A stretch of 45,148 nt of DNA, taken from the NCBI GenBank assembly GCA_017379935.1, contig JAFNVC010000030.1:1-45148 (forward strand), given 5' to 3'. This document shows, piece by piece, positions 1-45,148 of the stretch. Below the pieces are notes generated by a model. That model made no database searches. It saw only the letters and a program-made list of their open reading frames with translations, and was not told where the DNA came from. Source of the DNA: Clostridia bacterium. GTDB taxonomy: Bacteria > Bacillota > Clostridia > Oscillospirales > Acutalibacteraceae. Numbering within the stretch: position 1 is the first letter of the stretch; the number at the start of each line of letters is the position of its first letter. The translations under genes and the position numbers were made by a program.

Positions 1-301
1 AGTTTTCTTCTCTGTCACCCTTGAGATAGAGTAGCGTGTTGATTGCGATTGCAACGAAATGAAGAAGAAAACCGAAGCCGACAGCGGTAAGCAGACTGAG
101 TCCCGTTTCCTTTGTGAATTCCTGTGTCACAAAGGAACGGATAATAACGCAGGGTGTGATGATATAAAACAACAGGTCAGTGCATTTTTTTGCAGTCTGC
201 TCGGTGAAAAGTCCGATTTTATCGCATATTGCACCGACGAGCACGATGATATAGAGTATGCCGACCTGCTGAGCAGCGATTTTTACATTTTCGAAAAACA
301 T
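1..301 (-). CDS. AEC-family permease, N-terminal part (cut by window edge)
   Basis: This is an open frame from ATG at 301 running off the left edge, with about 100 residues visible. They show hydrophobic segments at roughly residues 12-26, 43-58 and 70-90, and the stretch LLFYIITPCVIIRSF has the proline-containing first repeat typical of the auxin efflux carrier (Mem_trans) family. Known members export or exchange organic acids such as malate or malonate, or amino acids. A GAGGA ribosome site lies about 6 nt upstream. It is 23 bp downstream of a membrane-protein gene that overlaps citrate synthase, so all three are probably one transcript. A substrate such as citrate or a related acid is inferred from context only. 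The C-terminal half is outside the window. Confidence 0.72.
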   Translation of the reverse strand, partial: MFFENVKIAAQQVGILYIIVLVGAICDKIGLFTEQTAKKCTDLLFYIITPCVIIRSFVTQEFTKETGLSLLTAVGFGFLLHFVAIAINTLLYLKGDREEN

Positions 302-324
302 AGAAAATCCTCGATTTTTTGCTT

Positions 325-1206
325 TTAGTTTTGGGGTGCTTTTGCTTTGATTGCAGTAAAGCAGGTGTGGATAGCGTAGATTGCGAAGGTCAGATCACAG
401 AAATTTGCTGTGTAGAGGGGATTGAGCTGTTCGCTGTTACCTGTAATAACAAGAATGAATCTGGGTACGAAGCAGACAAGACTGAGCATAACGGCGGGGA
501 AGCCGTAAGCAAAAAGCTTCCAGAAAACAGTGCTTGCATCAACCTTTGCAATAACCTGAGCAAGTGCAAGGAAGAATGTCATTGAGAAAACAATTGCGAA
601 AAGCTCCAGAAGAAGATCGGAAACGTTTACGAAGCTGATGGTTCTTCTGAATCTGAAAAGCAGTCTGAGTATACACCAGATAACAGGCAGTATAGTGAAA
701 AGTCTGAGCTTCGGAAGAATAGTTCTGTTAAATGCGGCAAGACCGCTTACAGCGAAATAAACAGCGGTCAGGATGCCGGAAGCAACCTGAGCGAGCATAA
801 TTGTACCGCCCTGAGCTGAGACATACTCTGCTACGGAAATATAACCGCCGTTCGATGTTGTGAACAAAGCTAAATAGTCGCTGAGAACGCTGAAGGCGTC
901 TGTGGCGATACCCGCTGCCATAATCAGCGAAACGATAGCTGATCCTTTGCCCGAAAAATCAATTGCTACCGGCTTTATTGATTTGTGCTTGATATATGCG
1001 AATATAACGCAGACGGCAATACAAACGGCAAGAACAGCGTAAAGGACTGCTATCGAAAGATCAGTGCTGTCAAAGAAGCCTGTGGTCGGATTGATGAGCT
1101 TGCAGTAATGATATGCTCTGAGAGGTATACAGATGAGTGCTGCAACCAGTGTTGAAAAAAGAGGAAGCTTATAAATGATGTTGTTATCCTTTAACAAGTT
1201 TTTCAT
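325..1206 (-). CDS. Multi-pass membrane protein of unknown function
   Basis: This 293-residue protein is almost entirely hydrophobic, with about seven to eight likely membrane segments (for example residues 15-30, 50-75, 88-110, 133-160, 170-190, 205-225 and 230-258). I recognise no family motif. The ATG at 1206 overlaps the citrate synthase stop by four bases (ATGA), showing translational coupling, and the AEC permease gene begins 23 bp after its stop. This fixed neighbourhood suggests a role in transport or membrane sensing linked to citrate or another organic acid, but that is inference. No signal peptide, ATP-binding motif or conserved charged pair gives a mechanism. Confidence 0.6.
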   Translation of the reverse strand: MKNLLKDNNIIYKLPLFSTLVAALICIPLRAYHYCKLINPTTGFFDSTDLSIAVLYAVLAVCIAVCVIFAYIKHKSIKPVAIDFSGKGSAIVSLIMAAGIATDAFSVLSDYLALFTTSNGGYISVAEYVSAQGGTIMLAQVASGILTAVYFAVSGLAAFNRTILPKLRLFTILPVIWCILRLLFRFRRTISFVNVSDLLLELFAIVFSMTFFLALAQVIAKVDASTVFWKLFAYGFPAVMLSLVCFVPRFILVITGNSEQLNPLYTANFCDLTFAIYAIHTCFTAIKAKAPQN

Positions 1207-2624
1207 TTTGTTATCCTTTCTTCGAACGGAACATAGTCAGACTCGAGCTTGAATTCATCAACTCTGTCTTCAAGCTTGATATATTTTCTGCGTGTGGAAA
1301 CGCTCTTGTATGCCGGACGTACAATCTTACCGCCTGTCATAAGCTCCTCGAGACGGTGAGCTGACCAGCCGGCAATTCTTGCTGTGGTGAACAGAGGAGT
1401 GTAGATATCCTCGGGAATCTGGAGCATTTCGTAAATAAGGCCTGAATAAAGGTCGACGTTTGCACACATCGGCTTTTTGATGCCCTTGACCTTATGGAAA
1501 ATTTCGGGTGTAAGGCGTTCGATCATATTCAGAAGCTCAAACTTCTCCTCAAAGCCTGACTTATATGCAAAGTTTTTTGCCTCCTGCTTGAGGATGACAG
1601 CTCGCGGGTCGGAAAGTGTGTAGACCGCGTGTCCCATACCGTAAACAAGACCTGAACCGTCACCGGCTTCCTTTTTGATGATTTTGGTAAGGAAGTCAGC
1701 GATCTGACCCTCGTTTGTGATATCGGAAACACCTTTCTCAATATGATGAATCATCTCGGAGGTTTTGATGTTTGCACCGCCGTGCTTTGGTCCCTTGAGG
1801 GCGCCGATGCCTGCAGCGATCGCTGCATAAGTATCGGTTCCGCTTGAGGTGAGAACTCTTGTCGCGAAGGTAGAGTTGTTACCGCCGCCGTGCTCAGCGT
1901 GAACCATAAGGCAAAGGTCAAGAAGCTTTGCCTCCTCGTCCGTGAAGTTCTTGTTTGAACGCATTGAGCGAAGAACGGATTCGGCTGTGGACTGATTAGC
2001 CTTGGGCGGATGGATGTACATGCTCTTCTTGTAGTAATGACGTCTTTTTACCTGATAGGCATAGGACATAATTACGGGAATCTGAGCAATAATCTGGATT
2101 GACTGTCTGATAACGTTTTCGATTGAAGAATCATCAGGATTTTCATCGTATGAGTAAAGCGCAAGAACCGAACGCGTGATTTTGTTCATAATGTTCGGGG
2201 AGGGCGCCTTCATAATCATATCTTCAATGAAATCATCGGGGAGAGTTCTGCACTCCGCAAGGATTTCACTAAATCTGTTCAGCTGCTGAGTTGTAGGAAG
2301 CGAGCCGAAGATAAGAAGCCATGCAACCTCTTCAAAGCCGAAACGGTTTTCTTCCTTACAGTTTTCAACAATCTCCTGAAGATTAACTCCGCGGAAGTAG
2401 AGCTTACCTTCCATAGGTACTCTTTCGCCGTCGTCGATATAGTAACCGTTAACTGAACTGATTTTTGTAAGACCTGCCATAACACCTGTACCGTCAGCAT
2501 TGCGGAGTCCGCGCTTGACGTTGAACTTTGAAAAGTCGTTAGGGTTGATCTGATTATTTTTAACGAGCTCTTCCACAAGGAAGTCCACGTTTTCGTTTGT
2601 AATGGGAGTAATGTAAGATGCCAT
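1203..2624 (-). CDS. gltA: Citrate synthase
   Basis: Condenses oxaloacetate and acetyl-CoA to citrate in the cytoplasm. The 473-residue length is near the usual 430-ish of bacterial type enzymes with some extra N-terminal sequence. The family catalytic triad is visible: His281 in GPKHGGAN, His332 in GMGHAVYTLSDPRA and Asp391 in NVDLYSG. The conserved HAEHGGGNNSTF segment lies at 242-253. In a fermentative anaerobe it most likely supplies 2-oxoglutarate for glutamate synthesis; 2-methylcitrate synthase activity cannot be excluded from sequence. It is the first gene of a minus-strand operon with a membrane protein (4-bp overlap) and an AEC permease. A sigma-A type promoter (TTGACT-18-TATAAT) lies upstream. 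Confidence 0.93.
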   Translation of the reverse strand: MASYITPITNENVDFLVEELVKNNQINPNDFSKFNVKRGLRNADGTGVMAGLTKISSVNGYYIDDGERVPMEGKLYFRGVNLQEIVENCKEENRFGFEEVAWLLIFGSLPTTQQLNRFSEILAECRTLPDDFIEDMIMKAPSPNIMNKITRSVLALYSYDENPDDSSIENVIRQSIQIIAQIPVIMSYAYQVKRRHYYKKSMYIHPPKANQSTAESVLRSMRSNKNFTDEEAKLLDLCLMVHAEHGGGNNSTFATRVLTSSGTDTYAAIAAGIGALKGPKHGGANIKTSEMIHHIEKGVSDITNEGQIADFLTKIIKKEAGDGSGLVYGMGHAVYTLSDPRAVILKQEAKNFAYKSGFEEKFELLNMIERLTPEIFHKVKGIKKPMCANVDLYSGLIYEMLQIPEDIYTPLFTTARIAGWSAHRLEELMTGGKIVRPAYKSVSTRRKYIKLEDRVDEFKLESDYVPFEERITK

Positions 2625-2653
2625 AGTTTCACCGCCAGATAATATTTCAGAAC

Positions 2654-2683
2654 ATTATACAATATATTAGGTGATAAAGTCAA
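2654..2683 (-). promoter_or_regulatory. Promoter of the citrate synthase operon
   Basis: On the minus strand a TTGACT box (2683-2678) and TATAAT box (2659-2654) are separated by 18 bp, about 30 bp upstream of the citrate synthase ATG at 2624. Confidence 0.65.
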
Positions 2684-2766
2684 GAAAATTGCAGAGAAAT
2701 TCTTGACCGGAAACAGTAATTTTAAGATGCTTGTCTGCATATATTTTGGCGTAGGAGGAATGGAAA

Positions 2767-3708
2767 ATGAAACGAAACTTTACGCTGTGTGCCATACTGG
2801 CGGCGGCCATGCTGCTGATACCGCTGACAGCGATACAGAAAAGCCCAGAAATTCCCGTTGCAAGCGCAAACGATGATGCTTATGACGGCTATATCAGTGT
2901 TATGAAAGCGGCTGACGGTATGGTTGAGGAGGTGCCTGAAAGAGAATATCTTATCGGTGCTCTTGCGGCTGAAGCCGATATGTCTCATCACGACGAGGCG
3001 TTGAGGGCTCAGTGTGTTGCATGCTATACCTATGCACTTTACACAAGAAAAAATAACAGCACGGACAAGGCTGATATTTCCGACGATACAAATGTGCATC
3101 AGGGATATCTTACAAAAAACGAAAGAAAAGAAAAATGGGGTGATGCTTTCACCGCAAATGAAGAAAAGGCAACAGAGATAGTGGAATCGGTGCTGGGCGA
3201 GGCGATATATTACGAGGATGAGCCGATAATGGCTGTTTATCACGCTTTGAATAACGGTACAACCCAGAGTGCTCAGACTGTATGGAAAAAGAGTATACCT
3301 TACCTGACAAGTGTCGAAAGTCCGGGGGATAAGCTGTCCGTTGAGCTTGAAAAGAAGTATGATTTTACATATGAGGAATTCAGAGAAAAGATCACAAAAA
3401 TAGACAGAGTTGCGCTCAGTGAGGACAAGAAAAAATGGATCGGACAAATTGAGAAAAATGCGGGCGGCTATGTTTTAGGTGTGTATATCGGCGGAAGTGA
3501 GCTTACCGCAGCAGATATCAGAACAGCGCTGGAGCTCAGAAGCTGTTGCTTTGATATAAGCAGAAATGATGACTGTATCACCGTAAAAACCTACGGCTAC
3601 GGCCATATGGTGGGAATGAGCCAGTACGGAGCTGATTATATGGCACGACAAGGCTCGGATTACCGTGAAATTCTGTCATATTATTATCCGCACACGAATA
3701 TAAAATGA
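2767..3708 (+). CDS. spoIID: Stage II sporulation protein D (SpoIID), lytic transglycosylase
   Basis: SpoIID is a membrane-anchored enzyme that cleaves peptidoglycan during engulfment of the forespore, working with SpoIIM and SpoIIP. The 313-residue product has an N-terminal hydrophobic anchor (about 7-22). The SpoIID core follows: the motif around PEREYLIGALAAEAD contains Glu69, which matches the catalytic glutamate, and is followed by DEALRAQCVACYTYAL. The C-terminal signature YGYGHMVGMSQYGA, then a tyrosine-rich end, is also typical. The start has an AGGAGG-like site (TAGGAGGAATGG). The gene stands alone between the divergent citrate synthase operon and the ferredoxin. Together with spoIVB and spo0A it supports sporulation ancestry. 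Confidence 0.92.
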   Translation: MKRNFTLCAILAAAMLLIPLTAIQKSPEIPVASANDDAYDGYISVMKAADGMVEEVPEREYLIGALAAEADMSHHDEALRAQCVACYTYALYTRKNNSTDKADISDDTNVHQGYLTKNERKEKWGDAFTANEEKATEIVESVLGEAIYYEDEPIMAVYHALNNGTTQSAQTVWKKSIPYLTSVESPGDKLSVELEKKYDFTYEEFREKITKIDRVALSEDKKKWIGQIEKNAGGYVLGVYIGGSELTAADIRTALELRSCCFDISRNDDCITVKTYGYGHMVGMSQYGADYMARQGSDYREILSYYYPHTNIK

Positions 3709-3735
3709 ACTTTCAATGAATTTTTCTGAAAACTA

Positions 3736-3763
3736 TTGCATTTTTTTGCGGTTATGATACAAT
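3736..3763 (+). promoter_or_regulatory. Promoter of the ferredoxin gene
   Basis: TTGCAT (3736-3741) and TACAAT (3758-3763) are separated by 16 bp, about 33 bp upstream of the ferredoxin ATG and downstream of the spoIID stop. Confidence 0.6.
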
Positions 3764-3796
3764 AGTGTCAAATCTGGGACAAGGAGGATGGACAAA

Positions 3797-3967
3797 ATGG
3801 CATTTAAGATTACTGATGATTGTATTTCTTGCGGTGCTTGTGAGGCAGAGTGCCCGGTAGGCGCTATCGCTGAAGGCGACGGAAAGTATGAGATCGATGC
3901 TGATGCTTGCGTTTCTTGCGGCGCTTGTGCAGACGCTTGCCCGGTTGCAGCTCCTGTTGAGGAATAA
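3797..3967 (+). CDS. 2[4Fe-4S] ferredoxin, 56 residues
   Basis: A small electron carrier of clostridial type. I translated it directly because it is short: it begins MAFKITDDCISCGACEAECP and has a second cluster motif CVSCGACADACPVAAP. The two CxxCxxCxxxCP motifs (Cys9-12-15-19 and Cys38-41-44-48) bind two [4Fe-4S] clusters, in the usual internal-repeat arrangement. The length matches classical clostridial ferredoxins (about 55). A strong AAGGAGGATGG ribosome site is six bases upstream of the ATG. It has its own promoter and intrinsic terminator, so it is monocistronic and probably highly expressed. In such organisms it links pyruvate:ferredoxin oxidoreductase to hydrogenase or Rnf; those partners are not in this window. 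Confidence 0.95.
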   Translation: MAFKITDDCISCGACEAECPVGAIAEGDGKYEIDADACVSCGACADACPVAAPVEE

Positions 3968-3981
3968 TCGATTTTCATTTG

Positions 3982-4007
3982 CAGGGTGGATTTTCCACCC
4001 TGTTTTT
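3982..4007 (+). terminator. Intrinsic terminator after ferredoxin
   Basis: A 9-bp perfect stem, CAGGGTGGA (3982-3990) with TCCACCCTG (3994-4002), a 3-nt loop, followed by TTTTT. It lies 15 bp after the ferredoxin stop. Confidence 0.92.
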
Positions 4008-4010
4008 CTT

Positions 4011-4039
4011 TTGACATAAATTCACTTTGGTAGTATAAT
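4011..4039 (+). promoter_or_regulatory. Consensus promoter of the trmN6-rsmI operon
   Basis: Perfect TTGACA (4011-4016) and TATAAT (4034-4039) with the ideal 17-bp spacer, located directly after the ferredoxin terminator and about 25 bp before the methyltransferase ATG. Confidence 0.9.
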
Positions 4040-4064
4040 AGCGCAATAAAGCTGAAAGGGTGAT

Positions 4065-4802
4065 ATGATGGCAGAATTCAGAAAAGAATATCTCGGCAGT
4101 GATGTTTACGTCAGTGTATCCGATGAGCACGGCTTCGGTACGGATGCTGTCCTGCTTGCTGATTTTGCTTCACCCAAGCGTAAGGAAAACGCCTGCGATT
4201 TCGGTACGGGCTGCGGAATTATTCCGATGCTTTGGTACCGTAACGGCGATGCGAAGCATATCTGGGGACTTGAGCTGCAGCAGCAGGGCTACGAACAGGC
4301 AGTGCTGTCTGCTCAGATGAGCAACGCGCAGGAAAAAGTGACATTCATGAAGCTTAATTTAAAGGATGTCCGTGAAAGATTTGAGCACGCTTCTATGGAC
4401 ATTGTCACAATGAATCCACCATATAAGGCAGCGGACGCGGGAATTAAGAGTATGACCGATGCGGCGCTCATTGCCAGGCATGAGGTTGAATGCAATCTTT
4501 CGGATATTACTCAGTCAGCGGCATATCTGCTTAATTTCGGCGGACGGCTTTGTATGTGTAACCGTCCCGAGCGTCTGAGTGATACGCTTTATGCGATGAA
4601 GCAGGCAGGTATTGAGCCGAAGCGTCTTCGCTTCGTTGTCAAGCGTCCCGATACGAGACCGTGGCTGTTTCTGGTCGAAGGCAAAAAGGGGAGTAAATCC
4701 TACCTTAACGTTGAGCCGATGCTGATTATGTACGGCGATGACGGTGAGCTTTCGGATGAAGTTGTAAGAATTTACGGCGAATATAAGGAGAACACAAAGT
4801 GA
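4065..4802 (+). CDS. TrmN6-like N6-adenine methyltransferase (tRNA1Val A37 type)
   Basis: A 245-residue class I SAM-dependent methyltransferase. The SAM-binding motif I is CDFGTGCGIIPM (about 44-55), the acidic residue after strand 2 is in WGLELQ (68-72) and the catalytic NPPY motif is at 117-120, which marks amino-methylation of adenine. Size and motif order match YfiC/TrmN6 proteins that methylate A37 of tRNA1Val, though other N6-adenine targets are possible. Two adjacent ATG codons (4065, 4068) both fit the AAAGGG ribosome site. The TGA stop overlaps the GTG start of rsmI by four bases, and this pairing is common in Firmicutes. Confidence 0.85.
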   Translation: MMAEFRKEYLGSDVYVSVSDEHGFGTDAVLLADFASPKRKENACDFGTGCGIIPMLWYRNGDAKHIWGLELQQQGYEQAVLSAQMSNAQEKVTFMKLNLKDVRERFEHASMDIVTMNPPYKAADAGIKSMTDAALIARHEVECNLSDITQSAAYLLNFGGRLCMCNRPERLSDTLYAMKQAGIEPKRLRFVVKRPDTRPWLFLVEGKKGSKSYLNVEPMLIMYGDDGELSDEVVRIYGEYKENTK

Positions 4803-5626
4803 GTAAGTTATATATAGTCGGAACACCAATAGGCAATCTCGGTGATTTTTCTCCGAGAGCTGTCGAAACATTGGAGAGCTGTGATTTTATTGCAGCGGAG
4901 GATACCCGCGTTACGGTGAAATTGCTCAACCATTTTGGTATAAAAAAGAATATGGTCAGCTATTTTGAGCATAACCGACGTGAGCGCGGTGAGATGATTG
5001 TTGCAAGAATTCTGGCGGGGGAGAGTTGTGCGCTTGTTACCGATGCGGGAATGCCTGCAATTTCGGATCCCGGTGAGGACCTTGTTAAATTATGCCACGA
5101 GAACGGTATTAAAGTCGAATCAGTGCCCGGCCCGTGCGCATTTACTACGGCGCTCGCACTGTCCGGTATGCCGTCGGGAAGATTTACCTTTGAGGGCTTT
5201 CTGAGCGTTAATAAACCAAGCCGCCGTGAGCATCTCGATTCTCTTGTCAATGAAACGAGGACGATGCTTTTTTATGAAGCACCGCACAAGCTCGGAGCAA
5301 CTCTCAAGGATATGTATTCTGCCTTCGGAGACCGCGAAATTGCTATCGTCAGAGAGATTACAAAGCTGCACGAGGAAGTGATAAAAACAACGCTTTCAAG
5401 GGCTGTCGAGCTCTACGGTGAAGGCGGCTTGAAGGGCGAAATCGTACTTGTGATCCACGGCGCAGAGGTGCAGAAAAATGACGAAAAATTAACCCTTGAG
5501 GACGCCGTTGCACTCGCAAAAAAGAGTGCAGAAAACGGACTTTCCTTAAGCGAAGCGGCGAAGCAGGCGGCTAAAATTTCGGGCTTCAGGAAGGGCGAAA
5601 TTTATAAAAATTTATTAGGAGAATAA
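4799..5626 (+). CDS. rsmI: 16S rRNA (cytidine1402-2'-O)-methyltransferase RsmI
   Basis: RsmI methylates the ribose of C1402 in the decoding centre of 16S rRNA. The 275-residue product starts with the tetrapyrrole-methylase-fold signature LYIVGTPIGNLGDFSPRA, and carries the conserved ALVTDAGMPAISDPG (about 78-92) and SVPGPCAFTTALALSGMP segments and the FYEAPHKL motif. The length is typical (270-290). The start is GTG at 4799, coupled by a 4-bp overlap to the upstream methyltransferase gene, with AAGGAG eight bases upstream. It is followed after 4 bp by an unknown gene in the same operon. Confidence 0.95.
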   Translation: MSKLYIVGTPIGNLGDFSPRAVETLESCDFIAAEDTRVTVKLLNHFGIKKNMVSYFEHNRRERGEMIVARILAGESCALVTDAGMPAISDPGEDLVKLCHENGIKVESVPGPCAFTTALALSGMPSGRFTFEGFLSVNKPSRREHLDSLVNETRTMLFYEAPHKLGATLKDMYSAFGDREIAIVREITKLHEEVIKTTLSRAVELYGEGGLKGEIVLVIHGAEVQKNDEKLTLEDAVALAKKSAENGLSLSEAAKQAAKISGFRKGEIYKNLLGE

Positions 5627-5630
5627 GTCT

Positions 5631-6254
5631 ATGTTTGAATATATTTCACAGCATCCGATAGCAGGAATTGCCCTTGCTTTACTTGCGGTTCTGACTGTTT
5701 TTGTCTGCCTTAAGGCGATGATTGCAAGCCGTAAAAGAAGTGAGGAGCGCGAGAGAATTATTGCTGATATCGAGAAGGAAAAAGCACTCAGAAAAGAGTT
5801 TAAGCACGTTGATGAAACAACGTTTGAGCAGGGTAAGGATAACTACCGTCTGATAATCGGAATGTGCGCTCATATTCAGCAGAAAATCGAGAAAAAAGAG
5901 GATATGACCTCCGCTTTTTATGAGCTGTCTGATATTGAAAAAAGTGTGTATGCGCTCGGCTATGCTTTTGAAGACAGCAAAAACGGTCTTTCCGACTTTT
6001 TCCGTGCCAACGGCGAGCCGTTGCTTTCGGCTGCAGAAAAGGCTGTCCGAGAAATTATCGGCGGCAGATTTTCGGAGCTTTTTACAGCTGAATTTATAAT
6101 GCTTGATGAAAATGATGAAACTACATCTGTTGACAATGACGCGCTTGCAAAAATGGATGAGGAATTTAAAAATATTCTCTCTGAAAACGGCGACGGAATT
6201 TACTTGACGGTCGCTGAATATATCCGCACCGGCAAGGACGTTTTTTTGGCTTGA
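5631..6254 (+). CDS. Membrane-anchored protein of unknown function
   Basis: I do not recognise this 207-residue protein. One N-terminal membrane segment (about 11-31, IAGIALALLAVLTVFVCLKA) is followed by a strongly charged, probably coiled-coil stretch (about 35-65, rich in Arg, Glu and Lys) and a mixed alpha-helical, acidic C-terminal domain. The predicted topology is an anchor with a cytoplasmic domain. It begins 4 bp after rsmI with a GGAG site and is the last gene before an intrinsic terminator, so it is expressed with the two RNA methyltransferases. No catalytic motif is apparent. Confidence 0.6.
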   Translation: MFEYISQHPIAGIALALLAVLTVFVCLKAMIASRKRSEERERIIADIEKEKALRKEFKHVDETTFEQGKDNYRLIIGMCAHIQQKIEKKEDMTSAFYELSDIEKSVYALGYAFEDSKNGLSDFFRANGEPLLSAAEKAVREIIGGRFSELFTAEFIMLDENDETTSVDNDALAKMDEEFKNILSENGDGIYLTVAEYIRTGKDVFLA

Positions 6255-6264
6255 TAACATCTTT

Positions 6265-6293
6265 ATGCACTCCTTTTCAGGGGTGCATTTTTT
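6265..6293 (+). terminator. Intrinsic terminator of the trmN6-rsmI operon
   Basis: Stem ATGCACTCC (6265-6273) with GGGGTGCAT (6280-6288), nine pairs including one G-U, loop of six, followed by a T-run to 6293. Confidence 0.9.
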
Positions 6294-6326
6294 GTTCAAA
6301 AAACTCAGATTTCTTTGCAAATTTAC

Positions 6327-6355
6327 TTTATTTTATTCGCATTATATGTTATAAT
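6327..6355 (+). promoter_or_regulatory. Probable promoter of the uronate operon
   Basis: A consensus TATAAT (6350-6355) stands 54 bp upstream of the first operon gene. The matching -35 region is weak: TTTATT at 6327-6332 at 17-bp spacing. A weak -35 box with a good -10 box is consistent with a regulated promoter. The -10 box is overlapped by the palindrome at 6353-6368. Confidence 0.55.
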
Positions 6356-6368
6356 ACACGCGTGTATT
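6353..6368. promoter_or_regulatory. Perfect 16-bp palindrome, candidate operator
   Basis: AATACACGCGTGTATT reads identically on both strands. It overlaps the last three bases of the -10 box and covers the likely transcription start, a classical repressor position. A central CG and perfect symmetry resemble LacI- or GntR-type operators in general form. No regulator gene is in the window, so the protein that binds is unknown. Confidence 0.6.
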
Positions 6369-6408
6369 CAGTTTTGCACATCAATGAAAGCTTAAAGGAG
6401 CGGTTTTT

Positions 6409-8430
6409 ATGGCACATTTTATTTTTTCTGCATTCTGTGATGAAGCGGGAGAAGCTACAATCGGCGGTCAGATGGCTGCCTGTAAACTTAACGGAATTTC
6501 TCATATGGAGCTCAGAGGCTTCGGTAAGGAGCTTAATATCAATATCTTGTCCGTAGAGCAGGCCAAAGAGATGAAGGCTGAAATCGACAAAGAGGGTATG
6601 AAGGTTTCTTCTATCGGCTCAGGCTACGGCAAAATTAACATAAAGGATGATTTTGAGCCTCATTTTGAAGCTTTTAAAAATACGGTTGAGGTTGCTAAGA
6701 TTCTCGAAGCAAAATATATCCGTATGTTCAGCTTTTTCTTTGACGAGGGTGACGATCACTCTCAGTACAGAGATGAGGTTATCCGCCGCGTAAAGGCAAT
6801 GGTTGACTATGCTGATGAGCACGGACTTATCTGCTGCCACGAGAACGAAAAAGGCATTTACGGTGATACCGCAGAGCGCTGTCTCGACGTTCTTGAGGCT
6901 TGCGGCGGCAAGCTCAGAGCGGTTTTTGATCCTGCAAACTTTATCCAGTGCGGTGTTGATACCGTAAAGGCTTACGATATGCTTGAGGATTATATTGAGT
7001 ATTTCCACGTCAAGGATGCGCTTTATGACAGTGCCGAGGTTGTTCCTGCAGGTCAGGGTGACGGCAGACTTGTTGAAATTCTTAAAAGATTTGATAAGCG
7101 CGAGCAGGTTGCAATTCTTTCGCTCGAGCCTCACCTCAAGGTGTTTGACGGTCTTTCAAATCTCGAGACTGATGATGAGACTGCGAAAGCTATGAAGGTT
7201 CATACCTATGCAACTCACGCTGATTCCTTCAAGGCTGCTGCTGATGCAATGCACGCTGTTGCCGAGGAGGTACAGCCTATCCGCTTCGGTATCATCGGTA
7301 TGGGTAATATGGGTACGGCACACGCCAGAAACTTCCTCAACGGTGATGTCAGAGAAATGCGTATTACAGCTGTGGCTGATATCGTTCCCGAAAAGCTTGA
7401 ATGGTCCGAGAAAAACCTCCCGTGGGCAAAGAGATATAATTCCGCAACTGAGCTTATTGAAAGCGGCGAGGTTGATGCGGTAATTATCTGTGTTCCGCAT
7501 TATTATCATCCTCCGCTTGTTGTTGAGGCGCTTAAAAACGGACTTCACGCGGTTTCTGAAAAGCCTGCAGGTGTTTATACAAAGCAGGTACGCGAGATGA
7601 ATGAATTCGCGGCAAAGCAGGATAAGACCTTTGCGATGATGTTTAATCAGAGAACTAACTGTGTTTACAGAAAAATAAAAGAAATTGTTGACAGCAAGGA
7701 ATACGGTGAAATCCGCCGTGTAAACTGGATTATTACTGACTGGTACCGTACCCAGGCTTATTATAATTCAGGCGGATGGCGTGCAACATGGGTCGGCGAA
7801 GGCGGCGGCGTTCTTCTCAATCAGTCACCGCATCAGCTTGATCTCTGGCAGTGGATCTGCGGTATGCCGTCAAAGATCCGTGCTTTCTGCCATGAGGGCA
7901 AGTGGCACGATATCGAGGTTGAGGATGACGTTACAATCTACGCTGAGTATCCCAACGGCGCTACGGGCGTATTTATCACAACAACGGGTGACTATCCGGG
8001 CTCAAACAGATTTGAAATCACAATGGATAAAGCAAAGCTTGTTTGCGAAAACGGTAAAAAAATCACCCTGTATGAGCTTGAAGAGTCTCTCAGCGAAAAT
8101 ATTGTAAACTGTAAAAACGGTTTTACCGATATTGACGTGAAAGCAATTGATGTTGAAACCGACGGAATCAACGACCAGCATACAGGTGTTCTCAATGCCT
8201 TTGCAGATCATATTCTCTTCGGTTCTCCGCTTGTTGCGAACGGTGAAGAGGGTATCCGCGGACTTATGATTTCAAATGCAGCTCACTATTCAAGCTGGAC
8301 AGGTGAGACTGTTGAGCTTCCGATTGACGAAGAAAAGTATTATGAGCTTCTTATGAAGAAGGTTGCTTCATCTAAGGCAAAGGAAGACATTATTTCTGTT
8401 GTTAATGAGGATATGAGCAGTACGTTTTAA
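6409..8430 (+). CDS. Fused xylose-isomerase-like TIM barrel and Gfo/Idh/MocA oxidoreductase
   Basis: A single 673-residue frame joins two enzymes. Residues about 1-285 form an AP-endonuclease-2/sugar-epimerase TIM barrel with four likely metal ligands: Glu145 (CCHENEKG), Asp174 (VFDPANF), His200 (YFHVKD) and Glu240 (LSLEPH). Residues about 289-673 form an NAD(P)-dependent oxidoreductase with Rossmann motif GMGNMG (297-302), the EKP motif (384-386) and NQSPHQLD (471-478), where His475 is the likely catalytic base. The order suggests coupled isomerisation (or elimination) and oxidation/reduction of one sugar. It starts after an AAAGGAG site and heads an operon for mannonate and KDG breakdown. 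Substrate is not deducible; the usual uronate isomerase uxaC is absent here. Confidence 0.85.
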   Translation: MAHFIFSAFCDEAGEATIGGQMAACKLNGISHMELRGFGKELNINILSVEQAKEMKAEIDKEGMKVSSIGSGYGKINIKDDFEPHFEAFKNTVEVAKILEAKYIRMFSFFFDEGDDHSQYRDEVIRRVKAMVDYADEHGLICCHENEKGIYGDTAERCLDVLEACGGKLRAVFDPANFIQCGVDTVKAYDMLEDYIEYFHVKDALYDSAEVVPAGQGDGRLVEILKRFDKREQVAILSLEPHLKVFDGLSNLETDDETAKAMKVHTYATHADSFKAAADAMHAVAEEVQPIRFGIIGMGNMGTAHARNFLNGDVREMRITAVADIVPEKLEWSEKNLPWAKRYNSATELIESGEVDAVIICVPHYYHPPLVVEALKNGLHAVSEKPAGVYTKQVREMNEFAAKQDKTFAMMFNQRTNCVYRKIKEIVDSKEYGEIRRVNWIITDWYRTQAYYNSGGWRATWVGEGGGVLLNQSPHQLDLWQWICGMPSKIRAFCHEGKWHDIEVEDDVTIYAEYPNGATGVFITTTGDYPGSNRFEITMDKAKLVCENGKKITLYELEESLSENIVNCKNGFTDIDVKAIDVETDGINDQHTGVLNAFADHILFGSPLVANGEEGIRGLMISNAAHYSSWTGETVELPIDEEKYYELLMKKVASSKAKEDIISVVNEDMSSTF

Positions 8431-8448
8431 CAGTACAGGGGTATGCTT

Positions 8449-9462
8449 ATGAGAGTTTCTGTTGTAGGCTGTGGCGGAGTGTCAAAGAGTCATCTGACTG
8501 CTTTGAGTGAAATGGAAAATGTTGAAATTTCCTCCGTCGTTGATATAAAAAAAGACCGTGCTGATTCTGCGGCAAGCAGGTATAATTGTAAAGCCTATTA
8601 TGATTTTGATTCAATGCTTGAAGAGGATAAGCCCGATTGCATACATATCTGCACTCCGCATTATCTTCACGCGGATATGGCGGTCAAGGCTCTCAATCGG
8701 GGGATCAATGTCCTGTGCGAAAAGCCCTGCGCAATCACCGCAGAAGGTCTTTCGAGAATAAGGCTTGCCCGTCTTATGAGTGAGGCTCAGTTCGGAGTAT
8801 GCTTCCAGAACAGATATAACGAGTCCGTTCTTTTGATAAAGAGGCTTATCGAAAAAGAAGAATACGGCAGTGTTATCTCAGCCCGTGCTATGGTTCACTG
8901 GGAACGTAATGAAGACTATTACAGCGATGACTGGCACGGAACGCTGGAAAAGGAAGGCGGAGGAGTCGTTGTTAATCAGGCGATTCATACTCATGACCTG
9001 CTCCGATTTCTTGTCGGCAAGAATATAAAAGCGGTAACCGCACATGTCTGTAACGATCATCTGAAGGGCGTTATAGAGGTCGAGGATACTGTAAATGCGT
9101 TGTTTGAATTTGAAGACGGCGTGAAGGCAATCTACAATGCGACAACAGCGTTTTCGGATAACCTCCCGGTGCTTATTGATGTTATCTGCGAAAAAGCAAC
9201 TCTTCGCATTGAAGGGGATAACGCTTATGTTATAACAGACGGTGATATCCGACAGCTTCATATTGCGGATAATACAGGCTTTACAGGAAAAAATTATTGG
9301 GGTAAGGGTCATACATCGCTTATCAGTGATTTTTATGACTGCCTCCTCAGCGACAGAAAATTCCCGATTGATGCCATTGAGGGCGGAAAAGCGGTTGAAG
9401 AATTTCTGGCGATATATAAATCTTCCGAAACGGGAGAAAAGGTGCTTTTGAAAAAGGAGTGA
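8449..9462 (+). CDS. Gfo/Idh/MocA family sugar dehydrogenase
   Basis: A 337-residue NAD(P)-dependent oxidoreductase, usual length for the family. The N-terminal Rossmann domain has the VVGCGGVSKSH motif, then the CEKPC (EKP) motif near residue 91, and the second domain carries GGGVVVNQAIHTHDLLRF with the probable catalytic histidine. The NQxxHxxD pattern is the same as in the fused upstream protein, so the two may act on related substrates in opposite redox directions. I place the start at the second in-frame ATG (8449) because the AGGGG ribosome site at 8435-8439 is too close to the ATG at 8443. It lies 18 bp after the fusion gene and 4 bp before uxuA. Confidence 0.88.
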   Translation: MRVSVVGCGGVSKSHLTALSEMENVEISSVVDIKKDRADSAASRYNCKAYYDFDSMLEEDKPDCIHICTPHYLHADMAVKALNRGINVLCEKPCAITAEGLSRIRLARLMSEAQFGVCFQNRYNESVLLIKRLIEKEEYGSVISARAMVHWERNEDYYSDDWHGTLEKEGGGVVVNQAIHTHDLLRFLVGKNIKAVTAHVCNDHLKGVIEVEDTVNALFEFEDGVKAIYNATTAFSDNLPVLIDVICEKATLRIEGDNAYVITDGDIRQLHIADNTGFTGKNYWGKGHTSLISDFYDCLLSDRKFPIDAIEGGKAVEEFLAIYKSSETGEKVLLKKE

Positions 9463-9466
9463 TTTT

Positions 9467-10540
9467 ATGCAAATGACTATGAGGTGGTTCGGCAAGGAGA
9501 AGGATACTGTCTCTCTTGAGCAGATCCGTCAGGTGCCGGGCGTTGTGGGGGTTATTCCCGCACTTCATGCTTTGCCTGCAGGCGAAGCATGGCCGCTTGA
9601 TATGATTATGGATATGAAGGCTGAAATCGAGGCGGCAGGTCTTACGATGGAGTGCATAGAGAGCGTTAACGTTCACGAGGATATCAAGCTCGGAGCTCCC
9701 ACAGCTGATATGTATATTGAAAATTATAAGACAAGCATCAGAAATCTTGCAAAAGCAGGAGTAAAGGTTATCTGCTATAACTTTATGCCCGTTTTTGACT
9801 GGACAAGAACTGATCTTGCGATGGATATGGGTAACGGCGCTACCTGCCTGAGCTATAACGGTGTTCAGGTTGAGGGCAAGAGCCCCGAGGATATGTTCCG
9901 TGAGATTGATGACAATTCCAACGGCTATGCAATGCCGGGCTGGGAAACCGAGCGTATGGGTGAAATCAAGGAGCTTTTCGAAAAATACAAGAATATCACA
10001 GCTGACGATATGTGGAATAATCTTAAGCATTTCCTTGAAGAGATCATTCCCGTTTGTGAGGAATGCGACGTCAGAATGGCTATTCATCCGGACGATCCGC
10101 CGTGGGACATCTTCGGACTGCCGAGAATCATCAAGAATATTGAGGATATCAGAAAGTTCCTTAAGCTTGTCGATTCTCCGTATAACGGACTTACCTTCTG
10201 CACAGGCTCACTCGGTGCAAGTGCAAAGAATGACCTGCCTGCGATGATCCGTGAGGTTGGTGACAGAATTTATTTTGCACATCTTAGAAACGTTCAGATT
10301 CGTGAAAGCTGGTTTAACGAAACCTCACATCTTTCCTCAGACGGATCTCTTGATATGTACGAGATAGTTAAGGCTTTGCAGGATGCAGGCTTTGACGGAT
10401 ATATCCGTCCTGATCACGGCAGAATGATCTGGGGTGAGGTTGCCCGACCGGGCTACGGACTTTATGACCGCGCACTCGGTGCGGCATATCTTAACGGTCT
10501 CTGGGAGGCTGTGGAAAAATCAAACAAAACGGAGGCATAA
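9467..10540 (+). CDS. uxuA: Mannonate dehydratase
   Basis: Dehydrates D-mannonate to 2-keto-3-deoxygluconate (KDG). The 357-residue product matches the Firmicutes length of this family. It starts MRWFGKEKDTVSLEQIRQ, the characteristic UxuA opening, and has the metal-site segments MAIHPDDPPWDIFGLPRI (about 204-221), FCTGSLGA, FAHLRNVQ and the C-terminal DGYIRPDHGRMIWGE with the conserved histidine and aspartate. An AAGGAG site precedes the ATG. It sits 4 bp after the Gfo/Idh gene and 2 bp before the SDR gene, fixing the operon's role as uronate degradation. Confidence 0.95.
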   Translation: MQMTMRWFGKEKDTVSLEQIRQVPGVVGVIPALHALPAGEAWPLDMIMDMKAEIEAAGLTMECIESVNVHEDIKLGAPTADMYIENYKTSIRNLAKAGVKVICYNFMPVFDWTRTDLAMDMGNGATCLSYNGVQVEGKSPEDMFREIDDNSNGYAMPGWETERMGEIKELFEKYKNITADDMWNNLKHFLEEIIPVCEECDVRMAIHPDDPPWDIFGLPRIIKNIEDIRKFLKLVDSPYNGLTFCTGSLGASAKNDLPAMIREVGDRIYFAHLRNVQIRESWFNETSHLSSDGSLDMYEIVKALQDAGFDGYIRPDHGRMIWGEVARPGYGLYDRALGAAYLNGLWEAVEKSNKTEA

Positions 10541-10542
10541 TT

Positions 10543-11394
10543 ATGACAGAGCATAAAAGTCTTAAAGATAAAGTAGCCGTTATTACAGGCGGCGGCGGTG
10601 TCCTTTGCTCAGGCTTTGCGAAAACACTCGCAAAGCAGGGGGTAAAGGTTGCTGTCCTTGACCTTAACGAGGCGGCGGCGCAGGCTGTTGCTGACGAAAT
10701 CAATGCAGACGGCGGTACAGCTATTGCTGTCGGCTGTAACGTGCTTGAAACCGAAAGTATGCAGAAGGCGAGAGATATCATTGCTGAGAAGCTCGGCACC
10801 TGCGATATTCTTCTCAACGGTGCAGGCGGTAATAACCCCAAGGGTACGACCACAAAGGAGACACTCGAAAAAATCGACCTCATCGAAAAGGATGAGAATG
10901 TAAAAACCTTCTTTGATCTTGACCCTCAGGGTATTTCCTTCGTTTTTAACCTTAACTTCCTCGGAACGCTTATTCCGACTCAGATTTTTGCACGAGATAT
11001 GGCTATGAAGGATGACAGCTGTATTATTATGGTAACTTCAATGAACGCCTTCCGTCCGCTTACGAAAATTCCGGCATATTCTGCAGCAAAGGCGGCTGTC
11101 GCTAACTTTACTCAGTTTATGGCTGTCCATTTTGCTGAAATGGGAATCCGTGTCAATGCCATTGCACCCGGCTTCTTCTCAACACAGCAGAATAAGGCGC
11201 TTCTCTGGAACGAGGACGGCACACCTACCGCAAGAACGGGCAAGATTCTTGCCGCAACTCCGATGGGACGCTTCGGTGAGCCTGAGGAGCTTTCAGGTGC
11301 GCTTCTCTTCCTTTGCGATAAGGAATATTCGGGCTTTGTGACAGGTACAACAATTGCGGTTGACGGCGGCTTCAACGCTTATTCGGGCGTATAA
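10543..11394 (+). CDS. SDR-family D-mannonate oxidoreductase (fructuronate reductase)
   Basis: A 283-residue short-chain dehydrogenase. It has the cofactor motif VITGGGGVLCSGFAKTLA (about 13-30), NGAGGNNPKG in the position of the NAG motif, and the catalytic Ser...YxxxK pattern (MVTSMNAF ... IPAYSAAKAAV). The C-terminal GGFNAYSGV fits a sugar-acid SDR. Between uxuA and a KDG kinase, the most probable reaction is NAD(P)H-dependent interconversion of fructuronate and mannonate, as for the SDR UxuB/YjmF of Bacillus-like bacteria, which is unrelated to E. coli UxuB. The ATG has a GGAGG site and starts 2 bp after uxuA. Confidence 0.87.
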   Translation: MTEHKSLKDKVAVITGGGGVLCSGFAKTLAKQGVKVAVLDLNEAAAQAVADEINADGGTAIAVGCNVLETESMQKARDIIAEKLGTCDILLNGAGGNNPKGTTTKETLEKIDLIEKDENVKTFFDLDPQGISFVFNLNFLGTLIPTQIFARDMAMKDDSCIIMVTSMNAFRPLTKIPAYSAAKAAVANFTQFMAVHFAEMGIRVNAIAPGFFSTQQNKALLWNEDGTPTARTGKILAATPMGRFGEPEELSGALLFLCDKEYSGFVTGTTIAVDGGFNAYSGV

Positions 11395-11415
11395 TCTTTG
11401 AAAGGACAGTTGATT

Positions 11416-12513
11416 ATGGATTTGAAATTAAGACCGCAGGAAGAATGCGCGTTTGATATGATTTCACTCGGCGAGGTTATGCTTCGACTTGATCCGGGCG
11501 ATTCAAGAATAAAAACCGCTCGCGAATTCCGTGTATGGGAAGGCGGCGGAGAATATAACGTTGCGAGAGGTCTTCGTCGTTGCTTCGGAATGAAGACGGC
11601 TATCGTAACAGCTCTGGCTGATAACGAGGTCGGCAGACTTGTCGAGGATTTTATGCTTCAGGGCGGTGTTGACGTTTCTCTTGTTAAATGGGCAAAGTAT
11701 GACGGTATAGGCAGAACTGTACGTAACGGACTGAATTTCACCGAAAGAGGCTACGGCATCCGCGGTGCTGTCGGTGTATCGGACAGAGGTAATACAGCCG
11801 CATCACAGCTCAAGGCAGGCGATATCGACTGGGATTATATCTTCGGTACTCTCGGTGTCAGATGGCTTCATACGGGCGGTATCTTTGCCGCACTTTCGGA
11901 TACAACTGCAGAGGTTGTTATTGAGGCAGTTAAAACTGCAAAAAAATACGGTACGATCGTTTCCTATGACCTTAACTACCGTCCGTCACTCTGGAAGGAT
12001 ATCGGCGGCAAGGAAAAGGCACAGCAGGTCAATAAGGAAATTGCAAAATACATCGACGTAATGATCGGCAACGAGGAGGATTTCACAGCCTGCCTCGGTC
12101 TTGAGGTTGAAGGTAATGATGAAAACCTCAAGGAGCTTAATCTTGACGGCTACTATAAGATGATTGAAAATGCAGTTAAGGTTTATCCGAATTTCAAGGT
12201 TATTGCTACAACACTCCGTACCGTCAAGACTGCTACAGTCAACGATTGGAGTGCAATCTGTTGGGCAGACGGTAAGATCCATAAGGGTATGGAGCTTCCG
12301 GGACTTGAAATTTTTGACCGCGTCGGCGGCGGCGACAGCTTTGCGTCGGGACTTGTTTACGGTCTTATGACAACCGGTGACGCTCAGACAGCAGTCAACT
12401 ACGGCGTTGCTCACGGTGCACTTGCAATGACAACCCCCGGTGATACCTCAATGGCAAGTAAAACAGAGGTTGAACGTATTGTCAGCGGTGCAGGCGCACG
12501 AGTTCAGAGATAA
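11416..12513 (+). CDS. kdgK: 2-dehydro-3-deoxygluconokinase (PfkB family)
   Basis: Phosphorylates KDG to KDPG with ATP. The 365-residue ribokinase-fold protein has the N-terminal ISLGEVMLRLDPG start, the substrate-region EGGGEYNVARGLRRCFG (PfkB signature 1) and the C-terminal RVGGGDSFASGLVYG signature 2 with the catalytic aspartate and anion-hole glycines. I use ATG 11416, which has AAAGGA at 11401-11405; the upstream TTG at 11398 has no ribosome site. Specificity for KDG is inferred from its place between uxuA and the KDPG aldolase; the protein is slightly longer than many KdgK. Confidence 0.88.
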   Translation: MDLKLRPQEECAFDMISLGEVMLRLDPGDSRIKTAREFRVWEGGGEYNVARGLRRCFGMKTAIVTALADNEVGRLVEDFMLQGGVDVSLVKWAKYDGIGRTVRNGLNFTERGYGIRGAVGVSDRGNTAASQLKAGDIDWDYIFGTLGVRWLHTGGIFAALSDTTAEVVIEAVKTAKKYGTIVSYDLNYRPSLWKDIGGKEKAQQVNKEIAKYIDVMIGNEEDFTACLGLEVEGNDENLKELNLDGYYKMIENAVKVYPNFKVIATTLRTVKTATVNDWSAICWADGKIHKGMELPGLEIFDRVGGGDSFASGLVYGLMTTGDAQTAVNYGVAHGALAMTTPGDTSMASKTEVERIVSGAGARVQR

Positions 12514-12527
12514 GGAGTTAGTATAAA

Positions 12528-13178
12528 ATGGATAAAGAAAGAATTTTAACCAGAATTCAGGATTGCGGTATCGTCGCAGTTGTACGTGCAGAAAGCACAG
12601 ATAAGGCCGAGCGTATCGTTGACGCCTGTATGGAAGGCGGAGTTGCGGCTATTGAGCTTACCTTTACCGTTCCTCACGCCGATAAGGTTATTGAAGAGCT
12701 TGCAAAGAAATATGATGAGAACGATATCATTCTCGGTGCAGGAACCGTTATGGATCCGGCAACAGCACGTATCGCAATGCTCAGCGGTGCTCAGTATATC
12801 GTCAGCCCCTACCTCGACCTTGAAACTCTCAAGATGTGTAACCGTTACCGCGTTGCTATGATGCCGGGTATTATGACGGTACGCGAGGGTGTTATGGCTA
12901 TGGAGCACGGTGCAGACATCCTGAAGGTTTTTCCGGGTGATCTTTTCGGACCGAAAATCATCAAGGATATCAGAGGCCCTATTCCGTATGCAAAAATGAT
13001 GCCTACGGGCGGTGTTGATGTCAACAATGTCGGTGAATGGATTAAGGCGGGTGCAGTGGCTGTCGGTGCAGGCTCATCGCTTACCGCAGGTGCAAGCACT
13101 GGCGACTACAAGAAAATTACAGAAACAGCAAAGCAGTTTGTTGCTAACATCAAGGCAGCAAGAGCTGAGCTTAAATAA
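12528..13178 (+). CDS. kdgA: KDPG/KHG aldolase
   Basis: Class I aldolase that splits 2-keto-3-deoxy-6-phosphogluconate to pyruvate and glyceraldehyde-3-phosphate, the last step of the operon. The 216-residue protein shows the conserved IVAVVRAES start with Arg20, Glu43 in IELTFTVP, the phosphate-region GAGTV (70-74), and the Schiff-base lysine Lys133 in ILKVFPGD. The MMPTGGV and VGAGSSL glycine motifs follow. It has an AAGGAG site and follows kdgK by 14 bp. obg begins only 19 bp after its stop with no terminator between. Confidence 0.94.
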   Translation: MDKERILTRIQDCGIVAVVRAESTDKAERIVDACMEGGVAAIELTFTVPHADKVIEELAKKYDENDIILGAGTVMDPATARIAMLSGAQYIVSPYLDLETLKMCNRYRVAMMPGIMTVREGVMAMEHGADILKVFPGDLFGPKIIKDIRGPIPYAKMMPTGGVDVNNVGEWIKAGAVAVGAGSSLTAGASTGDYKKITETAKQFVANIKAARAELK

Positions 13179-13197
13179 TTGAACCAGAGGTACTACT

Positions 13198-14469
13198 ATG
13201 TTTGTTGACATAGCGAAAATTAAAATCAAAGCAGGTGACGGCGGTAACGGTGCCGTTGCCTTCAGACGCGAAAAATACGTTGCCGCAGGCGGACCGGACG
13301 GCGGAGACGGCGGCAGGGGCGGAAATATCGTTTTTAAGGTTAATGACCATCTTTCAACCCTTGCAGACTTCCGTTATAAGAGAAAGTACCGCGCTCCCAA
13401 CGGTGAGCCGGGACAGACGGGTCACAGAAACGGCAAGAAAGGCGCCGACCTTATCATCGAGGTGCCGAGAGGAACTGTCATCCGCGAGCTTCAGAGCGGT
13501 AAGGTTATGGCTGATATGTCAGATGATGATGAGTTCATAGCCGCAAAGGGCGGCAGAGGCGGTTGGGGTAACTCACATTTTGCCACCCCGACACGTCAGA
13601 CTCCGCGTTTCTCAAAGCCGGGTGTTCCCGGTGAGGAATGGGAGGTCAGCCTTGAGCTTAAGCTCCTTGCTGATGTCGGCCTGCTCGGCTTCCCGAATGT
13701 AGGCAAGTCTACACTTATTTCTGTTGTCAGTCAGGCAAAGCCGATTATCGCTGACTACCATTTCACAACCCTGACTCCCGTGCTCGGTGTTATTTCAATG
13801 GGCGAGGGCAATTCCTTCGTTATGGCGGATATTCCCGGCCTTATCGAAGGCGCAAGTGACGGTGTAGGTCTCGGTCACGAGTTCCTGCGCCACGTTGAGC
13901 GTTGCCGTCTGCTTGTTCATATCATTGACGCGGCAGGCAGTGAGGGCAGAGATCCGATTGATGATTTCAACAAAATCAACGCGGAGCTTGTCAAGTTCAA
14001 TCCCGAAATGGCAGATTTGCCGCAGATTGTCGTAGGTAATAAGATTGACCTTGCAACGGATGAACAGCTCGAAAATCTCGAAAAATATTTCACCGAAAGA
14101 GGCTATCAGTATTTCACGATGTGTGCGCCTATCGTTGAGGGTACGCAGGAGGTAATCAATGCCGTTGCGGCAAAGCTTGCAACCCTTCCTCCGATCAAGA
14201 GATATGAAAAGGAGGAAATTCCTGCAGAGTTCTTTGAGAAGAATGCTGACGGCAGATTTACTATTACCGTTGAGGATGATGTATATTCCGTCGAGGCTGA
14301 ATGGCTGCTTAAAATTCTGCAGAGAACAGACCTTGATGACTATGAATCCCTGCAGTATTTTCAGCGCGTTTTACAGTCAAGCGGTATTATAGCTGCGCTT
14401 GAAGAAAAAGGAATTCAGGAAGGCGACACGGTTGAAATCTATGACCTTGAGTTTGATTTCGTGCCGTAA
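13198..14469 (+). CDS. obg: GTPase Obg/CgtA
   Basis: Essential ribosome-assembly and stress GTPase. The 423-residue protein has the glycine-rich Obg fold (about 1-158, with GGPDGGDGGRGG), the G domain with G1 GFPNVGKST (164-172), switch region FTTLTP, G3 DIPG (211-214) and G4 NKID, and a C-terminal OCT domain (about 345-423), the full Gram-positive architecture. The ribosome site is AGAGG. It is 19 bp downstream of kdgA and 6 bp upstream of mrnC, so transcription from the uronate promoter may reach this housekeeping gene; I see no clear promoter in the short gap. Confidence 0.97.
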   Translation: MFVDIAKIKIKAGDGGNGAVAFRREKYVAAGGPDGGDGGRGGNIVFKVNDHLSTLADFRYKRKYRAPNGEPGQTGHRNGKKGADLIIEVPRGTVIRELQSGKVMADMSDDDEFIAAKGGRGGWGNSHFATPTRQTPRFSKPGVPGEEWEVSLELKLLADVGLLGFPNVGKSTLISVVSQAKPIIADYHFTTLTPVLGVISMGEGNSFVMADIPGLIEGASDGVGLGHEFLRHVERCRLLVHIIDAAGSEGRDPIDDFNKINAELVKFNPEMADLPQIVVGNKIDLATDEQLENLEKYFTERGYQYFTMCAPIVEGTQEVINAVAAKLATLPPIKRYEKEEIPAEFFEKNADGRFTITVEDDVYSVEAEWLLKILQRTDLDDYESLQYFQRVLQSSGIIAALEEKGIQEGDTVEIYDLEFDFVP

Positions 14470-14475
14470 AATAAT

Positions 14476-14871
14476 ATGGAAAGATTATTGAAAAATAAGG
14501 ACGTAAAACCTAACGAATTAAGTCCTCTTACTCTTGCTTTCATTGGCGACACGGTTTTTGATCTGCTTGTACGCGAAGACCTTATCTGCACGGCAAACAG
14601 ACCTGCAAACGACCTTCATAACCTTGCAGTTAAAAAGGTTAAGGCATCCGCTCAGGCTGAATTTATAGAAAAGCTTTTGCCCGTTCTGACCGAAAAGGAA
14701 ACGGCTGTTTTTAAGCGAGGCAGAAATGCAAAGGTCGGACATCTGCCGAAAAACGCTTCGCAGAGCGACTATCACGCCGCTACAGGCTTCGAAGCGTTGA
14801 TAGGCTATCTTTACTTATCCGATGAAATTGAGAGGATTAAGGAGCTTTACGCTATAATAACGGAGGCATAG
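14476..14871 (+). CDS. mrnC: Mini-ribonuclease 3
   Basis: Dimeric RNase III-like nuclease without a dsRNA-binding domain that matures 23S rRNA ends in Firmicutes. The 131-residue product has the catalytic-site segment LAFIGDTVFDLLVRE (Asp25 region), the VKASAQAEF helix, FKRGRNAKVGHLPKNAS and the second acidic motif FEALIGYLYL. The length is typical (125-145). It starts 6 bp after obg with only a weak ribosome site, suggesting translational coupling, and ends 2 bp before the TTG start of the YitT gene. Confidence 0.94.
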   Translation: MERLLKNKDVKPNELSPLTLAFIGDTVFDLLVREDLICTANRPANDLHNLAVKKVKASAQAEFIEKLLPVLTEKETAVFKRGRNAKVGHLPKNASQSDYHAATGFEALIGYLYLSDEIERIKELYAIITEA

Positions 14872-14873
14872 CT

Positions 14874-15776
14874 TTGAATCTGAAATCTGTATTTAAAAAT
14901 TTCAATATCAAGGATTTTGCAATTGATAATATTTATTACGTTCTCGGTTGTATGCTGTATGCTCTGGGTGTTAATATTTTTGCGATTCCCAATAATATCG
15001 CACAAAGCGGAATAACGGGTCTTGCTATTATTATCAACTACCTTGTTCCCGAATTTCCCGTCGGCTTAACCGGACTTCTCCTTAACATCCCGCTGATTAT
15101 CCTCGCGTGGATTTTTATCGGTAAAGCCTTTACGCTGAAAACGTTATGGACAACAGTTATTCTGTCTCTTTGCATTGATGGTGTCGCATCTGTAATGGAT
15201 ACAGGTATAATCAGTGCATATACGGGAGATAAGCTCCTTGCCGCGCTGTTCTGCGGTGCAATGTGCGGTGCGGGTATCGCGCTTATTATCGTGCGCGGTG
15301 CAACATCGGGCGGAACGGATGTACTCGGCAGATTGCTTAAGAAAATCTGGCCTCATATGACTATGGGAACGATGATTCTTATCTGCGATGCTGTTGTAGT
15401 TATTTCGGCTGCAATCGTATTCGGAAGCGTTGACAGTGCAATGTATGCTGCTATCCTGATTTTTGCAAGCTCTGAGGTTATGGACCACATCCTTTACGGT
15501 ACGGGAAGCGGCAAGATGCTGTATATCTTTACCAAGAAGGGCACAGAGGTTGCTGAAATGATAACCAAGGAATGCAGACGCGGCGCAACCATTATTGAGG
15601 GTAAGGGCGGATACACGGGCGATACGAATGAGCTTGTAATCTGCGCGGCGCGCAGTCACGAAATTCCGAGAATCAGAAAGAAAGTAAAAGAACTCGATCC
15701 CGAAACATTTATTATTCTTTCAGAAGCAAATGAAATCCTCGGCAAGGGATTTAACCCGCCTGCCGCAGGTGATTGA
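14874..15776 (+). CDS. yitT: YitT-family membrane protein (DUF161/DUF2179)
   Basis: A 300-residue integral membrane protein with five or six membrane segments in the first 200 residues (for example 22-42, 48-70, 78-100, 110-130, 150-175) and a C-terminal soluble DUF2179 domain (about 215-290) including FTKKGTEVAEMITKE and GKGGYTGDTNELVICAA. The family is common in Firmicutes; its function is not established and transport has been suggested. The start is TTG at 14874, supported by a GGAGG site seven bases upstream. It is the last gene of the long plus-strand operon and is followed by a bidirectional terminator. Confidence 0.88.
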   Translation: MNLKSVFKNFNIKDFAIDNIYYVLGCMLYALGVNIFAIPNNIAQSGITGLAIIINYLVPEFPVGLTGLLLNIPLIILAWIFIGKAFTLKTLWTTVILSLCIDGVASVMDTGIISAYTGDKLLAALFCGAMCGAGIALIIVRGATSGGTDVLGRLLKKIWPHMTMGTMILICDAVVVISAAIVFGSVDSAMYAAILIFASSEVMDHILYGTGSGKMLYIFTKKGTEVAEMITKECRRGATIIEGKGGYTGDTNELVICAARSHEIPRIRKKVKELDPETFIILSEANEILGKGFNPPAAGD

Positions 15777-15791
15777 TTTTGGATAACAAAT

Positions 15792-15825
15792 AACGGCTGT
15801 ATCGTTATGATACAGCCGTTGTTTT
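15792..15825. terminator. Bidirectional intrinsic terminator between yitT and GH127 genes
   Basis: A perfect 12-bp stem AACGGCTGTATC (15792-15803) and GATACAGCCGTT (15809-15820) with a 5-nt loop. It sits between convergent genes; the plus strand continues GTTTTG and the minus strand continues into TTTGTT, so it can serve both. Confidence 0.88.
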
Positions 15826-15826
15826 G

Positions 15827-17749
15827 CTATTCAGCTCTGATGTAAACGCACATTTCGTTTTCACCGCGATTTGCCCATTTATAATACGGTATGAATTTCA
15901 GCTTGACATCGGATTTTTCAGCTTCTTTAAAGGTTTCATAAAGACTTTCACAATCTTTTTCACGGTATCCTTCAGCAATAATATATTGCCCGTCAAGAGA
16001 AAAAGAAGTGTTCTTATCAATGCTAAGCATCTGCAAGTCTGCTCCGTTGTCAACCTCTTCAAGACAATAAATAAAAGGACCACGTGTGACAGCAATTTTT
16101 CCTATATTCGCTCTCACACGGTTTGAGCACTTTATCATTCTGACTGATATTTCAAACTGAATATCAATCTGTGTTTCATCAAAGATTTTAAAATATGCAT
16201 ATCCGTTACGGATTTCGCACTTGTGTGAAAATGTATATGAGTCACACCATTTGGGAATTCGCACAGCAAGTGTAAATTCTTTTTCCGGGAAAATCCGAAC
16301 GCAGATCTTGCCGATTGATAAATAATCGGACAGGATTTCGAGTCTTCCCTTACTGCTCGTAATCTTAGCTCCGATATACTGATGAATATAGACTGTACTG
16401 TCGTTTTGCGTGCAGCAGTATTCACCGATTGAGGAAATAAGCCGTGCGACATTCGGCGGACAGCAGGCGCATCCGAACCATTTCTGACGGGTCGGTTTTA
16501 TATGTCTTTTTCTTTCGTCCTTATGTGAAGCCTCGGGTAAGACCTCGAGAGGGTTTGCATAGAAAAAGCTTCTGCCGTCCTCAGACATACCGGAAAGAAC
16601 TGTGTTGTATAATGCCCGTTCTACGGTGTCGGCAGTATCAGAATCGGGAGCGATTTCAAGCATCCGTCGGGCGAAAAAAATCAGGCCGACAGATGCACAG
16701 GTTTCGCTGTACGCAAGGTCGTTCGGAAGATCGTAATCAAAAGAAAAAGCCTCACCGAGCGCGGTTGAGCCTATACCGCCCGTGATATACATTTTTCTGT
16801 TAATGATATTGCTTAAGATTTTCTGACAGGCGGTGCTGAGCTCGTCGTCGCGGTATCGCTTGGCAATATCAGCCATTCCGCTGTAAAGATAAACGCCTCT
16901 AACAGCATGACCGACAGCCTCGTGCTGATGCCGCGGCTCGCAGTGAGCCTGATTATAGTGGTAATTATCCTCTACGGTGGTTCGCCCGAGAACCGTATCA
17001 TAGTAATACGGCTTTTTACCTCTTTCATTTATGAAGAACCTTGCCGTTTCAAGATACTGCCGATTCAGTGTAACGTCATACAGCTTGACTAAAGCCATTT
17101 CGGCAATTTCGTGGCCGGGATAACCTTTGATCTTTGTCTCACCGAAGGTTTCGCAGATAAGGTCAGCAAAACGGCAGGCAGCATTCAGAAGCCTGCGGTC
17201 TCCGGTTGAATTGTAAAAGCTTATTGCCGCCTCTGTCAGATGCCCGAAGCAGTAAAGCTCGTGAAAATCCTTAAGGTTAGAAAAAATTCCGTCTCGGTTA
17301 TTGATAATATACAGCGTGTCAAGATAACCGTTTTCCATCTGAGAGCTACAGATTAAATCAATAATATCCTCAGCCTTTTTCTGCAGTACGGCATCGGGAT
17401 GAGAGGAAAGTGAGTAGCCGACAGCCTCGATCCATTTGTATACGTCGCTGTCCTGAAAAACCCAGCCGTGAAAGGCACATTCGTCAGCGTTCGCTTCATC
17501 ATAATGCCATTTGTCGGCAGGGTAGACGGGCACATCCTCACCGTTTGACAGCTTTTTTACAATATCAGCCGCCTTAATAAAATTTGAAACGGAATAGCTT
17601 GCTTCTGCACCGTCAATGCGGTCATGCAAAGCTTCGTACTGGTAGGGTATTACCTGAGTCCTGACAAGCTCCTGCTTCTGTCTCCAGAATCGGTCGGTTA
17701 TTTCGATGCTTTTAAGCGGTATGTATTCAGAAAATAGTGTTGTATCCAT
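15827..17749 (-). CDS. GH127 glycoside hydrolase (beta-L-arabinofuranosidase-like)
   Basis: A retaining glycosidase of the former DUF1680 family; characterised members release beta-L-arabinofuranose from plant hydroxyproline-rich glycoproteins. In the 640-residue product the residues of the Bifidobacterium HypBA1 active site line up with matching spacing: Glu333 (acid/base), Glu349 and Cys351 (SETCAS), Cys429 and Cys430 (GCACCPPNV); the cysteines bind zinc and one is the nucleophile. No signal peptide, so it is cytoplasmic and acts on imported oligosaccharides, matching the MFS transporter upstream. I prefer ATG 17749; a GTG at 17767 overlapping the MFS gene is also possible. Confidence 0.9.
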   Translation of the reverse strand: MDTTLFSEYIPLKSIEITDRFWRQKQELVRTQVIPYQYEALHDRIDGAEASYSVSNFIKAADIVKKLSNGEDVPVYPADKWHYDEANADECAFHGWVFQDSDVYKWIEAVGYSLSSHPDAVLQKKAEDIIDLICSSQMENGYLDTLYIINNRDGIFSNLKDFHELYCFGHLTEAAISFYNSTGDRRLLNAACRFADLICETFGETKIKGYPGHEIAEMALVKLYDVTLNRQYLETARFFINERGKKPYYYDTVLGRTTVEDNYHYNQAHCEPRHQHEAVGHAVRGVYLYSGMADIAKRYRDDELSTACQKILSNIINRKMYITGGIGSTALGEAFSFDYDLPNDLAYSETCASVGLIFFARRMLEIAPDSDTADTVERALYNTVLSGMSEDGRSFFYANPLEVLPEASHKDERKRHIKPTRQKWFGCACCPPNVARLISSIGEYCCTQNDSTVYIHQYIGAKITSSKGRLEILSDYLSIGKICVRIFPEKEFTLAVRIPKWCDSYTFSHKCEIRNGYAYFKIFDETQIDIQFEISVRMIKCSNRVRANIGKIAVTRGPFIYCLEEVDNGADLQMLSIDKNTSFSLDGQYIIAEGYREKDCESLYETFKEAEKSDVKLKFIPYYKWANRGENEMCVYIRAE

Positions 17750-17753
17750 ATTA

Positions 17754-19199
17754 TCAATCCCACTCACAGCCGGTTACGGTATCCATATCGATACCCTTGG
17801 TGTCGTGCGTTTTTGAAACAAGAGTAATCAAAGCGGCAATGAAACCGGGCACAAGAAGCGCAAAAGAAACGATTCCGGTTACGCTGTTTCCGATAAATGT
17901 TATAAGCGGAAGACTTACGACATAAGAAATTGCTACGCCGATGGCGGTAACAATAAACTGTGCCGACATTGTTGAGGAGCGCAGGTTCGTCGGTGACGAT
18001 TCGCCGATCATCATAATAATAACGTCGTTGGTTGAATAAAAGCTTCCGACGAAAGCACCGCAAAGAAAGCCTACGATATAGGGATTCAGTGCCATATTAG
18101 ATCCGATTGTAAAGCCGATAAAAGCCAGAAGACAGTTTGTTGCAGTTGTGATTGCCGCCGCTTTACGTCCTTTTGAGTCGGAGATAAAGCCCATAATAAC
18201 CTGTGAAACAGCACAGCCGACAGGGAACATAAATAACGCCGCTGTAACAGGACCTACGCTGACCGCATTCATTACTTCTTTGCCGAGATTTGCGAACAAC
18301 CCGTTTTTAACGTAATTCTGCGCGTAGCCGTAGGACATTATAACCTGATAGTTGATAGTACCGATAAAGCCGAGATTTGCGAGCGAAGAAGTGATGTAAA
18401 GCCAGCGAAGCTGCTTGTGCTTCATCGCAAATTTCAGCGCAGGGATAAGTCCGCCCTGACTGTTCTGTGAGTTCTTTTGTTCTGCAATTCTTTCTTCATC
18501 AGTCATATGCAGGTAACGAAGTCTTGATTCGATAAATGAGTCGGTTTCTCTTGCTGTGAGTAGTGCAATAAAGCTCGTTACGAGTCCGACGATAGCGGGG
18601 ATAAAATAAACCAATCTCCATTCTGAAGCCTCTGTCATAAGCAGACGTCTCAACAGCGGAACAAGCATTACAGACATATTGGCGATAAATTTGATTGAGG
18701 AATAAACCTTACCGCGGTGGTCGGTAGGGGAGGATTCCATTATGTAAACCACGTGCATATCGTGCGGTATGAAGAACTGTACCATACAAGCGCCGATAAA
18801 ATAAAGGAAAATGTTGTTTGAAAGGAAGATAACAAGAAGAGCAAAGCTCATTCCGAAGGTGTTGATTATAAGAAATTTCTTTCTGCCCCAACGGTCGGCA
18901 AGCGGTCTGTATAAAAGTCCGAAAGCCTGGAAGGGTACAACAAGAATACCCAGTATATCTAGCAGACCTACGGAGCTTTCGCTTGTGAAAAGGTCGTTTG
19001 CAATTTCTGTTTTCATCAGAGTGCCTATCTGTGATGCGATTTCGTCCGTTGCATAGATAAGCGTTATGATAAAAACAAGGTAAGCGAAATAATAAGACTT
19101 TTTCGGCTTAGCTTTTTCTTTTTCCCATTTCAGGATTTCTTTTTCCCGCTTTTGATGAAGCTTTTTAAGCTTTTCGGGTGTAATCGCTTTTGTTCCCAT
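17754..19199 (-). CDS. MFS transporter (sugar or glycoside)
   Basis: A 481-residue major facilitator with about twelve membrane segments. A long charged N-terminal tail (1-35, Lys/Glu rich) precedes the first helix. The MFS signature between helices 2 and 3 is RPLADRWGRKKFLI and the equivalent in the second half is GFISDSKGRKAA. It lies between a PHP phosphoesterase gene (11 bp upstream) and a GH127 glycosidase gene on the same strand, so uptake of an arabinose-containing or related oligosaccharide is inferred. The start at 19199 follows TAAAGGAG. Confidence 0.87.
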   Translation of the reverse strand: MGTKAITPEKLKKLHQKREKEILKWEKEKAKPKKSYYFAYLVFIITLIYATDEIASQIGTLMKTEIANDLFTSESSVGLLDILGILVVPFQAFGLLYRPLADRWGRKKFLIINTFGMSFALLVIFLSNNIFLYFIGACMVQFFIPHDMHVVYIMESSPTDHRGKVYSSIKFIANMSVMLVPLLRRLLMTEASEWRLVYFIPAIVGLVTSFIALLTARETDSFIESRLRYLHMTDEERIAEQKNSQNSQGGLIPALKFAMKHKQLRWLYITSSLANLGFIGTINYQVIMSYGYAQNYVKNGLFANLGKEVMNAVSVGPVTAALFMFPVGCAVSQVIMGFISDSKGRKAAAITTATNCLLAFIGFTIGSNMALNPYIVGFLCGAFVGSFYSTNDVIIMMIGESSPTNLRSSTMSAQFIVTAIGVAISYVVSLPLITFIGNSVTGIVSFALLVPGFIAALITLVSKTHDTKGIDMDTVTGCEWD

Positions 19200-19210
19200 A
19201 AAAAACTCCT

Positions 19211-19963
19211 TTAAAGTATTGTTCTTTTCAGCGCTTCGGCAAAGTCCTTGGTGTTGACATTCTCAAGTCTGTGAGCATCCATTCCTATGGTGAAAACAAC
19301 ACCGAGCTCCTTGCCGATGCTGTACATTCTCTTGATAAGCATCGGGTCTCCGGAAAATGCAGCGGCATTCAGCTCCCATGCACAGCCGCTATCATAGCCT
19401 TCCTTTAAGATTTCTGCAATTTCGTCATCGCGCCAGCAGTTGCCTAAAACGTCTGCCTCCCAGCCCATCATTTTTCTCAGGTAAGTTCCGTTGAGCGGGT
19501 GAGCAATTGTGTCAGCAGCTTTATCTTTAAAAAGATTACGAAGCATCTTTTTTGTATGCTCCTTATAAGCCTCGGGAGTTTTTTCTTCCGCCTGTTGCCA
19601 ACCGGTAACGTGGAAGTGATTCTGTGCATACAAGCGGTATTCCGTTTTGATGTCGGAGCCCTTAAGTGTGTACATATCTGTGCCGTAGCAGGAAAATTCA
19701 CCGCCGATAAGAATTTTTACCTTGCTGTCGAGCTCATCACGCTTGCGTCTGAGTATTTCGCAATTCTGATTGAATTCGGGCAAATCCTCAGGCTCGTAAA
19801 TATGGTCGCATAAAGCGATCGTCTGAAGCCCGGCATCTTCTGCGGCTTTAACAATGTTTTCAAATGTCATTTCATCCTTTGCACAGCCTGAAAAGCAGGT
19901 GTGGATATGCAGATTGAAACGCGCTAATTCATCAATATCATATATACCTTCTGTCAGAAACAA
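19211..19963 (-). CDS. PHP-domain phosphoesterase (histidinol-phosphatase-like)
   Basis: Metal-dependent phosphoesterase of the PHP family. The first metal motif is FNLHIHTCFSG near the N-terminus, then LCDHIYEPEDLPEF, the GGEFSCYG region with a metal-binding glutamate, TIAHPLNG, and the final TIGMDAHRLEN. I place the start at TTG 19963 (250 residues). It has an AAAGGATG site, and the longer frame back to 20014 would begin inside the promoter. Family members hydrolyse histidinol phosphate or other small phosphate esters. As first gene before an MFS transporter and GH127, a sugar-phosphate or oligosaccharide-related role is more likely than histidine synthesis. Confidence 0.8.
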   Translation of the reverse strand: MFLTEGIYDIDELARFNLHIHTCFSGCAKDEMTFENIVKAAEDAGLQTIALCDHIYEPEDLPEFNQNCEILRRKRDELDSKVKILIGGEFSCYGTDMYTLKGSDIKTEYRLYAQNHFHVTGWQQAEEKTPEAYKEHTKKMLRNLFKDKAADTIAHPLNGTYLRKMMGWEADVLGNCWRDDEIAEILKEGYDSGCAWELNAAAFSGDPMLIKRMYSIGKELGVVFTIGMDAHRLENVNTKDFAEALKRTIL

Positions 19964-19999
19964 AATATCACATCCTTTACACTTTATTCTATCAATTAT

Positions 20000-20028
20000 A
20001 GCCTTTATTGTCAATCAGACAAATCTGC
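20000..20028 (-). promoter_or_regulatory. Promoter of the PHP-MFS-GH127 operon
   Basis: On the minus strand, TTTGTC followed by a 17-bp spacer and TATAAT (TATAAT at about 20000-19995). This places the transcription start upstream of TTG 19963 and decides that start against the 20014 alternative. Confidence 0.55.
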
Positions 20029-20046
20029 AGATAAGTTTTTTATATC

Positions 20047-20074
20047 TTGATTTTTTGTGCTGATATGATATAAT
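20047..20074 (+). promoter_or_regulatory. Promoter of the ChbG/YdjC gene
   Basis: TTGATT (20047-20052) and TATAAT (20069-20074) with a 16-bp spacer, 36 bp before the ATG and divergent from the PHP operon promoter. Confidence 0.7.
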
Positions 20075-20109
20075 CTATTTGTTAGTTTCCAAAAGAAAGG
20101 ACTTGAATT

Positions 20110-20997
20110 ATGGCTAAATACCTTATTGTTAATGCAGATGACTACGGAATGTGTAAGGCAGCCAACGAGGCTGTTGCTGAGCTTTTTGAAGGCGGCTGGC
20201 TTAAATCTGCTACCATTATGATGCCTTGCCCGACGGCAAAGGAAGCAGTTGAATTTTCAAACGCTCATCCCGAATATGCAATCGGCGTCCACCTTACTAT
20301 GACAAGTGAGTGGGGCAAGTACCGCTGGAAGCCTCTCACGAACGGCAAGACGCTTATCGACGAAGAGGGCTATATGTGGCACGAAAGCGATCAGGTTGAG
20401 AAGAATGCTTCTTATGCTGACCTTGAGGCTGAAATCCGTGCACAGATTGACCTTGCACACAGCTGGGGTATGAAGCCTTCTCATACAGATAATCATATGG
20501 GCTCTCTCTACGGTCATTACACAGGCAGACTCGGTCTTGCAAAAATGACTCTTCGTGTCTGCGGTGAATACGGTTATGCATACAGACTTTATACAAAGCA
20601 CGATAAGCGCATCTGTCCGAACGGAACACCGTATCCTCTCTATGCGGCTGTTACACTTCTTTCAAAGCGTTGGGGTAAGAAATATGATGTTGTAATTCCT
20701 GATTATCTTCTTTTCCCTGATTGGAACGATGATATGCGCGTAAGTTATGAGACCTACCGCGATACAATCCTTAAAATCTGGACAAACATTCCCGAGGATG
20801 GCGTAACAGAGACTTTTGTTCATCCTTCCGTTGAAAACGACGAGCTTAAGGGTATTACAGGCAGATGGCAGGATAGAGTATGGGAATACGAGCTTATGAA
20901 GGATCCGTATGTCCATAAGTACCTCAAGGATCACGGCGTTGAGCTTATCAGCTACCGTGAGCTTATCAAAATGAAGGGCGGCAAGCTCAAGGGCTGA
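20110..20997 (+). CDS. ChbG/YdjC-family carbohydrate deacetylase
   Basis: A 295-residue metal-dependent deacetylase of the YdjC fold. The metal-site signature is NADDYGMCKAAN (about 8-19), with GVHLTMTSEWG and PSHTDNHMGSLYG supplying the histidines. Known members remove an N-acetyl group from chitobiose or chitobiose-phosphate (ChbG) or from other amino sugars. It is monocistronic, with its own promoter and a strong terminator, and divergent from the GH127 operon. Whether the substrate is a chito-oligosaccharide is not clear; no PTS or chb genes are nearby. RBS AAAGGA, ATG start. Confidence 0.88.
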   Translation: MAKYLIVNADDYGMCKAANEAVAELFEGGWLKSATIMMPCPTAKEAVEFSNAHPEYAIGVHLTMTSEWGKYRWKPLTNGKTLIDEEGYMWHESDQVEKNASYADLEAEIRAQIDLAHSWGMKPSHTDNHMGSLYGHYTGRLGLAKMTLRVCGEYGYAYRLYTKHDKRICPNGTPYPLYAAVTLLSKRWGKKYDVVIPDYLLFPDWNDDMRVSYETYRDTILKIWTNIPEDGVTETFVHPSVENDELKGITGRWQDRVWEYELMKDPYVHKYLKDHGVELISYRELIKMKGGKLKG

Positions 20998-21015
20998 TTC
21001 AATACATAAACAATT

Positions 21016-21049
21016 AACGGTGCAGTTCACAACGAACTGCACCGTTTTT
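21016..21049. terminator. Bidirectional intrinsic terminator (chbG-like / aminotransferase)
   Basis: A perfect 13-bp stem AACGGTGCAGTTC (21016-21028) and GAACTGCACCGTT (21034-21046) with a 5-nt loop, then a T-run on the plus strand, between convergent genes. Confidence 0.92.
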
Positions 21050-21056
21050 GTATAAT

Positions 21057-22274
21057 TTATTTCTGCTTATATCCGTCAAGGAATTCGCCCATTCTTGTCA
21101 TTGCGGCGCGAAGCTCATCTGCTTCGGGAAGCATAACGATACGGAAATGGTCGGGCTCCTTCCAGTCAAAGCCGCTGCCGGGGATAAGAAGGATGTTTGT
21201 CGCGTGGAGAAGATCCCAGGCAAATTTCTTATCGTCCGTGATGTTGAATTTCTTAATATCAAGCTTCGGGAAAAGATAGAACGCCGCGCTGTTCTTTACG
21301 AAGCTGATACCGTCGATTTTTTCGAGCACCTCACAGGTTGCCTCTCTCTGCTCATAGATTCTTCCGCCGGGCATAATCATCGAACGCGGTGTCTCTGAAT
21401 CTGCGATAGCCGCAGGGATTACAAGCTGAGGAAGTGTGTTGGCGCAAAGACGAAGTGAGGTCATCTGAATAATACCCTTGCGGTATTCTGCCGTCAGCTC
21501 ACGCGGACCGCTTAATACCATCCAGCCGCAACGGAAGCCGCAGACAAGATGCGACTTTGAAAGGCCGTTCATTGTGACAACGGGAACGTCGGGAGCAAGG
21601 GATGCGGTTGAGATGTGCTCGAGACCGTCCATAACGAGTCTGTCATAGATTTCGTCAGAGAAGATAATGAGTCCGTTTTCTCTTGCGAGCTGAACAATCT
21701 GAAGGAGAATCTCCTTCGGATAAAGAGCACCAGTCGGATTATTGGGGTTTATAATAACGATAGCCTTTGTCTTTGCTGTGATTTTCGATCTGATATCCTC
21801 AATGTCGGGGTACCAGTTTGATTTCTCATCACAGGTGTAGAATACCGGCTGACCGCTTGCGAGGTAAACAGAGTTACCCCAGAGCGAATAGCTTGGTGAG
21901 GGGACGAGTACCTCGTCGCCGTCGTTGATAAGCGGCATAAGCGCAAAGTTTACAACCTCGCTGACGCCGTTACCGATGAATACGTCATCAGGGACAATTC
22001 CTTCGATACCCTTTGATTTCTCATATTCACAGATAGCCTCTCTTGCGTCGGGCATACCCTTGAAGTCGCAGTAAGCAACGCCCTTCTGCTCGTTACCCTT
22101 GAGTGCATCCTCAAGGCTCTTGGGGAGCTTAAAGCCGAATGTTGCAGGGTTACCTGTATTAAGTCTTAAAACGTCAATTCCTCTTGCACGCATATCCATT
22201 GCTTCAACGAACAAGGGTCCTCTGATGTCAGAGTGAACGTTTTTCATTCTGTCAGCGGTTTTGATAATATCCAT
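21057..22274 (-). CDS. PLP-dependent aminotransferase (alanine transaminase type)
   Basis: Class I/II aminotransferase of 405 residues. Motifs seen: substrate-binding LNTGNPATFGF (about 38-48), PSPSYSLW, INPNNPTG (175-182), DEIYDRLV with the PLP-nitrogen aspartate, and the Schiff-base lysine Lys240 in NGLSKSHLVCGFRCGW, then an arginine motif near the end (DHFRIVMLP). This pattern resembles the AlaA-type glutamate-pyruvate transaminases. I choose ATG 22274 over the upstream frame because AAGAAGG lies at the right distance. It has its own promoter (TTGCAA-17-TATAAT). Confidence 0.9.
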   Translation of the reverse strand: MDIIKTADRMKNVHSDIRGPLFVEAMDMRARGIDVLRLNTGNPATFGFKLPKSLEDALKGNEQKGVAYCDFKGMPDAREAICEYEKSKGIEGIVPDDVFIGNGVSEVVNFALMPLINDGDEVLVPSPSYSLWGNSVYLASGQPVFYTCDEKSNWYPDIEDIRSKITAKTKAIVIINPNNPTGALYPKEILLQIVQLARENGLIIFSDEIYDRLVMDGLEHISTASLAPDVPVVTMNGLSKSHLVCGFRCGWMVLSGPRELTAEYRKGIIQMTSLRLCANTLPQLVIPAAIADSETPRSMIMPGGRIYEQREATCEVLEKIDGISFVKNSAAFYLFPKLDIKKFNITDDKKFAWDLLHATNILLIPGSGFDWKEPDHFRIVMLPEADELRAAMTRMGEFLDGYKQK

Positions 22275-22306
22275 AACAGCACCTTCTTGTTTTAAAATAC
22301 GCATAA

Positions 22307-22335
22307 ATTATATACTTTAATGCTTTAAATTGCAA
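22307..22335 (-). promoter_or_regulatory. Promoter of the aminotransferase gene
   Basis: Minus strand TTGCAA (22335-22330) and TATAAT (22312-22307) with a 17-bp spacer, directly downstream of the CapA gene terminator. Confidence 0.72.
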
Positions 22336-22348
22336 TAGAAATATAGAA

Positions 22349-22380
22349 AAAAGTACTTGCAAATTTTGCAGGTACTTTTT
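22349..22380 (-). terminator. Intrinsic terminator after the CapA-like gene
   Basis: A 14-bp inverted repeat, AAAAGTACTTGCAA (22349-22362) with its partner ending about 22379, loop of three, one G-U pair. On the minus strand it is followed by a T-rich tail. It begins about 11 bp after the stop of the CapA-like gene. Confidence 0.8.
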
Positions 22381-22390
22381 AAAGCTTGAT

Positions 22391-23554
22391 TTATAACTGT
22401 TCAAGCATATATTCTTTAACGTCTTCCAGCCTGCTCTTTTTCCAATTTCCCTTTTCAGCCTCCTCGGCAAGGGGACATATAATAAAGAAGTCGAGCGTTT
22501 CACCGGGTACGCGTCCCGTTCTCAGCTCGATAGAGAAATGCTCCTTCCATTGCTCTTCGGTTGCATTGGTGAATTCTTCGGGATGAAGATAAGTCATCTG
22601 ACGTTTTGTTGCCGCAACAAGCACCTTTGCCGAAAGGGGGGCGAGGAGCTTGTATTCATCCTTCTGCACGTCAACGAAAATCCGCGGAAGCTCAGCCTTG
22701 ACAATATGCTCGGGACCGCGTTCAATCTCAAGTCCCATAGGCTCCCACGTGAATTTATCTTCCGTAAAATTGATTTTTACTATCAATCCGAGCTCAGTGT
22801 TGAACTGTGAGCGCTGATAATCCGTATCAAAAATGAAGTTGCCCAGAGAATAGAAAATAACCTTATCTCCGACTGTTTCGTAATTCATCGGCACGTGCGG
22901 ATGGTGCGAAACAACAATATCTGCACCCATTTCGAGATATTTATGATAACGCTCTCTTGTGTACGGTGAAGGCAGGGGAGTGAATTCTTCGCCTGCGTGA
23001 GCCACGACAACACACCAACGGCATTTTGCTTTGATTTCGTTAATGGTGTTCTGAATTGCATCAAGGTCGCTCCAGCTGTAACAGCCGGGCTTGTCAACAT
23101 CTGCCTTTCGGCACGCGCGCTGATATCCTACACCGAACATTCCGATTCCGCCCGCCTCATCAAGGATAACAGGCTTTCTCGCTCCATCAATGTTCATTCC
23201 CGCACCGATAGTCTGTACATTGTTTTCTCGGGCAATTTCAAGAGTTTTGCTGATGCCGTATTCTTTTGCATCCATAATATGATTGTTACAGATGTTCCAG
23301 ATATCCGCGCGCATATTTTTAAGCACCTTGACAGCGGCAGGGTCAATCGTATGCAGCAGCTGCTGAACTCCGCCCTGAACAGTATTTTGTTCTACGGGTG
23401 CAATCGGTCCTTCTACGTTTGCGACAACGTGGTCGGCACTCTGCAAAAAGTCAAGCACTGCAGGGGAGATAAGCTCATCATCCTCCCATTTGCCGTACAT
23501 ATATCTGTCAAAGCCGATATCGCCTGTAAAAACGATTGATGTTTCTTTTTTCAT
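22391..23554 (-). CDS. CapA-family metallophosphatase-like protein
   Basis: A 387-residue protein of the CapA/PgsA calcineurin-like family, named for capsule (poly-gamma-glutamate) synthesis; several homologues have unknown substrates. Motifs: FTGDIGFDRYM near the start, VANVEGPIAPVE, NICNNHIMDAKEYGI, VVVAHAGEEFTPLPS, and SHHPHVPMNYE, all metal-site segments of the family. There is no N-terminal membrane anchor, unlike PgsA, so it is probably cytoplasmic. ATG 23554 has GAAAGGA eight bases upstream; a longer frame to 23722 overlaps the SGNH gene and is unlikely. It follows the SGNH gene by 25 bp. Confidence 0.82.
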   Translation of the reverse strand: MKKETSIVFTGDIGFDRYMYGKWEDDELISPAVLDFLQSADHVVANVEGPIAPVEQNTVQGGVQQLLHTIDPAAVKVLKNMRADIWNICNNHIMDAKEYGISKTLEIARENNVQTIGAGMNIDGARKPVILDEAGGIGMFGVGYQRACRKADVDKPGCYSWSDLDAIQNTINEIKAKCRWCVVVAHAGEEFTPLPSPYTRERYHKYLEMGADIVVSHHPHVPMNYETVGDKVIFYSLGNFIFDTDYQRSQFNTELGLIVKINFTEDKFTWEPMGLEIERGPEHIVKAELPRIFVDVQKDEYKLLAPLSAKVLVAATKRQMTYLHPEEFTNATEEQWKEHFSIELRTGRVPGETLDFFIICPLAEEAEKGNWKKSRLEDVKEYMLEQL

Positions 23555-23579
23555 TAAAATCATCCTTTCGGATATGAAT

Positions 23580-24209
23580 TTAAATAATTTCCGAGAAAGC
23601 CTTATAAAGCTCTTCCTTGATAAGCTGATGTCCTGCGGCTGTCGGATGAATTCCGTCAACGCTCCAATAACGGTAATTGCCGTCTGCTGAAAGACTGTCG
23701 AATAATTTCTGCAGCGGGACAAATTTCAAGCCGAATTTTTCAGCCACTCTTTCGGACTTGATCGCCATTTTTCCGACCTCGGTGCTGAATTCATCCCATC
23801 TTTCATTTGTATGTAAGCCCTTCAGAACAAACGGCTCCAATATCATAATTCTGATTTCAGGTAAAGCCTCGGTTACCTCTTCGATAAGCATTCCGTAAAT
23901 CTTTTCAAATTTTTCGGGAGAAACGCCGCAATTCTGTGTAAGCTCGTGAGAAACGTCGTTCACACCGACAAGAATTGACATATAATCAGGCTTCAGATTT
24001 ATAATGTCTTCCTTGATTCGTGCATAGATATCTGTGATTCTATCACCGCTGACACCGCGGTTGATGAATTCGAACTCATTTTTACGGTTTTTTAAACAAT
24101 CAGCAGCAAGCATAAGGGCGTAGCCGCAACCGAGACCAAAATTGTCGTTGTTTTCATCGTCTCTGTTTGCATCTGTTATCGAATCACCCTGAAATAAAAA
24201 TTTCTTCAT
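23580..24209 (-). CDS. SGNH/GDSL-type hydrolase
   Basis: A 209-residue esterase of the SGNH superfamily. Block I is FQGDSITDANRD with the nucleophile serine (Ser10), block II the glycine in RGVSGDRI, block III the asparagine in VGVNDV, and block V the Asp and His in DGIHPTAAGH. Members hydrolyse acetyl or other esters on sugars, xylan or small lipids. No signal peptide, so intracellular. It lies downstream of a tRNA-Leu gene and its terminator; I see no separate promoter in the 36 bp between. It is co-oriented with the CapA-like gene. A carbohydrate de-esterifying role fits the region. Confidence 0.88.
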   Translation of the reverse strand: MKKFLFQGDSITDANRDDENNDNFGLGCGYALMLAADCLKNRKNEFEFINRGVSGDRITDIYARIKEDIINLKPDYMSILVGVNDVSHELTQNCGVSPEKFEKIYGMLIEEVTEALPEIRIMILEPFVLKGLHTNERWDEFSTEVGKMAIKSERVAEKFGLKFVPLQKLFDSLSADGNYRYWSVDGIHPTAAGHQLIKEELYKAFSEII

Positions 24210-24244
24210 ATTAAAACCTCGTGAATTTTATTGAAATAAAAGAA

Positions 24245-24270
24245 AAACTCAAGCCGTATGACTTGAGTTT
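24245..24270 (-). terminator. Intrinsic terminator after tRNA-Leu (minus)
   Basis: A 9-bp perfect stem AAACTCAAG (24245-24253) / CTTGAGTTT (24262-24270), loop of eight; the minus strand continues with TTTTCTTTT. It directly follows the tRNA CCA end. Confidence 0.85.
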
Positions 24271-24272
24271 TT

Positions 24273-24356
24273 TGGTGCGAGAGACGGGACTTGAACCCGT
24301 ACGGGATTACCACACGCCCCTCAAACGTGCGCGTCTGCCGATTCCGCCACTCTCGC
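24273..24356 (-). tRNA. tRNA-Leu (anticodon GAG)
   Basis: An 84-nt class II tRNA with acceptor stem GCGAGAG pairing CTCTCGC, a D arm, the anticodon loop TTGAGGG (anticodon GAG) closed by CACGT/GCGTG, a long variable arm typical of leucine tRNA, T arm GGGTTCAAGTCCC and an encoded CCA. It is identical in all 84 bases to the plus-strand copy at 33540. Confidence 0.97.
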
Positions 24357-24389
24357 ATATTTGGTTTTTGTCCTCAGCGAACGAGTGAA

Positions 24390-24418
24390 ATTATAGCAAA
24401 AACCAAGTAGTATGTCAA
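24390..24418 (-). promoter_or_regulatory. Consensus promoter of tRNA-Leu (minus copy)
   Basis: Minus strand TTGACA (24418-24413) and TATAAT (24395-24390) with a 17-bp spacer, 34 bp before the tRNA. A 10-bp inverted repeat (TTGGTTTTTG at 24361-24370 and its complement at 24397-24406) brackets the -10 box. Confidence 0.88.
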
Positions 24419-24436
24419 GCCTTTTTTGAAACTTTT

Positions 24437-25771
24437 TTAAATGTTTTTTAATTTTTTTGCGATATCAAGTAAAATATCTTTTTTGTTCACTGCTTTTTCG
24501 TCGATTATCAGCTCTAACAGCTTGTTCAGAACGGTACCGATTTCCCGTCCCTTGAAGCCGAGAGCAACAATATCCTGACCGCTGATCTCTAAATCTGAAA
24601 GCCTGAGACAGGCATCTGACTTCTCGATTTCGTCAAGCTGCTTTTCAGCAATTTCGTAGGATTTGATATCCCCCTCGTAATAATCTGGGTTTTTACCTGC
24701 GGCATCTCCTCGCATTAGCTCAATAGTCTGCCTTACCGTATCACAAGAATAATCCGCACATAGCCTCGCGATTCGTCTTTTATCTCCGTTAGGTCTTGTA
24801 TCGTGCAGGCGGATGATATCGCAAATCTTACTGATTTCCGCGTTTGAGAACCGCAGTCCTTTCATAATATCCGATGCCATTTCAGCGCTCAGCTCGGGAT
24901 GCCCCTTGAAATGAGCAATGCCATTATCGTCAAGATAAAATTTCTGTGGCTTACCGATATCGTGAAAAAGAGCCGCAATCCGTAAAGCAGGTGTGTTTTT
25001 AACTCCCGAAACAACCTTTGCCGTGTGTTCCCATACGTCATATATATGAAAAGGCGTGTTCTGCGGAAAACCGTCGCTTTCCTTTAATTCGGGTATGATT
25101 GTGAATATAACATCCTTATAGTCCTTAAGTATACGCTCAACGCCCTTGCCTCGTAAGAGCTTTATAAGCTCAACACGGATTCTTTCGCTGGCAACATTCA
25201 GCAAAAGGTGAGCGTTTGACCGGATGCTTTCTTCGGTACTGCCGTCAATGGTGAAATCAAGAACACTTGCAAAACGCAAAGCACGCATAATTCTTAATGC
25301 ATCCTCATTGAATCGTGTGTCGGGATTTCCGACGCAGCGGATAATTCTGGATTTTATATCCTGCTGACCTCCGAACGGATCAATGAGACCGCTCGTTTGG
25401 TTGTAAGCCATAGCATTAACCGTAAAGTCACGTCTGCTGAGATCCTTTACGATATCTGTTGTGAATTCGACGTTATCGGGACGTCTGCTGTCGTGATATT
25501 CGCCGTCAATTCGCATTGTTGTGATTTCAAGGTGCACACCGTCAACGATAACGGTGACTGTACCGTGCTTGATTCCGGTAGGTATTACTCGGTAATCCTT
25601 AAAAATGCTGATTGTTTCTTCGGGGGTGGAGGAGGTCGTGATATCCCAATCGTCGGGAGCTTTACCCATAATTGAATCACGGACACAGCCGCCGACGGCA
25701 TACGCGACAAAGCCGCTTTCTTCAAGCAGCCTTAATGCCGTGTCAACATATCCGGGATATTCAATAAACAT
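24437..25771 (-). CDS. cca: CCA-adding enzyme / poly(A) polymerase family with HD domain
   Basis: Class II nucleotidyltransferase that adds or repairs the 3' CCA of tRNAs. The 444-residue product has the N-terminal head AYAVGGCVRDSIMGK, the metal-binding DDWDITT (Asp-x-Asp), RRDFTVNAMAY, the nucleotide-binding R-rich RFNEDALRIMRALRFA helix, and a C-terminal HD domain with LFHDIGKP (about 270). The domain order matches the Firmicutes/clostridial type with an HD domain. It is monocistronic and ends just upstream of the promoter of tRNA-Leu. Both tRNA-Leu genes here already encode CCA, so its role is likely repair or other tRNAs. Confidence 0.93.
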   Translation of the reverse strand: MFIEYPGYVDTALRLLEESGFVAYAVGGCVRDSIMGKAPDDWDITTSSTPEETISIFKDYRVIPTGIKHGTVTVIVDGVHLEITTMRIDGEYHDSRRPDNVEFTTDIVKDLSRRDFTVNAMAYNQTSGLIDPFGGQQDIKSRIIRCVGNPDTRFNEDALRIMRALRFASVLDFTIDGSTEESIRSNAHLLLNVASERIRVELIKLLRGKGVERILKDYKDVIFTIIPELKESDGFPQNTPFHIYDVWEHTAKVVSGVKNTPALRIAALFHDIGKPQKFYLDDNGIAHFKGHPELSAEMASDIMKGLRFSNAEISKICDIIRLHDTRPNGDKRRIARLCADYSCDTVRQTIELMRGDAAGKNPDYYEGDIKSYEIAEKQLDEIEKSDACLRLSDLEISGQDIVALGFKGREIGTVLNKLLELIIDEKAVNKKDILLDIAKKLKNI

Positions 25772-25781
25772 TTTATCACCC

Positions 25782-25810
25782 TTTACAATATTAACATTTT
25801 ACAGTATAAT
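25782..25810 (+). promoter_or_regulatory. Promoter of the ArsC-like gene
   Basis: TTTACA (25782-25787) and TATAAT (25805-25810) with a 17-bp spacer, 30 bp before the ATG, divergent from cca. Confidence 0.78.
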
Positions 25811-25839
25811 TATCAAGACTAAATACAAAAGGTGATTAA

Positions 25840-26181
25840 ATGAATATTCAGATTTACGGCAAATCAAAGTGCTTTGACACAAAAAAGGCTGAAAGATATT
25901 TCAAGGAACGCAGAATAAAGTATCAGTTCGTTGATCTTATAAAGTTCGGTATGAGCGAGGGTGAGTACCGTAACATTAAAAGTGCAGTCGGAGGTATGGA
26001 TGCACTTATTGACGAAAAGTCAAAGGCGTACGAGGATTGCTTCATTAAATATCTTGCGAGTAAGGAAGCGGTTGAAGAAAAGCTTCTTGAGAATCAGTCT
26101 CTTTTCAAAACTCCGATTGTCAGAAACGGCAAAAAGGCTACCGTAGGCTACAAGCCTGAAATATGGAAAGATTGGGAATAA
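25840..26181 (+). CDS. ArsC/Spx-family thioredoxin-fold protein
   Basis: A 113-residue protein of the ArsC/YffB family. The thioredoxin-like start is IYGKSKCFDTKKAERYFKER with a single cysteine (Cys11); the second cysteine of the Spx CxxC is replaced by Thr (CFDT). The middle helix-rich segment and the FKTPIVRNGKKATVGYKPE end, with the cis-Pro and conserved GYK/P, fit the family. It may be a reductase using one cysteine with an external thiol, as ArsC does; arsenate specificity is doubtful because no ars genes are near. It has its own promoter. Confidence 0.8.
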   Translation: MNIQIYGKSKCFDTKKAERYFKERRIKYQFVDLIKFGMSEGEYRNIKSAVGGMDALIDEKSKAYEDCFIKYLASKEAVEEKLLENQSLFKTPIVRNGKKATVGYKPEIWKDWE

Positions 26182-26194
26182 AAATAAAAAACGA

Positions 26195-26223
26195 TTGAAA
26201 TCTGTTTTTTATTGTGGTATTAT
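26195..26223 (+). promoter_or_regulatory. Promoter of the secreted HTH-like protein gene
   Basis: TTGAAA (26195-26200) and TATTAT (26218-26223) with a 17-bp spacer, 34 bp before the ATG. An AT-rich stem (AATAAAAAAC/GTTTTTTATT) overlaps it and may act as a weak terminator of the ArsC-like gene. Confidence 0.55.
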
Positions 26224-26256
26224 ATTCCCGTTAATTAAATCAAAGGAGATTTTATA

Positions 26257-26610
26257 ATGAAAAACACAATTATTTCCTGTATCGTTGCTATTCTTTGTGT
26301 CGTTGCTCTTTGCGTAACTTACGCTTCATGCACACCCGCTACCGAGGCTGATACAGCTGTAGCTGATTATCTCACGGAAGCAGAGGCTGCGGATTACATC
26401 GGTGTAACTGACGAGGTTATGGTTATGATGCGTTCTAAGCTCGGTCTTTTCAAGGGTGCATATATGACATATATGTATCTTGACGCTAACGGTAAAGAGG
26501 TAACTGATATCGTTTACAAAAAGGAAGCTCTCAACGAGGCTCTTGATAAGATTATGGAGGAGCACGGTGCTTATAACTTCAAGTTCCTTCAGGAAGCTGA
26601 AAGTAAATAA
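26257..26610 (+). CDS. Small secreted or membrane-tethered protein with excisionase-like (HTH_17) domain
   Basis: A 117-residue protein. The N-terminus (1-24) is a signal-like hydrophobic segment ending in TYASC, a possible lipoprotein cysteine (Cys25) though the -3 residue is not Leu. The remainder has the pattern YLTEAEAADYIGVTDEVMVMM, which resembles HTH_17/excisionase domains (YLTxxEAAxxLGVS), followed by a wing-like beta segment (VTDIVYKKEALNEAL). In this position it is predicted outside the cytoplasm, so DNA binding is unlikely and the fold may serve peptide or ligand binding. Good AAAGGAG site. I do not know a named family with this architecture. Confidence 0.6.
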   Translation: MKNTIISCIVAILCVVALCVTYASCTPATEADTAVADYLTEAEAADYIGVTDEVMVMMRSKLGLFKGAYMTYMYLDANGKEVTDIVYKKEALNEALDKIMEEHGAYNFKFLQEAESK

Positions 26611-26660
26611 TTTTTTGGCACAGATTAAATTCTGTGCCTTATTTTTAGGTTGGTGAAATT

Positions 26661-26969
26661 ATGATTTTAAGAGATGAAAACGGAAAAGCTGTCGGCATTG
26701 AACGTCTTTCTGACATAACAAAGGAAATTGATGATATTGAAAGTATTTTCAATAAAGCAATCAAGAACAAGAAAAAAGGCGGAGCTATGTCAGAAGAAGA
26801 AAAGGAAGCACTTAAATTACGTCTCGGCGATGTAAAGGTGCTTATGGCAGGCGTTGACGACGAAGTTAAAAAGTCAGCAAATGCGATGGAGGTTATTGCT
26901 TTTATCAAATCTCTTACGAAGCTTAAAAAACTTGCTGATAATGCAAAGGCTGAATTTGAAAATGATTGA
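26661..26969 (+). CDS. Small charged helical protein of unknown function
   Basis: A 102-residue, lysine- and glutamate-rich, probably all-helical protein with no cysteine and no membrane segment. I recognise no family. Its stop codon overlaps the ATG of the pseudouridine synthase gene by eight bases, indicating translational coupling, and its ribosome site is weak. Codon use matches the neighbours, so it is probably a real gene, but the function is unknown. Confidence 0.55.
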   Translation: MILRDENGKAVGIERLSDITKEIDDIESIFNKAIKNKKKGGAMSEEEKEALKLRLGDVKVLMAGVDDEVKKSANAMEVIAFIKSLTKLKKLADNAKAEFEND

Positions 26970-27588
26970 TATTTTATTTGAAAACAAGGATTTTGTTGTC
27001 TGCATAAAGCCTGTCGGTATATGCTCGCAAAGCGAAAAGGCTGAGGATATGGTAAAGCTGCTCAGGGCTCAGACGGGATCTGATATTTTCCCTGTTCACC
27101 GTCTTGATACGGCTGTCGGCGGAACAATGGTATTTGCTAAGAATTCAAAAACTGCCGCATTGCTTTCTAAACAGATCACTGACGGTACATTTAAAAAGAA
27201 GTATCTTGCTGTTATAACGGGCAGGCCTGAGGAAAAAAGCGGAGTGTTGAAGGATTTACTGTTCAAGGATTCCTCTAAAAACAAGACTTTTGTTGTCAGA
27301 CGTGAGCGCAGGGGAGTGAAAAAAGCATCCCTCGAGTATGAAACGCTGATGACAGCCGAAGGCTTATCGCTTGTCAGTATATTACTTCATACAGGACGAA
27401 CTCATCAGATAAGGGTTCAGTTTGCATCCAGAAAAATGCCGCTTGTCGGTGACGGAAAATACGGAAGCAAGGATAACCGATGCTCGGTTGCTTTGTGGTC
27501 AAATGAAGTTTCTTTTATCTATAATTCTGACAAAATGACGTTTTTGTCAGAACCCGATAAAGCAACATTTCCTTGGAATTTGTTTTAA
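26962..27588 (+). CDS. RluA-family RNA pseudouridine synthase
   Basis: A 208-residue pseudouridine synthase. The catalytic motif PVHRLDTAVGGTMVFAK (about 44-60) carries the nucleophilic aspartate in HRLD. Further family motifs are KKYLAVITG, LLHTGRTHQIRVQFA and PLVGDGKYG. There is no N-terminal S4 domain, as in the short RluA/TruC group, so it targets tRNA or 23S rRNA positions that cannot be named from sequence. I place the start at ATG 26962, inside the end of the upstream gene, because the homologous sequence begins MIDILFENKDFVVCIKP; the longer frame is not family-like. Confidence 0.9.
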   Translation: MIDILFENKDFVVCIKPVGICSQSEKAEDMVKLLRAQTGSDIFPVHRLDTAVGGTMVFAKNSKTAALLSKQITDGTFKKKYLAVITGRPEEKSGVLKDLLFKDSSKNKTFVVRRERRGVKKASLEYETLMTAEGLSLVSILLHTGRTHQIRVQFASRKMPLVGDGKYGSKDNRCSVALWSNEVSFIYNSDKMTFLSEPDKATFPWNLF

Positions 27589-27652
27589 TTTATATAAAGT
27601 TTTTCAGTTTTAATGACTTTTTTGTCCATTTTATGGTTTTTCTTGTTTTGGG

Positions 27653-27682
27653 TTGATTTAACATTTATAATTATGATATAAT
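27653..27682 (+). promoter_or_regulatory. Promoter of the acyltransferase-ACP operon
   Basis: TTGATT (27653-27658) and TATAAT (27677-27682) with an 18-bp spacer, 33 bp before the GTG start. Confidence 0.7.
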
Positions 27683-27714
27683 CGATGCAATGTTAAAATG
27701 GAGGTGTATGTATA

Positions 27715-29025
27715 GTGTCGAAGGAATACGGAAAATTTGTCCGCGGAGGTGCTCCCGAGACCGAAAAATTTGACATTAACAAACCGGTTGTAAAAACTCG
27801 TGCTTATCTTCTTCCCTTTGTATGGGCTTATTGTAATTTAAGAAGAGCTCATCATCTTGAGCCGATAAAGAAAATCAGAATGGAAGGACTTAAGCCGCCT
27901 TATATTATGTTGTGTAACCACAACTCATTCTATGATTTCTATGTTATGATGTGTGCTATTGCTCCTTACAGAGCAATTCATCCGGCTGCAGTTGATGACT
28001 ATATCGGCAGAGAGTATCTGCTTCGTATTGCAGGTACCGTTCCGAAGAGAAAGTACACTGCAGATATCAGCCTGCTCAGAGTTGCCAGACAGGCACTCAA
28101 AGAGAATCAGATTTTTGGTATCTACGCTGAGGCGAGATATTCGCTTTGCGGTGTAACTGAGGTTATTCCCGATGCTATCGGCCAGCTTATCAAGCATCAT
28201 AAGGTTCCTGTTGTTGTTCTTAACTGTAAGGGCCACCACATTTACGATCCGTTCTGGGGCGATCATAAAAAGAGATTTGTTACAGGTCTCGAAACAACAA
28301 TGGAACAGGTGCTTACTCCTGATGAAATCAAGAACCTGACTCCCGATGAAATCACTGAAAAAGTCAGAACTGCAATGTATAACGACGATTTCCGCTGGCA
28401 GAGCGAGAATCGTGTCAAGATGTCTTACAGAAAGCGTGCTGAGGGTCTTCATAAGGTTCTTTATCAGTGCCCGCATTGTATGACTGAGTACAAGATGAAC
28501 TCAAAGGGAGCGGATATCTTCTGTGAGCACTGCGGAAAGAGATGGACTCTTAACGAGTACGGCGAGCTTGTAGCACAGAGCGGTGAAACCGAATTCAAGT
28601 TTGCATCCGACTGGTATAAGTGGGAACGCGAGCAGGTCAAGAAGGAAGTTCTCGCAGGTACATATCGTTTTGAAAGTGAATGTCACGTCAACGATCTCCC
28701 GAACTCAAAGGGTTATGTCCGTCTCGGTAACGGTAAGATTGTACATGATCTTAACGGCTTCCATGTTGAGGGTATCAAGGACTATGACGGTCAGCCGTTT
28801 GAGATGAACATTGATTCTGCAGGTCAGTACGCTGTCCATGTTGAATATAACTACCGCTTCGGCCAGTATAAGGATTGTATCGACCTTAATACTCTTGACG
28901 ATACCTGGTATGTTTATCCGCATGCAGAGGAGTTTTCAGTAACGAAGATTTCACTTGCAACAGAAGAAATTTATAATGAAATTTGGCGCAAGCGTAAAGA
29001 AGAACGTCTTGCAGCTTCTAAATAA
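27715..29025 (+). CDS. PlsC-like acyltransferase with C-terminal zinc ribbon
   Basis: A 436-residue protein. The N-terminal domain is a glycerophosphate/lysophosphatidate-acyltransferase fold: the HX4D motif is His69-Asp74 (NHNSFYD) and the second block is IYAEARYS (Glu139, Arg141). Unusually, a zinc ribbon follows (Cys252-x2-Cys255, then Cys270-x2-Cys273), then a C-terminal domain of about 150 residues with DWYKWEREQ and beta-rich sequence. A second gene at 36464 has the same layout. The GTG start follows GGAGGTG. The next gene, 15 bp downstream, is an acyl carrier protein, suggesting acyl-ACP as donor; the acceptor is unknown. Confidence 0.82.
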   Translation: MSKEYGKFVRGGAPETEKFDINKPVVKTRAYLLPFVWAYCNLRRAHHLEPIKKIRMEGLKPPYIMLCNHNSFYDFYVMMCAIAPYRAIHPAAVDDYIGREYLLRIAGTVPKRKYTADISLLRVARQALKENQIFGIYAEARYSLCGVTEVIPDAIGQLIKHHKVPVVVLNCKGHHIYDPFWGDHKKRFVTGLETTMEQVLTPDEIKNLTPDEITEKVRTAMYNDDFRWQSENRVKMSYRKRAEGLHKVLYQCPHCMTEYKMNSKGADIFCEHCGKRWTLNEYGELVAQSGETEFKFASDWYKWEREQVKKEVLAGTYRFESECHVNDLPNSKGYVRLGNGKIVHDLNGFHVEGIKDYDGQPFEMNIDSAGQYAVHVEYNYRFGQYKDCIDLNTLDDTWYVYPHAEEFSVTKISLATEEIYNEIWRKRKEERLAASK

Positions 29026-29040
29026 GAAAGGAATATTATT

Positions 29041-29271
29041 ATGGATATCAGAAACGACATGCTCGAAATGCTCAGAGATTACACAGATGGCAGAATCACA
29101 GAGGTTAACCCCGATGATGTTCTCACTTCAGACCTCGGTCTTAACTCTTTTGAACTCTTCGATATGATTTGCCTTATCGAGGAAAAGTATGAGATTACAA
29201 TTCCCGACAGAGTTCTTCCGACACTTGTAACAGTCAAGGATGTTGTTGAATATCTCGAAGCTAACGTATAA
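29041..29271 (+). CDS. Acyl carrier protein
   Basis: A 76-residue acidic helical protein of ACP size. The 4'-phosphopantetheine site is Ser36 in SDLGLNSFELFDM (the usual DSL is NSF here), flanked by typical helices and EEKYEITIPD. Housekeeping AcpP usually sits with fab genes; this copy is paired instead with the zinc-ribbon acyltransferase, 15 bp upstream, and is followed by a terminator. That suggests a dedicated acyl carrier for the acyltransferase. RBS AAAGGA. Confidence 0.93.
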   Translation: MDIRNDMLEMLRDYTDGRITEVNPDDVLTSDLGLNSFELFDMICLIEEKYEITIPDRVLPTLVTVKDVVEYLEANV

Positions 29272-29279
29272 TTTCAGAA

Positions 29280-29305
29280 AAGACGGCCTTGTGCCGTCTT
29301 TTTTT
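29280..29305 (+). terminator. Intrinsic terminator after the ACP gene
   Basis: An 8-bp perfect stem AAGACGGC (29280-29287) / GCCGTCTT (29293-29300), loop of five, then a T-run to 29305. Confidence 0.92.
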
Positions 29306-29324
29306 ATAAGTGAGGTGCATAGCT

Positions 29325-29747
29325 ATGAAGGTTAAGAAAATTGATAACACTTATGTTCTTCGCCTTGAAATCGGCGATGAAATTATAGATAGCATTAAAA
29401 CACTTTGTAAGCAAGAGGGGATAACGGCAGGAACTGTGCAGGGGATAGGCGCGACAGATTGCATTGACATCGGATATTACTCGCTTGAGTCAAAGCAATA
29501 TCACACCGTTAATTTCAATGAGCAGTTTGAAATAATTTCTCTTACGGGAAATATCAGTGTAAAAGATAATGAGCCTTATCTGCATTTGCACGGAGCATTT
29601 TCAAGAGCGGATTATTCTGTTGTAGCCGGACATCTTAACAGTGCGGTTATCAGTATAACGGCTGAAATTTTTGTAACATCCTTAAATGCAACATTAAACA
29701 GAGCTGTAAGCGCAGAGACAGGTTTGAATATTTTTAATATAAATTAA
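29325..29747 (+). CDS. PPC/DUF296-domain protein
   Basis: A 140-residue single-domain protein of the plant-and-prokaryote conserved (PPC, DUF296) family. Visible family pattern: GTVQGIGATDCIDIGYYS, EIISLTGNISV, then YLHLHGAFSRADYSVVAGHLNSAVISITAEIFV, with histidines that bind metal in structures of homologues. Function of bacterial members is not established. The ATG at 29325 is preferred: it has a GAGGTG site, and the upstream in-frame GTG at 29310 lies within the ribosome site. It follows the ACP gene terminator. Confidence 0.85.
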   Translation: MKVKKIDNTYVLRLEIGDEIIDSIKTLCKQEGITAGTVQGIGATDCIDIGYYSLESKQYHTVNFNEQFEIISLTGNISVKDNEPYLHLHGAFSRADYSVVAGHLNSAVISITAEIFVTSLNATLNRAVSAETGLNIFNIN

Positions 29748-29799
29748 ACACATTCTACAAAAGTGTTGAAGAATATTGTTTATAATAAACAAAACGATA

Positions 29800-29828
29800 T
29801 TGACAAAACAGTAAAAATGTATTAAAAT
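29800..29828 (+). promoter_or_regulatory. Promoter of the lipase gene
   Basis: TTGACA (29800-29805) and TAAAAT (29823-29828) with a 17-bp spacer, 32 bp before the ATG. Confidence 0.8.
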
Positions 29829-29860
29829 ATACTCATAATAGAAAGTAAAGAGGTGTTTTT

Positions 29861-31132
29861 ATGCAGGCTTTGTTATCTGTTTGGGTTTCTTTTGTAATGC
29901 TTTTTGTTAATTTTGTTCCGGGCTTCGTTGCGCCGACTGTCACTGAAGAGCCTGTGAAGACTTATCCGTACGTCTTCGTTCACGGTTTTCTCGGCTGGGG
30001 TGAGGATGAAGGCATTGATGATGATATTGCTTATTGGGGTGCAACAGCTTGCGACCTTATCAAAAATATCAATGAAGCGGGCTATGAATGCTACAGTGCT
30101 TCCGTCGGACCTCTTTCGAGCAACTGGGACAGAGCTTGTGAGCTGTACGCCCAGTTGATGGGTACAACTGTTGACTACGGTGAGGCACACGCTAAAGCTC
30201 ATAATCACAGCCGTTACGGCAGAACCTACGCTAAGCCCCTTATTGAAAACTGGGGAGAAAAGGATGAGAACGGTCTTATCAATAAGGTTAATCTCATCGG
30301 CCACAGCTTCGGCGGTAATACAATCCGTTTGCTTCAGACTCTTCTTCAGAAGGGCAGTGCTGAGGAATGTTCAGCATCTCCTGAGAATGTTTCACCGTTG
30401 TTTACGGGCGGTAAGGTTGACTATATCAATGCGCTTGTAACTGTATGCTCACCGAATAACGGTACAACGCTTTATTATATTGCGGATGAGCTTAATATTG
30501 CGTTGGCTCTGACAGTTCTTGCATATACATATGCAGGTGTTATGGGGCGCTCTCCTTTCAACGGATATGTTGATTTCCATCTTGAGCAGTTCGGTCTTAC
30601 ATATGTTCCGGGCGAGCAATCACAGGACAGACATATTTTGGATGCGATGTTTATTATGCTCCAGCATTGGGAGGACACAGCTATGAATGATATGTCTCCC
30701 GACGGTGTTAAGGTGCTTAACGATATGTCCGACCTTGACCCGCATACTTATTATTTCTCTTACGCTTTTAACACATCGCAAAAGAGCAGCATCGGTAATC
30801 TCTACTATCCGCTTCCGAGCACATTTGCAGTTTTACAGCCGTTTACAGTAATGATCGGCAGCTATTACAGGAACGGAATCAGCGATTTTCCGATTGATGA
30901 CAGCTGGTTGCCGAATGACGGACTGGTAAGCGTTAAATCTGCTCTCTATCCGTTTGACGATGCACATAAGGATTATGACCCCGGTGATATTCCTGCGGGC
31001 ATATGGAATGTTATGCCCGTCAGCACGGGTGACCACGGAAGCGCAATCGGTATCGGAGTGTCCGAGGAGCTTACAACAGGATTTTATCTCGATATGATAT
31101 CGATGATAAATTCACTTCCCGTAACAAATTAA
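29861..31132 (+). CDS. Secreted zinc-containing lipase (family I.5-like)
   Basis: A 423-residue alpha/beta-hydrolase with an N-terminal signal-like hydrophobic segment (about 4-23). It matches thermostable Bacillus/Geobacillus lipases: YPYVFVHGFLGWGEDE oxyanion region, nucleophile Ser149 in GHSFGG, a Zn-site pattern of Asp90 (SSNWDRACE) plus His110 and His116 (spacing 20 and 6, as in Geobacillus L1 Asp61, His81, His87), then Asp in PNDGLVS and His in TGDHGSA. It hydrolyses lipid esters outside the cell. It has its own promoter, start ATG with AGAGGTG, and a terminator, and stands alone. Confidence 0.88.
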   Translation: MQALLSVWVSFVMLFVNFVPGFVAPTVTEEPVKTYPYVFVHGFLGWGEDEGIDDDIAYWGATACDLIKNINEAGYECYSASVGPLSSNWDRACELYAQLMGTTVDYGEAHAKAHNHSRYGRTYAKPLIENWGEKDENGLINKVNLIGHSFGGNTIRLLQTLLQKGSAEECSASPENVSPLFTGGKVDYINALVTVCSPNNGTTLYYIADELNIALALTVLAYTYAGVMGRSPFNGYVDFHLEQFGLTYVPGEQSQDRHILDAMFIMLQHWEDTAMNDMSPDGVKVLNDMSDLDPHTYYFSYAFNTSQKSSIGNLYYPLPSTFAVLQPFTVMIGSYYRNGISDFPIDDSWLPNDGLVSVKSALYPFDDAHKDYDPGDIPAGIWNVMPVSTGDHGSAIGIGVSEELTTGFYLDMISMINSLPVTN

Positions 31133-31145
31133 AAAACGATTTTAA

Positions 31146-31179
31146 GCGGTGCTGTCACTGACGGCACCGCAATTTTTTT
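31146..31179 (+). terminator. Intrinsic terminator after the lipase gene
   Basis: An 11-bp stem GCGGTGCTGTC (31146-31156) with GACGGCACCGC (31160-31170), one G-U pair, then a T-run 31173-31179. Confidence 0.9.
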
Positions 31180-31233
31180 AAAAAACTTAATAAAAGCAAA
31201 AAAACAGGTTAAATTAAAATCGGAGGTATATTT

Positions 31234-32448
31234 ATGCGAAAGTGTATCCGAATTTTCAGTGTGATCTGTTTTTTTGCTGCCGGTGCAGTACTGATGCTTC
31301 TGATGATTGGTTATGTCAGAATTCCCGATGTTATGTCGGTTAATGAGTTTGACAAAATCAATGTAGGAAAAACTTATGTCTGTCAGGCACTTGTGAACAC
31401 ATCATCAGAAAAGCGAAACACAGACGAATACATTACCTCGGTAAAGCTCTTTAACATTTTTCCCGTAAAAGATGCAAAAGTTACTGTCACACAGAGGAAA
31501 TACGTTGTTCCGGGCGGCAACGTATTCGGTATACGTCTGTATACAAAAGGCGTTATGGTTATCCGCATTGACGGGGTAACGACCTCGTCGGGTAACGTAA
31601 GTCCGGGGCAAAAGGCCGGACTTAAAGAAGGAGATATGATAATTTCCGTTGAGGGCGTATCTATAACACGCAACAAGGAGTTATCGAAGCTGTTTGCAGA
31701 AAGCGGCGGAAAAACGCTTGAAATGCAAATTGAACGTGACGGTCATATAAAAGAAATAGAATTTACCCCGGTGCTGGCGGATGATTCATCCTATAAGGGC
31801 GGATTATGGATCAGAGACAGTACGGCAGGTATCGGAACAGTTACCTGGTATGACCGTGAAGACGGTGTTTTTGCAGGCTTGGGACATGCAGTATGCGATG
31901 TCGATACGGGAGAAATAATGCCTCTGTCGGGCGGAGATATAGTTGAAGCCCGTGTGACAGGCTGTTATAAGAGCACGTCGGGCAGTGCAGGTGAGCTTTG
32001 CGGTGTATTTTCTTCGGGAACTATCGGTAAATTGTATATCAATTCATCCGCGGGAGTTTTCGGAGTTCTTGATAAATATTCAGATACCGCTGAGGTTTTG
32101 CCGCTTGCGCTTAAACAGGAGGTTGTTGAAGGGCCTGCCCGTATAATCTGTACAATCGATGAAAACGGACCTGCATATTATGATATTGAGATAAAGAAGA
32201 TATTTAAATCCGCTTCAACCGGTCAGCGAAATATGACTGTAAAGGTTACGGATGAAAGACTGATTAATGTTACGGGCGGAATAGTGCAGGGTATGAGCGG
32301 AAGTCCGATTATACAGAACGGAATGCTGGTAGGTGCAGTTACTCATGTTTTTCTTGATGACTGCACCGAAGGCTACGGGATTTTTGCCGAAAATATGCTG
32401 GATACGGCAAAAAATATCTCTGCTCTGGAAGAAAGAAAAGCCTCATAG
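31234..32448 (+). CDS. spoIVB: SpoIVB peptidase
   Basis: Forespore-secreted serine protease that triggers SpoIVFB processing of pro-SigmaK. The 404-residue product has an N-terminal membrane anchor (about 5-28), a PDZ domain (about 105-180, SPGQKAGLKEGDMIISV), and the S55 peptidase domain. The catalytic residues match Bacillus subtilis by spacing: His218 (GLGHAV), Asp340 (VTDERL) and Ser355 (GMSGSPII), where Asp and Ser are 15 apart as in B. subtilis D363/S378. Start ATG after GGAGG. It lies upstream of spo0A, the conserved neighbour in spore-formers, separated by a terminator. Confidence 0.96.
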   Translation: MRKCIRIFSVICFFAAGAVLMLLMIGYVRIPDVMSVNEFDKINVGKTYVCQALVNTSSEKRNTDEYITSVKLFNIFPVKDAKVTVTQRKYVVPGGNVFGIRLYTKGVMVIRIDGVTTSSGNVSPGQKAGLKEGDMIISVEGVSITRNKELSKLFAESGGKTLEMQIERDGHIKEIEFTPVLADDSSYKGGLWIRDSTAGIGTVTWYDREDGVFAGLGHAVCDVDTGEIMPLSGGDIVEARVTGCYKSTSGSAGELCGVFSSGTIGKLYINSSAGVFGVLDKYSDTAEVLPLALKQEVVEGPARIICTIDENGPAYYDIEIKKIFKSASTGQRNMTVKVTDERLINVTGGIVQGMSGSPIIQNGMLVGAVTHVFLDDCTEGYGIFAENMLDTAKNISALEERKAS

Positions 32449-32456
32449 CTTATTTT

Positions 32457-32490
32457 AAACCACGTCAGATGTATTTCTGCGTGGTTTTTT
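32457..32490 (+). terminator. Intrinsic terminator after spoIVB
   Basis: Stem AAACCACG (32457-32464) / CGTGGTTT (32480-32487), inner CAG/CTG pairing, followed by a T-run to 32490. Confidence 0.82.
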
Positions 32491-32535
32491 GTCGTTTTTT
32501 GAAAATGAAAAAATATAGTTTTTATCTGTATTATA

Positions 32536-32564
32536 TTGACACTTATTAACCTTTATGGTAACAT
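32536..32564 (+). promoter_or_regulatory. Promoter of spo0A
   Basis: TTGACA (32536-32541) and TAACAT (32559-32564) with a 17-bp spacer, about 32 bp upstream of the spo0A ATG. This is a vegetative-type promoter. Confidence 0.7.
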
Positions 32565-32596
32565 AAATGTGAAAATAATTCACGGAGGTTGATTTT

Positions 32597-33352
32597 ATGG
32601 AAACAAATTTAAAGGTTATGGTAGCAGAAAACAGTGATTTCGGTCAGAATTGTGTCAGTTCACTCGTTTCGTTGGGATATAATGCTGTTCCGGTAGAAAA
32701 AGACGGAGCTCAGCTTCTTTCACGACTGAAATTTGAAAATCCGGATATAATCATTATGGATGCTTTTATGCTCCACATTGATGCTTTGGGTGTTATGAAG
32801 CAGATAGGTCAGATGAAGGATATCAGAAAGCCTGTTATGATAGTTCTCTCAAGCGTTGATAATCAGCATTTCGAAAACGAGGTTATTTCTGCGGGTGCGG
32901 ATTATTATTTTCTTAAGCCTGTTGATGTTGCCACAATAACTGAACGCCTTTCGCAGATAACCGGCTGGAAGACGAATACTAAGGATGATGACAGATCCAA
33001 GGATATTGAGGTTATTGTTTCTGAAATTATGCATCAGATCGGAGTACCTGCACATATTAAGGGTTATGTTTACTTAAGGGAGGCAATTATTGTTTCTGTC
33101 AATAATACCGAAATGATGGGATCTGTTACAAAGCTGCTTTATCCTCATGTTGCGAAGAAGTTCAAGACTACGTCGTCGCGTGTTGAGAGAGCGATAAGAC
33201 ACGCGATCGAGGTTGCGTGGGACAGGGGAGATGTTGATGTTCTCAGCTCATATTTCGGCTACACTATTCAGTCATCAAGAGGTAAGCCGACGAACTCTGA
33301 GTTTATAGCTATGATTGCAGACAGACTGCGTCTGCAGATGCATGTCTCCTGA
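32597..33352 (+). CDS. spo0A: Sporulation master regulator Spo0A
   Basis: Response regulator that commits the cell to sporulation. The 251-residue protein has a receiver domain (about 4-125) and a Spo0A DNA-binding domain (about 140-251). Asp55 (IIIMDAFM) is the phosphoacceptor and Lys107 (FLKP) is conserved, but the usual acidic pair of strand 1 (ADDN) is AENS, so one Asp is Glu and the other Asn. The recognition helix [17 protein letters not shown] and the end [17 protein letters not shown] are nearly identical to B. subtilis. Start ATG with GGAGG. Located after spoIVB. Confidence 0.97.
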
Positions 33353-33362
33353 TTGTATTTTA

Positions 33363-33420
33363 AGCGGTATTTGAAAGAGTTCAGCAGATGTCTTTAACTT
33401 TTAAATACCGCTGTTTTTTT
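33363..33420 (+). terminator. Intrinsic terminator after spo0A
   Basis: A 10-bp stem AGCGGTATTT (33363-33372) / AAATACCGCT (33403-33412) with a 30-nt loop that can partly pair, then a T-run 33414-33420. Confidence 0.78.
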
Positions 33421-33477
33421 CTTATAAAGCACTTGAAAATTATTTTAATATTTTTCAAAAATATTAGTTAAAAAGTG

Positions 33478-33506
33478 TTGACAAATGTATTTTACTTTGA
33501 TATAAT
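33478..33506 (+). promoter_or_regulatory. Consensus promoter of tRNA-Leu (plus copy)
   Basis: Perfect TTGACA (33478-33483) and TATAAT (33501-33506) with a 17-bp spacer; the tRNA starts 33 bp further on. Confidence 0.92.
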
Positions 33507-33539
33507 ATCAATCGTTCCGCAAGGGACATAACTGAATAT

Positions 33540-33623
33540 GCGAGAGTGGCGGAATCGGCAGACGCGCACGTTTGAGGGGCGTGTGGTAATCCCGTACGGG
33601 TTCAAGTCCCGTCTCTCGCACCA
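33540..33623 (+). tRNA. tRNA-Leu (anticodon GAG), second identical copy
   Basis: 84 nt, same sequence as the minus-strand copy at 24273, with acceptor stem GCGAGAG/CTCTCGC, anticodon GAG and encoded CCA. The leader between the promoter and the tRNA is also similar to that of the first copy. Oriented opposite to the first. Confidence 0.97.
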
Positions 33624-33630
33624 CTCAAAC

Positions 33631-33658
33631 GGACAGGACTTTAAGTTCTGTCCATTTT
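33631..33658 (+). terminator. Intrinsic terminator after tRNA-Leu (plus)
   Basis: An 8-bp stem GGACAGGA (33631-33638) / TTCTGTCC (33646-33653) with one G-U pair, loop of seven, then ATTTTTG. Confidence 0.82.
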
Positions 33659-33682
33659 TGCATATCTATAATTTCAAAACAA

Positions 33683-33711
33683 TTGATTATACTTTTCAAA
33701 TATGTTATAAT
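33683..33711 (+). promoter_or_regulatory. Promoter of the methyltransferase-GH63 operon
   Basis: TTGATT (33683-33688) and TATAAT (33706-33711) with a 17-bp spacer, 35 bp before the ATG at 33747. Confidence 0.75.
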
Positions 33712-33746
33712 ACACCCGTATTTTATCTAATTTTACGGAGGATTCT

Positions 33747-34907
33747 ATGTCCGAGCTCAGAGAATGTATATATAAAATTTTTGAAAATAATATAACCAAA
33801 ATGGTAATCAGCAAGCCTGTCAGCAAGCAGGCTGAATTTAAAAAAATCACTATTAATCTTCTGAAGGACTGTTATCAGATAACGAAGTTTACCGATAAGC
33901 AGGTTTTTCACGAGAATATAAGATCTGATGCAATTGCCGAAAGAGTTGCAGTGCTTACCGACGGTAATTATCTGCAGATTAACGCATGGTCGGACGATAA
34001 AGAAATCTCTGTCTCTGTAACTAAAAAGGGTAAGCTGTTCTACAAAGCAAAGAACATTTCGGGAACGGCAACCCCCGCTAAGCAGGAGCACAACAGACAA
34101 AAGCAGTATATTCTTCCCGAGGGTGAGGTTATAGCACCTCTTGTTGATATGGGGATTTTTACAAAAGAGGGTAAGGTTGTCAATTCCATGTACGATAAGT
34201 ACAAGCAGATCAACCGATTTATCGAAATTATTGACGATTCCGTAAAGCAGTCCGATTATAAAAAGCTGAATATCATCGACTTCGGCTGCGGTAAGTCATA
34301 TCTTACCTTTATCGTATATTATTATCTGACCGAAATCAAAAGGATTGATACGACGATTATCGGCCTTGATCTGAAAAAGGATGTTATCGAAAAGTGTAAC
34401 AGGGCAGCTGAAAAGTACGGCTATAATAATCTTCGCTTTGAGCTTGGCGATATCAACGGCTATAAGTGTCCGTTTGATGTTGATATGGTTATAACGCTTC
34501 ACGCCTGCGATACGGCGACGGATTTTGCGCTTTATAATGCCGTCAACTGGAATGCAAAAATGATTTTTTCCGTTCCTTGCTGTCAGCACGAGTTTAACAA
34601 GCAGATGAAAACCGAAAACCTTGAAATATTGACTCGTTACGGCATCATTCAGGAAAGATTTTCCGCTCTGCTGACTGATTCTGTCCGTGCTAATCTTCTT
34701 GAATATGCAGGCTATAAAACACAACTTCTTGAGTTTATTGATTTAGCCCATACTCCGAAGAACATACTCATCCGTGCTGTCAGAAAGCAGGGCCAATCTG
34801 CAAAGGTTAAGGGAAAATATCTTGCTGAGGTTGACAGAGCAATCAAGGAATTTAATGTAGACCCTACTCTGTACAGATTGTTGGTAAAGGAGAAAAACAA
34901 TGATTAG
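33747..34907 (+). CDS. Class I SAM-dependent methyltransferase (Methyltransf_32-like)
   Basis: A 386-residue protein with an N-terminal unknown region (1-165) and a methyltransferase domain (about 170-345). Motif I is NIIDFGCGKSYLTFIVYYY (from about 174), strand-2 acidic residue in IIGLDLK, and the sequence MVITLHACDTATD ... FSVPCCQHE marks the group with a CCQH motif. Substrate unknown; members of this group are suspected RNA methyltransferases. It overlaps the GH63-like gene by 8 bp (34900-34907) and is the first gene after the tRNA-Leu terminator. RBS CGGAGG. Confidence 0.8.
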   Translation: MSELRECIYKIFENNITKMVISKPVSKQAEFKKITINLLKDCYQITKFTDKQVFHENIRSDAIAERVAVLTDGNYLQINAWSDDKEISVSVTKKGKLFYKAKNISGTATPAKQEHNRQKQYILPEGEVIAPLVDMGIFTKEGKVVNSMYDKYKQINRFIEIIDDSVKQSDYKKLNIIDFGCGKSYLTFIVYYYLTEIKRIDTTIIGLDLKKDVIEKCNRAAEKYGYNNLRFELGDINGYKCPFDVDMVITLHACDTATDFALYNAVNWNAKMIFSVPCCQHEFNKQMKTENLEILTRYGIIQERFSALLTDSVRANLLEYAGYKTQLLEFIDLAHTPKNILIRAVRKQGQSAKVKGKYLAEVDRAIKEFNVDPTLYRLLVKEKNND

Positions 34908-36426
34908 CTTTAAGCAGAATAATGAAATTACATACGATGATAAAGACCTGATGCAGGAGAACAGCTTCATCAATGCCGAAGTTGATAAAACGCCGCTTCC
35001 TGAGTTTTCGAAAATTAAAGACCTCCTTCCTGAGCCGATATGGGAAGGTCACAATGATTATCTTGATTGTTATTACAAAGCATGGCAGATTGCCTTTTCT
35101 AATATCCGTCAGCCGAAAGAGGGAACAGGCTTTGTTTCAAATTATATTGATGCGGCATTTAACGGTTGTATATTTATGTGGGATTCCGCATTTATGCTTA
35201 TGTTCGGTAAATATGCAAAGAAGATTTTTAATTTTCAGGGAACACTTGATAACTTTTATTCGCATCAGCACGTTGACGGCTTTATCTGCAGACAGATTGA
35301 AGAGGACAGCGGTAATGATATTTTTGCCCGTCACGACCCTTCGTCAACGGGTCCGGAGGTTCTCGCGTGGTGTGAATGGGATTACTTTCTGAACTTTGGC
35401 GATAAGGAGCGTCTGGCACGCGTTTATCCGTGCCTTGTCGCTTATCATCAGTGGATGAGAGAACACTTCACCTGGCGTGACGGTACATATTTTTCATCGG
35501 GATACGGATGCGGTATGGATAACTGTCCGAGACTAGAGGAAAAGTATCACGTTTGCTACGATCACGGTCATATGATATGGGTAGATGCTTGTATGCAGGA
35601 GCTGAATGCGTGTAATATACTGCTGAAAATGTCCGAGGTGCTCGGAAGAAGCGAGTTTGTTGCAGAGCTTGAGGAAGAACGTGATAATCTTAAAAAGGTC
35701 ATAAACGAAAAGCTCTGGGACGATGAAACAAAATTCTATTATGATTTGCGTAAGGATAATACATTTAACTACGTCAAGCATATCGGAGCTTTCTGGTCGC
35801 TTATTTCAAAGTGTGTTCCTGATGACAGAAGCGAGGATTTTATCGCTCATCTCGACAACGAAAGCGAGTTTAAAACAGAGCACAGAGTACCGACCTTATC
35901 CCGCGATCACGAGGAATATAACCCTGCGGGAGGTTATTGGTGCGGTTCGGTGTGGTCGCCTACGAACTATATGGTTCTCAAGGGGCTTGATCAGTACAGC
36001 AAGCATCGGCTCGCTTATGACATTGCCTGTGCGCATCTTGATGCTGTTGTCAGCGTGTTTAAGGATACAGGTACGGTCTTTGAAAATTACGCGCCCGAAA
36101 GAGTTGAGGGTGTATTCAAAAGAGGCAGCTCCTCTATGAGTGATTTCGTGGGCTGGACAGGCTTGTCTCCGATATCAATTATGTTTGAATATGTCTTTGG
36201 TATAAAGCCGAATGCCGCGGAAAATAAAATAACCTGGCATATCAATCTCTGTGAGCGCCACGGCGTCGAAAAATATCCCTTCGGCAATAACGGAGAGCTT
36301 ACACTCATTTGTGAGGAAAGAAATGATACGTCTCAGACTCCTGCTGTCACAATCGAAGCTGACGTTCCCGTAACTGTTCAGCTGATATGGGATGAGGGCA
36401 GAAAGTCAAAAACTATAACAGTATAA
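34900..36426 (+). CDS. GH63/trehalase-like glycosidase (MGH1-like domain)
   Basis: A 508-residue (alpha/alpha)6-barrel-type glycosidase. Motifs: FMWDSAFML with Asp95, GCGMDNCPRL with Asp205, the candidate general acid of GH63-type enzymes, SVWSPTNYMVLKGL, and TVFENYAPE with the candidate base glutamate near residue 398. The closest known relatives are mannosyl-oligosaccharide glucosidase, YgjK and mannosylglycerate hydrolase. Specificity cannot be named. No signal peptide, so cytoplasmic. It overlaps the methyltransferase gene by 8 bp and is followed by a terminator shared with the convergent PlsC gene. Confidence 0.8.
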   Translation: MISFKQNNEITYDDKDLMQENSFINAEVDKTPLPEFSKIKDLLPEPIWEGHNDYLDCYYKAWQIAFSNIRQPKEGTGFVSNYIDAAFNGCIFMWDSAFMLMFGKYAKKIFNFQGTLDNFYSHQHVDGFICRQIEEDSGNDIFARHDPSSTGPEVLAWCEWDYFLNFGDKERLARVYPCLVAYHQWMREHFTWRDGTYFSSGYGCGMDNCPRLEEKYHVCYDHGHMIWVDACMQELNACNILLKMSEVLGRSEFVAELEEERDNLKKVINEKLWDDETKFYYDLRKDNTFNYVKHIGAFWSLISKCVPDDRSEDFIAHLDNESEFKTEHRVPTLSRDHEEYNPAGGYWCGSVWSPTNYMVLKGLDQYSKHRLAYDIACAHLDAVVSVFKDTGTVFENYAPERVEGVFKRGSSSMSDFVGWTGLSPISIMFEYVFGIKPNAAENKITWHINLCERHGVEKYPFGNNGELTLICEERNDTSQTPAVTIEADVPVTVQLIWDEGRKSKTITV

Positions 36427-36430
36427 AAAT

Positions 36431-36457
36431 AATCGCCTCGGAATTTCCGGGGCGATT
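36431..36457. terminator. Bidirectional intrinsic terminator (GH63-like / PlsC-2)
   Basis: An 11-bp stem AATCGCCTCGG (36431-36441) / CCGGGGCGATT (36447-36457) with one G-U pair and 5-nt loop, between convergent genes. The minus strand continues ATTTTTAT. Confidence 0.82.
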
Positions 36458-36463
36458 GTAATT

Positions 36464-37645
36464 TTATTTGTATTCCTTGCCGATTAAATATCTCCACGCG
36501 GCAACATATTTTGCTGCTGCACGCGGCTTCTGACTCTGGATGTAAAGATAATAGTCAGGGGAGACAATGATGAGTGCCTCGATTGATACATTCAGGACAA
36601 GCTTGATATCCTTGTGCATCAGCGTTATTGATGAGTTTTCGCCAAGAACAACCTCGAAACGGTCTTTGTAAAGCTTTATCGTTGCGTCATCGGAAAGAGG
36701 CTTTTTACGGTGCTTGATAATCGTTGAAACAATCTGATGCTCTTCCTCAAAAACCAGCTCATCGGGGCTGTTAAGGACTCTCTGCTTCCATTCGTTTTTC
36801 TGCCACTTGTCCCAGTCGAGAATAGTGCCGAAATGAAGCCCTGTGCCTGTGTCGTGGAAGAAGCCGTCAAATTTCATCTCAACCTTATATCCGCAATGGT
36901 CGCAGGTGAGATAATTGCCGCTCGAATGTAAGCCGCCTACAGCCTTGCATTCAGGGCACATATAAAGGATGCGCTCAACGCATTCGGCAAGACGCTTACC
37001 TTTGTATTCTTTTTTCTGCTTCTTCTGGAATTCGTAGTCGTTATGATATATGTCTCTGGCGATTGCCTCGTTGACCTCTTCAACACTCATCCGTGCGAGC
37101 TCTTCAGGAGAATATTCACGGACAACCTTACCGTGAACGGGACCTCTGCGGATTTTTCTTGCCCATTTCGGTGCGTGCATATATCCGCCCGTCAGCTTGA
37201 AGGTGATTAGAGCACCGCCGCTGTCCTTGACAAGCTTACCTGTTCGGGGTGAGAAAAATCCTGTTTCGCCATTTGGAGTCATAGCACCCTCAGCGTAGAT
37301 GCTGACGGGGATGCCCTGCTTTATGCTTGCGATTACCTGCTTGTTAAGCTCGGATGTGGGCAGCTCACGGTGCTTGACTATTACGCCGCCCAGCTTTTCG
37401 AGCACGATGTCGGTGAACTTACTTCGTGCAAGGTGATCGCTGATAACAAAACGGATATAACGCCTGAATGCGATGAGCTCATAGCCGGGATCCATACCGT
37501 CGGCGTGGTTTCCGATTACGATGAATGCTTTGTGCTTGGGCTTGTACGGTTCAATTTTAGCGTGGCAGTATTTGAGTGCAATCCAGCCGAACATACGGCG
37601 GATTGAGTTTACTGCAAAGCTGCGAAGTCTGTATTTATAATTCAT
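36464..37645 (-). CDS. Second PlsC-like acyltransferase with zinc ribbon
   Basis: A 393-residue paralogue in layout of the gene at 27715. The acyltransferase domain has HX4D at His47-Asp52 (NHADGMD) and the second block YAEGAMTP (Glu119). A zinc ribbon follows, Cys230-x2-Cys233 and Cys248-x2-Cys251, with the same 14-residue gap as in the first protein, then DWDKWQKNEWKQRVL matching DWYKWEREQVKKEVL there. Overall similarity is otherwise low. It follows a secreted metallophosphoesterase gene by 27 bp on the minus strand. The acyl donor and acceptor are unknown. Confidence 0.82.
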   Translation of the reverse strand: MNYKYRLRSFAVNSIRRMFGWIALKYCHAKIEPYKPKHKAFIVIGNHADGMDPGYELIAFRRYIRFVISDHLARSKFTDIVLEKLGGVIVKHRELPTSELNKQVIASIKQGIPVSIYAEGAMTPNGETGFFSPRTGKLVKDSGGALITFKLTGGYMHAPKWARKIRRGPVHGKVVREYSPEELARMSVEEVNEAIARDIYHNDYEFQKKQKKEYKGKRLAECVERILYMCPECKAVGGLHSSGNYLTCDHCGYKVEMKFDGFFHDTGTGLHFGTILDWDKWQKNEWKQRVLNSPDELVFEEEHQIVSTIIKHRKKPLSDDATIKLYKDRFEVVLGENSSITLMHKDIKLVLNVSIEALIIVSPDYYLYIQSQKPRAAAKYVAAWRYLIGKEYK

Positions 37646-37672
37646 AAGGCTTCACCATCCGGTCTTTATTTA

Positions 37673-39391
37673 TTATGCCGCGGGTACAAAGTTTAATCCT
37701 TTAAGTGCGTATTTAAGCATCATTGATGCCCAGAAAATTGCTGTGTCAAAAATACGTGTGAATTTATCTGAAAGATTTGTGATGTTGCTCATCGTGTCAA
37801 CCGTACCGTAGCCGGGGATAGTACCGTTGTTGTCATCGACCCCGTCATCGTCATAAGCGAATGAGTAAAGAAGGGGAGAGATGAGGCCGAGAATTGCATA
37901 TTCAAGAGCGTTAACCTCACCGAAAATTTTAATGCCAAGCTTTGTAAGCTCGTGTGAGATTGAAGAAATTCCGAGGTTAGCGAGAAGCTGATTTGCGAGA
38001 TTTACGAGGAAGAATGAATCGCCGATATTTGCGAAATCAACTCGGAGAATAAGAACGAGTGTTCTCAGAAGCATTGTTACCTCGGTGCTTTCAAGGTCGT
38101 AATATTCAGAGCCTGCATAGTGCATACCGAGGAGGCTCGTTACAAGATGCCACGGTGTTTCGTATTCGCTGTCGGGAATCTCAAGTCCATACTCTGCGGC
38201 AAGCTCCTGGATGCCGCCCTCACCGTAGAACGGTGCATCAAGCATATCAGTCAGCGTGACGACTGCTGCACGGACAAGGTTGTAATAAATCGCATCCTCT
38301 TCAATGCCCATATTGTCAAAGTTGAGGTCTCTGCCGAGTCTGTACTTGATACCGTTATGGAAAAACTCTTTTGCATAAGCTGCAAAATCCTCTGCCATAA
38401 GAGCGATCTGCTCGTCTGTAAAATCGGGTACAGCCGCATCAAGAGCGTCCGTGTCGATGCTGTCGATTGATTTGTTCTCATAACGGATTTCATCATCAGT
38501 TATGTAGAACATTCTGTACTCGAGAGGATACATTGTAAGTGATGTTGTTGCAAAGTCATAGATTACATTGCCGAGAAGACTTGTATATGTTGCGGCGTCA
38601 CTGCAGTGCTCGTGACCTGTGAAAACAAGCTTGATGCCGTGGTCGGCGAAAAGCTCAGCTGTAGAATAATGCCAGCGAACGATGAAGTTACGGCTGATGA
38701 TTCTCTGAACAGGAAGGTGGTCAAGAAGGTTATGGTGCATCATAACGATAGGATACTTGCCGTCTGCCTTGGCAATGTCTGCCTGCTCGAGTACCCAGCT
38801 TAATCTGTCTGTTGTCAGTCCGTCCTCAGTTGACTTTGAAGGGTCGCAGCTGTCAACAGCAATGAGACGGTAATCTTCGCCGAGATCTGCAGTATAAGAG
38901 CAGTTGTCCTCAACAACTGTTAAAGCCTCTTTGTAACCGAACTCGTAGTACACTTCCTTGAAAACCTCGGGTGTGGTTTCGCAGTCATAGCCGAGGTCAT
39001 GGTTACCGTCGATAACGTAAACCTGCTTGCCTGTTTCCTTCTCGAATTTTGCAAGCTTTTCAGCAACGTCAATATGCTGCTGAAGGATAATCTTACCGTC
39101 ATTTGCAAGGTCACCGGGGATGAGGACGAAATCGACGTCATCGTTTTCGGCACACTGACGAAGAAACTCATCAATAATAAAACCGCTTTCGTGCTCCATC
39201 TGAGCGCGTCGGTTAGCGTAGTAGAAAATCGGGTCATCCGTGTAGTGCTCGACAGGCTCTGTCGGCTCTACATAGTGAAGGTCAGATGCGACAGCAAAGC
39301 TCATTGTGTTGTCGTCCTGAGCGTATGCGCCGATAACAACGGCTGACATAAGCATTGAAATCGCAAGAATTACTGAAATAATCTTTTTCAT
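37673..39391 (-). CDS. Secreted calcineurin-like metallophosphoesterase
   Basis: A 572-residue exported protein with a clear signal peptide (about 1-24, ending GAYA). The two-metal calcineurin motifs are in order: SDLHY (Asp-x-His), PGDLAND, GNHDLGYD, MHHNLL and GHEHCSD. The C-terminal 250 residues are acidic and hydrophobic, with no known domain that I recognise. It probably cleaves phosphate esters outside the cell. It is the first gene of a minus operon with the PlsC-like gene, which is unusual. Promoter TTGACA-17-TAAAAT lies upstream; start ATG with AGAGGTTG. Confidence 0.87.
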   Translation of the reverse strand: MKKIISVILAISMLMSAVVIGAYAQDDNTMSFAVASDLHYVEPTEPVEHYTDDPIFYYANRRAQMEHESGFIIDEFLRQCAENDDVDFVLIPGDLANDGKIILQQHIDVAEKLAKFEKETGKQVYVIDGNHDLGYDCETTPEVFKEVYYEFGYKEALTVVEDNCSYTADLGEDYRLIAVDSCDPSKSTEDGLTTDRLSWVLEQADIAKADGKYPIVMMHHNLLDHLPVQRIISRNFIVRWHYSTAELFADHGIKLVFTGHEHCSDAATYTSLLGNVIYDFATTSLTMYPLEYRMFYITDDEIRYENKSIDSIDTDALDAAVPDFTDEQIALMAEDFAAYAKEFFHNGIKYRLGRDLNFDNMGIEEDAIYYNLVRAAVVTLTDMLDAPFYGEGGIQELAAEYGLEIPDSEYETPWHLVTSLLGMHYAGSEYYDLESTEVTMLLRTLVLILRVDFANIGDSFFLVNLANQLLANLGISSISHELTKLGIKIFGEVNALEYAILGLISPLLYSFAYDDDGVDDNNGTIPGYGTVDTMSNITNLSDKFTRIFDTAIFWASMMLKYALKGLNFVPAA

Positions 39392-39423
39392 ACTTCAACC
39401 TCTTTCACAAAATATTTCATTTT

Positions 39424-39452
39424 ATTTTACCATTTGCTTAATTTTTTGTCAA
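39424..39452 (-). promoter_or_regulatory. Promoter of the metallophosphoesterase operon
   Basis: Minus strand TTGACA (39452-39447) and TAAAAT (39429-39424) with a 17-bp spacer, about 32 bp before the ATG at 39391. Confidence 0.82.
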
Positions 39453-39479
39453 TATAGCATATATCTTATAAAAACAAAA

Positions 39480-39506
39480 ACTCCCGTTCCGATTAAGAAC
39501 GGGAGT
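39480..39506 (-). terminator. Intrinsic terminator after tRNA-Lys
   Basis: A 10-bp perfect stem ACTCCCGTTC (39480-39489) / GAACGGGAGT (39497-39506), immediately after the tRNA CCA, with a T-rich tail on the minus strand. Confidence 0.88.
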
Positions 39507-39582
39507 TGGTGACTCACCGGGGATTCGAACCCCGGACACCTTGATTAAAAGTCAAGTGCTCTGCCAACTGAGCTAGTGAATC
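39507..39582 (-). tRNA. tRNA-Lys (anticodon UUU)
   Basis: A 76-nt tRNA. The acceptor stem is GATTCAC paired with GTGAGTC (one G-U pair), D arm AGCTCAGTTGGCAGAGC, anticodon loop CTTTTAA (anticodon TTT) closed by CTTGA/TCAAG, T arm GGGGTTCGAATCCCC and encoded CCA. Confidence 0.97.
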
Positions 39583-39605
39583 ATATGCGCATTTGACGCT
39601 TGAAT

Positions 39606-39634
39606 ATAATATATTATTTACAAGGAAATGTCAA
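39606..39634 (-). promoter_or_regulatory. Promoter of tRNA-Lys
   Basis: Minus strand TTGACA (39634-39629) and TATTAT (39611-39606) with a 17-bp spacer. The sequence before the -35 box (AAAAAGGCTTGACAT) is the same as that upstream of the minus tRNA-Leu. Confidence 0.82.
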
Positions 39635-39666
39635 GCCTTTTTGTTAAATTTTTTATTTATTTTATC

Positions 39667-39978
39667 TTACTGTTCATCACCGACAGTTTTGGCAAAAAGA
39701 TATTCAAGTATACACAGATTATCTTCTATTTTTGCGATAGGGCCGCGCAGATTTATCTCCTTATTTTCAATCAGGGAGCGTATATCTTCCCGTGAATATG
39801 GGATTTTTTTGCACAGCTGTGCCGTTTCGTTTCTTACCGCTAAAATAGCCTGAAGCTGATAGGTGCTGAGTATCGGTATTGTTTTCAGATTGTCACAGAT
39901 AATATTATCGCACTCATACTGCGGGTTATCTGCATATTCATAAATTTCATCTAACATCTCTAAATGATAGCTTGTCAT
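39667..39978 (-). CDS. Small unknown protein (103 residues)
   Basis: A short acidic, mostly helical protein with three cysteines (about 23, 28 and 56) and no membrane segment or motif I recognise. It has a plausible GGAG site before ATG 39978 and lies between the GH38 gene terminator and the tRNA-Lys promoter. No own promoter is obvious. The frame and spacing suggest a real gene, but no function can be given. Confidence 0.5.
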   Translation of the reverse strand: MTSYHLEMLDEIYEYADNPQYECDNIICDNLKTIPILSTYQLQAILAVRNETAQLCKKIPYSREDIRSLIENKEINLRGPIAKIEDNLCILEYLFAKTVGDEQ

Positions 39979-40006
39979 TTTGTCTCCGACTTTCTTTTCG
40001 GTTTAA

Positions 40007-40032
40007 ACCCGCCTGAAAAAAATCAGGCGGGT
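40007..40032 (-). terminator. Probable terminator after the GH38 gene
   Basis: A 10-bp perfect stem ACCCGCCTGA (40007-40016) / TCAGGCGGGT (40023-40032) with a loop of six, 11 bp past the stop codon. The T-tract after it on the minus strand is short (TTTAAACC), so strength is uncertain. Confidence 0.72.
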
Positions 40033-40042
40033 CAATTTATTG

Positions 40043-43000
40043 TCAGATTTTAACCTTGAAGTTTTTGATTTCGAACGGAGTTGCGTGGAAGCTGATGGAA
40101 TCACCTTCATAAGCGATCGGCTCGTCGTTACGCTCGATAAGGTCGCATTCTGCAGCGTAGGTAAGGGGAGCGAAGAACTTGACGGTTGCATCAACACTCT
40201 TGCCCTTCTTCTCAACCATACGGATGATGTAAGCATCCTCTTCCTCACATTTCTTGACAGCTTCAATAGTCATGTTGTCAGCTGTAAGAGTGATAAATGA
40301 GTTGCTTGTGCCCATATCACCGCTGTTTTCAAGCTCAACGGGAACGAGAGGATTATTGATTTCAAGACCTCTTGTAAGTGTCTGAGCCTTCTTCCATGTC
40401 TCAGCGTGCGGATAAATTGAGTATGTGAAATAGTGCTCACCGCGGTCTGATGTCGGGTCGGGCTTAATGGGAGCCTTGAGGAGAGTAAGGATCATCTTAT
40501 GCTCATTTACCTCGTGACCATACTTACAGTCGTTGAGGAGAGATACACCGTAATCCTCATCGGACATATCAATCCAGTTGTGAGCGTTAACCTCAAACTT
40601 TGCCTTATCATACGGATTATATCTGTATGAGCAGCACTCCATAGTAGCGTAAGCGATATCTCTTGTGTAGTTCTTTGTCTGAAGGTCAACATCAAAGAAT
40701 ACCTTGAGAAGCTTCTGATCCTCATGCCAGCTGATATGAGTGTCAAAGTCGATTCTGTCGAGATCGTTGTAGATGATGATGTTCTGATGAAGAACAGACT
40801 TGAGAATCTGTTTCTCAATAGAAATCATTGTATAAACATTACCTGTAATGATGTCTTTTACAACGCCATCCTTGAGGTCGTATTCACGGTCAACGTATGT
40901 TGCAACGATATCCCATGCATCGTAGCCACCGGGCATATCCTCGAAGAGTCTGAAGTCATTACCCTTGCCGCCCTTTGAAAGAACCTCACGGCTGTTTGTC
41001 TTATCATAGATTGATGTAAGAACAGCGTTGTTGTCGAATACAAGCTTGAATCTTGCGTTTTCGATTTCTTTGCCGTTTGATTCGTTATATGCGGGCTTGC
41101 CTGTTGCGGGAACCTTGTAGAATACCTTGTAGCCTACTGCGGGAATATCCTTTGCGATGAATACGAGCTTCTTCTCACCGTTGAACTTTTCGTAAAGCTG
41201 AACGGGAACCTTGTTGCCGTTTTCGTCAAGAATGTCAACATCCTGCCAGTCAAGCTCAACCTTTGAGGTTGAAGCTACGCCGAGCGAATTGAAGAGTGCG
41301 AACGGCTTGCCCTTTTCTGCATCAAAGCCGATGTTCTTTGCTATGATGTCAAGAGCTTCCTTACGGACTCTTTCACCTGTTGCGATAACCTCGTCATAGA
41401 TGCCCATAAGCTTGCCGAAAACCTCAGTGATATGAGTTCCGGGAAGTGAATCGTGGAACTGGTTTGTGAGGATCTTTCTCCATGCAAGGCTAAGCTCCTC
41501 GGTGGGATATGTATAGCCGTATTTCTCAGCGATAGAAGCGTACATTTCAGCCTCACGGAAGAGGTTTTCGCAGTAACGGTTAGCCTTCTTGAGTGCAGCC
41601 TTTGTTGTATGAACACCGCGGTGCTCTTCGAGGTAAAGCTCATCCTTCCATGTTACAACCTTATCGCCTGCAGCAACAGCCTTCTGTCTCATATTCTCGA
41701 GAGAATCCTCGATTTTTGAAATCTGAGTCTCGGGAAGACCGGGGAAGCTCTTGTATCTCTTTGTATACTCGAGCATCTCGTTGTCTACACCGCCGCCGCC
41801 GTCGCCCCAGCCGTAGCAGTACATTGACTCGCCGATAGTATCCTTTTCAGAGAACTTAACCCAGTTTGTCTTAAGTGAATCAGGCTCCATTGAACCGATG
41901 AAGTGTGTCGGCGGAACAGCAGCGAATACCTTTGAACCGTCGGGACCTTCCCACCAGAAAGCATTGTAAAGCCACGGGTTTGTATCGTTCCAGATACCCA
42001 TCTTATGAGTAACGAAATACTTCATACCTGCCTTCTTCATAATCTGAGGCATACAGTAGCTGTTACCGAAAACGTCGGGAAGCCAGCAGGTCTTCGGAGT
42101 AACGCCGAACCACTTTTCGGCATAACGGACACCGTGAAGGAACTGACGGACGAAGGATTCACCTGAAATGATGTTACAGTCAGGCTCAACCCACATACCG
42201 CCGATGTACTCCCAACGGCCTTCCTTGACTCTCTGCTGAACCTGCTCGAAGAGGTTGGGGTAGTGGAGTCTCATTTCCTCATACATACCTGCCTGGCTCT
42301 GTGAGAAAATGAAGTCGGGATACTGCTCCATAAGGCGAAGCATCGTAGCGTGAGTACGTCCTACCTTACGGACAAACTCCTTGTAAGCCCACATATAAAC
42401 CATATCAAGGTGAGAGTTACCGATAAGGTCGAGCTTACCCATACATTTATAATTCGGGTTGTTGTAAACTCTGTCGTAGAGAACCTTCTTACCCATACGG
42501 AGCTTCTGCTTGAAGGTATCAAAGTCAGGCTCGTCAAAGTCAACGAAGCAGAAAGCCTCCTTGAGTGACTCGCGGATAAGAGTAGCGTAGTCGTTGCCCA
42601 TACCCGGCATAAAGAGTGCGTTGTAAACAGCCTTGAAGTCCCAGTAAATCTCGTTGATTTCATCATCGGTTGTTGCGATGAAGGAGCACTCAAGCTTCTT
42701 GAGTGTGCTCTCGTTTGAGTGCCATACGAAGTATGATTCAATGTCGATATCAAACTCTTCGCCTGCCTTAGCACAGTCCGTAAGAACAACTGCGTTACGG
42801 AACGGGTCAAGACCCTGGAAGGGGACACCGTTAACAGAAACAAGAGAGTCGCCGCCGAAGTAAACATAGAGAGAAACCTTCTTACCCTCAAACTTCTCGG
42901 GAATAACAATCTTATTTTTAAAGAAAGCGCTCACACCGTTGCCGCCCCAATAGTCGCCGACGTTAAGCTCCTTCCACTCGTCATAGAAAAATTCGTATTC

Positions 43001-43216
43001 GCCGATATCCTTGTAATTGCACTCACGCATTTTCCATGCGTCAGTAAGCTCGAAATCGGTGTAGATTCTCTTTTTGAGAGTCTTAAGCTTGATCTCAGCG
43101 AGCTCATCAAAGGCAAAGATACCGCGCTGCTTGTTTTTGATAAGACCGCGCCACGTGTCGATATGAGCTTCCATACCTTCCACGGAGGGGATGGTCTTTT
43201 TTGTCTCGTCTGCCAT
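40043..43216 (-). CDS. GH38 alpha-mannosidase
   Basis: A 1057-residue alpha-mannosidase of the long bacterial GH38 type. After an N-terminal beta-rich region (1-255), the catalytic domain shows the zinc ligands His269 and Asp271 in LIGNSHLDMVYMWAYKE (usual HSHxD), the GGMWVEPDCN segment, and the nucleophile Asp381 in WLPDVFGNSYCMP. C-terminal beta-sandwich domains follow (about 630-1057). It hydrolyses alpha-mannosides, such as those on N-glycans or fungal mannans. No signal peptide, so it acts inside on imported fragments. It is monocistronic with a strong promoter overlapping a 15-bp dyad. Confidence 0.93.
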   Translation of the reverse strand: MADETKKTIPSVEGMEAHIDTWRGLIKNKQRGIFAFDELAEIKLKTLKKRIYTDFELTDAWKMRECNYKDIGEYEFFYDEWKELNVGDYWGGNGVSAFFKNKIVIPEKFEGKKVSLYVYFGGDSLVSVNGVPFQGLDPFRNAVVLTDCAKAGEEFDIDIESYFVWHSNESTLKKLECSFIATTDDEINEIYWDFKAVYNALFMPGMGNDYATLIRESLKEAFCFVDFDEPDFDTFKQKLRMGKKVLYDRVYNNPNYKCMGKLDLIGNSHLDMVYMWAYKEFVRKVGRTHATMLRLMEQYPDFIFSQSQAGMYEEMRLHYPNLFEQVQQRVKEGRWEYIGGMWVEPDCNIISGESFVRQFLHGVRYAEKWFGVTPKTCWLPDVFGNSYCMPQIMKKAGMKYFVTHKMGIWNDTNPWLYNAFWWEGPDGSKVFAAVPPTHFIGSMEPDSLKTNWVKFSEKDTIGESMYCYGWGDGGGGVDNEMLEYTKRYKSFPGLPETQISKIEDSLENMRQKAVAAGDKVVTWKDELYLEEHRGVHTTKAALKKANRYCENLFREAEMYASIAEKYGYTYPTEELSLAWRKILTNQFHDSLPGTHITEVFGKLMGIYDEVIATGERVRKEALDIIAKNIGFDAEKGKPFALFNSLGVASTSKVELDWQDVDILDENGNKVPVQLYEKFNGEKKLVFIAKDIPAVGYKVFYKVPATGKPAYNESNGKEIENARFKLVFDNNAVLTSIYDKTNSREVLSKGGKGNDFRLFEDMPGGYDAWDIVATYVDREYDLKDGVVKDIITGNVYTMISIEKQILKSVLHQNIIIYNDLDRIDFDTHISWHEDQKLLKVFFDVDLQTKNYTRDIAYATMECCSYRYNPYDKAKFEVNAHNWIDMSDEDYGVSLLNDCKYGHEVNEHKMILTLLKAPIKPDPTSDRGEHYFTYSIYPHAETWKKAQTLTRGLEINNPLVPVELENSGDMGTSNSFITLTADNMTIEAVKKCEEEDAYIIRMVEKKGKSVDATVKFFAPLTYAAECDLIERNDEPIAYEGDSISFHATPFEIKNFKVKI

Positions 43217-43244
43217 AAAAACGCTCCTCGTTTTAAAATTAACC

Positions 43245-43259
43245 TATCGCTGTGCGATA
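43245..43259. promoter_or_regulatory. 15-bp dyad just downstream of the GH38 promoter, candidate operator
   Basis: TATCGC-TGT-GCGATA is a perfect 6-bp dyad with a 3-base centre. It lies about 11 bp beyond the -10 box of the GH38 promoter, near +4 to +18 of the transcript, a position suited to a repressor. Confidence 0.45.
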
Positions 43260-43269
43260 TAATCGTCTA

Positions 43270-43298
43270 ATTATACCATTACTGTAAAAATATTTCAA
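43270..43298 (-). promoter_or_regulatory. Promoter of the GH38 gene
   Basis: Minus strand TTGAAA (43298-43293) and TATAAT (43275-43270) with a 17-bp spacer, about 55 bp before the ATG at 43216. Confidence 0.8.
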
Positions 43299-43337
43299 TC
43301 CCATTATCCTAAAATATTACAAAAACAGACGCTGCAG

Positions 43338-43365
43338 TTGAATTTTTAAAAATAAGTGTTATAAT
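43338..43365 (+). promoter_or_regulatory. Promoter of the flippase gene
   Basis: TTGAAT (43338-43343) and TATAAT (43360-43365) with a 16-bp spacer, 30 bp before the GTG, divergent from GH38. Confidence 0.7.
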
Positions 43366-43394
43366 GTTTAAGCATCATTTAAGGAGGTGAGACC

Positions 43395-44927
43395 GTGCGT
43401 AGTAAAAAAGCATTGATGAATACAGCCGCTTCGCTGATTCTGCAGTTTGTTACTGTTATTTGCGGCTTTATTGTCCCGCGTATCATCATCGGCACTTACG
43501 GCTCCGAGGTCAACGGTCTAGCTTCTTCTATTACTCAGTTTCTCGGTTACATCACACTCTTTGAATCAGGTGTGGGCGGTGTTGTCCGTGCTGCCTTGTA
43601 CAAACCGCTTGCACAAAATGACACTGCAAAAATCAGCGGAATTGTAAAGGCTACTGAAAACTTTTTCAGGAAAATTGCCCTTATTTTCGTAGGATATATG
43701 CTCGTTCTGGCAGGCGTTTTCCCTGTGCTTGTAAACAAGAGCTTTGATTGGTTTTTCACCGCAACCCTTGTTGCGATAATTGGTCTGAGTACCTTCGCCC
43801 AATATTATTTCGGTATGACTTATACCGTGTTGACCCAGGCAGACCAAAGAAGATACGTCACCGCTACTCTGCAGATTTTTACTATAATATTGAATGCAGT
43901 GCTTGTTGTGATTTTTGCCAAGCTCGGCGCTTCCGTGCATATTCTGAAGCTCGGTACTGCCGCTGTTTACATTCTGCGTCCTATCATACTGAATATATAC
44001 GTCCGCAGAAAATACAGAATTGACCGCAGTGTCGGGCCTGATACTCAGGCAATAAAGCAGCGCTGGGACGGTCTCGGACATCATATTGCATATTTTGTGA
44101 ATCTTAATGCAGACGTTGTGATACTGACGCTGTTTTCAAAGGTTTCGGCCGCTTTTTCAATTGCTGAGGTTTCGGTATACACTGTTTATCACGCTGTTGT
44201 TTACGGTATTGTAAATATTTCCGGTTCTATATCATCCGGTATGGAAGCAGGCTTCGGTAATATGATAGCCCTAAATGAAAAGGAAAACCTTAACAAGAAA
44301 TTCGGAATGTACGAGTTTCTTTCTTATACTATTATAACAATTATGTTTACCTGCGCCGGCATACTCATTCTGCCGTTTGTAAAGGTGTATACCGGAGGTA
44401 TTACGGATATCAATTATATACGACCTGCCTTTGCTTTTATAATTGTATTGGCTTATGCAGTATTTGCCGTAAGGTCTCCCTATAACATTCTTACTCTTGC
44501 AGCAGGTCATTACAGACAGACGCGTAACGGAGCTTTTGCGGAGGCGGCGATTAATGTAGCGGTTTCAATTGTCGGTGTATATTTCTGGGGAATAGTCGGT
44601 GTTGCTCTGGGTACTCTCTGTGCAATGACCTTCCGGACCGTACAATATGCCTGGTATCTTTCTAAAAATATTCTTGAAAGAAGCTTTACTGTGTTCATAA
44701 AGAGGGTAGGCACCTCTGCTTTGTCGGCAGCTCTTTCTGTTTTTGTAATGAAGCTGCTTCCGGAGTTTGTTATCGATTCATACTTTATGTGGATCTTATT
44801 TGGTGTCCTGACTGCCGTTGTTACTGCTTCGGTAACTCTTTTGACAAGTCTTATCTTTTCTAAAAAAGAATTAATTGACACAATAAAATATGTCAAGTCA
44901 ACATTCCTGAAAAAAGTCAAAAAATAA
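43395..44927 (+). CDS. Oligosaccharide flippase (Wzx-type, MOP superfamily)
   Basis: A 510-residue integral membrane protein with about twelve to fourteen membrane segments, beginning MRSKKALMNTAASLILQF and containing IVPRIIIGTYGSEVNGLASSITQFL, the typical N-terminal region of polysaccharide-export flippases of the multidrug/oligosaccharidyl-lipid/polysaccharide superfamily. It likely moves lipid-linked oligosaccharides across the membrane for cell-surface polysaccharide. The GTG start follows an excellent AAGGAGGTGA site. No glycosyltransferase or polymerase genes lie in the window, so the product is unknown. It is followed by the presumed rRNA leader. Confidence 0.82.
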   Translation: MRSKKALMNTAASLILQFVTVICGFIVPRIIIGTYGSEVNGLASSITQFLGYITLFESGVGGVVRAALYKPLAQNDTAKISGIVKATENFFRKIALIFVGYMLVLAGVFPVLVNKSFDWFFTATLVAIIGLSTFAQYYFGMTYTVLTQADQRRYVTATLQIFTIILNAVLVVIFAKLGASVHILKLGTAAVYILRPIILNIYVRRKYRIDRSVGPDTQAIKQRWDGLGHHIAYFVNLNADVVILTLFSKVSAAFSIAEVSVYTVYHAVVYGIVNISGSISSGMEAGFGNMIALNEKENLNKKFGMYEFLSYTIITIMFTCAGILILPFVKVYTGGITDINYIRPAFAFIIVLAYAVFAVRSPYNILTLAAGHYRQTRNGAFAEAAINVAVSIVGVYFWGIVGVALGTLCAMTFRTVQYAWYLSKNILERSFTVFIKRVGTSALSAALSVFVMKLLPEFVIDSYFMWILFGVLTAVVTASVTLLTSLIFSKKELIDTIKYVKSTFLKKVKK

Positions 44928-44950
44928 TTTAAAAAATTTTAATTTTTTTC

Positions 44951-44979
44951 TTGACATTGGCAATTTGTAGTGATATAAT
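44951..44979 (+). promoter_or_regulatory. Strong consensus promoter (probable rrn P)
   Basis: Perfect TTGACA (44951-44956) and TATAAT (44974-44979) with a 17-bp spacer. An AT-rich UP-like region (TTTAAAAAATTTTAATTTTTTTC) lies directly upstream. No coding frame follows within the window. Confidence 0.85.
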
Positions 44980-44985
44980 AACAAC

Positions 44986-45148
44986 ACTTTCCGCCGAAAA
45001 ACGGCGAAAGCGGTTTAGCACCTTGAAAATTAAACAACGATGAAACAAAAACCCTGAAAAGATTTCTAGAGTTTTGCTAATAGCAAAACGTACTTTACAG
45101 AGATTTCGGTAAACGAAATGAATTAAAATGTCAGCAATGACGAATGAG
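44986..45148 (+). other. Structured leader, probably of an rRNA operon (16S not in window)
   Basis: The transcript from the promoter runs to the window end without an ORF. It contains CACCTTGAAAATTAAACAA (45019-45037), resembling the boxA-like antitermination and pre-rRNA sequences of Firmicutes. It also has hairpins: CGCCG/CGGCG (44992-45006), GTTTTGCT/AGCAAAAC (45071-45089) and ATTTCG/CGAAAT (45103-45119). The 16S start (GAGTTTGATC) is not reached. Alternative: another stable RNA. Confidence 0.6.

Follow-up and report, generated by a model that had tools for sequence, protein, structure and literature searches.

A TIM-barrel/dehydrogenase fusion heading a uronate operon of a gut Clostridia bacterium, proposed as the entry enzyme of a non-hydrolytic glucuronide pathway

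Redox cleavage of glycosides and the operon compared with it

Drugs, hormones, bile pigments and phenolic plant compounds reach the gut as glucuronides, and their release there is normally credited to β-glucuronidases. According to the available text of the sources, the levoglucosan pathway LgdA-LgdB1-LgdB2-LgdC is a kit for oxidation, elimination, hydration and reduction (PMC7676230), made up of a Gfo/Idh 3-dehydrogenase, a PF01261 eliminase and hydratase, and a second Gfo/Idh enzyme as reductase, with LgdB2 reported to be partly bifunctional (PMC7676230, PMC10066097). As described there, it consists of four separate proteins and acts on a neutral anhydrosugar. The accessible part of PMC10628242 identifies 8BVK as the Agrobacterium O-glycoside β-eliminase AtOGE, beside a putative hydratase AtHYD, and that of PMC8563793 presents the CGD enzymes (DgpB-C and relatives) as two-subunit complexes with a lid domain, which bind manganese through Glu/Asp/His/Lys/Glu, carry a catalytic His two residues past the first Glu, and act on a 3-oxo-glycoside. 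GH4 enzymes are reported, in the available text of PMC7676230, to perform such redox cleavage on a single chain.

The window analysed here is a stretch of 45,148 nucleotides from contig JAFNVC010000030.1 of a gut Clostridia bacterium. It contains an operon (Table 1) in the order fusion protein, second Gfo/Idh enzyme, UxuA, UxuB, PfkB kinase and Eda, with successive intergenic gaps of 12, 4, 2, 3 and 14 bases. On the basis of homology and gene context, we propose, with a probability of roughly two in three, that glucuronides are cleaved by a non-hydrolytic pathway whose first enzyme is the fusion. Compared by description with the Lgd system, the operon shares the combination of Gfo/Idh, PF01261 and second Gfo/Idh proteins, so that two Gfo/Idh enzymes lie in one cluster as in an Lgd-type module. 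It differs in having two of the components on one chain, a single such TIM barrel, and uronate genes downstream. The separate eliminase and hydratase barrels of an Lgd-type system are absent from the operon, where the TIM half of the fusion is the only PF01261 protein apart from UxuA. By Pfam assignments alone, each operon gene carries a family other than that of the CGD β subunit.

Table 1. Features of the operon and its upstream region (window positions).
Feature	Position	Strand	Evidence
Terminator-like hairpin and T tail, upstream of operon	6265..6288	+	10-pair stem then TTTTT
Fusion protein, TIM barrel + Gfo/Idh/MocA dehydrogenase, 673 aa	6409..8430	+	Frame, Pfam, AlphaFold2
TIM half, AP_endonuc_2, residues 1-285	6409..7263	+	Pfam, invariant columns, CGD metal-motif match
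Dehydrogenase half, residues 290-673	7276..8430	+	8tdi homology
Second Gfo/Idh/MocA oxidoreductase, 339 aa, proposed 3-keto-glucuronate reductase	8443..9462	+	Pfam
UxuA mannonate dehydratase	9467..10540	+	PF03786, E 9e-158; above NCBIfam cut-offs
SDR-type D-mannonate oxidoreductase (fructuronate reductase, UxuB)	10543..11394	+	NF006132, 426 bits vs cut-off 281
PfkB sugar kinase, probable 2-keto-3-deoxygluconate (KDG) kinase	11398..12513	+	PF00294
KDPG/KHG aldolase (Eda)	12528..13178	+	PF01081; above NCBIfam cut-offs

The hairpin comes from a consensus-only scan, which gave six such sites in the window against 6.6 in shuffles. In NCBIfam the PfkB kinase comes closest to a KDPG-aldolase/sugar-kinase fusion and to a KDG/KDGal kinase; none of its 18 matches reaches the respective cut-off.

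The two halves of the fusion protein

The fusion is encoded by an uninterrupted frame from an ATG at 6409 to 8430. Pfam places AP_endonuc_2 at residues 24-242 (E 1e-19), GFO_IDH_MocA at 291-410 (E 9e-20) and GFO_IDH_MocA_C3 at 420-544 (E 8e-26). AlphaFold2 predicts two well-folded parts (mean pLDDT 90.1, pTM 0.78) linked by a single helix at residues 270-288, the next strand beginning at 291. Frame and Pfam together thus confirm the first-pass annotation, which had read the gene as a fusion of a TIM barrel with a Gfo/Idh/MocA oxidoreductase at the operon head; its active-site residues Glu145, Asp174, His200, Glu240 and His475 are all present at the positions it gave, with GMGNMG at 297-302 and EKP at 384-386.

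The dehydrogenase half matches 8tdi, the P2B11 glucuronide-3-dehydrogenase, at E 3e-107, the next solved relative following at 2e-31. The alignment runs almost end to end, from residues 3-368 of the 387-aa half to 2-391 of the chain, with 47.8% identity over 391 aligned columns. In 54 family rows, 87 positions show a conservation of 96% or more, and 8tdi agrees at 79 of them. K385, in EKP, and H475, in HQLDLW, are common to both proteins, as are G297 and G299; K385 and H475, which we take to be the catalytic pair of the Gfo/Idh/MocA superfamily, are likely to be catalytic. The deposited P2B11 chain has 405 residues and aligns to the dehydrogenase half alone, whereas the window protein adds a TIM barrel. 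We propose that this half is an NAD-dependent glucuronide 3-dehydrogenase. The substrate assignment follows the name of the 8tdi entry, whose source paper we believe to be Nasseri et al. 2024 (Nature); an identity of 48% leaves the substrate unfixed, and galacturonides or other uronides are possible. In the tree placing P2B11, the outgroup is a single row, the P2B11 branch is long, and the separate dehydrogenases taken in are those longer than 350 aa.

No solved protein is a close relative of the TIM half (best E 1e-6). At E 0.01 its solved relatives are AsbF, Art22 and 8ro4 (‘2-hydroxy-3-keto-glucal hydratase’), the last at E 5e-4 over residues 126-207 only and absent at E 1e-6 in a profile search. 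We compared conserved residues in an alignment of 25 rows, whose 24 relatives came from whole-protein searches, and in 81 rows from the best 80 of 583 loci, which were found by the single peptide pattern [CL]HENE[KRG]xIY. E145, D174, H200, K202 and E240 are invariant in both. In motif order they fit the Glu/Asp/His/Lys/Glu manganese ligands of the CGD enzymes, as these are described in the available text, and they are likely metal ligands. Glu145-Asn-Glu147 occurs in 25/25 and 81/81 rows, in place of the His-x-His of AtOGE; since the 81 rows were found by that peptide pattern, their invariance at residues 144-151 arises partly by selection. In the 25-row alignment the three residues E145, N146 and E147 never vary; H144 does, in L053. 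Glu147 occupies the place of the catalytic His of the CGD enzymes and is likely to be the base, a role described for His in both AtOGE and CGD enzymes. The TIM half thus differs from the CGD systems as a single barrel fused to a dehydrogenase, and from AtOGE, as far as the latter is described, as a member of another PF01261 branch. We propose, from sequence, that it is a 3-keto-glucuronide eliminase/hydratase; its remoteness from solved proteins, the Glu in place of the His base and the loss of 8ro4 in the profile search count against this.

Its Pfam family would also admit a ketose or keto-uronate epimerase of the D-tagatose 3-epimerase or TM_0416 type, the dehydrogenase then acting on free uronates or inositols, and E145, D174, H200 and E240 are presumably the metal ligands expected of the ketose 3-epimerase class as well. 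In 30 of the best 80 of 583 loci, a figure that includes contig ends, the 3.5 kb around the TIM gene hold no dehydrogenase; seven of these 30 have UxuB within 6 kb, which also fits a role nearer fructuronate. However, no epimerase appears among the solved matches of the TIM half or of the family profile, not even TM_0416 (2zvr), which we take to be the epimerase of the Thermotoga inositol pathway and which was in the searched database; a third TIM barrel, which neighbours the fusion in one clade, does bring up epimerases at once, TM_0416 included. The inositol analogy drawn in the first-pass annotation therefore finds no support. The dehydrogenase also accompanies the TIM half in 46 of the 47 genomes that have the latter, by the hand-compiled lists used for uxaC below, as the first-pass annotation expected of the two halves, and on balance we consider an epimerase unlikely.

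The same chemistry could instead serve a narrower or different purpose than glucuronides in general, acting on glycosides built on a different uronic acid, on C-glycosides or on one defined oligosaccharide. The many invariant basic residues of the TIM half (R36, K75, R105, K202, H242) would suit any acidic sugar, and a few relatives (L096, L060, L062) have GH130 genes next to the pair. Against this, the downstream UxuB and UxuA belong to the glucuronate rather than the galacturonate branch, and UxaC is clustered with both in L136, L142 and L170. Such a substrate seems improbable to us.

Recurrence of the fusion and its separate-gene relatives

The fused frame is present in 16 of 98 genomes searched (one row being cut by a contig end), namely 14 of the 18 genomes of the same genus, the window's own included, and two further genera of the family. 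It is also present in 24 of the best 80 of 583 loci, two of the 24 being shorter than full length. The homologue search suggested in the first-pass annotation thus found the fusion to be recurrent, and an assembly artefact can be ruled out. Two types of joint, together with tree counts, suggest that fusion occurred more than once. Analysis A2 took in 21 of the 24 fusions, 27 of the 56 TIM rows and 20 of the 29 dehydrogenase rows. Fusions beyond the order were looked for and rejected: across the phylum, 17 of 299 genomes match at E 1e-60, and the window's own genome has the sole unbroken fusion. In G248, G275 and G372 a stop interrupts the full-length row, and G248 proved on inspection to have two adjacent genes. 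Among the matches listed, titles and abstract openings do not report the fusion, most subscription journals lying outside the literature covered.

Many relatives make as separate proteins the two enzymes that are one protein in the window. Because the fusion physically couples two steps, it points to a TIM partner for the proposed glucuronide dehydrogenase, and a single purified protein would suffice to test in which order the steps occur.

The separate-gene loci often contain a second TIM barrel, here called the C3 protein, which is AtOGE-like: one such protein matches 8bvk at E 8e-26, and the family shows the His-x-His, Asp, His, Glu pattern of AtOGE, whose described logic of oxidation, elimination, hydration and reduction it would share. 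It is present in 14 of 38 relatives' loci, a count that leaves out L090 and L091, which have no TIM gene. Among the best 80 of 583 loci, a search of the surrounding 6 kb finds the C3 protein at 18 of the 26 separate TIM and dehydrogenase pairs and at none of the 24 fusions; in L142 it is encoded at 10833-11594. The whole kit of dehydrogenase, C3 protein, TIM barrel and second Gfo enzyme occurs at 10 of these 26 pairs (best 80 of 583); in L156 the C3 protein is a 96-aa piece, and L151 was left out as having two dehydrogenase pieces, apparently from one broken gene. This kit of oxidative deglycosylation, together with the 8tdi homology, upholds the keto-glycoside cleavage systems as a precedent, as first suggested.

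The distribution of the C3 protein suggests that the fused TIM half may carry out elimination as well as hydration. With no AtOGE-like eliminase in the operon, elimination would fall either to the TIM half or to a distant paralogue acting in trans. The window's own genome has two such paralogues, on contigs C25 and C2 in two other modules (E 1e-25 and 3e-22; 2e-26 and 2e-32 with another query); these being distant, a C3 protein proper in this genome was rejected. Of the genus's 14 genomes with the fusion, 9 encode elsewhere a nearer, moderately similar C3-like protein (for instance G006:C59:81593-82327), which favours elimination in trans.

A second Gfo/Idh enzyme had been proposed for the closing reduction, and this is supported by the gene that adjoins the fusion, although its role is inferred. 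Its best solved relatives are 3q2i (E 4e-35) and 3q2k (E 1e-34), with 8tdi at 5e-27, and homologues lie within 6 kb of 17 of the 24 fusions among the best 80 of 583 loci.

The proposed pathway and the place of uxaC

The fusion, its recurrence, its gene company and its homologies are observations; we infer the glucuronide substrate, how elimination and hydration are divided and what the second Gfo/Idh enzyme does. In the proposed pathway, the C-terminal half would transfer a hydride from carbon 3 of a glucuronic-acid glycoside to NAD+, giving a 3-keto-glucuronide. The TIM barrel, with a divalent metal, would take the acidic proton at carbon 2 and expel the aglycone or next sugar from carbon 1, and would probably re-hydrate the resulting 1,2-enone to 3-keto-glucuronate. 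Reduction of carbon 3, by the second Gfo/Idh enzyme or by the dehydrogenase half in reverse, would then yield glucuronate and regenerate NAD+. UxaC encoded elsewhere in the genome would convert glucuronate to fructuronate, and UxuB, UxuA, KDG kinase and Eda would complete the route to pyruvate and glyceraldehyde-3-phosphate.

The first-pass annotation had the operon lacking the usual uxaC, and suggested that the fusion and a second Gfo/Idh enzyme could run an oxidise-rearrange-reduce cycle which would turn a substrate directly into fructuronate or mannonate. The operon indeed has the steps after fructuronate without uxaC, and uxaC is never found within 6 kb of the 24 fused loci (from the best 80 of 583), which favours that suggestion. 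In the genus, UxuA is found at E 1e-155 or better in 14 of 14 fusion-bearing genomes and in the four others is missing (G003, G010) or weak (G009, 4e-6; G012, 6e-5), while UxaC is found in all 18, in pieces in G010; UxuA thus tracks the fusion, and uxaC is not tied to the fusion operon. However, the genome itself does encode uxaC (G000:C27:160036-161424, E 5e-206), so a uxaC-free genome is ruled out. By lists compiled by hand, whose thresholds were placed at visible gaps and whose relatives are not independent, 44 of the 47 genomes that own the TIM half also have uxaC, compared with 17 of the 51 other genomes; the three owners without a match are G063, G070 and G078. UxuA is missing from nine of the 47 owners. 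Both gaps count against the proposed pathway, although some of these genomes are incomplete. Among relatives, 5 of 38 loci include uxaC in the cluster, and 6 of the best 80 of 583 have it no more than 6 kb away. Its presence in the genome, its retention by TIM owners and its place in some relatives' clusters all argue against a bypass, as does the naming of the dehydrogenase's nearest solved relative for glucuronides, and we regard a direct route replacing uxaC as quite unlikely.

A stronger form of the glucuronide pathway, which we offer tentatively, is that the fusion could be a self-contained redox glucuronidase, carrying out oxidation at carbon 3, then elimination and hydration in its TIM half, and re-reducing carbon 3, alone or with the next gene's product, by means of the NAD used in the first step. 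Such an enzyme would have evolved repeatedly in gut Clostridia, and the separate AtOGE-like eliminase of the cluster would be dispensable. Two domains would then do what GH4 enzymes, as far as the available source describes them, do on one chain.

An oxidative route would escape counts of glucuronidase genes, and perhaps glucuronidase inhibitors. The window's own genome, which is 85% complete, gives no match to GH67 or GH115. Six GH2 places match the β-glucuronidase model, none of them over its cut-off; because these enzymes may act on glucuronides and the genome is incomplete, we build nothing on an absence of glucuronidases. As regards other glycoside-active genes, in L096 GH130 immediately follows the fusion and the second Gfo gene; it also belongs to the L060 cluster and, judged by gene cluster, to that of L062.

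The fusion gene and its distribution

The fusion is encoded by one uninterrupted frame, whose product consists of a PF01261 TIM barrel (residues 24–242) followed by a Gfo/Idh/MocA dehydrogenase that starts at residue 291. The AlphaFold2 model (69 aligned proteins) has a mean pLDDT of 90.1 and a pTM of 0.78. Because the dehydrogenase begins its first strand at 291, directly after a helix at residues 270–288, the two halves are predicted to be joined without a long floppy linker. The genes 3′ of the fusion encode, in order, a second Gfo/Idh protein (second Gfo), UxuA, an SDR D-mannonate oxidoreductase, a PfkB sugar kinase whose best matches are KDG-type kinases, and Eda, with intergenic gaps of 2 to 14 bases. 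Coordinates are listed in the table.

Coordinates of the fusion and of gene groups in the window and at related loci (Lnnn)
Feature	Location	Position	Strand	Observation
Fusion	window	6409–8430	+	Single frame, 673 aa
Terminator-like hairpin	window	6265–6288		Upstream of fusion; such sites no commoner in the window than in shuffled sequence
GH127 beta-L-arabinofuranosidase, MFS sugar transporter	window	15827–19199	-	Oriented toward the uronate operon
uxaC, LacZ-like GH2	L176, own contig C27	9028–13508		uxaC start overlaps GH2 end by 4 bases
C3-like TIM, second TIM, Gfo	L177, own contig C2	7909–10908		Second TIM has hydratase 8ro4 among solved relatives
IolE-like TIM, Gfo	L178, own contig C25	3921–5918
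GH130 mannoside-phosphorylase-like	L096	4529–5545		Directly 3′ of fusion and second Gfo
GH130-like (Pfam)	L060	13496–14485		In TIM–dehydrogenase–UxuA–UxuB cluster
GH130-like (gene cluster)	L062	5368–6447		In TIM–dehydrogenase–UxuA–UxuB cluster
Cluster with C3 and TIM	L106	5691–16091		Also at L110, L112, L115
Second fused clade	L135	9995–17490		Also L137, L138, L144
Dehydrogenase, C3, one or two further Gfo-type proteins	L186	6210–10376		Same-phylum genome, 6–7 Mb
Dehydrogenase, C3, one or two further Gfo-type proteins	L187	5783–9884		Same-phylum genome, 6–7 Mb

Across 98 genomes, our own included, fused proteins were found in 14 of the 18 genomes of the genus and in two further genera, one fused row ending at a contig end. 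A scan of public genomes gave 80 named loci, the best 80 of 583, whose titles are Clostridia, other Bacillota groups or plain ‘bacterium’, with ruminant gut a common source. Among these best 80, a single frame matches both halves at 24 loci, separate genes for the two lie no more than 3.5 kb apart at 26, and 30 (contig ends included) have no dehydrogenase within 3.5 kb. The first-pass annotation had described one fused TIM/Gfo protein, which the frame and its recurrence in relatives confirm; the fusion is a lineage trait. None of the papers listed in our searches of open-licence literature reports it.

The two halves belong together. With presence thresholds set at visible gaps in scores, the TIM half occurs in 47 of the 98 genomes, 46 of which also carry the dehydrogenase, as had been expected; only two genomes have the dehydrogenase without the TIM half. 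We note that at seven loci (L114, L120, L121, L125, L127, L128, L129) UxuB lies within 6 kb of the TIM gene and no dehydrogenase lies within 3.5 kb.

The fused state requires four changes on the TIM-half tree, at least three of them forced by well-supported branches, and three on the dehydrogenase-half tree, at least two of them forced. The joints also differ: in the second fused clade the joint is longer, with a Met immediately before the dehydrogenase part, as if the old dehydrogenase start codon had been retained, while the remaining fusions examined have the pattern ...xAMHxVA-EEVQPIRFGIIG or a near variant. Together, the tree changes and the joints make it likely that the fusion arose more than once; fission of a fused gene, in place of repeated fusion, is possible. 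In ten separate pairs among the best 80 of 583 loci the dehydrogenase gene begins within 60 bases of the end of the TIM gene, four of them in frame.

Two genes of about 275 and 207 aa precede a lone TIM–UxuB pair in L120, L125, L128 and L129, and precede the fusion in L092, L093, L094 and L097; the genes before the window's fusion resemble them in size and order. It is as if the fusion occupied the former place of the TIM gene. The second fused clade has, instead of the uronate genes, a third TIM barrel next to the fusion together with an MBOAT O-acyltransferase and other genes; the third barrel of L135 is an epimerase-type protein.

Solved relatives of the two halves

Of solved proteins, the dehydrogenase half is closest to 8tdi, whose deposited name is P2B11 glucuronide-3-dehydrogenase (E 3e-107; next, 2e-31). 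The two are 47.8% identical over 391 columns, and 79 of the 87 positions conserved in the dehydrogenase family are common to 8tdi; identity between 8tdi and the second Gfo is 25%. The latter best matches 3q2i and 3q2k, which we take to be UDP-GlcNAc-uronate 3-dehydrogenases (WlbA). If this is right, the 3-OH of glucuronic acids would be the site of action of the groups to which both Gfo enzymes belong.

Solved proteins matching the TIM half are AsbF (E 1e-6), Art22 (4e-5) and the 2-hydroxy-3-keto-glucal hydratase 8ro4 (5e-4). Art22 and AsbF remained best in a profile search, where 8ro4 was not among the matches at E 1e-6. Residues E145, D174, H200, K202 and E240 are invariant and Glu147 is present in every aligned row; all active-site residues named in the first-pass annotation are in place. 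By motif order the five invariant residues fit the manganese-binding set that PMC8563793 describes for C-deglycosylation enzymes; that paper places a catalytic His two residues past the first Glu, whereas our protein has Glu147 there. R36, K75, R105 and H242 are likewise invariant, gaps aside, and would suit an acidic sugar.

The C3 family and the proposed chemistry

A further PF01261 protein, family C3, is a recurrent neighbour (14 of 38 loci). One C3 protein matches 8bvk (E 8e-26) and chains of 8tcs, 8tcd and 8tct (1e-17 to 1e-16). 8BVK is the beta-eliminase AtOGE, for which PMC10628242 gives metal and base residues H132, H134, D163, H189 and E233; C3 has the corresponding H127, H129, D160, H186 and E227 (14 rows). 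By hhalign, the TIM half is remotely related to C3 (probability 95%, E 2e-8). The whole kit of dehydrogenase, C3, TIM barrel and second Gfo-type gene occurs at 10 of the 26 separate-gene loci among the best 80 of 583. These four genes correspond to the oxidation, elimination, hydration and reduction of the levoglucosan route, as outlined in PMC7676230, which describes its hydratase LgdB2 as partly bifunctional and aided by Mn2+. Under such a scheme, the hydratase-like part would fall to the TIM half.

L106, L110, L112 and L115 share a cluster (one or two members scanned per gene cluster) of C3, dehydrogenase, nucleotidyl-transferase-like, PHP-like, TIM, KDG kinase, GNAT-like, glycyl-radical (PFL-like) and radical-SAM proteins. 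At L186 and L187 the dehydrogenase and C3 have no TIM half nearby; C3 can therefore pair with the dehydrogenase by itself.

C3 is absent beside the fusions. Among the best 80 of 583 loci, 18 of 26 separate pairs have C3 no more than 6 kb away, versus 0 of 24 fusions (Fisher 9e-8), and, where both flanks reach at least 4 kb, 9 of 13 versus 0 of 18 have it (4e-5), p-values that are inflated by the relatedness of the loci. No gene within 4 kb of these 24 fusions best matched either of two C3 queries at E 1e-3. Our own genome has only distant C3 paralogues, on C25 and C2 (E 1e-25 and 3e-22; other query, 2e-26 and 2e-32), which sit in two other TIM-plus-Gfo modules, and the bacterium may therefore run several oxidative deglycosylation routes. 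Of the 14 genomes of the genus that have the fusion, nine encode a nearer C3-like protein elsewhere (4e-77 in one, E 4e-36 to 5e-44 in the others) and five do not (our own, G007, G011, G013, G014). Among the closest fusions, some come from genomes without it (G014, G013 and G011; 96, 93 and 91% identical) and some from genomes with it (G002, G006 and G004; 90–91%), these six assemblies being mostly incomplete. Either the fused TIM half both eliminates and hydrates, or elimination is done in trans by a C3-like protein from another part of the genome.

The fusion is real, recurring, and within a known kind of chemistry. Of the precedents put forward earlier, keto-glycoside cleavage is favoured, on the basis of the homology to 8tdi and the four-step kit in relatives. 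Judged by sequence relationships, glucuronides are most likely the substrates. The TIM half may catalyse hydration, the step most like its kin, or elimination plus hydration, as the missing C3 suggests. The GH130 genes at L096, L060 and L062 hint at a mannosyl-glucuronate-type substrate.

Relation to uxaC

The first-pass annotation had also proposed that the pathway bypasses uxaC. Consistent with this, UxaC was not found within 6 kb of any of the 24 fused loci among the best 80 of 583, and the genus keeps uxaC even in four genomes (68 to 86% complete) that lack the fusion and a strong UxuA match. Against it, our own genome encodes uxaC, on contig C27, and UxaC is present in 44 of the 47 TIM-half genomes versus 17 of the 51 others. 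Moreover, UxaC lies inside the TIM cluster at 5 of 38 loci (L056, L067, L077, L078, L079) and within 6 kb at 6 of the best 80 of 583 (L136, L142, L158, L159, L169, L170). The bypass scheme therefore fails: uxaC is not replaced by the fusion pathway. Its retention in the genus and its distance from the fused loci fit a further substrate for uxaC, such as galacturonate. UxuA is present in 38 of the 47 TIM-half genomes (versus 14 of the 51 others). In L136, L142 and L170 the gene order is UxaC, UxuA, UxuB, TIM, C3, dehydrogenase, dehydrogenase, fronted by a divergent AraC-type regulator.
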